From NCBI RefSeq assembly GCF_937890665.1, contig NZ_CALADU010000025.1, positions 1-41,006 of the forward strand: a DNA stretch of 41,006 bases, in the 5' to 3' direction. The position numbers and the translations under genes are program-made. The notes below the pieces were generated by a model that saw only the letters and a list, made by a program, of their open reading frames with translations, ran no database searches and was not told where the DNA came from. Below are positions 1 to 41,006 of this stretch, in pieces. This DNA comes from an uncultured Subdoligranulum sp. (GTDB lineage: Bacteria > Bacillota_A > Clostridia > Oscillospirales > Ruminococcaceae). How positions within the stretch are numbered: position 1 is the first letter of the stretch; each line of letters starts with the position of its first letter.

Positions 1-1
1 T

Positions 2-21
2 GGCCCCTATGGGGCCGTTTT
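2..21 (+). terminator. Intrinsic terminator of a gene left of the window
   Basis: GGCCCC (2-7) and GGGGCC (11-16) form a perfect 6-bp stem with a 3-base loop, followed by GTTTT. This looks like the end of a transcription unit that starts outside the window. The T-run is short, so the call is moderate. Confidence 0.5.
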
Positions 22-24
22 GCA

Positions 25-47
25 AACCCCACGTTCAACGTGGGGTT
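25..47. repeat. Perfect 11-bp inverted repeat with one-base centre
   Basis: AACCCCACGTT (25-35) and AACGTGGGGTT (37-47) are perfect inverted copies around a single C. It lies between the upstream terminator hairpin and the first gene, 46 bases before its ATG. It could be a second terminator hairpin or an operator for the gene at 94; the sequence does not decide. Confidence 0.5.
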
Positions 48-93
48 ATGATTTTCTCGTTGCTTTACAAAAAAGCGATGGGGGATTTATACT

Positions 94-993
94 ATGAATC
101 GAAAGATTCTCTGGAAGGGGGGCATCGTGGTGGAAAATGAGCGCCGCTGTATGCCGGAACGCATCCCGCTGGATGTCTACCAACTGCGGTCCCAGCGTCA
201 GGACCGGCGCGGGCTGACGCTGGTATTTGAAGGGGTGCGGTGGTACATCACCGTGGAGTTCGGTTTTCTGTCCCTTTCGGTGCATAGTGAAAAGGCTTTC
301 CGCCCTGAACCCGGGCGAGCGCAAAGCGGGGATAACGGAGAAACCGGACTGCTGTATGCGCTGGAAAACAGCGCTGATCTGCGTCGGTTTCGGGCGCAAA
401 CAACTGCTGCCGGACCGAAGGAAGAACTGCACCATCTGGTGTTTTTGACGGCCGGTGACCGGATCGACGTGATCGCGTGGGGGCTGCCCGCCGTCACGGT
501 GCTGCCGCGGCGCCCCGAAGCGGCAGCGCAGGGAAATGTATCCACGCCGTTGGGCCCGGTGGAGATTCTGGCCGATGGACGGCCGGTACCGTACTGCTGT
601 ACGGCGCTACCCTTGCAGACTAGACAGTTTCAGGTGGAAGGGCGCTGGCGGCTGGACTGTCTGCTGCCCGGCACCGCTGCCCCGGTGGAGGTGGTGTGTC
701 GCCTTGCTGCCGATCCGACGCTGCCGGTAACCGGTGGGCCGGAGACCGACGAGGCGCTGGCCTTGCTGAGCCTTAGCTGGCAAAACCACAAGCTGTGCAT
801 TGGTACAGAGGGAGACCTGCCGGGGGTGACCTATCACTATGAAGAAAGGGGGCTGCGGCTCCGGTTTTTGACAGGGCCCGGCGTTGTTTCCTTCTATCTG
901 GCATGGTTGCCCATGAGCGACCCGGTGCGGCAGGAACTTGACCCTTGGCTTGCCGCCGACCCGTCGCGGGACGAAACACGGTGTCAGCCCTGA
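94..993 (+). CDS. Hypothetical protein, 299 aa
   Basis: I do not recognise this protein. The ATG at 94 is preceded by a G-rich stretch (80-84) about 9 bases upstream that could serve as ribosome binding site. No signal peptide or membrane segment is obvious; the composition is that of a soluble protein, rich in Arg, Leu, Pro and Gly. Codon use (GC-rich third positions) matches the neighbouring host genes, so it looks native. It stands alone between the palindrome at 25-47 and the DUF1540 gene 58 bases downstream. The reading frame is open throughout and overlapping frames are clearly poorer. No function is proposed. Confidence 0.7.
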   Translation: MNRKILWKGGIVVENERRCMPERIPLDVYQLRSQRQDRRGLTLVFEGVRWYITVEFGFLSLSVHSEKAFRPEPGRAQSGDNGETGLLYALENSADLRRFRAQTTAAGPKEELHHLVFLTAGDRIDVIAWGLPAVTVLPRRPEAAAQGNVSTPLGPVEILADGRPVPYCCTALPLQTRQFQVEGRWRLDCLLPGTAAPVEVVCRLAADPTLPVTGGPETDEALALLSLSWQNHKLCIGTEGDLPGVTYHYEERGLRLRFLTGPGVVSFYLAWLPMSDPVRQELDPWLAADPSRDETRCQP

Positions 994-1003
994 ACCGTCT
1001 GGT

Positions 1004-1050
1004 GCATATCCACCCTGCCTTCGGGCACACTAGCCACGGAGGTGGATTGC
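1004..1050 (+). promoter_or_regulatory. Hairpin that can cover the ribosome binding site of the DUF1540 gene
   Basis: GCATATCCACC (1004-1014) is complementary, with one bulge, to GGTGGATTGC (1041-1050), which includes the right part of the GGAGGTGG ribosome binding site and ends one base before the ATG at 1052. Inside it sits TGCC-TTCG-GGCA, a hairpin with a UUCG tetraloop (about 1017-1028). Folding would hide the ribosome binding site, so translational control is possible. This is inferred from base pairing only. Confidence 0.4.
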
Positions 1051-1051
1051 A

Positions 1052-1363
1052 ATGACCTATCTGGACTGTGCGCAGTACGATTGCTGCCACAACAAAGCGG
1101 GGGCCTGCTGTCTGGGCAGCATCAAGGTGCACCATGCGGGCGAGAAGGACGCGGTTTGTACCAGTTACCGCTGTAACGAGGGCATGGGCAATGTGGCGAC
1201 CGATAATGCCCCCGCCACGGCAGAAACAGAAGTCCGCTGCGACGACAAGGGCTGTAAGTATCTGGAAGGGCGCAGCTGCTGCGCCGACCATGTCTGCGTG
1301 GACGAGTGCGGCTGCGGCCCTAAATGTGCCACCCGCAAAACGGCACGGAAAAGCCGTCAGTAA
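1052..1363 (+). CDS. DUF1540 cysteine-rich protein, two repeats
   Basis: This 103-aa protein carries two copies of the short cysteine-rich DUF1540 motif, roughly residues 3-43 (C-x4-C-C-x5-A-x-C-C...C-x5-C) and 61-95. It has 16 or so cysteines, spaced like a small metal-binding domain. DUF1540 proteins are widespread in Clostridia and have no established function; metal or redox roles are often guessed. A GGAGGTGG ribosome binding site lies just upstream of the ATG, possibly hidden in a hairpin (1004-1050). A strong terminator follows at 1369-1406, so the gene is separate from the polysaccharide operon downstream. Confidence 0.85.
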   Translation: MTYLDCAQYDCCHNKAGACCLGSIKVHHAGEKDAVCTSYRCNEGMGNVATDNAPATAETEVRCDDKGCKYLEGRSCCADHVCVDECGCGPKCATRKTARKSRQ

Positions 1364-1368
1364 GCCGA

Positions 1369-1406
1369 ACAGGGCGTTCCCCTTCAAGGGGACGCCCTGT
1401 TTTTTA
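1369..1406 (+). terminator. Intrinsic terminator after the DUF1540 gene
   Basis: AACAGGGCGTTCCCCTT pairs with AAGGGGACGCCCTGTT (one bulge) and is followed directly by a run of T (1400-1405). It begins 6 bases after the stop codon. It separates the DUF1540 gene from the promoter of the polysaccharide operon, whose -35 box begins only 4 bases later. Confidence 0.9.
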
Positions 1407-1409
1407 CGG

Positions 1410-1438
1410 TTGCGAAAGCGCCCGAATCGTTGTATAAT
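1410..1438 (+). promoter_or_regulatory. Sigma-A type promoter of the polysaccharide operon
   Basis: TTGCGA (1410-1415) and TATAAT (1433-1438) are separated by 17 bases, a near-consensus vegetative promoter. It lies between the DUF1540 terminator and the first gene of the cluster, giving a short leader of about 55 nt. No other convincing promoter or terminator is visible before 14447, so this promoter probably drives all 13 genes. Confidence 0.8.
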
Positions 1439-1501
1439 AAGACGATATAGTAGGCGGCGTGCGCCCGCCTGCCAATTTTTGTGAAAGTAGGCGTGCTGTC
1501 T

Positions 1502-2617
1502 ATGGCCAATTCGCCGATTTCGGTGCCGTTTGTCTCCTTCCGTCCCATGGAAAAAGAACTGGACGGTGCTCTGCGTGCAGCCTTCGACCGGGTGCTGCAA
1601 AATAGCTGGTATATTGAAGGCCGCGAGGATGCAGCCTTTGAGGAAGCCTTTGCCCGGTATTGCGGTACCGACTATTGCGTGGGCTGCGGCAACGGTTTGG
1701 ATTCGTTGGTGCTGATCCTCAAAGCAATGGGCATCGGGGCCGGGGACGAGGTCATTGTCCCGTCCAATACCTTTATTGCCACGGTGCTGGCCGTCAGTTA
1801 TACAGGGGCCACCCCGGTGCTGGTGGAGCCGCTGCTGGCTACCTACAATCTGGACCCCGACCGCATCGAAGCCGCCATTACCCCCCGCACCAAGGCCATC
1901 ATTGCCGTACACCTCTATGGCCAGTGTGCCCAGATGGATGCCATCACCACCATCGCCAAGGCCCACGGTCTCAAGGTCATCGAGGATGCGGCGCAGGCCC
2001 ACGGTGCCACCTGGCAGGGCCGCCGGGCGGGCAGTCTGGGGGATGCCGCCGGGTTCAGTTTCTACCCCGGCAAAAATCTCGGTGCGCTGGGCGATGCAGG
2101 CTGTGTGACCACCAATGATCCCGACCTTGCCAAAAAGGTACGGGCACTGGGCAACTACGGCAGTGACGCCAAGTATCATCATATCTATAAAGGACAAAAT
2201 TCCCGGTTGGATGAACTGCAAGCCGCCTTTTTGGCCGCCAAGCTGCCCCATCTGGACCGGATGAACGCCGAGCGCCGCCGCATTGCGGCCCGCTATCAGG
2301 CGGGAATCACCAACCCGGCGGTGGTGCTGCCCACGGTGGCTGCCAACTGCGAGCATGTCTACCATATCTTTGCTGTGTGCTGCAAGGCCCGGGATGAGCT
2401 GGAAGCGCACCTGAACGCCTTGGGTATCGGCACCAACAAGCATTATCCCACCCCCATCCATCTACAGGGGGCCTACCGGGAACTGGGCCTTGACCGCGGT
2501 GCGTTGCCCATTGCGGAGGAAATCTCCGCCACCGAACTGAGCCTGCCCATGTACTACGGCATGACCGAGGAACAGGTGCAGGCCGTCATCGACGCTGTCA
2601 ATTCGTTTAAGGAGTAA
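1502..2617 (+). CDS. Sugar-nucleotide aminotransferase, DegT/DnrJ/EryC1/StrS family (FdtB-like)
   Basis: This PLP enzyme (371 aa from the ATG at 1502) is predicted to transaminate a keto-sugar nucleotide. Family marks are the [10 protein letters not shown] segment, whose Asp (about 162) contacts the PLP ring nitrogen, and [12 protein letters not shown] with the Schiff-base Lys (about 191). It most resembles FdtB/QdtB 3-aminotransferases, which convert dTDP-3-keto-6-deoxyhexose to the 3-amino sugar. A matching 3,4-ketoisomerase is encoded at 6065, which strengthens that reading. A GTG at 1481 would add seven residues but has no ribosome binding site; the ATG at 1502 has a weak TAGG upstream and starts just before the conserved N-terminus. 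The next gene follows after 2 bases. Confidence 0.88.
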
Positions 2618-2619
2618 CC

Positions 2620-3504
2620 ATGCCAAACGTCGGGATCGTCATCTCCAACTATAATGGCTGGCAGGATACCGTCCAATGTCTGGAAAGTCTGGACAAGCAG
2701 ACCTACCGGGATTTTGAGATCATCCTGCTGGACGATGCTTCCACCAATGATTCGGTGGAGCAGCTGCGGCCGCACCTGCCCGCCAACACGGTGTTTTTGC
2801 CCCAGCAGGCCAACATCGGCTTTGCCGCCGCCAACAATGTGGGCATTCGTCGGGCGCTGGCCGACGGCTGCAACTGGGTGCTGCTGCTCAATAACGATAC
2901 GGTGGCTGCCCCGGATTTTCTTGAAACATTGCTGCTGGAAACGCCGGAAGGCACTGTAAGCTGCCCCAAAATGCTGTTCCTCGATCCGCCGGACGAGATC
3001 TGGTTTGCCGGCGGGGAATTGGACCGTGCCACGGGGCGGGTCAAGCATCTGGGCGGGCACGAAAAAGACGGCCCTGCTTTTGCGGAAAAAAAGCAGGTGA
3101 GTTTCATCACCTTCTGCTGCGTGCTGCTGCCCCGGGACGTGATCGAACGGGTGGGTTTCCTTGATGAAACGCTGTTTATGTACTGCGAGGATGTGGACTA
3201 CTGCATCCGCTTGGCTGACGCCGGGGTGCCGCTGTGGTTTTTGCCCGACGCCAAAATCTGGCACAAAGCCGGTGGCAGCGCTGGGGGAATGTTGTCCGTG
3301 TATTACATCACCCGCAATACGCTGTATCTGACCTGCAAAGGAAAGAGCCATTTGTATAGCCGGGCCAAAACCGTGGGGCCGCTGGTCACCGGCGCGGCGC
3401 GGTATGCGTTGACCAAACTGTTGGGTCGCAAAAAGGGACGCAGCTATGGTGCGTTCCGCGGTGCGCTGGATTTCTGGCGCGGAAAAATGGGCCGGATGGC
3501 CTAA
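2620..3504 (+). CDS. Glycosyltransferase family 2 (rhamnosyltransferase-like, COG1216)
   Basis: This 294-aa cytoplasmic GT-A enzyme is expected to add one sugar from a nucleotide donor to the growing lipid-linked polysaccharide. The N-terminus (VGIVISNYNGW) and the donor-binding DD (38-39) are typical, and LLNNDT (about 89-94) takes the place of the metal-binding DxD. A second acidic cluster, ETLFMYCEDVDYCIRL (about 183-198), matches the ED-V-D-cR signature of the COG1216 branch, which contains rhamnosyltransferases. The donor cannot be inferred. The ATG has AAGGAG 5 bases upstream and sits 2 bases after the aminotransferase stop. Confidence 0.88.
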   Translation: MPNVGIVISNYNGWQDTVQCLESLDKQTYRDFEIILLDDASTNDSVEQLRPHLPANTVFLPQQANIGFAAANNVGIRRALADGCNWVLLLNNDTVAAPDFLETLLLETPEGTVSCPKMLFLDPPDEIWFAGGELDRATGRVKHLGGHEKDGPAFAEKKQVSFITFCCVLLPRDVIERVGFLDETLFMYCEDVDYCIRLADAGVPLWFLPDAKIWHKAGGSAGGMLSVYYITRNTLYLTCKGKSHLYSRAKTVGPLVTGAARYALTKLLGRKKGRSYGAFRGALDFWRGKMGRMA

Positions 3505-3523
3505 ACCGGAGGGAGGGCCGGAG

Positions 3524-4474
3524 ATGGAAACTTTGTTGACGGTGCTCGTCGCCCAATACCGGCCCGACCCGCAGGCGCTGCGGCGGACGTTGGCCTCGTT
3601 GGCGATGCAGACTACCCGGGATTTTGCGGTGGTGCTGGCCGATGATGGTTCGCCGCAGAATTTTTTTGCGGACAGCCAAGTCTATCTGGCGGAGCATGGC
3701 ATCACCGCCGTGCAGACCGTAGCCATGCCGCAAAACGGCGGTACGGTGTGCAATATTCTCCATGCGGCGCAAAAGGTATCCACCCGTTGGATTTTGACCT
3801 TGTCGCCGGGGGATTATCTCTACGACCAAGACACGCTGGCTTGGTGGCTGCAACGGCTGCAAACCGATGCGCCCCGGGTGGCGTTTGCCAAACAAGCCTA
3901 CTATACGCCGGGACCGGAACCGACCCCAGCCCCGGGGGAGACCCCTTTTGACCGTACCCCGTACGATCCCGCCCACTACCAGCCGGACGTGATCAAGCGC
4001 AATCTGCTGCTCTACGATGACGGTATCAGCGGCTGCGGCATGGTGTACGAGCGGGACCTGCTGGTGGAGGCGTTGCAGCTGCTGGCCGGACATGTACGGT
4101 TGGCTGAGGATTTCTCGGTGCGGCTGTTTGCCGTGCGGGGCATTCCCATCCGGCGCTACGACCGTCTGACCACGTGGTATGAATATGGGGAAGGCGTCTC
4201 CACCAACGAGTCGGCCCGCCAACGGATGGCCGCCGAGTGGCGCGCCATGGTGGAACTGCTCTACCGGCAGTATCCCAAAGACCGGACGGTCCGGCTGGCC
4301 CACGCCTATTTCTTCAACGACCGGCACAAAAGCCGGTTGGTACGTGGGCTGGTAGGCCGGTTGATCGTACCCCAGAACGCCCCCTTCAAGAAGGCGCAGC
4401 GCAGCTGGCAGCCGCCGGTCAACGGCGAAGAGGCGACGCTGCGGGCTATCTATGCGGCGGCGTCCCAGCCCTGA
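3524..4474 (+). CDS. Glycosyltransferase family 2, divergent
   Basis: The reading frame is open from 3446, but the ATG at 3524 is preceded by GGAGGGA (3508-3514) and starts exactly at the GT2 fold (ETLLTVLVAQYRPD), giving 316 aa. ADDGS near residue 40 is the nucleotide-binding motif. The usual DxD is replaced by LTLSPGDYLYD, so the metal site is altered but still acidic. The C-terminal third is Arg-rich with LVGRLIVP, a possible membrane-proximal helix. It lies 19 bases after the previous glycosyltransferase in the same operon; donor and acceptor are unknown. Confidence 0.82.
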   Translation: METLLTVLVAQYRPDPQALRRTLASLAMQTTRDFAVVLADDGSPQNFFADSQVYLAEHGITAVQTVAMPQNGGTVCNILHAAQKVSTRWILTLSPGDYLYDQDTLAWWLQRLQTDAPRVAFAKQAYYTPGPEPTPAPGETPFDRTPYDPAHYQPDVIKRNLLLYDDGISGCGMVYERDLLVEALQLLAGHVRLAEDFSVRLFAVRGIPIRRYDRLTTWYEYGEGVSTNESARQRMAAEWRAMVELLYRQYPKDRTVRLAHAYFFNDRHKSRLVRGLVGRLIVPQNAPFKKAQRSWQPPVNGEEATLRAIYAAASQP

Positions 4475-4500
4475 ACAATACACAAAGGAGAACCTTCTTC

Positions 4501-6048
4501 ATGCAACCGATGTTGGACAGTCTGGAACAGCGGGTCTATGCCTGCCGTAAACGGGTCGACCTGCCTTTGCTGGGCACCGTGTCGCTGGCGGCGCTGGTCT
4601 GTATGCTGTTGGCCCATGGCTTTGCTTTTACCAACCTGTTTCCCAACCACGACAGCACGGTGCTGGTCTTTGATGCCCAGTGGACCATGTATGTGTTGGG
4701 GCGTTGGGCGCAAAACCTCTATTTCCCGCTGGTGCGGGGCAAGGTAGCGGCGCCGTGGCTCATTGGTGCGTTCAGCACGGTGTATGTGGCGTTGGCCGGT
4801 TACTTTATTGCCTATCTGCTGCAGTTGCGCCGGGGCGCTGCTGCGCTGCTCACCGGCCTATTGGGGGCCTGTGCCAGTGTGACGGCCATGCTGGCCACCT
4901 ATACCTATGAGACCGACGCCTACCTGTTGGCCATGCTTTTGGCCTGCGTGGGGGTGCTGTGTGTCGAAAAAGCGCCTGCACCGTGGGGGGCCGTCATGGC
5001 GGCCTTCTGCTTCTGTGGGTGTCTGGCCCTCTACCAGTCTTACATCCAGTTCGCGCTGGGGCTGTTTTTGCTGTTGCTGGTGCGGCGGGCCTTGCAGGAT
5101 ACCCCGTGGCGGGCGTGGCTGCTCCACGGCGTCTATGGGGTGGTTTCGCTGCTGCTGGGCGGGCTGCTTTACCTGATTTCCGTCAAGGTATCGCTGGCGC
5201 TGACCGGGTACCAACTGGCCGATACCGGCAACGGGTTGGCCCAGCTCACTCGACTGGGGCCTGCGGCACTGCTGGCAGGGATCCCGGCGGTGTACAAAAA
5301 TTTCTTCACCACCCTGCTGGGGTATTCTGGTTGGAATGACCGGGGCATGCGGGTGGCGGCAGCCTTGCTTCTCTTGGGCAGCCTGATCGGGCTGGTACTG
5401 CGGCTGCGGGGACGTTCGCTGCGCACCGTGGTGCAAACCTTGCTGGCGGTGGCTCTGCTGCCGCTGGGGCTCAACTTGATCTATCTGCTGGCATCCGGCA
5501 ATGTGTATATCCTTATGCAGCATGCGCTGTTCCTCGTCTATGCACTGCCGCTGCTGCTCTGGAGCGAGGCCAAGCAGGAACTCCGGCCGCTGGGCCGCTG
5601 GATGCTGGCGTTGCTGTGCGGGTTTATGATTCTGCGAATGGCCATCTGCGCCAACGGCGCCTATGTCTATACCAAGTTGGTCTATGACCAGACCGCCCGG
5701 CAGATCACCGCCGTTATGGCCAAAGTACAGGAGCTGCCCGGTTACGAGGAAGGCGTTACCCCGGTGGTGTTTGCCGGCGAGTTTACCGATTCCCAGTTTG
5801 CCTACCATGACCCGGCCTTCAGCTGGTATGAGGAAGGGGACCTGCATCAGGTCAATTCGGCCCTCACCTACGATGGTACCATCAAGTGGTGGTTCCAGCA
5901 TGTGATGGGCAGTTCGGCCAATGTGGTGGCCGACCAAGCCCAGCTGGATGCATGGGCGGAGGATCCCCGGGTGCAGGCAATGCCCAGCTATCCCAACGGG
6001 GACTATTGCGCGATGATCGACGGCACGGCAGTCGTCCGCATCTCCTGA
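4501..6048 (+). CDS. GtrII-type membrane glucosyltransferase
   Basis: This 515-aa protein has about ten hydrophobic segments spread along its length and resembles the Glucos_trans_II (GtrII) family, which adds glucosyl side groups to surface polysaccharide from a polyprenyl-phosphate donor outside the membrane. The N-terminal part has the family-like FPNHDS and LGRWAQNLYFPLVRG, the latter matching the 'GRW...P' block after the first membrane helix. The C-terminal 100 residues are soluble and probably extracytoplasmic. The ATG at 4501 with AAAGGAG (4483-4489) is chosen over an 88-residue upstream extension that overlaps the previous gene. No partner GtrA flippase or GtrB is visible in the window. 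Confidence 0.8.
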   Translation: MQPMLDSLEQRVYACRKRVDLPLLGTVSLAALVCMLLAHGFAFTNLFPNHDSTVLVFDAQWTMYVLGRWAQNLYFPLVRGKVAAPWLIGAFSTVYVALAGYFIAYLLQLRRGAAALLTGLLGACASVTAMLATYTYETDAYLLAMLLACVGVLCVEKAPAPWGAVMAAFCFCGCLALYQSYIQFALGLFLLLLVRRALQDTPWRAWLLHGVYGVVSLLLGGLLYLISVKVSLALTGYQLADTGNGLAQLTRLGPAALLAGIPAVYKNFFTTLLGYSGWNDRGMRVAAALLLLGSLIGLVLRLRGRSLRTVVQTLLAVALLPLGLNLIYLLASGNVYILMQHALFLVYALPLLLWSEAKQELRPLGRWMLALLCGFMILRMAICANGAYVYTKLVYDQTARQITAVMAKVQELPGYEEGVTPVVFAGEFTDSQFAYHDPAFSWYEEGDLHQVNSALTYDGTIKWWFQHVMGSSANVVADQAQLDAWAEDPRVQAMPSYPNGDYCAMIDGTAVVRIS

Positions 6049-6064
6049 AGAAAGGCGGAAAAGG

Positions 6065-6478
6065 ATGATACTTCAAACCATCAGCATGAAAAGCGTTACG
6101 GCGGAAGGGATGGGCACACTCTCTGTCTTTGAAGGGGAGCGGGATGTTCCCTTTGCCATCCAGCGTATCTACTATATCTATGGTGCCCCCAAGGGGGTAC
6201 AGCGGGGCGGTCATGCCCACAAGGCGCTGCGGCAGGTGCTGTGGTGCCCCTACGGCAGCATTCTGATCCGGTTGGACGACGGCCATGAAAAGACCGAAGT
6301 GTTGCTCAACGATCCGGCCAAAGGCCTCATCGTGGAGCACTTCATGTGGCGGGAGATGATCTGGCAGCAGGAAAATTCGGTGCTGTGTGTGGCAGCGGAT
6401 TCCTACTACGATGCCGACGACTACATCCGCGATTACGATGAATTTAAACGGATGGTTGCATCCGCCCCGGAGGCTTGA
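6065..6478 (+). CDS. Sugar 3,4-ketoisomerase, FdtA/QdtA-type cupin
   Basis: This 137-aa single-domain cupin belongs to the WxcM-like/FdtA family, which isomerises dTDP-4-keto-6-deoxyglucose to the 3-keto sugar. The active-site block RGGHAHKALRQ places the paired catalytic histidines at residues 50 and 52, at the same spacing as in FdtA and QdtA. Its product is the substrate of a FdtB/QdtB aminotransferase, and such an enzyme is the first gene of this operon. Whether the product is the galacto (Fuc3N) or gluco (Qui3N) epimer cannot be told from sequence by eye. The ATG has AAAGG upstream and lies 16 bases after the GtrII gene. Confidence 0.88.
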   Translation: MILQTISMKSVTAEGMGTLSVFEGERDVPFAIQRIYYIYGAPKGVQRGGHAHKALRQVLWCPYGSILIRLDDGHEKTEVLLNDPAKGLIVEHFMWREMIWQQENSVLCVAADSYYDADDYIRDYDEFKRMVASAPEA

Positions 6479-6480
6479 CC

Positions 6481-7419
6481 GTGCATAACGTATTGCTATT
6501 ATCCGCCGGAGTGACCACCGGCTGGCATCTGGCGCAGGTAGCCCAGCAGTATTTTGCCGATGAGATCACCCTGCATTTAGCGGACATCAATCCCCGGGAA
6601 CTGGTTCCGGCAGCGGTACTGACCGAACACTACCATCAGGTGCCGCCTTTGGCCCAACCGGGGTACGAGGAAGCGATTTGCCAAATCTTGCGGCAAGAAC
6701 ACATCGATACCATCGTGCCGTTGATCGACCAAGATCTGTTCCGCTGGGCGGACGATGCCCCGAACCTGACCGCGTTGGGGGTACACTCCACGGCGCCTGT
6801 GCGCCGCACGGCGGAACTGCTCAGCGACAAGGCGCAGATGGCGGCTTTTCTGCAAGCCCATGGTCTGCCCACCCCGCCGCTGGTAGACCCTGCCCAGACC
6901 GAACCGGGGCGTCTTTATGTAGTTAAAAAGAAGATCGGCTGCGGTTCACAGGGCATGCGCACCGTGGTGGGCGGGCAGCCTTTGACGCTGGAACCCGGGG
7001 AGCTGTTGCAGGAAAAGTGCGACGGGGATGGCCGGGAAGTCACGGCGGAAATTTTCAATGCGCAGGGGCAGCTGCGGGTCTTTTGTCGGGAACGGGTGGT
7101 GACCAAGGCGGGGGTTTGCACCAAGATGGTGCCGCTCCATCTGCCGGAAATTGAAGAAACCATCCAGAAACTGGTGCAGATCGTACCTTGTCCGGCGGCT
7201 TTCTGCGCCCAGTTTATGCAGCATCGAGGCCATTGGAATCTCATCGACTGCAACCTGCGCCTTGGTGCGGGCACGGCGCTGGCCACTGCGGCCGGGTTCC
7301 AGTTGGTCCGAGCTTTTTGGGCCAACGTTTGCGGGCAGCCGGTGCCTGCGGACTGGCTGCAGCCAGACCCCACCGTAAAAGCGGTGCTGCGGGTCTATGA
7401 GGAAGTGGTGGTTCGGTGA
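6481..7419 (+). CDS. ATP-grasp protein, carbamoyl-phosphate-synthase-like
   Basis: This 312-aa ATP-grasp protein has an N-terminal Rossmann-like half (HNVLLLSAG...) and an ATP-binding half. VVKKKIGCGSQGM (about 147-159) is the lysine and glycine-rich loop, and NLIDCNLRLGAG supplies the metal-binding acidic/Asn cluster near the C-terminus. Such enzymes join a carboxylate to an amine through an acyl phosphate; the substrate here is unknown. The GTG at 6481 is preferred over the TTG at 6475 because GGAGG (6469-6473) lies 7 bases before it. It overlaps the HAD gene by 4 bases (GTGA), so the two are translationally coupled and probably act in one pathway, perhaps adding an amino-acid-like decoration to the polysaccharide. 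Confidence 0.8.
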   Translation: MHNVLLLSAGVTTGWHLAQVAQQYFADEITLHLADINPRELVPAAVLTEHYHQVPPLAQPGYEEAICQILRQEHIDTIVPLIDQDLFRWADDAPNLTALGVHSTAPVRRTAELLSDKAQMAAFLQAHGLPTPPLVDPAQTEPGRLYVVKKKIGCGSQGMRTVVGGQPLTLEPGELLQEKCDGDGREVTAEIFNAQGQLRVFCRERVVTKAGVCTKMVPLHLPEIEETIQKLVQIVPCPAAFCAQFMQHRGHWNLIDCNLRLGAGTALATAAGFQLVRAFWANVCGQPVPADWLQPDPTVKAVLRVYEEVVVR

Positions 7420-8060
7420 CAGTCTATTGTGACGTGGACGGCACCCTGCTGGACAGCAGCGCCCGTCATACCCGCCTGCTGCAGGACCTTCTGCAGCAGG
7501 ACGGCTGCCTGTGGCCGGAGGATGCGCCGGACTATTTGACCTATAAAGCAGACGGGCACAGCACCCGGGCGTGGATGGAAACCGCCGGCTTTTCCCCCGA
7601 ACAGGCCGCCGGTCTGGCAGCCCGGTGGCAGGCCCAAATCGAAGACCCTGCCTATCTGGCCATGGACCGCCCCTATGAGGATGCCGTGCCTTTTTTGCAG
7701 GCGGTGCGGCAGTTGCCGGCCCAAATCGTGTTGGTTTCGGCCCGCCAGAACCCCCAAGCCCTGCGCAAGACGCTGGCGGATTGCGGTTTGCTGCCGCTGG
7801 TGGAGGAACTGCTGGTGGTGCCGCCCCGGCATGCTGCCGACGAGAAAGCGGCACGGTTGCGGCCCCGTATCTGCCCCGGCGACTGCATGGTGGGGGACAC
7901 CGAGGCCGACCTGCGTGCGGCACAGCAGCTAGGCATTCCCTGTTATCTGCTAAACCGCGGCTTTCGCAGCCGTCGGTACTGGCAGCAGCAGGGGCTTCAC
8001 GCTTGGGACGACCTGCCGGCTGTCCTGCGTGCAATCACCGACCCAAACAAGGAGGACTGA
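7416..8060 (+). CDS. HAD-family hydrolase (phosphatase-like)
   Basis: This 214-aa protein has the HAD motif I near its start (CDVDGTLLDS; nucleophile Asp6, acid Asp8), a Ser in LVSARQ for motif II, and motif IV GDTEADLRAA, with an alpha-helical cap between. It resembles the phosphoglycolate-phosphatase branch, so it probably removes phosphate from a small metabolite. It starts at a GTG overlapping the stop of the ATP-grasp gene and ends 3 bases before the next glycosyltransferase. Together with the ATP-grasp gene it looks like a two-enzyme module for a polysaccharide modification; the substrate is not known. Confidence 0.82.
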   Translation: MTVYCDVDGTLLDSSARHTRLLQDLLQQDGCLWPEDAPDYLTYKADGHSTRAWMETAGFSPEQAAGLAARWQAQIEDPAYLAMDRPYEDAVPFLQAVRQLPAQIVLVSARQNPQALRKTLADCGLLPLVEELLVVPPRHAADEKAARLRPRICPGDCMVGDTEADLRAAQQLGIPCYLLNRGFRSRRYWQQQGLHAWDDLPAVLRAITDPNKED

Positions 8061-8063
8061 GCG

Positions 8064-9122
8064 ATGGCGCAGCCAAAGGTCAGCGTACTGATATCCTTTT
8101 ACAATTTGGCCCCCTATGTGGATGAGACCCTGCGCAGTGTGGTGGGGCAAAAGACCGATTTCCCGGTGGAGATCCTCTGTGCCGACGACGGTTCCGATGA
8201 CGGTACGGTGGAAAAACTGCGGGTCTGGGAGCAGAACTATCCCGACTCGGTGCGGGTTTTTGTGATGGATCGCATCCCCGGCGCCAAGTATGAAGCCAAC
8301 GAGCGCATCCAGCGGATGAATGCCATCCGGGGACGCCTGTTTTATGAGGCCAAGGGAACCTATGTCTGCTATCTGGATGGCGACGACTTCTACACCGACG
8401 AACACAAGCTGCAAAAACAGGCGGACATTCTGGACGCCGACACCGAGCATCGCTACATCGGCTGTGGGCATAACGGCTGCTATTATTGGGAGAGCACCGG
8501 CGAGACCAAGCCCATCGAGCGGCCTTTGCGGGAATGCAGCCTGACGGCGGAGGAGTATTGGAGCTTCCTGTACGTACACACCAACGCTATGATGTTCCGC
8601 AACATCGGGCTGCAGGGCATTGACCCCTATACCAGCGGCATTCCCATCATCGACAACCCGCTGACCTTCCAGTTTTTGCCCTACGGCGATATTTATTATC
8701 TGCCGGACTGCATGTTCAACTACCGCCAGATGGAGGGCAGCACCTACCATCGCCGCAGTCCCTACCAAAACGATATTCTGACGGCGTTGATTTTATATGA
8801 ACAGCGTACCATCACCCGCAAGTTTGACGGAGCAGGGCTGGTGCGGTTCCTGCGGGAATACCAGTCCCTGTTTGCGGACCGCAAAAATCCGCAGCTCACC
8901 ACCGAAGCCCAGACCTATATGGAGAATATCCACACCTACCATGCGGGTCGGCTGCGCCGTATCGTCAACTACAACAACGAGTCGGCGCTTTCGAAACTGT
9001 GGTGTGAATTGGAAAATCCGGTCTGGTTCTTTGTGGCGAAGGTCTACCGCCATTGTATCTGGAAACCGAAGGTCCGTGCCCTGCTGGAGGAAGCGCGCCA
9101 AAAGCAGGAACAGAACGCCTGA
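8064..9122 (+). CDS. Glycosyltransferase family 2
   Basis: This 352-aa GT2 enzyme opens with KVSVLISFYNLAPYVDETLRSV, has CADDGSDDGT (nucleotide binding) and YLDGDDFYTD, where DGDD is the metal-binding DxD. The insert with DRIPGAKYEANERIQRMNAIRG is reminiscent of capsule glycosyltransferases that act on phosphosugar or diacidic acceptors, but the acceptor cannot be named. The C-terminus (about 300-352) is basic and coiled. A GGAGG ribosome binding site lies at about 8050-8054. It is followed after 18 bases by the TupA-like gene, and such GT2 and TupA-like genes often sit side by side in teichuronic-type loci. Confidence 0.87.
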   Translation: MAQPKVSVLISFYNLAPYVDETLRSVVGQKTDFPVEILCADDGSDDGTVEKLRVWEQNYPDSVRVFVMDRIPGAKYEANERIQRMNAIRGRLFYEAKGTYVCYLDGDDFYTDEHKLQKQADILDADTEHRYIGCGHNGCYYWESTGETKPIERPLRECSLTAEEYWSFLYVHTNAMMFRNIGLQGIDPYTSGIPIIDNPLTFQFLPYGDIYYLPDCMFNYRQMEGSTYHRRSPYQNDILTALILYEQRTITRKFDGAGLVRFLREYQSLFADRKNPQLTTEAQTYMENIHTYHAGRLRRIVNYNNESALSKLWCELENPVWFFVAKVYRHCIWKPKVRALLEEARQKQEQNA

Positions 9123-9140
9123 ACAGGGGAGTGTTACCAC

Positions 9141-10247
9141 ATGGAAGATATGCATGAACTCAGCGCAGAGGAGCAGGCACGCCTGCTGCGCCATGAGCTG
9201 GAAGCTGTATACGGCTCTTCCTCCTACAAAATCGGGCGGGCCATTACTTGGCTGCCCCGCAACGCTGTCCGGGCGCTGAAATATCTTTTGCACAACGGTC
9301 CCGTCACCAGTGTGCGGTATCTGGTGATCTATGCCAAATACCATAAGATCGCCAATAAAAACTATGCCTACTGGGCCTGCCTGAAAAAGAAGGACTACCC
9401 CGAGGCCCTGAAAAAGTGGTTCTTGGAAACCAACTACACCCACACCCCGCTGGATCTGGAACATCCCAAAACTTTCAGCGAAAAGACCCAGTGGCTTAAG
9501 CTCTACGGCGGGTTTGAGGAAGTCTATCCGCTGGTGGACAAGTACACCGTGCGGGAGTGGGTCAAGGAAAAGATCGGGGAGGAGTATCTGATCCCGCTGT
9601 TGGGCGTCTGGAATCGATTCGACGACATCGACTTCGACAAACTGCCCGATAAGTTTATGCTCAAAGTCAACCACGGCGCCGGGTGGAACATCGCCGTGCA
9701 GGACAAATCCAAGTTTGATAAAGCCGATGCCAAGCGCAAAATCGAAACTTGGCTCAAGCTGAACTACTGCTACCTGATGGGCGGTCTGGATGTCCAGTAT
9801 ATCCACATCAAACCGCGAATCATCGTGGAAAAGTTCATCGAGAACGACGGCGGCGACCTGTACGACTACAAGATTTTCTGTTTTAACGGGGAACCCAAGA
9901 TCATCCTGCACATTCTGGAACGGTATACCGACAAAGAAGAACGGATGATCTTCTATGATGCCGATTGGAACTTGCTGCCCTTCAACATCAATGTACCGCT
10001 GGAACAACCCGACATTCCCCGGCCCCAGAATCTGGAAAAGATGCTGGAACTGGCCCGTACACTGAGTCAGGGCTTTACGGCGGTGCGGGTGGACCTGTAT
10101 TCTCTCAACGACGGTTCCATCAAATTCGGCGAGATGACCTTCACCACCGAGAGCGGCATCTCCCGCTGGCACCCCGAGAGCGCCAACGAATACATGGGCA
10201 GCCTGATTCATCTGCCGGGCGTGGACGACGCGCCCGCCGCACCGTAA
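9141..10247 (+). CDS. TupA-like ATP-grasp protein
   Basis: This 368-aa protein matches the TupA-like ATP-grasp family, named for teichuronopeptide synthesis in alkaliphilic Bacillus, where it may couple amino acids to a uronic acid polymer. After a basic N-terminal 90 residues comes the family block HPKTFSEKTQWLKLY, then DKYTVREWVKEKIG, LKVNHGAGWN (ATP-binding loop), PRIIVEKFIE, DYKIFCFNGEPK and a final FGEMTFTTESG with the metal-binding Glu. A peptide or amide decoration of the polysaccharide is therefore possible, but family members are also annotated as glycosyltransferases, so the reaction is not settled. Coding is on the same strand with 10- and 18-base gaps to neighbours. Confidence 0.83.
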   Translation: MEDMHELSAEEQARLLRHELEAVYGSSSYKIGRAITWLPRNAVRALKYLLHNGPVTSVRYLVIYAKYHKIANKNYAYWACLKKKDYPEALKKWFLETNYTHTPLDLEHPKTFSEKTQWLKLYGGFEEVYPLVDKYTVREWVKEKIGEEYLIPLLGVWNRFDDIDFDKLPDKFMLKVNHGAGWNIAVQDKSKFDKADAKRKIETWLKLNYCYLMGGLDVQYIHIKPRIIVEKFIENDGGDLYDYKIFCFNGEPKIILHILERYTDKEERMIFYDADWNLLPFNINVPLEQPDIPRPQNLEKMLELARTLSQGFTAVRVDLYSLNDGSIKFGEMTFTTESGISRWHPESANEYMGSLIHLPGVDDAPAAP

Positions 10248-10257
10248 AGGAACCGCT

Positions 10258-11265
10258 ATGCCGCAAACCAAACCGATTCTCACCGTGATCGTGCCGGTCT
10301 ATAAGGCCGAAGCCACGCTGGATGCCTGTGTGCAGAGCATCCTAGCCCAGACTTTTGCCGACTTTGAGCTGCTGCTCGTCGACGATGAAAGTCCCGACAA
10401 CTGTCCGGCTCTCTGCGATGGATGGGCCGGGAAGGATGCCCGCATCCGGGCGCTCCATCCGCCCAAAACGGGACCGGGACCGTCCGGCGCCCGCAACGCC
10501 GGGCTGGATGCTGCCCAAGGCGATTGGATCACCATGGTGGACAGCGACGATACCATCGCCCCTGACCTGTTTGCCACCCTGTATCAGGCAGCCCAAGAAA
10601 GCGGCGCGGAACTGGTTATCTGCAACAGTTGCCGCCGTTTCGAGGACGGCACTCTGCAGCCTCATGCGCCGGAACAGTGCTTTGCTTCGGATGTGCTGCT
10701 CGACGAAGAACAGTTTTGGGATGCCTTCAACACCCCGTGGATCAGCCAGTTTACCGGCACAGCCCACCGGCTCTACGCTGCCAAGCTGTTTGATGGGGTA
10801 CGCTATCCCGAAGGCATGGTCCACGAGGATTACTACGTCCTGCCCGATCTCATTGCCCGGTGCCGCCGCATTCAGTGTCTGGCCTATACCGGCTACTATG
10901 TGCTGCAGCACACCGGCAGCATCACCGAGACCGCCCGCCGGGAAGTGCGGTTGGCGGTCACCCGGGGGGACATCCACCGGGCCGGATATTTCCTGTCCCG
11001 GGGCTGGTATGACCGGGCCGAGGGCGCCCTGACCGATGCGGCACTGTTTCTCTACCGCAATAAGGCCGCCTACGACCTGCGCAAACCCGGCCACCGGGAA
11101 GAGTTCAACGCCACAAAGGCGGAACTTTGCCATACCTACGACGCATTGGCCACCCAAAAGGGGGCGCGCTCGCTGCAGTTACGGGCCGCGGCGCTCCGGG
11201 CCGGACTGCCGGTGTTTTATGCCTATACCCGCCTGCTGGCCCTGCGCCGGGGCGGAACATCCTGA
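10258..11265 (+). CDS. Glycosyltransferase family 2 (tandem copy A)
   Basis: This 335-aa GT2 enzyme has VIVPVYKAEATLDACVQSIL, LVDDESPDNCPALCDGW (usual DDGSxD changed to DDESPD) and MVDSDDTIAP as the DxD site. Its C-terminal half, with HEDYYVLPDLIARC (catalytic-base ED motif) and YTGYYVLQHTGSIT, is closely similar to that of the next gene, so the two are tandem paralogues. It starts 10 bases after the TupA-like gene with AAAGGA upstream. Donor sugar is unknown. Confidence 0.88.
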   Translation: MPQTKPILTVIVPVYKAEATLDACVQSILAQTFADFELLLVDDESPDNCPALCDGWAGKDARIRALHPPKTGPGPSGARNAGLDAAQGDWITMVDSDDTIAPDLFATLYQAAQESGAELVICNSCRRFEDGTLQPHAPEQCFASDVLLDEEQFWDAFNTPWISQFTGTAHRLYAAKLFDGVRYPEGMVHEDYYVLPDLIARCRRIQCLAYTGYYVLQHTGSITETARREVRLAVTRGDIHRAGYFLSRGWYDRAEGALTDAALFLYRNKAAYDLRKPGHREEFNATKAELCHTYDALATQKGARSLQLRAAALRAGLPVFYAYTRLLALRRGGTS

Positions 11266-11282
11266 CGAAAGAGGAAATTGCT

Positions 11283-12251
11283 ATGCCTGCCATCAGTGTC
11301 ATCATACCGGTTTACCGCGTGGAGCGGTATCTGGATGCCTGTGTCGCCAGCGTGGTGGCCCAGACCTTCCGGGATCTGGAGATCGTGCTGGTGGATGACG
11401 GCAGCCCCGACGGCTGCCCGGCCCTGTGTGAGGCATGGGCCCGCAAGGATCCCCGCATCCGGGTGGTCCACCGGGAAAACGGAGGGCTGTCGGCGGCGCG
11501 CAACAGCGGGCTAGCAGTGGCCACCGGACAGTTTGTGACCTTTCTGGATGCCGATGACACGCTGGAACCCGACACCCTGCGTCAGGCATGGGAGGCCCAG
11601 CAAGCACACAATGCGGAGATGGTCATCATCAATCTGGTCTATGTGGACGAGAACGATCAGCCGCTGGGTAAGCCGGATTTCACCATCTTTCGGGACGAAG
11701 TGCTGGACGAGGACGGCGTGTGGCAGCGCTACTTTGCGCTGGGGGAACAGAAGGTATACTACGCCATCGCGTGCAGCAAACTGATCAAAGCGGACCTGTT
11801 CCGGGAACTGCGTTTCCGGGAGGGTAAGCGGTATGAGGACCAATTCCTCATGCCCCATCTTTTGCATCAATGCCATACCATCGTCTGTCTGGCCTACCCG
11901 GGGTACCGGTACATCCAGCACAGCGGCAGCATCATGGCGCAGGGGTCCAGCCGCAACTATCTGGACCGCAGCGAATTCTTGCTGGAGTGGTGTGATTATT
12001 TTGCCGATAAAGGTGACATGCTGCGGGCCGAAGGCCTGCTGAATGACGCTATCCAGAATCTTAGCGAAAAATACCGCTTTGACCTGTCCACCGCCGCCCA
12101 GCAGCAGCGGTACCGCACTGCCTGTCGGGGGTGTGCGGCGGCGTATGGCCGCTTGGCCCGCCGTACCGGCCAAAAGAGCATGTGGCTGCGCGCCGCGCTG
12201 CTGCGGCTGGGGCTGCCGGTCTATCTCAAATTTCTGCACAGCAGGCAGTGA
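11283..12251 (+). CDS. Glycosyltransferase family 2 (tandem copy B)
   Basis: The frame is open from 11127, but the ATG at 11283, with AAGAGGA about 7 bases upstream, starts at the GT2 fold and gives 322 aa. Motifs are VIIPVYRVERYLDACV, LVDDGSPDGCPALCEAW and FLDADDTLEP (DxD), with YEDQFLMPHLL as the ED motif and YPGYRYIQHSGSI near the end. The order and wording of these blocks copy the preceding gene, indicating a tandem duplication followed by divergence. It lies 24 bases before the exporter permease gene. Confidence 0.88.
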   Translation: MPAISVIIPVYRVERYLDACVASVVAQTFRDLEIVLVDDGSPDGCPALCEAWARKDPRIRVVHRENGGLSAARNSGLAVATGQFVTFLDADDTLEPDTLRQAWEAQQAHNAEMVIINLVYVDENDQPLGKPDFTIFRDEVLDEDGVWQRYFALGEQKVYYAIACSKLIKADLFRELRFREGKRYEDQFLMPHLLHQCHTIVCLAYPGYRYIQHSGSIMAQGSSRNYLDRSEFLLEWCDYFADKGDMLRAEGLLNDAIQNLSEKYRFDLSTAAQQQRYRTACRGCAAAYGRLARRTGQKSMWLRAALLRLGLPVYLKFLHSRQ

Positions 12252-12275
12252 CCTGCTACCCAAAAGGAGCCAACC

Positions 12276-13136
12276 ATGGAACAAACACAAAAACAGTACC
12301 ACGTGCATTACAGCCCCGCCAAAGGGTTGTCCCATGTGGACTTTGGGGAGCTGTGGCGCTACCGGGACCTGATCTGGCTGTTTGTCAAGCGGGATTTCGC
12401 CATTATGTACAAACAGACGGTGTTGGGCCCGGCGTGGGTGCTGATCAACCCCTTGCTCTCGGCGGCTATGTATACCGTCATGTTCGGCGTTATCGCCGGT
12501 ATGTCCACCGGCGGCGTGCCGCAAGGCCTGTTCTATCTGGCGGGCACCGCCCTGTGGGGCTTTTTCTCGGCCTGTATCAACAAAATTTCCGCCACGTTTA
12601 CCGCCAACTCGGCCATCTTCAGCAAGGTGTATTTTCCGCGGCTGACTATGCCCATCTCCACCATGCTGTCCGCCCTGATCAACTTCCTGCTGCAGTTTGT
12701 AATGTTCTTCCTGCTGCTGATCTACTACGTGGCAGTGGGGCAGGTGTCCCCCCATTGGGCCCTGATGCCCCTTACCGTGCTGCTGCTGGTGCAGGTGGGG
12801 TTGCTGGGGCTGGGCTGCGGCATCATTGTTTCCAGTCTGACCACCCGCTACCGTGACCTGATGGTGGTAGTCAGTTTCGGCGTGCAGCTTTGGATGTACG
12901 GTACGCCGGTGGTTTATCCGCTCTCCACCGTGTCCGGCATGAGCCGGGTGCTCTATGCGGCTATGCTTTTCAACCCCATGACCGCACCGATGGAAACCTT
13001 CCGCTATATCTTCTTCGGGTCGGGACAGGTCACCCTGCTGATGTGGGTCATCTCGCTGGCGTGGACCGCCGTTCTGCTGGCGCTGGGTCTCTCGCTGTTC
13101 AGCAAGGTGGAAAAGACCTTCGTGGATACCGTGTAA
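12276..13136 (+). CDS. Polysaccharide ABC exporter permease (Wzm/TagG/RfbA type)
   Basis: This 286-aa ABC-2 type membrane protein has six hydrophobic segments after an amphipathic N-terminal stretch (FGELWRYRDLIWLFVKRDFAIMYKQTVLGPAWVL), which is the hallmark of O-antigen and teichoic acid exporters. It would form the membrane channel with the ATPase encoded 13 bases downstream and carry lipid-linked polysaccharide out across the membrane. Near the C-terminus, NPMTAPMETFRY is the conserved block of the family. The presence of this pair means the polymer is finished in the cytoplasm before export, not built by a Wzx/Wzy route. Confidence 0.9.
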   Translation: MEQTQKQYHVHYSPAKGLSHVDFGELWRYRDLIWLFVKRDFAIMYKQTVLGPAWVLINPLLSAAMYTVMFGVIAGMSTGGVPQGLFYLAGTALWGFFSACINKISATFTANSAIFSKVYFPRLTMPISTMLSALINFLLQFVMFFLLLIYYVAVGQVSPHWALMPLTVLLLVQVGLLGLGCGIIVSSLTTRYRDLMVVVSFGVQLWMYGTPVVYPLSTVSGMSRVLYAAMLFNPMTAPMETFRYIFFGSGQVTLLMWVISLAWTAVLLALGLSLFSKVEKTFVDTV

Positions 13137-13149
13137 GGAGGAGCGCATC

Positions 13150-14433
13150 ATGCAGCAAGACAACAACATCATGATCCGCGTCCGGGACGTGAAGAAGCGC
13201 TATAAGATCGGCCAGATCGGCGGCGGTACGCTGCGGGGTGACCTGCAAAGCTGGTGGGCGCGCAAGCGGGGCAAAGAGGACCCCAACACGCTGATCGGCA
13301 CCGACCAGCGGCTCATTGGCACCACCTTTATGGCGCTCAACGGCGTCAGCTTTACGGTGGGCAAAGGCGAAGCGGTGGGCATCATTGGTTCCAACGGCGC
13401 GGGCAAGAGTACCCTGCTTAAACTGCTCACCCACGTGACTGCCCCCACCGAGGGGGACATCGACCTCTATGGTCGGGTGGCCTCCATGCTGGAGGTGGGT
13501 ACCGGCTTCCACCCTGAAATGACAGGACGGGAGAACGTCTACCTCAACGGCGCCATTCTGGGCATGACCCGGGCGGAGATCGACGCCAAGATGAGCGAGA
13601 TCATCGAATTTTCCGAGGTAGGCGACTTCATCGACACGCCGGTCAAACGGTATTCCAGCGGCATGTACGTCAAGCTGGCCTTCAGTGTGGCGGCCCATCT
13701 GGACAGCGAAATCATGATCATGGACGAAGTGCTGGCCGTAGGCGACATGAAGTTCCAGAAAAAGTGCCTGACCAAGATGCGGCAGGCAGCTACCCGGGAC
13801 GGCAAGACGGTTTTGTACGTCAGCCACAATATGGCCACCATCCGGGATCTCTGCGACCGGTGCATCGTGCTGGACCAAGGCAAAATCATCTTTGATGGCG
13901 ATGTGGATACCGGCATTGCGCTGTATCTGGCCACCAAGGCCCAGAGCGGCAATTTTGTGGACTATACCAACTACCAGCGGGAAAGCTGGTGTCAGGCCGA
14001 TGATCTGCGCATCCGCAATGTGCGGTTTGCGGCAGCCTCCATCGAGTCGCTGGAACGCCGCGAGCCGGTGCGGCTGGAGATGGTCATTGACGCCAAGCGG
14101 CCGCTGGATCAGATCGGCCTGCGGTTTGAGGTCCGGGACGAGGTAGGGGCGCCGCTGGCGACCTCCTGCCTGTACGGCCTGGCGATGCAGACGGGGGAAA
14201 ACCGGCTGGCGCTGGAATATGATCTCTCAATGCTTTCGCCGGCCCAGTACAACACCTACTTTACGCTGTTCGCTCTCGGGGACGGCGGCGGTCACAGCGA
14301 CGAGGACTGCGTACCGGGCCCCCGGTTCGGTATGGTGGATACCGTGGCGGAAAAACAGCGCATCGAATGGAACGCCCGGCACTGGGGGCTCATCCAACTG
14401 CCCGACGCAAAACTTTTGTCTGCCAACGGCTGA
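13150..14433 (+). CDS. Polysaccharide ABC exporter ATPase with C-terminal extension (Wzt/TagH type)
   Basis: This 427-aa protein has a full ABC ATPase: Walker A GSNGAGKST (80-88), a signature in the form YSSGM (about 168-172), Walker B IMIMDEV (about 188-194) and the switch His in YVSHNMAT. A degenerate signature of this kind is normal for Wzt and TagH. From about residue 260 an extra beta-rich domain resembles the Wzt C-terminal domain, which in O-antigen systems reads the end modification of the finished chain. That suggests an export control through chain-end recognition. An upstream GGAGGAG gives strong translation. This is the last gene of the operon; the terminator follows 14 bases after the stop. 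Confidence 0.9.
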   Translation: MQQDNNIMIRVRDVKKRYKIGQIGGGTLRGDLQSWWARKRGKEDPNTLIGTDQRLIGTTFMALNGVSFTVGKGEAVGIIGSNGAGKSTLLKLLTHVTAPTEGDIDLYGRVASMLEVGTGFHPEMTGRENVYLNGAILGMTRAEIDAKMSEIIEFSEVGDFIDTPVKRYSSGMYVKLAFSVAAHLDSEIMIMDEVLAVGDMKFQKKCLTKMRQAATRDGKTVLYVSHNMATIRDLCDRCIVLDQGKIIFDGDVDTGIALYLATKAQSGNFVDYTNYQRESWCQADDLRIRNVRFAAASIESLERREPVRLEMVIDAKRPLDQIGLRFEVRDEVGAPLATSCLYGLAMQTGENRLALEYDLSMLSPAQYNTYFTLFALGDGGGHSDEDCVPGPRFGMVDTVAEKQRIEWNARHWGLIQLPDAKLLSANG

Positions 14434-14446
14434 TTCAGCTTATAAC

Positions 14447-14495
14447 ACTAGGAGGCGGCTCCCTTTTGGGAAGCCGCCTCCTAGTTTGCTTTTTA
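14447..14495. terminator. Strong hairpin terminator between convergent genes
   Basis: ACTAGGAGGCGGCTCCC (14447-14463) pairs with GGGAAGCCGCCTCCTAGT (14468-14485), one bulge, followed by TTTGCTTTTTA. It ends the polysaccharide operon. It overlaps nothing but lies directly after the tsaD stop on the other strand, so it can also serve that unit, although the T-run on the minus side is poor. Confidence 0.88.
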
Positions 14496-15500
14496 CCGAT
14501 AATCAATGGGCAGGGTGGGCAGCCCGTTGAGGGTCCAGCCCGCCACATTGCCGTCCTGATACTCGTAGTAGCCTTGCGCCGCAATCATAGCGCCGTTGTC
14601 GCCGCAGTATTTCAACTCGGGCAGATAGATCTTGGCACCCAGCTTTTGGGCGCCGTCGTTGACCAGTTGGCGCAGCCGTCCATTGGCCGCCACGCCGCCC
14701 GCCAGACAGATGGTCTGGGCGCCGGTGTCCGCCGCTGCCGAAAGGAGCTTTTTGGCCAAAATCTGGTCGATTCGCTCCTGAAAGCTGGCGGCCATATCCG
14801 CAACGTTGATGGGTTCGCCTTTTTGTTCGGCGTTGTGTACCTCGTTGATGACGGCGGTTTTCAAACCGCTGAAACTGACGTTGTATTTTCCTTCTACGTG
14901 GGGCACCGGCAACTTGTAGGCATGGGGGTCACCGCCCTTGGCTGCAGCGGCCACGCTGGGGCCACCGGGATAGGACAATCCCAAGGTCCGGGCTACTTTG
15001 TCGTAGGCTTCCCCGGCGGCGTCGTCCACCGTGCGGCCCAGCACCTTATAGCGGCACCAGTCCTCCACCAGCACGATATGGCTGTGGCCGCCGCTGGCCA
15101 CCAGACACAGGAAGGGGGGATGCAGGGCCGGGTGGGTCAGGTAGTTGGCCGCGATGTGGCCCCGCAGATGGTGGACCGGTACCAGCGGTTTGCCCGCCGC
15201 GTAAGCCAACCCTTTGGCAAAGTTGACCCCCACCAGCACCGCGCCGATGAGCCCCGGCGCAAAGGTGACGGCCACCGCGCCCACGTCGGCCATGGTCATT
15301 CCGGCGTCGGCCAAAGCCTTATCTACCACCGCGCTGATGGACTCCGCATGGCGGCGGCTGGCGATTTCGGGCACCACGCCGCCATACAGGGCCTGTTCCT
15401 TGACGCTGGTGGCGATTACGTTGGAGATTACCTTGCGCCCATCTTCCACGATAGCGGCGGCGGTTTCGTCGCAGGTGGATTCAATTCCTAACACATACAT
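14493..15500 (-). CDS. tsaD: tRNA N6-adenosine threonylcarbamoyltransferase TsaD
   Basis: TsaD (335 aa) transfers the threonylcarbamoyl group to A37 of ANN-decoding tRNAs, working with TsaB and TsaE. It is the Kae1/Gcp family: the N-terminus MYVLGIESTCDETAAAI is diagnostic, and HHLRGHIAANYL (about 110-121) holds the iron-binding HxxxH histidines. Later blocks ASGGHSHIVLV and CLAGGVAANGRLR are also conserved. The ATG at 15500 with GAGAGGA upstream starts the conserved sequence, so an 18-residue extension is rejected. It lies 16 bases after polA on the minus strand and is probably co-transcribed with it. No tsaB or tsaE is seen nearby. Confidence 0.95.
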   Translation of the reverse strand: MYVLGIESTCDETAAAIVEDGRKVISNVIATSVKEQALYGGVVPEIASRRHAESISAVVDKALADAGMTMADVGAVAVTFAPGLIGAVLVGVNFAKGLAYAAGKPLVPVHHLRGHIAANYLTHPALHPPFLCLVASGGHSHIVLVEDWCRYKVLGRTVDDAAGEAYDKVARTLGLSYPGGPSVAAAAKGGDPHAYKLPVPHVEGKYNVSFSGLKTAVINEVHNAEQKGEPINVADMAASFQERIDQILAKKLLSAAADTGAQTICLAGGVAANGRLRQLVNDGAQKLGAKIYLPELKYCGDNGAMIAAQGYYEYQDGNVAGWTLNGLPTLPIDYR

Positions 15501-15516
15501 GGTTGTTTCGATCCTC

Positions 15517-18027
15517 TCAATGGGCTTCCAGCCAAGTCTTGCCGGTGCCCACATCGGTGGTCAGCGGCACGCTGTACTGGACGACCTGTTCCATTTCCTC
15601 GCGCAGAACGCGTTTGACTTCCTCTACTTCGCTTTCCGGTGCTTCCACGATCAGTTCGTCGTGGACCTGCAAAAGCAGCTTGGCCTGCAGTTTTTCCGCC
15701 CGCAGACGCTGCCATACATGGACCATGGCCAGCTTGATGATGTCCGCTGCGGTGCCCTGAATGGGGGTGTTGCGGGCCATCCGCTCGCCGCTGGCCCGGA
15801 CCTGAAAGTTGGAGCTGGCCAGTTCCGGCAAAGCGCGGCGGCGTCCGAAGAGGGTCTCCACATAGCCCTTCTCTTTGGCGTGGGCGATGCAGTCCTGCAT
15901 ATAGCCGTCCACTTTGGGGAAGGTGGCCAGATAAGTTTTCAGGAAGGCGTCCGCCTCCTTCACCGACACATCCAGATCCTTGCTTAAGGAAAAGGCACCC
16001 TTGCCGTACATGATGCCGAAGTTGATGGCCTTGCTGGCGGAGCGCAGTTGGGGTGTGACTTCACTTTCCGGAATGTGGTAGATCTTGGCGGCGGTGGAGC
16101 GGTGAATGTCCGCTCCGTGCAAAAACGCCTGCTGCATGGCCTCGTCCCCGGTGATGTGGGCGAGAATCCGCAGTTCGATCTGGGAATAGTCGGCATCCAC
16201 CAGAAGGTTGCCCGTCCCCGCCACAAAGAAACCCCGCAGGCGGCTGCCCAGCTCGGTGCGGATGGGAATGTTTTGTAAGTTGGGCTCAGTGGAGGAGATC
16301 CGTCCGGTGCGGGCCTCGGTCTGGATGAAGGTGGAATGCACCCGGCCATCGGCAGCTTGGGCGGTGAGCAGCCCTTCCACATAGGTGGAAAGCAGCTTGG
16401 CGTAGGTGCGGTACTTCAAAATTTGGTCGATCACCGGGCTGTAAGGCCGCAGGCTTTCCAGCGTAGCGGCGTCGGTGGAATAACCCCGGGAGGTCTTTTT
16501 CCGGGGCGGCAGGCCCAGCTTGTCGAAGAGAGCTTCCCCTAACTGTTTGGGGCTGTTCACATTGAACTCGTAGCCTACTTCGTCGTAGATGCTCTGCAGA
16601 ATGCCGTCCAGTTCGCCTCGCAGGCTGTCCCCGAAGGCGCGGATGCCGTCGGCGTCCACCGCAAAGCCGCTGCGTTCCATATCGGCCAGCACCCGGGCCA
16701 GCGGCAGTTCCATCTCATCGTGGAGTTTGCGCTGGCCGCTCTCGTCCAGTGCAGCCGCCAGCTTGTCCAACAGCGGGGCCAACGCCCCGGCGTCGGGGGC
16801 TGCCTCGCAGGCAAAAGCAGCGGGCACGTCGTACTCACCGGCCAGATTCTTCACAGCGTAACCGCTGGCCGACGGGTTCAAGAGATAGGCCGCCAATTTG
16901 CCGTCAAAACGGATGGCCTTGCCAATGCCGCCCCGCTCCAATGCCAGATGGTAGAGCGGCTTGGCGTCAAAGACCCAGAGTTCCGCGTCGCTGTCTAGCA
17001 GCCCGGCCAGTCGGTCGGCGTCAGGCAAAAAGACCTGCCCATCCTGCACAGCGTACCAGTTTCCGTCGGCGTTTTGGGCCAGATAGAGCCGTCCTTCCAC
17101 CACCAGCGGCAGGGGAGATGGATCTACCGTCGACAGCGGAGCGGTTTCCGTCGCTGCTGGGGCACTGCCTCCTGTCAACTGCCAGCGGTCGATGAGTTTG
17201 TGCATCTCCAGACTGGCCAGCAGATGGGCCGCGGCCGCGCCGTCGCCGGGGCGGCGGGTATAGGCGGCGGGGTCGGTGTCGATGGGGGCGTCCTTGCGGA
17301 TGGTGCCCAGCATATAGGAAAGCTCGGCCTTGTCCCGGTTGGCGCCCAGTTTGGTGCGCTGTCCGGGCTTGATAGCCGGGTCTTCCAGATGTTCATAGAT
17401 GGCGTCCAGACTGCCGAATTTCTGTACCAGCGCCAGCGCGGTTTTTTCGCCGATGCCCGGCACACCGGGGATGTTGTCCGACGAATCGCCCATCAGGCTC
17501 TTCACATCGATGAGTTGGGCGGGGTCTACGCCGTATTTTTCCCGGATGGCCGCAGGGTCCATCGTGAGGGTCTCTTTATTGGTGGCCAGCAAAACGGTGG
17601 TGGCGTCATCCACCAACTGCAGGCTGTCCCGGTCGCCGGTGGCCAGCAGGGTGGTGCCGCCTTGGGCTTCGCAGGCAGCGGCCAGCGTGCCCAGAATATC
17701 GTCGGCTTCCCACCCGGCCTTGCTCACCTGCACGAACCCCAAATCGTCCAGCAGCTCTTTCAAAACCGGCATCTGCTGGGCCAGTTCTTCCGGCATGCCG
17801 TGGCGGGTGGCCTTGTAGCCGTCATAGGCCTGATGGCGGAAGGTGGGGGCCCGCTCGTCCCACGCGATAGCCACCGCGTCGGGCTGATGGGCGCTGAGCA
17901 GGTTCAAAAGAATGTTCTGGAACCCGAAAATCGCATTGGTGTAGCGGCCGTCTTTCGTAGTCAGCAGTTTGATGCCGAAAAAGGCCCGGTTGACCAGACT
18001 GTTGCCGTCCAGTACCATCAATTTCAT
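15517..18027 (-). CDS. polA: DNA polymerase I
   Basis: This 836-aa enzyme fills gaps and removes primers in DNA replication and repair. Residues 1-290 form the 5' nuclease domain (MVLDGNSLVNRAF; VSKAGWEADDILGTLA). About 300-460 is the 3'-5' exonuclease fold, but the acidic catalytic residues appear lost, as in many Firmicutes, so proofreading is unlikely. The polymerase domain fills the rest, with motif A DADYSQIELR, motif B RSASKAINFGIMYG and motif C QVHDELIVEA (VHDE about 788-791). The ATG at 18027 with AAGGAG upstream is used; an extra 38 residues in the open frame would run into the divergent promoter region. It is followed by tsaD. Confidence 0.96.
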   Translation of the reverse strand: MKLMVLDGNSLVNRAFFGIKLLTTKDGRYTNAIFGFQNILLNLLSAHQPDAVAIAWDERAPTFRHQAYDGYKATRHGMPEELAQQMPVLKELLDDLGFVQVSKAGWEADDILGTLAAACEAQGGTTLLATGDRDSLQLVDDATTVLLATNKETLTMDPAAIREKYGVDPAQLIDVKSLMGDSSDNIPGVPGIGEKTALALVQKFGSLDAIYEHLEDPAIKPGQRTKLGANRDKAELSYMLGTIRKDAPIDTDPAAYTRRPGDGAAAAHLLASLEMHKLIDRWQLTGGSAPAATETAPLSTVDPSPLPLVVEGRLYLAQNADGNWYAVQDGQVFLPDADRLAGLLDSDAELWVFDAKPLYHLALERGGIGKAIRFDGKLAAYLLNPSASGYAVKNLAGEYDVPAAFACEAAPDAGALAPLLDKLAAALDESGQRKLHDEMELPLARVLADMERSGFAVDADGIRAFGDSLRGELDGILQSIYDEVGYEFNVNSPKQLGEALFDKLGLPPRKKTSRGYSTDAATLESLRPYSPVIDQILKYRTYAKLLSTYVEGLLTAQAADGRVHSTFIQTEARTGRISSTEPNLQNIPIRTELGSRLRGFFVAGTGNLLVDADYSQIELRILAHITGDEAMQQAFLHGADIHRSTAAKIYHIPESEVTPQLRSASKAINFGIMYGKGAFSLSKDLDVSVKEADAFLKTYLATFPKVDGYMQDCIAHAKEKGYVETLFGRRRALPELASSNFQVRASGERMARNTPIQGTAADIIKLAMVHVWQRLRAEKLQAKLLLQVHDELIVEAPESEVEEVKRVLREEMEQVVQYSVPLTTDVGTGKTWLEAH

Positions 18028-18067
18028 AGAAAAGCTCCTTTGGCGCAATTTGCATATAGAATAAGTA

Positions 18068-18096
18068 TACCACAAACGGCGCAAATGTGGTAGAAT
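18068..18096. promoter_or_regulatory. Divergent polA/dus promoter region with inverted repeat
   Basis: The 99 bases between polA and the dus gene hold TACCACA (18068-18074) and TGTGGTA (18086-18092), a perfect 7-bp inverted repeat. The right arm overlaps TAGAAT (18091-18096), the best -10 box for the dus gene. On the minus strand, TTTGCG and TATTCT spaced by 16 are a possible polA promoter across the same repeat. It may be an operator shared by both genes. Confidence 0.45.
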
Positions 18097-18126
18097 GGAA
18101 TGCGAAATCCAAAAACGAGGTATCCC

Positions 18127-19104
18127 ATGCAACTCAAACATTTACAGATACCGGTGGGGGCGGTCTTTGCGCCCATGGCCGGTTTGACCGATGCCGCCTG
18201 CCGCCGGATGATGGCGGACCACGGCGCAGCCTGGACCGTCAGCGAGATGGCCAGTGCCAAGGCACTGGATTTCGGGGACCGCAAGTCCTTTGCCCTGCTC
18301 AAGGACCCCGACCCCCATGGCATCTATGCCATCCAGCTCTTCGGTGCCGAGCCGGAAACGTTGGCTAAGGCTATTTTATTGGTGCGGGAAAAGGGCATTC
18401 GGTTTGATATACTGGACATCAATATGGGGTGTCCGGCGCCCAAAATCACCTCCAGCGGGGCAGGCAGCCACCTTTTGCTGGACCCGCCGCTCTGCGGGTC
18501 CATGGTAGCCGCTGCCCGCAAGGCCTTGGGGGATGACACGCCCCTGACCGTCAAGATGCGCATCGGCTGGGATGCCGACCATCTCACCGGTGTGGAGGTA
18601 GCCAAACAATGTGAGGCCAACGGCGCCGACCTGTTGGCGGTACATGGCCGCACCCGGGAACAGATGTATATTCCCCCCATCGACGCCGACGCCATTGCCG
18701 CCGTCAAGCAGGCGGTGACCATCCCGGTGCTGGCCAACGGAGATGTGACCACCGCCGAGGGGGCGCTGGACTTGTTGGCCAAGACCGGCTGTGACGGCGG
18801 GATGATCGGTCGGGGTGCGCTGGGGGACCCGTGGCTCTTTGACCGGGTCCGGGCGGCGCTGCTGGGCGAGGAACCGCCCGCCGAGCCCACCCTGAACCAG
18901 CGGATGGACGCCCTGCGCCGCCAAATCTATGAGATGTGCGAGGAAAAAGGGGAATGGCTGGCCATGCCCCAAGCCCGCAGTCAAGCCATGCACTATATGA
19001 AAGGCCTGCGGGGGGCGGCTTCCCTGCGGCGGTACTGTTCCATGCTGGAACATTTTACCGATGTGGACAAACTCATTGATGCGGTCTACCGCCTGCAGGA
19101 CTGA
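18127..19104 (+). CDS. tRNA-dihydrouridine synthase (Dus family, DusB-like)
   Basis: This 325-aa FMN flavoprotein reduces specific uridines in tRNA to dihydrouridine. It has the TIM-barrel opening VGAVFAPMAGLTDAACR (FMN site), the catalytic-cysteine block DINMGCPAPKI (Cys about 102), VKMRIGWD, a VHGRTREQMY block and VLANGDVTT, then the C-terminal helical tRNA-binding domain. The ATG at 18127 has CGAGG six bases upstream. The open frame continues 27 bases further left, but that would start next to the proposed -10 box. It is divergent from polA, a common arrangement of housekeeping genes. Confidence 0.93.
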   Translation: MQLKHLQIPVGAVFAPMAGLTDAACRRMMADHGAAWTVSEMASAKALDFGDRKSFALLKDPDPHGIYAIQLFGAEPETLAKAILLVREKGIRFDILDINMGCPAPKITSSGAGSHLLLDPPLCGSMVAAARKALGDDTPLTVKMRIGWDADHLTGVEVAKQCEANGADLLAVHGRTREQMYIPPIDADAIAAVKQAVTIPVLANGDVTTAEGALDLLAKTGCDGGMIGRGALGDPWLFDRVRAALLGEEPPAEPTLNQRMDALRRQIYEMCEEKGEWLAMPQARSQAMHYMKGLRGAASLRRYCSMLEHFTDVDKLIDAVYRLQD

Positions 19105-19152
19105 CCGGCGTAATCAGCGCCTGCCCCGGCAGGACGAAAGCGGGAACCGGTT

Positions 19153-19755
19153 TTAGAACCGGCCCCGGGTCAGCTCGTCCAGATTCTGAGCGTAGCAGGG
19201 CAGCATATGCTGGATGAAATACTCCGCTTCGGGGCAGTCCAGTGCATGCAGGGCGTTGAGCTGCTGTTCCCGGGCGGCCTCAAATTCCCGGTTGCCGCCC
19301 TGACTTTCCTCAATGCACTTGATGATGGCCGAAAGCCGGTCTGCAGCTTTCAGCAGCTTGCGCTCTGCTTCGTTGAGTACCGTCCCGGTCAGGTAGGCTT
19401 CGGTCTCGGCCCGCAGTTCTTCGGGCTGCAGACTGGCCATCACCCGGGCGCTCTCCCGCTCCACGGCCTTGTAGGCGGTGCGCAGCTCCTCGTTTTTATA
19501 CTTGACGGGGGTAGGCATGTCGCCGGTCAAGATCTCCGGCGCGTCGTGGTAGAGCGCCGCCGTGGCTACCACTTCGGGGCGCAGCCCGGCCCCGGTGCCG
19601 GTGCAGTGCTTGGCGATTAGACAGAGGGTGTGGGCCAGCAGCGCCGTGTCAGCGGTGTGCTCGCTCAGGCTTTCGGGGCGGCCGTTGCGCATCAGGCTCC
19701 ACCGGGTGATGTACTTCATGCGCCCCAGCAGGGCGCTCAGCGGATAGGTTTTCAT
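19153..19755 (-). CDS. 5'-deoxynucleotidase, YfbR-like HD-domain protein
   Basis: This 200-aa HD hydrolase is predicted to dephosphorylate deoxyribonucleoside 5'-monophosphates. The residue order matches E. coli YfbR closely: RWSLMRN at about 18-24, His33 in SEHTADTALL, His70-Asp71 in LYHDAPEILTGDMPTP with Glu74 and Asp79, and a late Asp in LLKAADRLSA. These are the metal and phosphate ligands. The ATG at 19755 (AAAGGA nine bases upstream) is preferred to a GTG two codons earlier. It converges with the dus gene and lies 94 bases from the divergent YfhO-like gene. Confidence 0.92.
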   Translation of the reverse strand: MKTYPLSALLGRMKYITRWSLMRNGRPESLSEHTADTALLAHTLCLIAKHCTGTGAGLRPEVVATAALYHDAPEILTGDMPTPVKYKNEELRTAYKAVERESARVMASLQPEELRAETEAYLTGTVLNEAERKLLKAADRLSAIIKCIEESQGGNREFEAAREQQLNALHALDCPEAEYFIQHMLPCYAQNLDELTRGRF

Positions 19756-19849
19756 CTTCACGTGTCCTTTCCTGTGTGGTATACTTCAGTATAGCACGAT
19801 TTTACCATAAACACAGTACGTTTAACGGGATGATTCCGGGGTTTTGGCT

Positions 19850-22196
19850 ATGCAGCTTACACTTCCAACCGAAAAACCACGCTACGGGCGGGCATTCTGG
19901 CTCTGTTTCTTGTTGGCGGCGGCTTTGTTTTTGCCCCACTGCATCGCAGACGCGGTGGCAGGCGGCGGCTATTTTCACTATGCCGGCGACTTTAACGACC
20001 AGCAGATCAACTTTTACCAGTACGCCAACGCTTTTGTCAAACAGGGCGGTACCTTCAGCTGGGCTACCGATCTGGGCAGCGGGTTTGTAAACTCCTACTC
20101 TTTTTACTTGCTGGGCAGCCCGTTTTTCTGGCTGAGCCTGTTGGTGCCTTCTCGGTGGATGCCGTGGATGATGGTGCCGCTGCTCTGCCTGAAGATGGCG
20201 CTGGCTGGGGGCGGTGCCTATCTGTGGGCTCGCCGTTGGGTCCGGTCGGAGGACGGCAGTCTGCTGGCTGGGGTCCTGTATGCCTTCTCCGGCTTTACGG
20301 TGTACAACATCTTCTTCAATCACTTTTTAGACGTGGTAGCGCTATTTCCTTATATGCTGGCTTCGCTGGATGATGCGGTGCTGGACGGCAAGCGGGGCGC
20401 TTTCCCGTTCTGGGTGGCGCTGAATCTGGTCAACAACTATTTCTTCTTCGCCGGACAAGCTGTCTTTTTGATTCTCTATTTCCTCTGCATGCTGGCGGGC
20501 CGGGCCTATAAGGTGGGGCCCCGCAGTTTTGCCGCCTTGGCAGGGGAAACCTTGCTGGGCTGCGCCATGGGTTGTGTGCTGCTCATCCCGGCAGGCCTAT
20601 CTTTGGTGCAAAATCCACGCACCATCGACCCCTTCGATGGGTACGGCTATCTTGTCTACGGCAACTCCCAGCAATACGGGGCGATTTTGTACAGCGCTTT
20701 TTTGATGCCGGATGCCCCCTATTTCAAAGACATGTTCCATGAAGGCATTCTCAAGCATACCAGTATGACGGCCTACCTGCCGTTGGTGGGCGTTGCGGGC
20801 GGAATCGCTTTCTGCCGGGGACGGCGCAGCCATCCCTTTACCTATATTCTCAAAGTCTGTATCCTTTGCGCTTTTGTGCCGGTGCTGAACAGCGCTTTCT
20901 ATGCCCTTAACTCCAGCTATTATGCCCGGTGGTACTATATGCCGGTGCTGGTGCTCTGTGGGGCCACCGCTTATGTGCTGTTCCGTCCCCATCTGGCCGA
21001 GCAGCAGCTACCTCGGGCGTGGCGGTTGGTGGCGTTGGTCACCCTCAGCGCCGTCGCCTTTGCGCTGGTGCCTGCCACCGACGAGGACGGGAACTTCCAA
21101 CTGGGTGTGGTGGATCTGCAGCCCCGGTTCTGGGGAATTTTTGCAGTCAGCATGTTGGGCGTGCTGTTGTTCTGGTTTTTGTGGCGATGGGGCCATACCC
21201 GCCGCAGTTGGGCCAAGATTTTGTTGGTCAGTGTACTGTCTTTCAGCTTTTTGTACGGGACGGTACACCTCTCGCTGACCAAATACCCCCAGTGGGAGAC
21301 GGACGGCGACCTGATTGCCGAAACCTACGATTCGGTGGACGAGATCGACGCGGCACTGCCCGACGATACCTTCTACCGGTTGGACGCCTACGGGGCTCAC
21401 AACAATCTGGGGTTGTGGTTTGACCGCAGTTGTCTGCAATTCTTCAATTCTACTGTGGCGCCCAGCATTATGGAATTTTACCCCGAAATGGGCGTCACCC
21501 GGGATGTAAACTCCAAACCTGACGTACAGAACGAAGGATTGCGGGGGCTGCTCAGTGTACGCTACACACTGGTGGCCAAGGACAGTAACGAAGACTGGAC
21601 CGGCGAAGCGCTTACCGGTTGGACACAGTGCGGCGAAACTTCCGCCTACTACCTGTATAAGAACGACAACTGGGTGCCCATGGGCTTTACCTACGACTAT
21701 TATGTGACGCAGGAACAGTTGGAAACGGTACCGGAGGAAGAGCGTGCCCGGATTCTCATGCGGGCATTGCTGCTGGACGAGGACCAAATCGAAACCTACG
21801 CAGGTTTGCTGACACCGCTGCCCCAGTTCCAGTTGGATGACCGCAGCACCGAGCGCTATGTGGCGGATTGCAGTGACCGGCGCGCCACGGCGGCGGTGGA
21901 TTTTACGGCCACCCGTACCGGCTTTGTGGCCCATACAGCCTATGACCAGCAAGAGTTGGTCTTTTTCAGTGTGCCCTACGACGACGGCTTTACCGCTACC
22001 GTCAATGGGGTGCCGGCCAAGATCGAAAAGGTAGATAACGGTCTGATGGCCATTCTGGTCCCGGCGGGGGAAGCCGAGATCCAATGTACCTACCACACAC
22101 CGGGACTGGCACTTTCCGCCAAGATCAGCTTGGCGGGGGTGGCAGTCTATGCAGTGTATCTGCTGCTTTTATATAGGAAAAGAAAGAGGAACTTGA

Positions 22197-22213
<17 letters not shown>
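19850..22213 (+). CDS. YfhO-family membrane protein
   Basis: This 787-aa protein has about twelve membrane segments in its first 480 residues, then a large extracytoplasmic domain and a last membrane helix (SLAGVAVYAVYLLLLYRKRKRN). The N-terminus, with YAGDFNDQQINFYQYANAF and TFSWATDLGSGFVNSY, is typical of YfhO, a GT-C-like family. YfhO in Bacillus and Listeria is linked to glycosylation of lipoteichoic acid or surface polymers, so a polyprenyl-phosphate-sugar transferase role is plausible. The ATG at 19850 (CCGGGG upstream) is chosen over the TTG at 19844. Its 3' end overlaps the tex start by 17 bases. Confidence 0.87.
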
Positions 22214-24356
<2,143 letters not shown>

Positions 24357-24649
24357 AGGGGTAAACAGCCCCAAAAAGAAGGATAAAATATGTGATTTTG
24401 TTGCAAATGAGAGCTAAAAAACACTCAATTTTGCATCAAAAAGATTTTGAAAATCAAGCGAAAACAAGAAAAACGAGTTAAAAACATAAAAATAGGCCTC
24501 TAAAAACATAAAAACTATGAACGGACGGCGAAAATGGGTCAAAAAACTGAGCAAAGTCACCAAATCCAAAAAATGAAGATTTGGCCCTTTTGTGCAGGAA
24601 ATGGAAAAAATGGCTTTTGTGCATGATACACAAACCGGACGGGAATAAT
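24357..24649. other. Non-coding AT-rich stretch before the HPr-like gene
   Basis: I see no gene here. The + strand is strongly A-rich from about 24410 to 24560, with few T-runs, unlike the surrounding GC-rich genes. GGGGCTGT (24347-24354) and ACAGCCCC (24365-24372) form a stem around the tex stop, but A follows rather than T. Nearer the promoter, TTTGTG (24616-24621) and CACAAA (24629-24634) form an inverted repeat with a 7-base spacer, a possible operator. The word GAAAACAAGAAAA (24460-24472) recurs before rplM at 25149-25161. Confidence 0.5.
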
Positions 24650-24660
24650 TGTGCTATAAT
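24650..24660 (+). promoter_or_regulatory. Extended -10 promoter of the HPr-like gene
   Basis: TGTGCTATAAT ends in a perfect TATAAT (24655-24660) preceded by TG at the extended -10 position. No good -35 box is present at the right distance, which is tolerated with an extended -10. Transcription would start near 24667, leaving a leader of about 125 nt before the ATG at 24792. Confidence 0.65.
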
Positions 24661-24680
24661 GCCCAATGCAGGGAGGGAAA

Positions 24681-24765
24681 ACCGAACAAGATGGTTCGGC
24701 CGCCCTGTGGCGAACCGCACAGTGTGCATGAGGGATGCCGCTGTTTTGGAAGAGACGGTTCGTTG
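24681..24765 (+). promoter_or_regulatory. Structured leader of the HPr-like gene
   Basis: The leader contains four short arms that can pair in different ways: CCGAAC (24682-24687), GGTTCGG (24693-24699), CGAACCG (24711-24717) and CGGTTCG (24756-24762). The first pairs with the second, the second also with the third, and the third with the fourth. Mutually exclusive stems are typical of riboswitches and attenuators, but I do not recognise a known class. Confidence 0.4.
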
Positions 24766-24791
24766 AGGGAAAATGTCTGGAGGTCATTATT

Positions 24792-25013
24792 ATGGTGAAA
24801 CAAGTCAAGGTTTCCAACTTCACGGAGGTTAAGGGAATCGTGTCTGCTGCCGCCAAATGTTACAACGCGGTCGGCGTGCACGATATGAAGGGCAGCATTG
24901 CCGATGCCAAGAGCATCTTGGGCATGATGAGCCTGGACTATAGCCATCCTGTGAAAATTGTCTGCGAGGATGAGCACGACCTGAGCCGTGTGATCAGCGC
25001 CATTAAACAGTAA
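24792..25013 (+). CDS. HPr-like protein without the active-site histidine
   Basis: This 73-aa protein aligns with the PTS phosphocarrier HPr over its length. The region around regulatory Ser46 is well kept (AKSILGMMSLDYSHPVKIVCED compares with LKSIMGVMSLG of HPr). The loop that carries catalytic His15 (GIHARPA in HPr) is missing: NFTEVKGIVSAAAKCYN runs straight from strand 1 into helix 1, about four residues shorter. It cannot carry phosphate as HPr does. A regulatory role, like Bacillus Crh with its His15 changed to Gln, is an inference. TGGAGG lies upstream of the ATG at 24792; an in-frame upstream ATG at 24735 is rejected because the leader is structured and lacks a ribosome binding site there. 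Confidence 0.85.
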   Translation: MVKQVKVSNFTEVKGIVSAAAKCYNAVGVHDMKGSIADAKSILGMMSLDYSHPVKIVCEDEHDLSRVISAIKQ

Positions 25014-25038
25014 ACACAAAACGGAAACCAAACCCGAG

Positions 25039-25085
25039 GCCCGGCCCGTCGTACAGCGTTGTCTGTGCGGCGGGCCGGGCTTTTT
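25039..25085 (+). terminator. Intrinsic terminator after the HPr-like gene
   Basis: GCCCGGCCCG (25039-25048) and CGGGCCGGGC (25071-25080) form a perfect 10-bp stem with a partly paired loop, followed by TTTTT. It starts 26 bases after the stop codon and isolates the gene from rplM. Confidence 0.92.
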
Positions 25086-25206
25086 GCAAGGACAGGTACG
25101 GTTTATGAAAAGCAAAAATAGGAAATTAGAAAACGAGAGAATACAAGAGAAAACAAGAAAATTTGAGAGCTACACGGGAATATATTAAAATCTTTTCCCA
25201 AAATCG
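25086..25206 (+). other. A-rich upstream region of the rplM promoter
   Basis: Between the terminator and the -35 box lies about 100 bases of A-rich sequence on the + strand, with phased A-tracts and no reading frame of note. It is positioned to act as an UP element or bent DNA for the rplM promoter. It shares GAAAACAAGAAAA with the stretch before the HPr-like gene. Confidence 0.4.
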
Positions 25207-25235
25207 TTGACTTGCGGGGGACTTTCTGCTATAAT
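25207..25235 (+). promoter_or_regulatory. Strong promoter of rplM-rpsI
   Basis: TTGACT (25207-25212) and TATAAT (25230-25235) are 17 bases apart, with TG at the extended -10 position (TGCTATAAT). This is the best promoter in the host part of the window, as expected for ribosomal protein genes. Transcription would start near 25242. Confidence 0.93.
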
Positions 25236-25241
25236 CACACT

Positions 25242-25326
25242 TGCGCGAAAAAGCGCCCCGAGGCAGCAAGCCTGCGCGGCGCTGTACAATACCGTTTATA
25301 CGAACGGACGTGTTACTATTTCAATG
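25242..25326 (+). promoter_or_regulatory. Leader of rplM, possible L13 autoregulatory leader
   Basis: The leader of about 95 nt contains GCGC-GAAAAA-GCGC (about 25244-25257) and CCGTT-TATACG-AACGG (about 25291-25307) hairpins ahead of the GGAGG site. Firmicutes carry an L13 leader RNA at this place, which is bound by L13. The position fits, but I have not matched its consensus. Confidence 0.45.
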
Positions 25327-25338
25327 GAGGTCCCTACT

Positions 25339-25770
25339 ATGAGCACGACTCTCGCTAAGCCCGCTGAAATGGCTGACCGCAAGTGGTATGTGATCGACGC
25401 TGCCGGCAAACCGCTGGGCCGCGTTGCCGCTAAGGCCGCTGTTATCCTGCGTGGCAAGAACAAGGCCACTTTCACCCCCAATGTTGACTGTGGCGATCAT
25501 GTCATCATCATCAACTGCGACGAAGCTGTTCTGACCGGCAAGAAGCTGGAGAAGAAGTTCCATCGCACCCACTCCGGCTGGATCGGCGGTCTGAAGGAAA
25601 CCCAGTACAAGACCCTGATGGCGGAAGCCAGCGACAAGGCCATGACCTATGCCGTCAAGGGCATGGTTCCCAGCAACACTTTGGGCACCAAGGCTATGAC
25701 CCGCCTGCACTGCTACAAGACTGCTGAGCATGCGCATGCTGCCCAGAAGCCCGAAGCCGTTGAGATTTGA
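25339..25770 (+). CDS. rplM: 50S ribosomal protein L13
   Basis: L13 (143 aa) is an early-assembling 23S rRNA-binding protein of the large subunit. Diagnostic blocks are KWYVIDAAGKPLGRVAAKAAVILRGK in short pieces: KWYVIDA, PLGRVA, and LRGKNKATFTPNVDCGDHV, then the conserved GGLKE, MVPSNTLG and LHCYKTAEHAH. The ATG at 25339 follows GGAGG (25326-25330) at normal spacing; the open frame extends further left only because it runs through the promoter. It is followed 18 bases later by rpsI, the universal pairing. Confidence 0.98.
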   Translation: MSTTLAKPAEMADRKWYVIDAAGKPLGRVAAKAAVILRGKNKATFTPNVDCGDHVIIINCDEAVLTGKKLEKKFHRTHSGWIGGLKETQYKTLMAEASDKAMTYAVKGMVPSNTLGTKAMTRLHCYKTAEHAHAAQKPEAVEI

Positions 25771-25788
25771 GTAAGGAGGCAATAGAAG

Positions 25789-26187
25789 ATGTACGAGACG
25801 AAACCTTATTTCTACGGCACCGGCCGTCGTAAGCATTCCGTTGCCCGCGTGCGTGTCTACAATGGCACCGGCAAGATGATCATCAACGGCCGCGACATCA
25901 ATGATTACTTTGGTCTGGAAACCCTGAAGCTGTTGGTCAACAGCCCGCTGGTTCTCACCGAAACCGAAGGCAAGTTTGACGTTGTCGTCAACGTGGTTGG
26001 CGGCGGCTGCTCTGGTCAGGCTGGCGCCATCCGCCATGGCCTGTCCCGCGCCCTGCTGCAGTTCAACCCCGAGCTGCGCCCCGTGCTGAAGAAGGCTGGC
26101 TTCCTGACCCGCGATCCTCGTATGAAGGAACGTAAGAAGTACGGCCTCAAGGCTGCCCGTCGCGCGCCTCAGTTCAGCAAGCGCTGA
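25789..26187 (+). CDS. rpsI: 30S ribosomal protein S9
   Basis: S9 (132 aa) binds 16S rRNA in the head of the small subunit, and its C-terminal tail reaches the P-site tRNA. It has [14 protein letters not shown] near the N-terminus, [20 protein letters not shown] in the middle and ends with the conserved [17 protein letters not shown] tail, so the gene is complete. AAGGAGG precedes the ATG. A mobile element begins a short distance downstream; the 3' end of rpsI is a known insertion target for integrative elements in streptococci. Confidence 0.98.
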
Positions 26188-26282
26188 TTGTCCGCATTAT
26201 TTGCAAACTTTTCAGTACGCTTCACGACTTTTTTGCACGATTGTGTGCAGAAAATCGGATGCGCCTGACGTGGTGGAATGCA

Positions 26283-26361
26283 GCAAATCGCCTTTGGAAC
26301 CTGCTGAAAAAGCAGCAGGTAAGAAGCGAGTATGCAGCAGACCATTCCAAAGCAAATTGCC
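26283..26361. repeat. Nested inverted repeats between rpsI and the integrase
   Basis: GCAAATCGCCTTTGGAA (26283-26299) is imperfectly complementary to TTCCAAAGCAAATTGC (26346-26361). Inside lies CCTGCTG/CAGCAGG (about 26301-26319) with a 6-base loop. Together they make a branched hairpin about 80 bases long. It may be part of the integrase attachment region or a rpsI transcript 3' structure; there is no reading frame. Confidence 0.4.
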
Positions 26362-26365
26362 TATC

Positions 26366-26407
26366 GCAGGAGACGTTTTCCGCAAGGAGAACGTCTCCTG
26401 CTTTTTT
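26366..26407 (+). terminator. Strong intrinsic terminator downstream of rpsI
   Basis: GCAGGAGACGTTTTCC (26366-26381) pairs with GGAGAACGTCTCCTGC (26386-26401) over 16 bp with one G-U, GCAA loop, then TTTTTT. It stops + strand transcription before the integrase gene, which is on the minus strand. It lies 180 bases after the rpsI stop, further than usual, consistent with foreign DNA having been placed near the gene end. Confidence 0.92.
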
Positions 26408-26427
26408 ATTTGCAAAAAAGAAAGACC

Positions 26428-27489
26428 TTATGGCTTGCAAATCATGTTGATACCGTCAATAAGGGTCTGGATATCCAGATGAGTGTACACACGCTCGGTC
26501 AGGCTCATGGCACCGGAATGACCGGCAATCTTCTTCTGGATGGTGGGGTTCACACCGGCATCAGCCATCATGGAAATACAGGTGTGTCGGGTGTCGTGAG
26601 GCTTGTGTTTCATCCCGTATTCTTCCATCAAAGGGTCCCAGTAGGTGTCGCAGTAATTGAAGTAGTCCAGGTGTTTGCCGTCAGTGGTGCAAAGCAGATA
26701 CTCGCAAGGCGAGCGCTCCATCCATCCTTTGTAAAAGGGCAGCATCTTGTCTGCAATGGGCACCTTCCGGATACCGTTTTCGGTTTTGCTTTCCACCACA
26801 TCAAAATACTGTTTTTCCAGATGGACGTTCTCCTTCTTCAGATCCAGAAACTCCGAAATGCGGCAGGCATTGTAATTGAGCATGAGCAAAATCTGACAAT
26901 AGGGATTGGCTTTGTGCGCCCACAGGGTTGCCAGCTCTTCTTTTGTGAAGATATTGCGGTCACGTCGGTTGGGATTCTTGTCCCGGTAACCTGCCAGATC
27001 GACAAATTGGGAATAGTCCTTATTGCAGATGTCGTTCTTCATGGCATAGGCATACATCTGGTTGAACAGACCCTTTAGCTTTTTCAGCGTAGGATAGTTC
27101 TTGCCGCAGGTTTCAATGACAAGCTGCAAGTCACACAGTTTGATCTCACGGAAGGCTTTATCGTACAAAAATCCGCAGACTTTGTAAGAAGCCTCATACC
27201 CCTTTACATTGGAATGTGAGATAGTGGGATACTTGGATTTGGACCAGCGCTCGTACACTTCGGCGAAGGTGACCTTGGCGGTATCCACGTCATAAGGATT
27301 CTGATTGTATTCAGCCAGCATTTTCAGACCTTCAGCTCTGGTTTCAGCATAGCCGATGATGATGAAATCCTGAATCTGTCTGCCTTTTTCTTTATCCAAA
27401 TGCCAGCCGATGGTTTTGCGTACCATATAGGGTTTTCTGCGTTTTCCGGACATTTTGACTACGCTGCCGTAGCCATTGGGTAATTTCAT
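26428..27489 (-). CDS. Tyrosine-type site-specific integrase
   Basis: This 353-aa recombinase would integrate and excise the mobile element. It has an N-terminal arm-binding domain (MKLPNGYGSVVKMSGKRRKP), a SAM-like core-binding domain (about 70-170) and the catalytic domain with all active residues: Arg210 (NACRISEFL), Lys235 (ESKTENG), His298 and Arg301 (HDTRHT), His324 (AGHSG) and the Tyr335 nucleophile (RVYTH). The ATG at 27489 matches the usual family start; a GTG at 27558 overlaps the upstream gene stop (GTGA) and would add 23 residues. It follows the XRE gene on the same strand. Its 3' end faces rpsI, the expected orientation for an element inserted there. Confidence 0.94.
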   Translation of the reverse strand: MKLPNGYGSVVKMSGKRRKPYMVRKTIGWHLDKEKGRQIQDFIIIGYAETRAEGLKMLAEYNQNPYDVDTAKVTFAEVYERWSKSKYPTISHSNVKGYEASYKVCGFLYDKAFREIKLCDLQLVIETCGKNYPTLKKLKGLFNQMYAYAMKNDICNKDYSQFVDLAGYRDKNPNRRDRNIFTKEELATLWAHKANPYCQILLMLNYNACRISEFLDLKKENVHLEKQYFDVVESKTENGIRKVPIADKMLPFYKGWMERSPCEYLLCTTDGKHLDYFNYCDTYWDPLMEEYGMKHKPHDTRHTCISMMADAGVNPTIQKKIAGHSGAMSLTERVYTHLDIQTLIDGINMICKP

Positions 27490-27554
27490 GTTTTTATCAA
27501 ACTCCCTTTCGCTCAGGCAGATTTTATGATAAAGAGGAAAACCTCTTATCAACG

Positions 27555-28157
27555 TCACTTCAGATTCTCCAGCTGCTCCTTGGTCATGGCCTTCAGCTCG
27601 GCAAGGCTATATTTGCTGAGATCGGCAGAGTAAAGGGGCTTGTCTGTCAAGGGCGTTCCGGCATATTGGGCCGTATTCTCCTGCATCCAGCTTTTCATTT
27701 GTTTGGGATTGTGCCAGTACTCTTCGGACCATGTGCGTGCGGAGGAGAAGTTCTCCAGAAGGTAGCAAAGCGTTCCATTCAGACTGGCATCGGGATTGTC
27801 AGCACGAAAAATCAGGGAAGCGGTGAAATTCCCATCGTCGTTGTGCTCGTGCTTGATATCCACATCAAAATGAAGCTCTTTCTTTTTATTGAGTTCATAG
27901 AGTACTGCGATGACGTCGGACAGAGAGTTCAGTTGCATTTGGGGTTCTTCAAACCCCAACAGGTAGGAAGGGGTTACCCCCAAAAAGTTTGCAATGCTGC
28001 ATACGGTGTCAAAGAATATCCGGCTTTCACCACTTTCGTAGCTCTGTACGGTACGCAGGCTTTTCCCCAAAAACTTCGCAAGTTGAGTCTGTGTAATATT
28101 TTTTTCTGTACGGACTTCTTTGATGCGCTGTCCAATTTGTTCGTTTGTAAGATTCAT
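27555..28157 (-). CDS. XRE-family transcriptional regulator of the mobile element
   Basis: This 200-aa protein has a lambda-repressor-like HTH in residues 7-63 (IGQRIKEVRTEKNITQTQLA, then FLGKSLRTVQSYESGES and VTPSYLLG), followed by a domain of about 130 residues that I do not recognise, ending in LAELKAMTKEQLENLK. It is divergent from the small DNA-binding gene at 28321, with a palindrome between them that is a likely binding site. It is the first gene of a minus-strand unit with the integrase and probably controls excision and transfer. Confidence 0.88.
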   Translation of the reverse strand: MNLTNEQIGQRIKEVRTEKNITQTQLAKFLGKSLRTVQSYESGESRIFFDTVCSIANFLGVTPSYLLGFEEPQMQLNSLSDVIAVLYELNKKKELHFDVDIKHEHNDDGNFTASLIFRADNPDASLNGTLCYLLENFSSARTWSEEYWHNPKQMKSWMQENTAQYAGTPLTDKPLYSADLSKYSLAELKAMTKEQLENLK

Positions 28158-28176
28158 GGCTTCTCACCTCGTCTTA

Positions 28177-28205
28177 ATACTATCATAGGAATGCGAAGAA
28201 ATCAA
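28177..28205 (-). promoter_or_regulatory. Promoter of the XRE regulator
   Basis: On the minus strand TTGATT (28205-28200) and TAGTAT (28182-28177) are 17 bases apart, 20 bases before the ATG at 28157. It is back to back with the stronger promoter at 28249. Confidence 0.65.
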
Positions 28206-28220
28206 GCATCTTAGGCAAAT

Positions 28221-28243
28221 TATATGAAAAATAAATTCATATA
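28221..28243. promoter_or_regulatory. Palindromic operator between the divergent promoters
   Basis: TATATGAA (28221-28228) and TTCATATA (28236-28243) are perfect inverted copies with an AT-only 7-base spacer. The site lies 5 bases upstream of the -35 box of the rightward promoter and 15 bases upstream of the leftward -35 box. It is the obvious candidate target of the XRE regulator. Confidence 0.6.
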
Positions 28244-28248
28244 CAAGA

Positions 28249-28277
28249 TTGACATACGAAGTAAAACTGCGTATAAT
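28249..28277 (+). promoter_or_regulatory. Consensus promoter of the small DNA-binding gene
   Basis: TTGACA (28249-28254) and TATAAT (28272-28277), both perfect, with a 17-base spacer. Such a strong promoter in a mobile element is expected to be repressed, probably by the XRE protein through the palindrome just upstream. Confidence 0.9.
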
Positions 28278-28320
28278 GAAATTGCTGAAAAGCAATCACA
28301 AGCAGAAGGAGGTGGAAAGC

Positions 28321-28563
28321 ATGGGAGAAAGTCAGAACTACGGAAAGATGCCGCCGTTTACGGGGAGAAATGTACCGGTAACGGAAATTGCAAGGGCAAT
28401 GCACAAGGACGCGCAGTATGTACGAGTGGGCTTGCAACAGGGAATTTTCAAGTTCGGTTACGCAGTCAAGCGGGAAGGTTCCAACGAGTATAACTACTAC
28501 TGTCCTGACCGCAAGGTATGGGAGGAAATCGGCTATTTTAACTCGGAAAGTCATGTTGGGTAA
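28321..28563 (+). CDS. Small DNA-binding protein (excisionase-like)
   Basis: This 80-aa protein contains a winged-helix or excisionase-like pattern: VPVTEIARAMHKDAQYVRVGLQQGIFKFG reads as helix-turn-helix (in pieces VTEIARAMHKD, QYVRVGLQQ, IFKFGYAV), then a wing with NYYCPDRKVWEEIG. Its place, divergent from the XRE regulator and next to the integrase unit, fits a recombination directionality factor or an activator. The ATG at 28321 has AAGGAGG upstream. The upstream in-frame ATG at 28249 lies in the promoter and is rejected. Confidence 0.75.
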   Translation: MGESQNYGKMPPFTGRNVPVTEIARAMHKDAQYVRVGLQQGIFKFGYAVKREGSNEYNYYCPDRKVWEEIGYFNSESHVG

Positions 28564-28564
28564 C

Positions 28565-28600
28565 AAAAAAGAGCGCTTACCCGTGCAGGGGTAAACGCTC
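28565..28600 (-). terminator. Minus-strand intrinsic terminator
   Basis: GAGCGCTTACCC (28571-28582) and GGGTAAACGCTC (28589-28600) form a 12-bp stem with one mismatch. The T-run is only on the minus strand (AAAAAA at 28565-28570 read in reverse). So it ends transcription running leftward, although no minus-strand gene is visible to its right until beyond the window's repA gene. Confidence 0.6.
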
Positions 28601-28621
28601 CGATGAAAGACAGTACCAACA

Positions 28622-28695
28622 GCGGCTGCTGTGTGTAACTATCAGGTACCACTGATATTTTACCACAGCAGCCGCCATTTTTGAAGAAAAAATGG
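28622..28695. repeat. Cluster of hairpins upstream of the repA-like gene
   Basis: GCGGCTGCTGTG (28622-28633) and CACAGCAGCCGC (28664-28675) are perfectly complementary. Nested inside is TATCAG (28640-28645) with CTGATA (28652-28657). A third stem, CCATTTTT/AAAAAATGG (28675-28695), touches the ribosome binding site region of the next gene. With the terminator at 28565 this forms a compact structured region, possibly an antisense control RNA on the minus strand. Confidence 0.5.
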
Positions 28696-28703
28696 GAGGC
28701 TTT

Positions 28704-29669
28704 ATGGAAAATGAGAGTACTGTAAAATTGATTTCCCTGGATACAATTCCCGTACAAGAAGTGGAGTGGCTGGTATATCCATTCATTCCCTGCGGAAAGA
28801 TCACCATCATTCAGGGAGATCCCGGCGAAGGAAAAACCACCTTTATTCTGCAGCTGATTGCGCGCCTGACCACCGGCAGACCCGCATGGGACGGAATGCC
28901 GCCCATGGTACCCGGCAATGTGATCTACCAGACGGCGGAGGACGGTCTGTCGGATACTATTAAGCCGCGTCTCGTCGCCGCCGGTGCCGCCTGTGACAAG
29001 GTGCTGGTGATCGATGACGGCGATAGGGCGCTGACGCTGGAGGATGACCGGCTGGAACAGGCCATTGTGCAGACCCATGCACGGTTGGCTGTGCTTGATC
29101 CGATTCAAGGCTACATCGGGGCCAGGGTGGATATGCACCGCGCCAACGAGATCAGACCACTGATGCACAGGGTCGGTGTCTTGGCTGAAAAGCATCACTG
29201 TGCCATCGTCCTGATCGGACACATGAACAAGAACAGCGGGGAAAAATCCAGTTATCGGGGGCTCGGCTCCATCGACTTTCAGGCAGCTTCCAGAAGTGTT
29301 CTGGTGGTAGGCCGTATCAAGGATGACCCGACGCTGCGGGTTGTCTGCCCCACCAAAAGTTCCCTGGCTCCGGAAGGAAAGGCGATAGCCTTTCGCCTCG
29401 ACCCGGAGCAGGGCTTTCAATGGGCAGGTGAATATGACATCAGCGCAGAAGATTTGCTTTCAGGCAACAGCCGCGGGCATAAACTGCGGGAAGCACAGCA
29501 CTTCCTGCAGGAAGTGCTGGCGGAAGGGGCTCTGCTGCAAACTGAAATAGAGGCAGCTGCGGAGCAAAAAGGCATCAAGCCCAAAACGCTGCGCAATGCC
29601 CGGTACGAGTTGGGTGTCACTTCCCGCAAGGTGGGAAAACGATGGTTGTGGGAATTGCCACAAAAATAA
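28704..29669 (+). CDS. RepA-like AAA ATPase of the mobile element
   Basis: This 321-aa RecA-fold ATPase (AAA_25 group, like plasmid RepA helicases) has Walker A GDPGEGKTT (about 38-46), Walker B ARLAVLDPIQ, and IVLIGHMNK followed by YRGLGSIDFQAASRSV, the typical RepA/DnaB-like segment. A winged-helix region at the C-terminus (EAAAEQKGIKPKTLRNARYELG) may bind DNA. It probably unwinds or helps to replicate the excised element. GGGAGG (28693-28699) fits the ATG at 28704 better than the ATG at 28692. It precedes the oriT-like region and the relaxase gene. Confidence 0.85.
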   Translation: MENESTVKLISLDTIPVQEVEWLVYPFIPCGKITIIQGDPGEGKTTFILQLIARLTTGRPAWDGMPPMVPGNVIYQTAEDGLSDTIKPRLVAAGAACDKVLVIDDGDRALTLEDDRLEQAIVQTHARLAVLDPIQGYIGARVDMHRANEIRPLMHRVGVLAEKHHCAIVLIGHMNKNSGEKSSYRGLGSIDFQAASRSVLVVGRIKDDPTLRVVCPTKSSLAPEGKAIAFRLDPEQGFQWAGEYDISAEDLLSGNSRGHKLREAQHFLQEVLAEGALLQTEIEAAAEQKGIKPKTLRNARYELGVTSRKVGKRWLWELPQK

Positions 29670-29671
29670 TG

Positions 29672-29722
29672 CAAGGAGGCAAGATGACCCTATCTATAAG
29701 AACAGGGCATCTTGCCTCCTTG
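29672..29722. repeat. 15-bp perfect inverted repeat around a small ORF start
   Basis: CAAGGAGGCAAGATG (29672-29686) and CATCTTGCCTCCTTG (29708-29722) are perfect complements, with an inner CCCT/AGGG pairing. The left arm contains the AAGGAGG ribosome binding site and the ATG of the 21-codon reading frame at 29684. There is no T-run, so it is not a standard terminator. Folding would block translation of that frame. Confidence 0.65.
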
Positions 29723-29749
29723 AAAACAGGAGATTGCTTTTTCAGCTAG
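29684..29749 (+). CDS. Possible 21-aa peptide before the relaxase gene
   Basis: An ATG with a perfect AAGGAGG at ideal spacing opens a 21-codon frame (MTLSIRTGHLA then SLKTGDCFFS) that ends in TAG at 29747. The hairpin at 29672-29722 can hide its start. It lies between the repA-like gene (stop at 29667-29669) and the oriT-like repeats. It may be a leader peptide that controls the relaxase gene, or a chance frame in a structured region; no known family is recognised. Confidence 0.35.
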   Translation: MTLSIRTGHLASLKTGDCFFS

Positions 29750-29763
29750 GTAGCCCCGCAGGG

Positions 29764-29847
29764 CGCAAAGGCGCTTTTGATGCGAAGTGTCAAAAGTGCT
29801 TTTGCGTTACTCTTGGCAAGAGTAACAGAACCCGCCGGCTTACGCCG
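29764..29847. other. oriT-like region with three inverted repeats
   Basis: Just before the relaxase gene: CGCAAAGGCGCTTTTGA (29764-29780) with TCAAAAGTGCTTTTGCG (29790-29806), 15 of 17 bases matched; GTTACTCTT (29806-29814) with AAGAGTAAC (29818-29826), perfect; and CCGGC-TTAC-GCCGG (about 29835-29848). Inverted repeats clustered directly before a MobV relaxase are the usual layout of oriT. The nick site cannot be placed by eye. Confidence 0.6.
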
Positions 29848-29862
29848 GAGAAAGGAGAGATT

Positions 29863-31038
29863 TTGAAAAGGACAATCAGCGCCATGGTTGGGAAAGGCTC
29901 CCTCAATCATAACAGCCGTGCGTTTTACGCCCCCAATGTAGACCCGTCCCGCAGCCATCTGAATGTGGAATACTGCAAGGAAGATATCCGAACGGTGTAC
30001 CATGAACTGTTTGACGCAGCACAGCGGCGTTACAATGCAAAGCAGACACGCAATGACCGCTGTATAGCGGACTATTATGAAAAAATCGCTTCCTCCAGGC
30101 AGGAAAAGCCCTTCCACGAGATCGTGCTGCAAATCGGAAACAAGGATGATACCGGCATCGGTTCGGAAACGGCGGACCTTGCCCGGCAATGTCTGGAAGC
30201 GTATGTCCATGGCTTTCAAGCACGAAACCACACACTGCGTATGTTTTCTGCTCATTTGCACATGGATGAAGCGACGCCTCATGTCCATATTGATTTTGTG
30301 CCCTATATCACCGGCAGCAAACGGGGAATGGATACCCGTGTATCCCTCAAACAGGCGCTGGCGCAGATGGGCTTTGTGGGCGGAACGCGCAGCGCCACAG
30401 AGTGGAATCTGTGGGTGCAGCGGGAAAAGCAGGTGCTGGCGGATATCATGCAGGAGCATGGTATCGAATGGGAGCAACTCGGCACCCACGAAGAACACCT
30501 GTCTGTATTGGAGTACAAAAAGCAGGAGCGCAGCAAGGAGGTCAAGGAACTGGATTCAGCCATTGCGCAGAAACGTACCGAAGTGGAAAAGATAGAGGAC
30601 ACCTTGCAGGCGGTCCAGAAACAAGTGGTGGACCTTGATAAGATCGAGGCCGTCAGTGCGAAAAAGGCGCTTTTGAGTGACCGGGTAACGCTGCCGCGCA
30701 GTGACTTTGAAAACCTGCTCCATGCAGCCAAACAGTATGTGGTGTACCGCCGTCAGGATGAACAGCTGCAGAAACTGCGGGATGCCGCCCAGAAAAAAAT
30801 CCGGCAGCTGGAAAGTGTGCTGAACAGTCTGAAAAAGAAAGTGAATGATCTGACCAACAGACTGGGAGAGCAGACTGCTCGGTACCGTCAGGCACTCATG
30901 GAGGAAAGAGCACGGCGAATGCAGGTGGAAAAAGAAAACGCACGCCTCAAACGGGAAAAAGCAGGTATGGTATCACTTCTGCGAAAACATAAAATCGAAT
31001 GGAAGGAAAACTTGTTTACTGAACGAAATGAGAGGTAG
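29863..31038 (+). CDS. Mobilization relaxase, MobV (Pre/Mob) family
   Basis: This 391-aa relaxase would nick oriT and lead the element into a recipient using another element's conjugation machinery. The N-terminal relaxase domain has the MobV motif I NHNSRAF (His16, Arg19), motif III HLHMDEATPHVHIDFVP (His131-Asp135-Glu136, His140, His142), and TEWNLWVQREKQVLA. Residues 235-365 are a long coiled coil rich in Lys and Glu. The TTG at 29863 has AAAGGAG (29851-29857) at good spacing and starts at the conserved KRTISAM; the open frame to the left covers oriT and is not used. No VirB/VirD4 genes are present, so the element is mobilizable, not self-transmissible. Confidence 0.9.
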   Translation: MKRTISAMVGKGSLNHNSRAFYAPNVDPSRSHLNVEYCKEDIRTVYHELFDAAQRRYNAKQTRNDRCIADYYEKIASSRQEKPFHEIVLQIGNKDDTGIGSETADLARQCLEAYVHGFQARNHTLRMFSAHLHMDEATPHVHIDFVPYITGSKRGMDTRVSLKQALAQMGFVGGTRSATEWNLWVQREKQVLADIMQEHGIEWEQLGTHEEHLSVLEYKKQERSKEVKELDSAIAQKRTEVEKIEDTLQAVQKQVVDLDKIEAVSAKKALLSDRVTLPRSDFENLLHAAKQYVVYRRQDEQLQKLRDAAQKKIRQLESVLNSLKKKVNDLTNRLGEQTARYRQALMEERARRMQVEKENARLKREKAGMVSLLRKHKIEWKENLFTERNER

Positions 31039-31052
31039 AAATATATAGACAT

Positions 31053-31085
31053 AAGCTGGTTGGGAAAATTCCTGACCAGCTTTTT
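31053..31085 (+). terminator. Terminator after the relaxase gene
   Basis: AAGCTGGT and ACCAGCTT form a stem with a loop of about 15 bases, followed by TTTTATT. It starts about 15 bases after the stop codon. Everything after it appears to belong to other DNA. Confidence 0.75.
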
Positions 31086-31123
31086 ATTGTTGAACTGAAA
31101 CGGGTGGAATAATCAAAAGATGT

Positions 31124-32152
31124 ATGATATTAGCTGTCATCGTCATTATCTGCCTGATCGGGCTGATCGTTGGTTCCTGCTTTGGTATTTTCTTTTCCGG
31201 TGAGGACACCGGCACCGGGCAGACCATGCAGACAGTGGTACGGGAGATCAACGAGGATTACGAAAACCAACTTGACACCATTAAGGCCAATATCTCCTAT
31301 GATGTACTGGAAATGTCCGGCTCCCGTGCCGTCTGACCAGAGGTGCTTTCTGTTTATGCGGTCAAAACCACCACTGACCCGGACAATGCCATGGACGTGG
31401 CAACGGTGGACGATGCCAGGAAAGCCATTCTAAAGGACATCTTCTGGCAGATGAATGAAATCTCCTCCCGGACGGAAACCAGCACGGAAACAGTAATTGA
31501 AGAATCGGACGACGGCAACGGCAATATCGTGGAAACCACAACCACCGTTACCCGAACCACACTGTATATCACGGTCAGCCATAAAACCGCTGAGGAAATG
31601 GCTGACTATTTTGGTTTCAATGCTGACCAGCGGGCGCAGCTTGCAGAGCTGTTGGCAGAGGAAAACAATTCCCTGTGGGCGGCGGTGCTGTATGGAATCG
31701 GCGTCAGCGATGACACGATTGTGGCTGTGGCATTGTCACAGGTGGGCAACATCGGCGGACAGCCTTATTGGTCATGGTACGGTTTTGAGGGCCGTGTGGA
31801 ATGGTGTGCCTGCTTTGTGAGCTGGTGCGCCAACGAGTGCGGCTATATTGACACCGGTGTTATTCCCAAATTCGCAGGCTGTGTAAATGGCGTCCAGTGG
31901 TTCAAGGATCGTGGCCAATGGGCCGACAACAGTATAGAACCGACACCGGGTATGATTATCTTCTTTGATTGGGATTCCCCGAATGGTTCTTCCGGTCCCC
32001 AGGACGGACAGTCCGACCATGTGGGTATCGTGGAAAAATGCAAAAACGGCATTGTCTATACCATCGAGGGAAATTCCGGTGATAGCTGCCGTCAGAGGCA
32101 GTATTCTGTGGGCTATTATGAAATCCTTGGTTATGGTATTCCCGCCTATTAA
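31124..32152 (+). pseudogene. Broken CD1108-family cell-wall hydrolase with CHAP domain
   Basis: One reading frame, interrupted by TGA at 31334-31336, gives an N-terminal piece of 70 aa (membrane helix AVIVIICLIGLIVGSCFGIFFSG, then GQTMQTVVREINEDYENQLD) and a C-terminal piece of 269 aa from a GTG at 31343. Both pieces stay in the same frame: SGSRAV-stop-PEVLSVYAV. Related conjugative-element proteins have Trp there, so TGG to TGA is the likely change. The C-terminus is a CHAP amidase with catalytic Cys in EWCACFVSWCANE, His in SDHVGIVEK and IEGNSG. The family is several hundred residues longer at the N-terminus, so the 5' part is also missing; no ribosome binding site is seen. It is a remnant of a Tn916/CTn-like element. 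Confidence 0.85.
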
Positions 32153-32154
32153 AC

Positions 32155-32183
32155 AAGATGCCGTCCTTCCGGGCGGCATCTTA
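32155..32183 (+). terminator. Hairpin after the CD1108-family remnant
   Basis: AAGATGCCG pairs with CGGCATCTT (ending 32182), with a short GC-rich inner part. It starts 2 bases after the stop. The T-run is weak. Confidence 0.6.
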
Positions 32184-32340
32184 CTACATACGAATTTCCT
32201 TCGTATTTGTTCCTTTCTACTTTGCAAACATCCATATAAATTCTATCTGAAGATTGTCTCCAAAAAACTTTTGCGTGATGACTTGTAATCGGCGGACTTT
32301 TTATTAACTATATAAAAATAGCGATTTCGTGTAAATTCTA

Positions 32341-32369
32341 TTGCGTATTAGAAGAAAAAATGATATAAT
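32341..32369 (+). promoter_or_regulatory. Promoter of the XRE-TetR gene pair
   Basis: TTGCGT (32341-32346) and TATAAT (32364-32369) with a 17-base spacer, in an AT-rich gap (32184-32402) that otherwise holds nothing I can name. The first gene begins 34 bases after the -10 box. Confidence 0.8.
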
Positions 32370-32402
32370 ATATATTATGACACAACACTGTGGGGTGGAA
32401 AA

Positions 32403-32627
32403 ATGGATAATGCAACGCTTAGCCTTTCTTATAACAGCCTTTGGAAACTGTTGATTGACCGTAAATTGAAGAAAAAAGATTTACAGAATATGGCACATCT
32501 CAGTTCGTCCGTGATTGCTAAAATGGGAAAAGATCAGCCGGTCCATCTGGATACGATTGTAAAAATATGTGTTGCCCTTCAATGTGATATTTCAGATGTC
32601 GTTACACTGTGTAATAAGGAGGCGTAA
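32403..32627 (+). CDS. Small XRE/Cro-type HTH regulator
   Basis: This 74-aa protein is just a helix-turn-helix domain of the Cro/C1 type common in Firmicute mobile elements: SLWKLLIDRKLKKKDLQNMA (helices 1-2), SSSVIAKMGKDQPVHLDTIVKICVALQ (recognition helix and helix 4, given here as VIAKMGKDQ and HLDTIVKICVALQ) and DISDVV. Such small proteins are usually autorepressors. It ends 3 bases before the TetR-type gene, so the two form an operon. Confidence 0.87.
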   Translation: MDNATLSLSYNSLWKLLIDRKLKKKDLQNMAHLSSSVIAKMGKDQPVHLDTIVKICVALQCDISDVVTLCNKEA

Positions 32628-32630
32628 CGC

Positions 32631-33194
32631 ATGGCCAGTTTTACTAAAAAAGCCATTCGGGATTCATTTGTGAAACTATTGAACGAGAAGCCTTTGAGCC
32701 AAATTACCATTCGGGATATTGTAGATGACTGCGGCGTGAACCGCAATACCTTTTATTACTATTACCAGGACCTGCCGCAATTGGTGGAAAGCGTTGTAGA
32801 TGAGGATGCGGAGCGGATTATCCGGGGGCATCCTACCATCGATTCCCTGGACGATTGTATCAATGCAGCACTGGAATTTGCTCTGGCCAATCGGAAAGCA
32901 GTGCTTCATATCTATCATTCCGTCAACCGAGACATTTATGAGCAATACCAATGGCGGGTCTGTACTTATGTGGCCAGGACGTATGTAGACGGCGTTCTAG
33001 GCAACCGAAAAATGACATCTGAGGATTATACCACCGTTGTAGATTATCTGAAATGTGTCAGCTTCGGTATGATCATGGGCTGGCTGGAAACCGGTATGAA
33101 CCCGAATGCTATGGCCCGGTTTCGGCGGATTTTAGAATTAAAGTGCGGTGATTTGGAGCATCTCATTGACCGTTGTGAGAAAATGCGGTCATAG
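32631..33194 (+). CDS. TetR/AcrR-family transcriptional regulator
   Basis: This 187-aa protein has an N-terminal TetR HTH (residues about 5-50: KKAIRDSFVKLLNEKPLSQI, then TIRDIVDDCGVNRNTFYYYY) and a C-terminal all-helical ligand domain. The FYYYYQD end of the HTH is typical. The ligand is unknown; given the lipase- and fatty-acid-related genes that follow, a fatty acid or related lipid is a guess. AAGGAGG precedes the ATG. It is followed by palindrome copy 1 and the hydrolase gene. Base composition here is clearly lower in GC than in the host genes. Confidence 0.9.
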   Translation: MASFTKKAIRDSFVKLLNEKPLSQITIRDIVDDCGVNRNTFYYYYQDLPQLVESVVDEDAERIIRGHPTIDSLDDCINAALEFALANRKAVLHIYHSVNRDIYEQYQWRVCTYVARTYVDGVLGNRKMTSEDYTTVVDYLKCVSFGMIMGWLETGMNPNAMARFRRILELKCGDLEHLIDRCEKMRS

Positions 33195-33200
33195 TCTTTA

Positions 33201-33260
33201 GGCAAGCCTACCCCCTGTGTCTGAATTTCAGACACAGGGGATATTTTGTCTGTGGAAAGT
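33201..33260 (+). promoter_or_regulatory. Repeated palindrome, copy 1, upstream of the hydrolase gene
   Basis: CCCCTGTGTCTGA (33212-33224) and TCAGACACAGGGG (33228-33240) are a perfect 13-bp inverted repeat with a 3-base centre. The sequence from GGCAAGCC (33201) through about 33258 recurs at 34315-34373 before the oleate hydratase gene. It sits 34 bases upstream of GATAAT (33275-33280), the probable -10 box, which has no good -35 box. It may also help to terminate the TetR gene. A regulator binding site shared by both genes is the best reading. Confidence 0.6.
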
Positions 33261-33338
33261 TTTTGAAAATGATTGATAATATGGTAACAAAATCCGAGTG
33301 GATGTTTTTCTTCGCTCTTATAACGAAAAGGAGGCAAC

Positions 33339-34268
33339 ATGAGAATCGAAAAAATACTTTCTGAGTTTGACGGACTGGGGCTGGAAATCGCAGTGATTGT
33401 GCCAGAGGGGAATCCCAAAGGCGTTATTCAGTTTTCCCATGGTATGGCTGAACACAAGGAGAGATACTACGACTTCATGAATTATCTTTCCGATCATGGA
33501 TATGTGTGTGTTATTCATGACCATCGTGGACATGGTGGAAGTGTGGAAAAGGCAGAGGATTATGGCTTTTTCTATACCGAGAATGAACAGGCAATCATTG
33601 AGGATCTGCATACCGTTACAAAGTATATTAAACATATCTATTCTGGCCTTCCTGTATTTCTGTTTAGTCACAGCATGGGTACGCTTGTTGCCCGGGGTTA
33701 TCTGAAAAGATATGATTCGGAAATTGACAAAGTTGTTCTGTGCGGTCCGCCGACCTATAATGCGGCAGCGGGGCTTGGTCTGCTTCTGGCCAGACTTTCA
33801 AAACCCTTCATTAAGGAAAAGGCTCCGAATAAAATGTTGAATGCTATGGCCTTTTCGCAGTTTAATGCCGGAAATTCGATTCCGAATGGCTGGCTCTCAG
33901 AAAACCAAGCCAATGTTGCACAATACAACCAAGATCCGAAATGTGGATTTATCTTTACCACAAATGGGTTTGTCAACCTTTTGAGGCTGCAAAAAGCGGC
34001 TTTTGAGAAAAGAAACTGGCATGTAAGCAACCCACATTTGCCAATTCTTGTCATTGCCGGTGAGGAAGACCCGGTTATTCGATCAAGAAAGCGATTTGAA
34101 CAGCTAATCGCTTTTTTATCGGAGCTGGGCTATACAAATATCAGCAGCAAACTGTATGAACATATGCGTCATGAGATACTCAACGAAGAGAAAAAGCTGG
34201 ATGTATATAAAGATATTTTGCTTTTTTATGATGAATTCCAGCATACAACTTCATATTCCCAGGTATAA
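33339..34268 (+). CDS. Alpha/beta hydrolase (lysophospholipase / monoacylglycerol lipase-like)
   Basis: This 309-aa protein belongs to the serine aminopeptidase S33/PldB hydrolases that cut monoacylglycerols or lysophospholipids to free fatty acids. It has QFSHGMAEHKERY (oxyanion region), VIHDHRGHGGS, and the nucleophile elbow SHSMG with Ser112 (usually GHSMG; the Gly is replaced by Ser). The acid is probably the Asp in AGEEDPVI and the base His in MRHEILNE. No signal peptide is seen, so it is likely cytoplasmic. AAAAGGAGG precedes the ATG. It has its own terminator (34268-34293). Substrate is inferred from family only. Confidence 0.85.
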   Translation: MRIEKILSEFDGLGLEIAVIVPEGNPKGVIQFSHGMAEHKERYYDFMNYLSDHGYVCVIHDHRGHGGSVEKAEDYGFFYTENEQAIIEDLHTVTKYIKHIYSGLPVFLFSHSMGTLVARGYLKRYDSEIDKVVLCGPPTYNAAAGLGLLLARLSKPFIKEKAPNKMLNAMAFSQFNAGNSIPNGWLSENQANVAQYNQDPKCGFIFTTNGFVNLLRLQKAAFEKRNWHVSNPHLPILVIAGEEDPVIRSRKRFEQLIAFLSELGYTNISSKLYEHMRHEILNEEKKLDVYKDILLFYDEFQHTTSYSQV

Positions 34269-34293
34269 GCAGGACTTCGGTCCTGCTTTTTTT
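34268..34293 (+). terminator. Intrinsic terminator after the hydrolase gene
   Basis: AGCAGGAC-TTCG-GTCCTGCT (34268-34287) with a UUCG-type loop, followed by seven T. A textbook terminator that overlaps the stop codon, so the oleate hydratase gene needs its own promoter. Confidence 0.95.
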
Positions 34294-34314
34294 GCGATAC
34301 GAGTCAAAAAACCA

Positions 34315-34373
34315 GGCAAACCTACCCCCTGTGTCTGAATTTCAGGCATAGGGGGTATCTCTGTCCATAGGAA
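34315..34373 (+). promoter_or_regulatory. Repeated palindrome, copy 2, upstream of the oleate hydratase gene
   Basis: GGCAAACCTACCCCCTGTGT and the following CTGAATTTCAGGCATAGGGG repeat copy 1 with few changes. The right arm is less perfect here (GGCATAGGGG against GACACAGGGG). It lies 66 bases upstream of the -10 box TATAAT (34391-34396), nearly the same spacing as in copy 1 (64). A terminator already precedes it, so termination cannot be its main job, which supports a regulatory role. Confidence 0.6.
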
Positions 34374-34390
34374 AGGAAGAATCTTCCCGA

Positions 34391-34396
34391 TATAAT
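34391..34396 (+). promoter_or_regulatory. -10 box of the oleate hydratase operon
   Basis: A perfect TATAAT follows CCGA, with no convincing -35 box 16-18 bases upstream (TAGGAA). A weak -35 with a palindrome centred near position -60 is a layout seen at activator-dependent promoters. Confidence 0.6.
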
Positions 34397-34459
34397 GAGG
34401 GCGTAAACAAAAAAACACCTCTCAAATAAAGGATGCCAATATAACAAGGAGGAAAAATT

Positions 34460-36238
34460 ATGTATTATTCCAGCGGTAATTACGAAGCCTTTGCCCGTCC
34501 CAGAAAGCCCGAGGGCGTGGACAACAAATCCGCCCACATCATCGGCACCGGCCTTGCGGCTCTGACTGCCGCCTGCTATCTGGTTCGTGACGGACAGCTG
34601 CAGGGTCAGAACATCCACATCTATGAGAAAGACCCCATTCCCGGCGGTGCATGCGATGGCTGGCAGTACCCCGATGTAGGCTATGTCATGCGGGGCGGAC
34701 GGGAGATGGATAACCATTTCGAGGTCATGTGGGATTTGTTCCGCTCCATTCCGTCCATCGAGACAGAAGGGGTCAGTGTTCTGGACGAATACTACTGGCT
34801 GAATAAGAAAGACCCCAACTACTCCCTCTGCCGGGCAACCGTCAACCAGGGTCAGGATGCCCACACCGACGGCAAGTTCGGTCTGTCCGACAAGGCTGCA
34901 ATGGAGATCATGAAGCTGTTCTTCACCCCCGATGAAGACCTGTACGATAAGCGCATCACGGATTTCTTCGATGATGAGGTGCTGAACTCCAATTTCTGGC
35001 TCTACTGGCGCACCATGTTTGCCTTTGAGAACTGGCACAGCGCTTTGGAAATGAAGCTGTATCTCAAGCGCTATATCCACCATGTGGGCGGTCTGCCGGA
35101 CTTCAAGGCTCTGCGGTTCACCCGTTATAACCAGTACGAATCTATGATTCTGCCCATGGTCAAGTATCTGGAAGGCTTCGGTGTCCAGTTCCACTATAAC
35201 ACCAAGGTGGTCAATGTGGAGTTCGACATCCAGCCCGGTAAAAAGCAGGCAAAGCGTATTGAGCTGCTGTCTGAGGGCAAACATCAGTTTGTTGACCTGA
35301 CGGAAAACGATCTGGTGTTCATTACCAACGGTGGCTGCGTGGAGAACGCCACCATGGGTTCCCAGAACACCGTGGCACCCTTCAACCCCGAAATCAAGCC
35401 CGGCGGCGGCTGGGATATGTGGCGCAGAATTGCTGCACAGGATCCTTCCTTCGGTCATCCCGACAAGTTCTGCCATGATCCTGAGCAGTCCAACTGGATG
35501 AGCGCCACCGTCACCACACTGGATCAGAAGATCATTCCCTATATCAAGAATATCTGCAAGCGTGACCCCTTTACCGGCGGCGTGGTTACCGGCGGCATCG
35601 TGACCGTGAAGGATTCCGGCTGGCTCCTGAGCTGGACCATCAACCGTCAGCCCCAGTTCCGGAATCAGCCCAAGGATCAGTGCCTGGTGTGGGTTTACGG
35701 TCTGTTCTCCGACAAACCCGGCGACTTCGTGAAGAAGCCCATGCGGGAGTGCACCGGTAAGGAAATCTGTATGGAGTGGCTGTACCACATCGGCGTGCCG
35801 GTGGGGGAGATCGAGGAGCTGGCCGAGCACAGCGCCAACACTGTGCCGGTGATGATGCCCTATATTACCGCTTTCTTCATGCCCCGTGCCGCCGGTGACC
35901 GTCCTGATGTGGTGCCCGAGGGTGCTGTGAACTTTGCGTTTCTGGGTCAGTTTGCCGAAACCAAGCGGGATACCATCTTCACCACCGAGTATTCCATGCG
36001 TACCGGCATGGAGGCTGTCTACACCCTGCTGGACATCGACCGTGGTGTGCCCGAGGTCTGGGGCAGCGTCTACGATATCCGTGATCTGCTGAACGCCACC
36101 ATCCAGCTTCGGGACGGCAAGCCCCTGACGGAAATGAACCTGGGTTTCAAGGAGAAAATGGTGGTCAAGAAGCTGCTGGAGAATATCCGCGGAACAGATA
36201 TCGAAAAGCTGCTGAAAGAATATCATGTAATTGAGTGA
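34460..36238 (+). CDS. ohyA: Oleate hydratase
   Basis: This 592-aa FAD enzyme (formerly myosin-cross-reactive antigen) adds water to the cis-9 double bond of unsaturated fatty acids, giving 10-hydroxy acids. It has the family N-terminus YYSSGNYEAFARPRKPEGV, the dinucleotide-binding IIGTGLAALTAACYL (about 27-41), IYEKDPIPGGACDGW, and YVMRGGREMDNHFE with the water-activating Glu at 82, the same number as in Staphylococcus OhyA. Length is normal for the family. AAGGAGG lies upstream of the ATG. GC content is higher than in the regulators to its left. In gut and pathogenic bacteria the enzyme detoxifies host or dietary fatty acids. It is followed by radical SAM and metK genes. Confidence 0.96.
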   Translation: MYYSSGNYEAFARPRKPEGVDNKSAHIIGTGLAALTAACYLVRDGQLQGQNIHIYEKDPIPGGACDGWQYPDVGYVMRGGREMDNHFEVMWDLFRSIPSIETEGVSVLDEYYWLNKKDPNYSLCRATVNQGQDAHTDGKFGLSDKAAMEIMKLFFTPDEDLYDKRITDFFDDEVLNSNFWLYWRTMFAFENWHSALEMKLYLKRYIHHVGGLPDFKALRFTRYNQYESMILPMVKYLEGFGVQFHYNTKVVNVEFDIQPGKKQAKRIELLSEGKHQFVDLTENDLVFITNGGCVENATMGSQNTVAPFNPEIKPGGGWDMWRRIAAQDPSFGHPDKFCHDPEQSNWMSATVTTLDQKIIPYIKNICKRDPFTGGVVTGGIVTVKDSGWLLSWTINRQPQFRNQPKDQCLVWVYGLFSDKPGDFVKKPMRECTGKEICMEWLYHIGVPVGEIEELAEHSANTVPVMMPYITAFFMPRAAGDRPDVVPEGAVNFAFLGQFAETKRDTIFTTEYSMRTGMEAVYTLLDIDRGVPEVWGSVYDIRDLLNATIQLRDGKPLTEMNLGFKEKMVVKKLLENIRGTDIEKLLKEYHVIE

Positions 36239-36251
36239 TAGAAGCTTCACT

Positions 36252-36274
36252 GGGGGGAGGCGTTGCCTCCCCCC
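36252..36274 (+). terminator. GC-rich hairpin between ohyA and the radical SAM gene
   Basis: GGGGGGAGGC (36252-36261) and GCCTCCCCCC (36265-36274) pair perfectly with a 3-base loop. Only CTTATATA follows, so termination is probably partial. It may set a lower level for the two downstream genes or protect the ohyA message end. Confidence 0.55.
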
Positions 36275-36295
36275 CTTATATATGGAGAGATAAAG

Positions 36296-37666
36296 ATGTC
36301 ATTTACAAATCAACTGAAAAAAGCAACTCTGCGTACTGCTTTTGGCTACTTGGAGAAAAATCCGGAAGAAAATGCTCTGAAACTGATGTCCTGGGTGGAT
36401 AAGCTGGCTGGCGATGGCCCAGACAGTTTCCCAGTCCAGCGCGCGGCAGTTCGTCAAGTGCTGGAAGACCCGCAGAACAACATGTATCAGCTCGTTATGA
36501 ACATCCTGAAGGAGACGGATTCGGAGGTTCTAAAGGCCACCTTTGAAAATTTCTTCCTCAACGCGAATATCATCGGTTGGCCAAAGCAGGAGGAATACCG
36601 GAAGAAATATAACTGCAATATTCCTTGGGCCATTCTGCTTGACCCTACCTCTGCCTGCAACCTGCACTGCACCGGCTGCTGGGCCGCGGAATACGGCAAC
36701 AAGCTGAACCTGACCTTTGACGAGATCGATTCCATTATCACCCAGGGCAAGGAAATGGGCGTATATATGTACATATATACCGGCGGTGAGCCTCTGGTTC
36801 GCAAAAAGGACCTGATCACCCTGTGTGAAAAGCACAGCGACTGCCAGTTCCTTTCCTTCACCAACGCCACATTGATCGACGAAGCTTTTGCAAACGAGAT
36901 GCTCCGGGTGAAGAATTTTATCCCTGCCATCAGCGTGGAGGGCTTTGAGTCTGCCACCGATGGCCGCCGGGGCAACGGTACCTACCAGAAAGTGATTCAG
37001 GCAATGGCAATCCTGAAGGAGAAGCATCTGCCCTTCGGCCTGTCCTGCTGCTACACCAGCCAGAATCTGGATTCTATCAGCTCCTATGAATTTATTGATC
37101 AGATGATTCAGTGGGGTGCTCGGTTTGTCTGGTACTTCCACTACATGCCCGTGGGCAATGACGCAGTGCCGGAACTGCTGCCCAATCCTGAGCAGCGGGA
37201 ATTCATGTATCACAGGATCCGGGAGATCCGGGCTACCAAGCCGATCTTCGCCATGGACTTCCAGAACGATGGCGAGTATGTAGGCGGCTGCATTGCCGGT
37301 GGACGGCGGTATCTGCATATCAACGCCAACGGTGACTGTGATCCCTGCGTGTTTATCCACTATTCCAACGCCAACATCCGGGACATGAGCCTGCTGGATG
37401 TACTGCGCAGCCCCATTTTCATGGCCTATCACGATGGGCAGCCCTTTAACGATAACCATCTGCGTCCCTGCCCCATGCTGGAGAATCCGGAAAAGCTGCG
37501 GGAAATTGTGAAAGCTACCGGCGCTCATTCCACAGACCTGCAATCCCCGGAAACGGTGGATCACCTGTGCGATAAATGCGAGGCTTACGCAAAGAACTGG
37601 ACCCCCACCGCCACCGAGTTGTGGAGCTGCAGCTGTGCGAAGAAAAAGGGAGAAGCGGCAAAATGA
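36296..37666 (+). CDS. Radical SAM enzyme with SPASM-like C-terminus
   Basis: This 456-aa protein has a helical N-terminal region of about 105 residues, then a radical SAM core with Cys121-x3-Cys125-x2-Cys128 (DPTSACNLHCTGCWA) and the GGEPL SAM-binding motif (YTGGEPLVRK). After the barrel, CIAGGRRYLHINANGDCDPCVF and further cysteines (RPCPM, LCDKCEAYAKNW, SCSC) indicate auxiliary iron-sulfur clusters as in SPASM proteins. The substrate is unknown; no small precursor peptide gene is seen nearby, and the company of oleate hydratase suggests a lipid. GGAGAG precedes the ATG at 36296. The stop overlaps the metK start (ATGA). Confidence 0.88.
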   Translation: MSFTNQLKKATLRTAFGYLEKNPEENALKLMSWVDKLAGDGPDSFPVQRAAVRQVLEDPQNNMYQLVMNILKETDSEVLKATFENFFLNANIIGWPKQEEYRKKYNCNIPWAILLDPTSACNLHCTGCWAAEYGNKLNLTFDEIDSIITQGKEMGVYMYIYTGGEPLVRKKDLITLCEKHSDCQFLSFTNATLIDEAFANEMLRVKNFIPAISVEGFESATDGRRGNGTYQKVIQAMAILKEKHLPFGLSCCYTSQNLDSISSYEFIDQMIQWGARFVWYFHYMPVGNDAVPELLPNPEQREFMYHRIREIRATKPIFAMDFQNDGEYVGGCIAGGRRYLHINANGDCDPCVFIHYSNANIRDMSLLDVLRSPIFMAYHDGQPFNDNHLRPCPMLENPEKLREIVKATGAHSTDLQSPETVDHLCDKCEAYAKNWTPTATELWSCSCAKKKGEAAK

Positions 37667-38811
37667 CAACCTTCTTTACCTCTGAAAGCGTCACAGCGGG
37701 ACACCCGGATAAGGTATGTGACCAGATCGCCGATGCCATTTTGGATGCCCTTTTGGAAAACGATCCCCATTCCCATGTAGCCTGCGAAGTAACTGCCATT
37801 CCCAACGGGATCCACATTTTCGGCGAGATCACCTCGGCTGCCCGTGTGGACTATGCCGCTATTGCCCGGCAGGTGGTTCGGGATATCGGGTATGTGAAGC
37901 ACGGCTATGGCTTTGACGCAGACACCTGCCAAATCACAGTGGATATCCATGAGCAATCCCCCGATATCAACATGGGTGTGGAGAAGACGGATTCTATGGA
38001 AAACGGCGCAGGAGATCAGGGCATGATGTTTGGTTACGCATGCAAGGAAACGGAAAACCTGATGCCGCTGCCCATTGAGCTTGCCCATGCGCTGACAAAG
38101 CGCCTTGCCTTTGTGCGGCAGGAGGGAATTCTGCCCTATCTGCTGCCAGATGGGAAGGCCCAGGTCACCGTGGAGTACCGGGACGGAATCCCGGCATGGG
38201 TGGACACTGTTGTAGTTTCTTCCCAGCATGAGGCGGATGTGTCCATGGAGCAATTGCGGGAGGATATTCTCCGCCATGTCATCCGCCCGGTGATCCCGGA
38301 GGGCATGCTGGACAGGAACACAAAATTCTTTATCAATCCTACAGGCCGTTTCTGCATTGGCGGTCCCGCCGGTGACAGCGGCCTGACGGGCAGGAAGCTG
38401 ATCGTGGACACCTACGGCGGCTATGCCCGGCATGGCGGCGGCGCGTTCTCTGGTAAAGATCCCTCAAAGGTCGACCGAAGTGGTGCGTATATGGCCCGGT
38501 ACTTGGCGAAGAATGTGGTTGCGGCGGGATTGGCGGATCGGTGTGAGATCCAGATCAGTTACGCTATCGGCGTTGCCCAGCCGGTATCCCTTCTGGTAGA
38601 CACCTTCGGTATGGGAAAGCTCCCGGCAGACCGGATCCGGGAACTGATTCTTAAAACGGTTGACCTGCGCCCCTCTGCTATCATAGACCGCCTTTCCCTG
38701 CGAACACCGTTTTACAGACACACCGCAAGCTATGGTCACTTTGGCTCAAATACTGCGGAATTACCTTGGGAACAGACAAACTTGCCGCAGCTTTGGCAGG
38801 ATATAATCTGA
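37663..38811 (+). CDS. metK: S-adenosylmethionine synthetase
   Basis: This 382-aa enzyme makes S-adenosylmethionine from ATP and methionine. Family blocks are present in order: FTSESVTAGHPDKVCDQIADAI (in short, GHPDKVCDQ), GAGDQGMMFGYA, NPTGRFCIGGPAGDSGLTGRK and GGGAFSGKDPSKVDRSGAY (PSKVDRS). Length is normal. The ATG at 37663 overlaps the radical SAM stop by 4 bases, so the two are translationally coupled. The host almost certainly has a housekeeping metK elsewhere; this one is probably a dedicated copy that feeds the radical SAM enzyme. A hairpin follows 20 bases after the stop. Confidence 0.95.
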   Translation: MTTFFTSESVTAGHPDKVCDQIADAILDALLENDPHSHVACEVTAIPNGIHIFGEITSAARVDYAAIARQVVRDIGYVKHGYGFDADTCQITVDIHEQSPDINMGVEKTDSMENGAGDQGMMFGYACKETENLMPLPIELAHALTKRLAFVRQEGILPYLLPDGKAQVTVEYRDGIPAWVDTVVVSSQHEADVSMEQLREDILRHVIRPVIPEGMLDRNTKFFINPTGRFCIGGPAGDSGLTGRKLIVDTYGGYARHGGGAFSGKDPSKVDRSGAYMARYLAKNVVAAGLADRCEIQISYAIGVAQPVSLLVDTFGMGKLPADRIRELILKTVDLRPSAIIDRLSLRTPFYRHTASYGHFGSNTAELPWEQTNLPQLWQDII

Positions 38812-38831
38812 TTTCGTGATAGAAGATCCTA

Positions 38832-38880
38832 ATAGCCGGATTGCCCCAAGGGTTGCATTGGGCAGTCCGGCTATCTGTGT
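38832..38880 (+). terminator. Terminator of the ohyA-radical SAM-metK operon
   Basis: ATAGCCGGATTGCCC (38832-38846) pairs with GGGCAGTCCGGCTAT (38860-38874), 15 bp with one G-U. It is followed by CTGTGTTAT, a poor T-run, but the stem is strong and well placed. Confidence 0.75.
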
Positions 38881-38930
38881 TATGGAGGGGTCAAAGTCCT
38901 GTCGGTTTTAAATGAAAAGGGGGACTTATT

Positions 38931-39605
38931 ATGGACTTTGAAAGAATCCTGCAAATGACGACAAGTGAGCGTAATCTGGCGCTCTTACAGGACGAGGCTT
39001 TCGTGGATGATGTGACAGAGTTTCTCGCAATCCGTCAGTTGTACAATGCTGCAATTAAGCAAGTAAGGACCAAACTTGAGATTCTTAATGATGGATTCCA
39101 AGTAGAGCACTGCCACAATCCTATCCACCATATTGAATGTAGGCTGAAGTCTCCAGGAAGTATGCTCGAAAAGCTCAGACGAAAAGGATACCCCATAGAA
39201 ATGCAATCCCTTCGTGAGGGTATTCTTGATATTGCTGGAGTTCGGGTCGTGTGCAATTACCTAAATGATGTAAATCTAGTCGCTGACCTGCTCCTTTCTC
39301 AAGATGACATTCGTTTGCTTAAGAAAAAGGACTTTATTTCTAATCCAAAGTCAAACGGATACCGGAGTCTCCACCTAATTGTTTCAGTTCCCATTTTCTT
39401 GGCGGGGACAACAGAACACATTCCTGTTGAGATCCAAATACGGACAATTGCTATGGACTATTGGGCGAGTTTAGAGCATCACCTAAAAGACAAGACTGAA
39501 AACGATGTGTCAGATTCCCTTAAATGTCGTCTGAAACATGATGCAGATTTGCTGTCTGCAATTGATGCCGATCTGCAAGATATTTTTTGTCAAATGAATG
39601 CTTAG
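38931..39605 (+). CDS. Small alarmone synthetase (RelQ/YjbM-like, RelA/SpoT domain)
   Basis: This 224-aa protein is a stand-alone RelA/SpoT nucleotidyltransferase that would make (p)ppGpp from ATP and GDP or GTP. Motifs are RLKSPGSMLEKLRRKGYP (substrate loop), LREGILDIAGVRVVCNY with the metal-binding Asp, NGYRSLHLIV, and VEIQIRTIAMDYWASLEHHLK with the catalytic Glu. There is no HD hydrolase, TGS or ACT domain, as expected for RelQ/RelP types. AAAAGGGGG lies before the ATG. AT-rich codon use sets it apart from ohyA and metK, so it may have a different origin. Confidence 0.93.
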   Translation: MDFERILQMTTSERNLALLQDEAFVDDVTEFLAIRQLYNAAIKQVRTKLEILNDGFQVEHCHNPIHHIECRLKSPGSMLEKLRRKGYPIEMQSLREGILDIAGVRVVCNYLNDVNLVADLLLSQDDIRLLKKKDFISNPKSNGYRSLHLIVSVPIFLAGTTEHIPVEIQIRTIAMDYWASLEHHLKDKTENDVSDSLKCRLKHDADLLSAIDADLQDIFCQMNA

Positions 39606-39775
39606 TCTGCTCTACATTCAGATTGGCAGTATAGACGGAAGAGTTGGCTGATATGTCAGCTCATGTAGTAAATTACGATGCGAAATCACACTTTTTATAT
39701 ATAAAAAGATTGTCTATGAGGTACGTGACCTTCACGCAACCATGAGAATATTGACAAAACAAGGAGGTGTTTTTT

Positions 39776-40384
39776 GTGCAACTGAACAACCGGATTAAAG
39801 CCGCAAAAATTGGCTATATCATGATCTCTATTCTGTTATGTGTATTGGGAATTGTACTGATTGCTGTGCCTGATTTCTCGGTGACGCTGCTATGCAGGCT
39901 CGGCGGAGGAATCATGGTTCTATTCGGCTTGGTAAAGATCGTCGGCTATTGTTCCAAAGACTTATACAGGCTGGCATTTCAATTTGATCTGGCCTTTGGC
40001 ATTCTGCTCGTGGCACTTGGCGTCATTCTGATCATCCGTACAGATGCAATGGTTAATCTTATCTGCATTGTTATGGGCATCTGTGTTCTGGCAGACGCGC
40101 TCCTCAAAATACAGATTTCCATTGATTCCAAAGCCTTTGGCATTCAAAAGTGGTGGCTGATTCTCGCTGTAGCAATTCTGACAGGGGCTGCCGGTTTCCT
40201 GCTGCTCTTACGCCCATCGGAAAGCGCCCAGGTCGTGATGATCTTGCTGGGGGTGACGCTCATAACCGAAGGTGTGCTAAATCTGATCACCATTCTGACC
40301 GCCGTTAAGATCATTCGTCACCAGCTGCCGGAGGTCATCGATGCCGAATATTGCCAGATAGACCCTAACAGAAAGGATATGTAA
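39776..40384 (+). CDS. DUF308 / HdeD-family membrane protein
   Basis: This 202-aa protein has six hydrophobic segments in three similar hairpins, for example YIMISILLCVLGIVLIAVPDF in the first pair (ISILLCVLGIVLIAVPDF) and LAVAILTGAAGFLLLLRPS in the third, the pattern of DUF308/HdeD proteins. The function of this family is unclear; E. coli HdeD aids acid resistance. The GTG at 39776 sits 8 bases after AAGGAGG (39761-39767) and is preferred over the GTG at 39767, which lies inside that site. It is followed 6 bases later by a transporter gene, suggesting an operon. Confidence 0.85.
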   Translation: MQLNNRIKAAKIGYIMISILLCVLGIVLIAVPDFSVTLLCRLGGGIMVLFGLVKIVGYCSKDLYRLAFQFDLAFGILLVALGVILIIRTDAMVNLICIVMGICVLADALLKIQISIDSKAFGIQKWWLILAVAILTGAAGFLLLLRPSESAQVVMILLGVTLITEGVLNLITILTAVKIIRHQLPEVIDAEYCQIDPNRKDM

Positions 40385-40390
40385 TCATCT

Positions 40391-40750
40391 ATGTGTTTTT
40401 CAAAGGCGGTTGTAAAATACCGCATACCGATCTTAATTCTAACCGTTTTGCTGATGATTCCGGCAGTGATTGGCATTGCAAATACCAGAATCAATTATGA
40501 CATGCTGAATTACTTGCCGGAGGATATGGATACCATCATCGGGCAGAATGAACTCATGGAGGATTTTGGGAAGGGCGCTTTTTCCTTCATTATCGTGGAG
40601 GATATGCCGAACAAGGATGTAGCTGCCCTGAAGGCAAAAATTGAGCAGGTCGATCATGTGGATACCGTGATCTGGTATGACACCCTGTTTGACCTTAACT
40701 CAAGATTACGGCATTACGCCTTCGATGTCAAGACGTGGGAACCCGTATGA
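40391..40750 (+). pseudogene. Truncated MMPL/RND-type transporter, N-terminus only
   Basis: The first 100 residues match the start of MMPL/RND transporters: a membrane helix (PILILTVLLMIPAVIGIA), then NTRINYDMLNYLPEDMDTIIGQNELMEDFGKGAF (conserved NYDMLNYLP) and the first extracytoplasmic domain (VDHVDTVIWYDTLFDLN). Family members are 700 or more residues long. At about 40693-40697 the sequence passes into an IS3-type transposase gene in another frame, and the last 18 or so codons are not transporter sequence. The gene is broken here by an insertion or recombination, or by an assembly join. AAAGGA lies upstream of the ATG. Confidence 0.85.
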
Positions 40751-40931
40751 CAATGCAATGGCTGAAAATTTCTTTTCCATTCTCAAAACAGAGTGCATTT
40801 ACCGCCAAAAGGTCAAGACGTTTCAGCAAGCAAATTATTTGATTGACGAGTACATCCATTTCTACAATTATGAGCGGCTCCAGACAAAGACTGGCCTGGC
40901 TCCGCTCTCGCTTCGCCAAGCCAGTCTCTAA
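40677..40931 (+). pseudogene. 3' fragment of an IS3-family transposase
   Basis: The frame encodes the last part of an IS3 OrfB DDE transposase from about 40693: LTQDYGITPSMSRRGNPYDNAMAENFF (in pieces, SMSRRGNPYDNAMAENFF), LKTECIY with the catalytic Glu, then FYNYERLQTKTGLAPLSLR. The two catalytic Asp and everything before them are absent. The first codons (40677-about 40692) are transporter sequence read in another frame, so the apparent ATG is not a true start. The fragment is inactive. Confidence 0.88.
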
Positions 40932-41006
40932 TTCAATCCATTCTACTCTTGCAGGCCTCTTTTTTGTGCTGTCCGCACAATCTGGGGCGGTTCACTTTCA
41001 ATTTTT
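40693..41006 (+). mobile_element. Right-hand end of an IS3-family insertion sequence
   Basis: Behind the transposase fragment lies about 40 bases of non-coding sequence and then, at about 40970-40994, a sequence whose complement begins TGAACCGCCCCAGATTGTGC, as expected for an IS3-type terminal inverted repeat. The last 12 bases may be flanking DNA. The left end of the element is not in the window. Confidence 0.6.

Follow-up and report, generated by a model that had tools for sequence, protein, structure and literature searches.

Organisation of the locus

The window, this being the whole stretch of 41,006 nucleotides that was analysed, carries near its right-hand end a run of forward-strand genes in which a TetR-type regulator is followed by an alpha/beta hydrolase, an oleate hydratase (OhyA), a radical SAM enzyme (rSAM) and an S-adenosylmethionine synthetase (MetK). 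This order, as given in the original prediction, is borne out by the coordinates (32631-38811, all + strand), and the ATGA overlap predicted between the rSAM stop and the metK start is real, spanning four bases (37663-37666). The range first assigned to the module, 33201 to 38880, has the right genes but ends too early, as the same strand continues with a RelA/SpoT-type synthetase, a DUF308/HdeD-like protein and the beginning of an MMPL gene, and these also accompany the module in its relatives. The features are as follows:

32403..32627, +, small Cro/C1-type HTH protein (PF13443), directly 5′ of tetR
32631..33194, +, TetR regulator (TetR_N and TetR_C_8)
33211..33240, +, operator candidate 1, a palindrome with core TGTCTGAATTTCAGACA at 33218-33234, about 100 bp 5′ of the hydrolase gene
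33339..34268, +, alpha/beta hydrolase, hyd (Hydrolase_4; SHSMG at residue 110)
34325..34354, +, operator candidate 2, with 2 mismatches to candidate 1 and core at 34332-34348, about 105 bp 5′ of ohyA
34460..36238, +, oleate hydratase OhyA (NCBIfam NF010584; RGGREM loop with R81/E82; Y201)
36296..37666, +, radical SAM/SPASM-like enzyme, rSAM (Radical_SAM and SPASM; helical N-terminal domain, residues 1-105)
37663..38811, +, S-adenosylmethionine synthetase MetK of the rSAM-linked clade (TIGR01034)
38931..39605, +, small RelA/SpoT-type alarmone synthetase (PF04607)
39767..40384, +, DUF308/HdeD-like membrane protein (PF03729)
40391..40750, +, MMPL/RND gene, 5′ part only (HpnN/RND matches weak, none in Pfam)

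The hydrolase shows weak resemblance to lysophospholipase L2, scoring under the cut-off of that model. Similarity of the window MMPL gene to its relatives, in which the intact protein has 701 aa, stops near position 40696, and an IS3-type fragment (40677-40931) comes next. Clustered relatives of the HTH protein were found at six loci (L003, L005, L006, L009, L012, L063), and those of the RelA/SpoT-type synthetase in 12 of 80 loci, namely nine near-identical islands and L018, L030 and L063. The rSAM and MetK proteins used as queries were begun one codon upstream (36293 and 37660) and so have one extra residue each.

Oleate hydratase

The prediction of an oleate hydratase was confirmed by a full-length match to NF010584 (943 bits, cut-off 567, residues 1-591), together with the RGGREM loop containing E82 and with Y201. 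The protein aligns to the OhyA of Staphylococcus aureus (7kav) along residues 1-590 of its 592. The two are homologous over their full length and share the RGGREM loop, with retention of R81, E82 and Y201, residues whose functional roles are described in PMC7948970. Judged from this alignment, the window OhyA has the residues required for hydration. Unlike the staphylococcal enzyme, it sits in an operon context with rSAM and MetK, and its host is a gut anaerobe.

OhyA is present in 30 of the 291 genomes of the class sample. It occurs in 16 of the 64 genomes which have a long-form rSAM vs 14 of the 227 without one (Fisher p 6.6e-5, a value which ignores kinship between genomes). The two genes lie within 7 kb of each other in only two of the 16 genomes having both (G001, G091), with a rough expectation of 0.13.

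Radical SAM enzyme

The rSAM matches PF04055 (Radical_SAM) with 60.9 bits (cut-off 29.5) and PF13186 (SPASM) with 26.6 bits (cut-off 21.5). Its earlier description as cysteine-rich fits, given that seven cysteines are kept in all 58 aligned sequences (the window among them), these being the CxxxCxxC motif (C121/C125/C128) and C252, C351, C392 and C425, with C332 and C428 kept in 57 of the 58. A full SPASM domain has the seven-cysteine pattern CX9-15GX4C, CX2CX5CX3C, C; in the corresponding part of rSAM, C332-X13-G-X4-C351, C392 and C425-X2-C428 are conserved and the middle block is non-canonical. NCBIfam gave matches to 51 families, the best 25 of which are all far under their cut-offs.

The N-terminal domain (residues 1-105) is all-helical in the structure model, comparison of the model with the PDB gave no clear match for it, and the Pfam search gave no RRE hit. 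The closest solved structures to rSAM are peptide- or protein-modifying radical SAM enzymes, namely the maturases SuiB, SkfB and anSME, which resemble it in the core and in the SPASM-like C-terminal part. However, rSAM differs from these in its helical N-terminal domain, with no RRE domain seen, in its partial SPASM cysteine pattern, and in being often TetR-linked without a family-wide precursor gene. A position beside precursor peptide genes had been named in advance as a sign against the prediction. No family of small intergenic ORFs within 3.5 kb recurred in more than two of the 103 loci compared, at a threshold (E 1e-3) which divergent or distant precursors could escape.

The family is uncharacterised yet widespread, with at least 7,997 homologues scored and the long form present in 64 of the 291 class genomes. 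This set was defined by a best E-value cut of 1e-100, with one fragmentary case (G012) left out.

Gene neighbourhood

For the neighbour survey, 80 loci and the window were reduced to 55 groups at 90% rSAM identity, and one representative of each was scored within 7 kb. TetR was the commonest partner, being found with 29 of the 55 representatives and thus not universal, followed by MMPL (13), HdeD (8), DegV (8), MetK (7) and OhyA (6), all of which are lower bounds because of contig ends and missed genes. The seven MetK cases include that of L018, where metK is on the opposite strand and 5.9 kb off; in L019, metK escaped the gene caller. In a second survey of 105 representatives at 88% identity, drawn from 141 sequences and with the labels of merged copies pooled, 31 had TetR within 1.2 kb, seven had MetK within 500 bp and 10 had OhyA within 7 kb, these last amounting to eight loci since L018 and L030 each have two rSAMs. 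As for directly adjacent genes (Pfam), TetR is next upstream of rSAM in 31 of 85 cases, and no family adjoins it downstream more often than MetK (6 of 87). A usable called gene within 600 bp was lacking for 20 of the 105 representatives upstream and 17 downstream; the downstream count is 87 of 88 as L019, where an ORF antisense to its metK was called, was left out, while in L001 the metK start was moved inward. The codon-scored gene calls still miss some genes.

The grouping test named beforehand, by which rSAM relatives should lie mostly near ohyA or metK, went against the original prediction, as most of those sampled have neither; with ohyA near 6 and metK near 7 of the 55, neither is an obligate partner of rSAM. 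More distant relatives mostly have none of the module genes nearby. Nevertheless, that the grouping is not accidental is indicated by a common operator type and a dedicated MetK clade, both described below, and by a recurring gene set. The set TetR/OhyA/rSAM/MetK/HdeD/MMPL recurs in changed orders in L012, L019, L021, L031 and L037, examples being TetR-OhyA-HdeD-MMPL-partner-rSAM-MetK (L019) and TetR-rSAM-MetK-HdeD-MMPL-partner (L012). L001 and L005 have the order TetR-hydrolase-OhyA-rSAM-MetK-RelA-HdeD-MMPL-partner.

Some other rSAM loci have DegV/FakB-like, patatin or lysyl-PG-synthase-like neighbours. In the class sample, DegV was near rSAM at four loci, weakly above a rough expectation of one to two. 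A cysteine-less paralogue of rSAM adjoins it in six loci, L114 and L120 among them, and a 76-aa ORF lies upstream of rSAM in three loci of a single group (L052, L058, L060).

S-adenosylmethionine synthetase

MetK matches TIGR01034 with 558 bits (cut-off 309) and is, like canonical MetK, a full-length family member, containing the stretches GHPDK, GAGDQG, DTYGG and GGGAFSGKDP, which we take to be the canonical MetK motifs. It differs from canonical MetK in forming a separate clade, in being a second gene copy in the genomes checked (G001, G150, G194) and in its coupling to rSAM. In a MetK tree of 31 rows, which omits nine near-identical or broken linked copies and from which the partial copies L002 and L008 are also absent, 14 rSAM-adjacent copies and one nearby copy form one clade (support 100/99). 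None of the 16 unlinked copies falls inside it, including the unlinked copies of G001, G150 and G194. By its placement in this tree, the dedicated MetK belongs to a separate, rSAM-linked lineage.

Spacing between the two genes is also conserved, with an overlap of four bases or a gap of 1-3 bases kept across most of the linked clade. The ATGA overlap recurs in L010, L012, L036, L052, L058, L060 and the near-identical islands, the gap is 1-3 bases in L019, L023, L024 and L026, and about 13-15 bases in L085 and L086 (likewise 13-15 in G194 and G150).

A metK gene was found in 63 of the 64 long-form rSAM genomes and adjoins rSAM in three of the 64 (G001, G150, G194), against a rough chance expectation of 0.09; each of these three has a further metK elsewhere in its genome. 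On the rSAM tree, metK linkage needs at least five changes, so that the link has been lost or regained with rSAM more than once, with MetK remaining one lineage. The proposal that SAM supply is tied to this enzyme was upheld with respect to the extra, rSAM-linked copy present where genomes were checked, but not as a general rule, since metK is not an obligate partner. A dedicated MetK would be understandable if SAM is consumed as a co-substrate at high flux.

Candidate operator

The palindrome in the window has 30 bases, with none found in 100 shuffles, and its core is the TetR-type palindrome TGTCTGA-N3-TCAGACA. A search of 160 loci for this core with up to two mismatches gave 29 sites, where 40 permuted half-sites averaged 5.5 and reached at most 15. 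Counting only sites that avoid HMM-marked genes and have a TetR gene no more than 400 bp away left 15 of the 29, vs a mean of 0.15 (largest 2) for the permuted forms. Of the 29, 26 are placed 80-141 bp 5′ of hyd, ohyA, rSAM or hdeD, the other three being stray matches (the second site of L067, L144 and L159). The rSAM gene is the nearest one downstream of the candidate in L029, L038, L051, L056, L075 and L085, and in the last of these, whose rSAM is 57% identical, the order is TetR-site-rSAM-MetK. A candidate lies 124 bp 5′ of hdeD in L037 and L067, with MMPL after hdeD, whereas the sites in the window are instead at hyd and ohyA, its MMPL gene being truncated. On the strength of these sequence matches, one type of palindromic site precedes the hydrolase, ohyA, rSAM and hdeD-MMPL in different genomes.

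These 26 sites are spread over 19 loci, which at 90% identity fall into about nine groups by rSAM if L078, with its broken rSAM, is placed in the group of the window; the site count is inflated by near-identical copies, as islands of that kind make up roughly half of the loci with a site. Exact copies of the site number five in the 291 whole genomes; two belong to this module, and no module gene was seen beside the other three. Upstream regions were checked for 20 of the 32 OhyA places in the class sample, two of these regions being shortened by contig ends, and none has a site with up to two mismatches, including that of the rSAM-linked copy of G091. The candidate therefore marks the module and not OhyA generally.

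Mobility

From about 32.4 to 40.4 kb the window is 92-99% identical in DNA sequence to L003, L005, L006, L007 and L078, this version of the island having moved recently, and from 34.3 kb onward it is 98% identical to L001, from a genome of the Lachnospiraceae. Upstream there is a Mob_Pre relaxase. In gut Clostridia the island has mobile-element genes as its neighbours. Cultured carriers include Catenibacillus scindens DSM 106146, whose near-identical island (L002) has a shortened metK, and Fournierella massiliensis (L009).

Proposed function

The gene context points to fatty acids or membrane lipid, and the lipid reading of the module originally proposed is likely to be right in outline, with a lipid, perhaps oleate or its hydroxy product, as the putative substrate of rSAM. 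We consider the island, with a probability of about 0.5, to be a unit under TetR control that responds to unsaturated fatty acids of external origin or to damaged membrane lipid. TetR would act as a repressor on the palindrome, leaving it in the presence of a long-chain fatty acid or its acyl derivative. The hydrolase may then free or handle acyl esters, and OhyA would hydrate cis-9 double bonds to give 10-hydroxy acids, so detoxifying cis-9 acids. Beyond the reach of hydration, rSAM might carry out an oxygen-independent 5′-deoxyadenosyl-radical step on the acyl chain or acyl lipid with SAM supplied by the co-translated MetK, while MMPL and HdeD, where intact, could export lipid or adapt the membrane.

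A comparable set is that for fatty-acid resistance in S. aureus, in which FarR (TetR), FarE (MMPL), OhyA and Fak are all involved (PMC12098983). The island resembles it, by family, in its TetR regulator, MMPL-family gene and oleate hydratase, and in the DegV/FakB-like protein of some rSAM loci. It differs in that the hydratase and membrane genes have one operator type in common and are often at one locus, while rSAM and a dedicated MetK are not mentioned for the staphylococcal set in the accessible part of PMC12098983. The island is best read as an analogue of FarR/FarE plus OhyA, with a proposed radical-SAM step that a dedicated SAM synthetase would supply.

TetR, MMPL and DUF308/HdeD are also compatible with general envelope stress, and the regulon may be real but answer membrane-active compounds broadly (bile acids, alcohols, antimicrobials), with rSAM having something other than lipid, for instance a cofactor or membrane protein, as its target. 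Several rSAM representatives have TetR alone among the genes sought, and TetR_C_8 does not serve as a ligand signature. However, OhyA, together with the DegV/FakB-like, patatin and lysyl-PG-synthase-like neighbours elsewhere, represents acyl-lipid functions, leaving this as a minority possibility that deserves consideration. That rSAM is instead a RiPP-like peptide or protein maturase is suggested by its nearest solved relatives but is unlikely, in view of the small-ORF search, which divergent or distant precursors could have escaped, the all-helical N-terminal model with neither a clear PDB match nor a Pfam RRE hit, and the scores of the best 25 NCBIfam matches.

The lipid gene context would also suit an enzyme joining two acyl chains into a membrane-spanning lipid of the diabolic-acid type, like Tes or a bacterial MSL synthase. 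Archaeal radical SAM enzymes do join lipid tails (Tes; PMC9433317, PMC8941075, PMC11868695) and Butyrivibrio is described as producing diabolic-acid lipids (PMC13274423); we regard such a role as improbable for rSAM. An accidental grouping of mobile-element cargo, to which the 92-99% DNA identity to five loci (recent transfer) and the upstream Mob_Pre relaxase might point, is strongly disfavoured by an operator type common to divergent genomes, by the MetK clade and by the gene set recurring in other orders.

Returning to the response to unsaturated fatty acids or damaged lipid, we tentatively suggest, as a doubtful but attractive extension, that rSAM could represent a new class of fatty-acid enzyme, abstracting hydrogen, with SAM from its own MetK, at an unactivated or (bis-)allylic carbon of an unsaturated acyl chain and then isomerising, desaturating or coupling that chain, with the cysteine-less paralogue as an acyl-binding partner or sensor. 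If so, it would be the oxygen-free counterpart, in anaerobes, of lipoxygenase- or desaturase-type chemistry. A radical mechanism has been associated with linoleate isomerase activity, and it may be speculated that rSAM might serve gut Clostridia as a linoleate isomerase of this radical kind. Hydrocarbon chains are an established target of radical SAM chemistry in the lipid-tail-joining enzymes Tes and Gms (PMC11868695), with which rSAM would have such chemistry in common. Oxygen-free chemistry of this sort is established for archaeal lipids, and a fatty-acid-responsive radical SAM enzyme in gut Firmicutes is not known to have been described and would be new among the papers listed. The common operator and dedicated SAM synthetase make for a testable hypothesis as to how gut anaerobes may tolerate or transform dietary unsaturated fatty acids, and host effects have been reported for the hydroxylated fatty-acid product 10-HSA (PMC11004285, PMC13423806).

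Genes accompanying the radical SAM enzyme

The module in the window also carries the following gene:

38931-39605, small alarmone synthetase

This gene lies within the near-identical islands, the loci with almost the same module DNA as the window, and moves with them; more distant alarmone synthetase copies are found near the radical SAM (rSAM) enzyme in three of the fetched loci (L018, L030, and L063). At the end of the module (40391-40931), the MMPL gene is broken off close to an IS3-type transposase fragment, and a 701-aa MMPL is present in relatives L001, L005, and L078; the pump part has therefore probably been lost from the window copy. In L001, MMPL is followed by a 732-aa protein, for which no Pfam match was found.

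Six of the sampled genomes with rSAM (G065, G146, G148, G210, G282, and G284) possess a second, divergent MetK which does not adjoin rSAM, with an open frame of 397-427 aa and scores of about 467-481 bits. The three copies sampled for the tree branch outside the clade of rSAM-linked MetKs.

One group of related loci has a 76-aa ORF upstream of rSAM, the C-terminal stretch of which is hydrophobic:

L052:656-886, 76-aa ORF
L058:218-445, 76-aa ORF
L060:9574-9804, 76-aa ORF

Radical SAM homologues and paralogues

A second rSAM, with about 50% identity, shares a locus with both the first rSAM and the oleate hydratase OhyA in two cases (L018:9125-10513 and L030:5071-6435); the OhyA context is therefore common to two rSAM subfamilies. 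On a rumen Methanosphaera plasmid (L083:7365-9077), a TetR gene is immediately followed by an rSAM homologue (34%), an arrangement that may reflect transfer of both genes into archaea.

In six genomes, the active rSAM has as its neighbour a shorter rSAM paralogue, which is encoded on the other strand:

L087:8288-9367, shorter paralogue
L114:6955-7926, shorter paralogue
L115:10086-11126, shorter paralogue
L118:7219-8286, shorter paralogue
L120:2209-3270, shorter paralogue (no match in a Pfam search)
L121:3544-4599, shorter paralogue

The paralogue lacks the CxxxCxxC motif and keeps the N-terminal region, and it is a candidate pseudo-radical-SAM partner or sensor.
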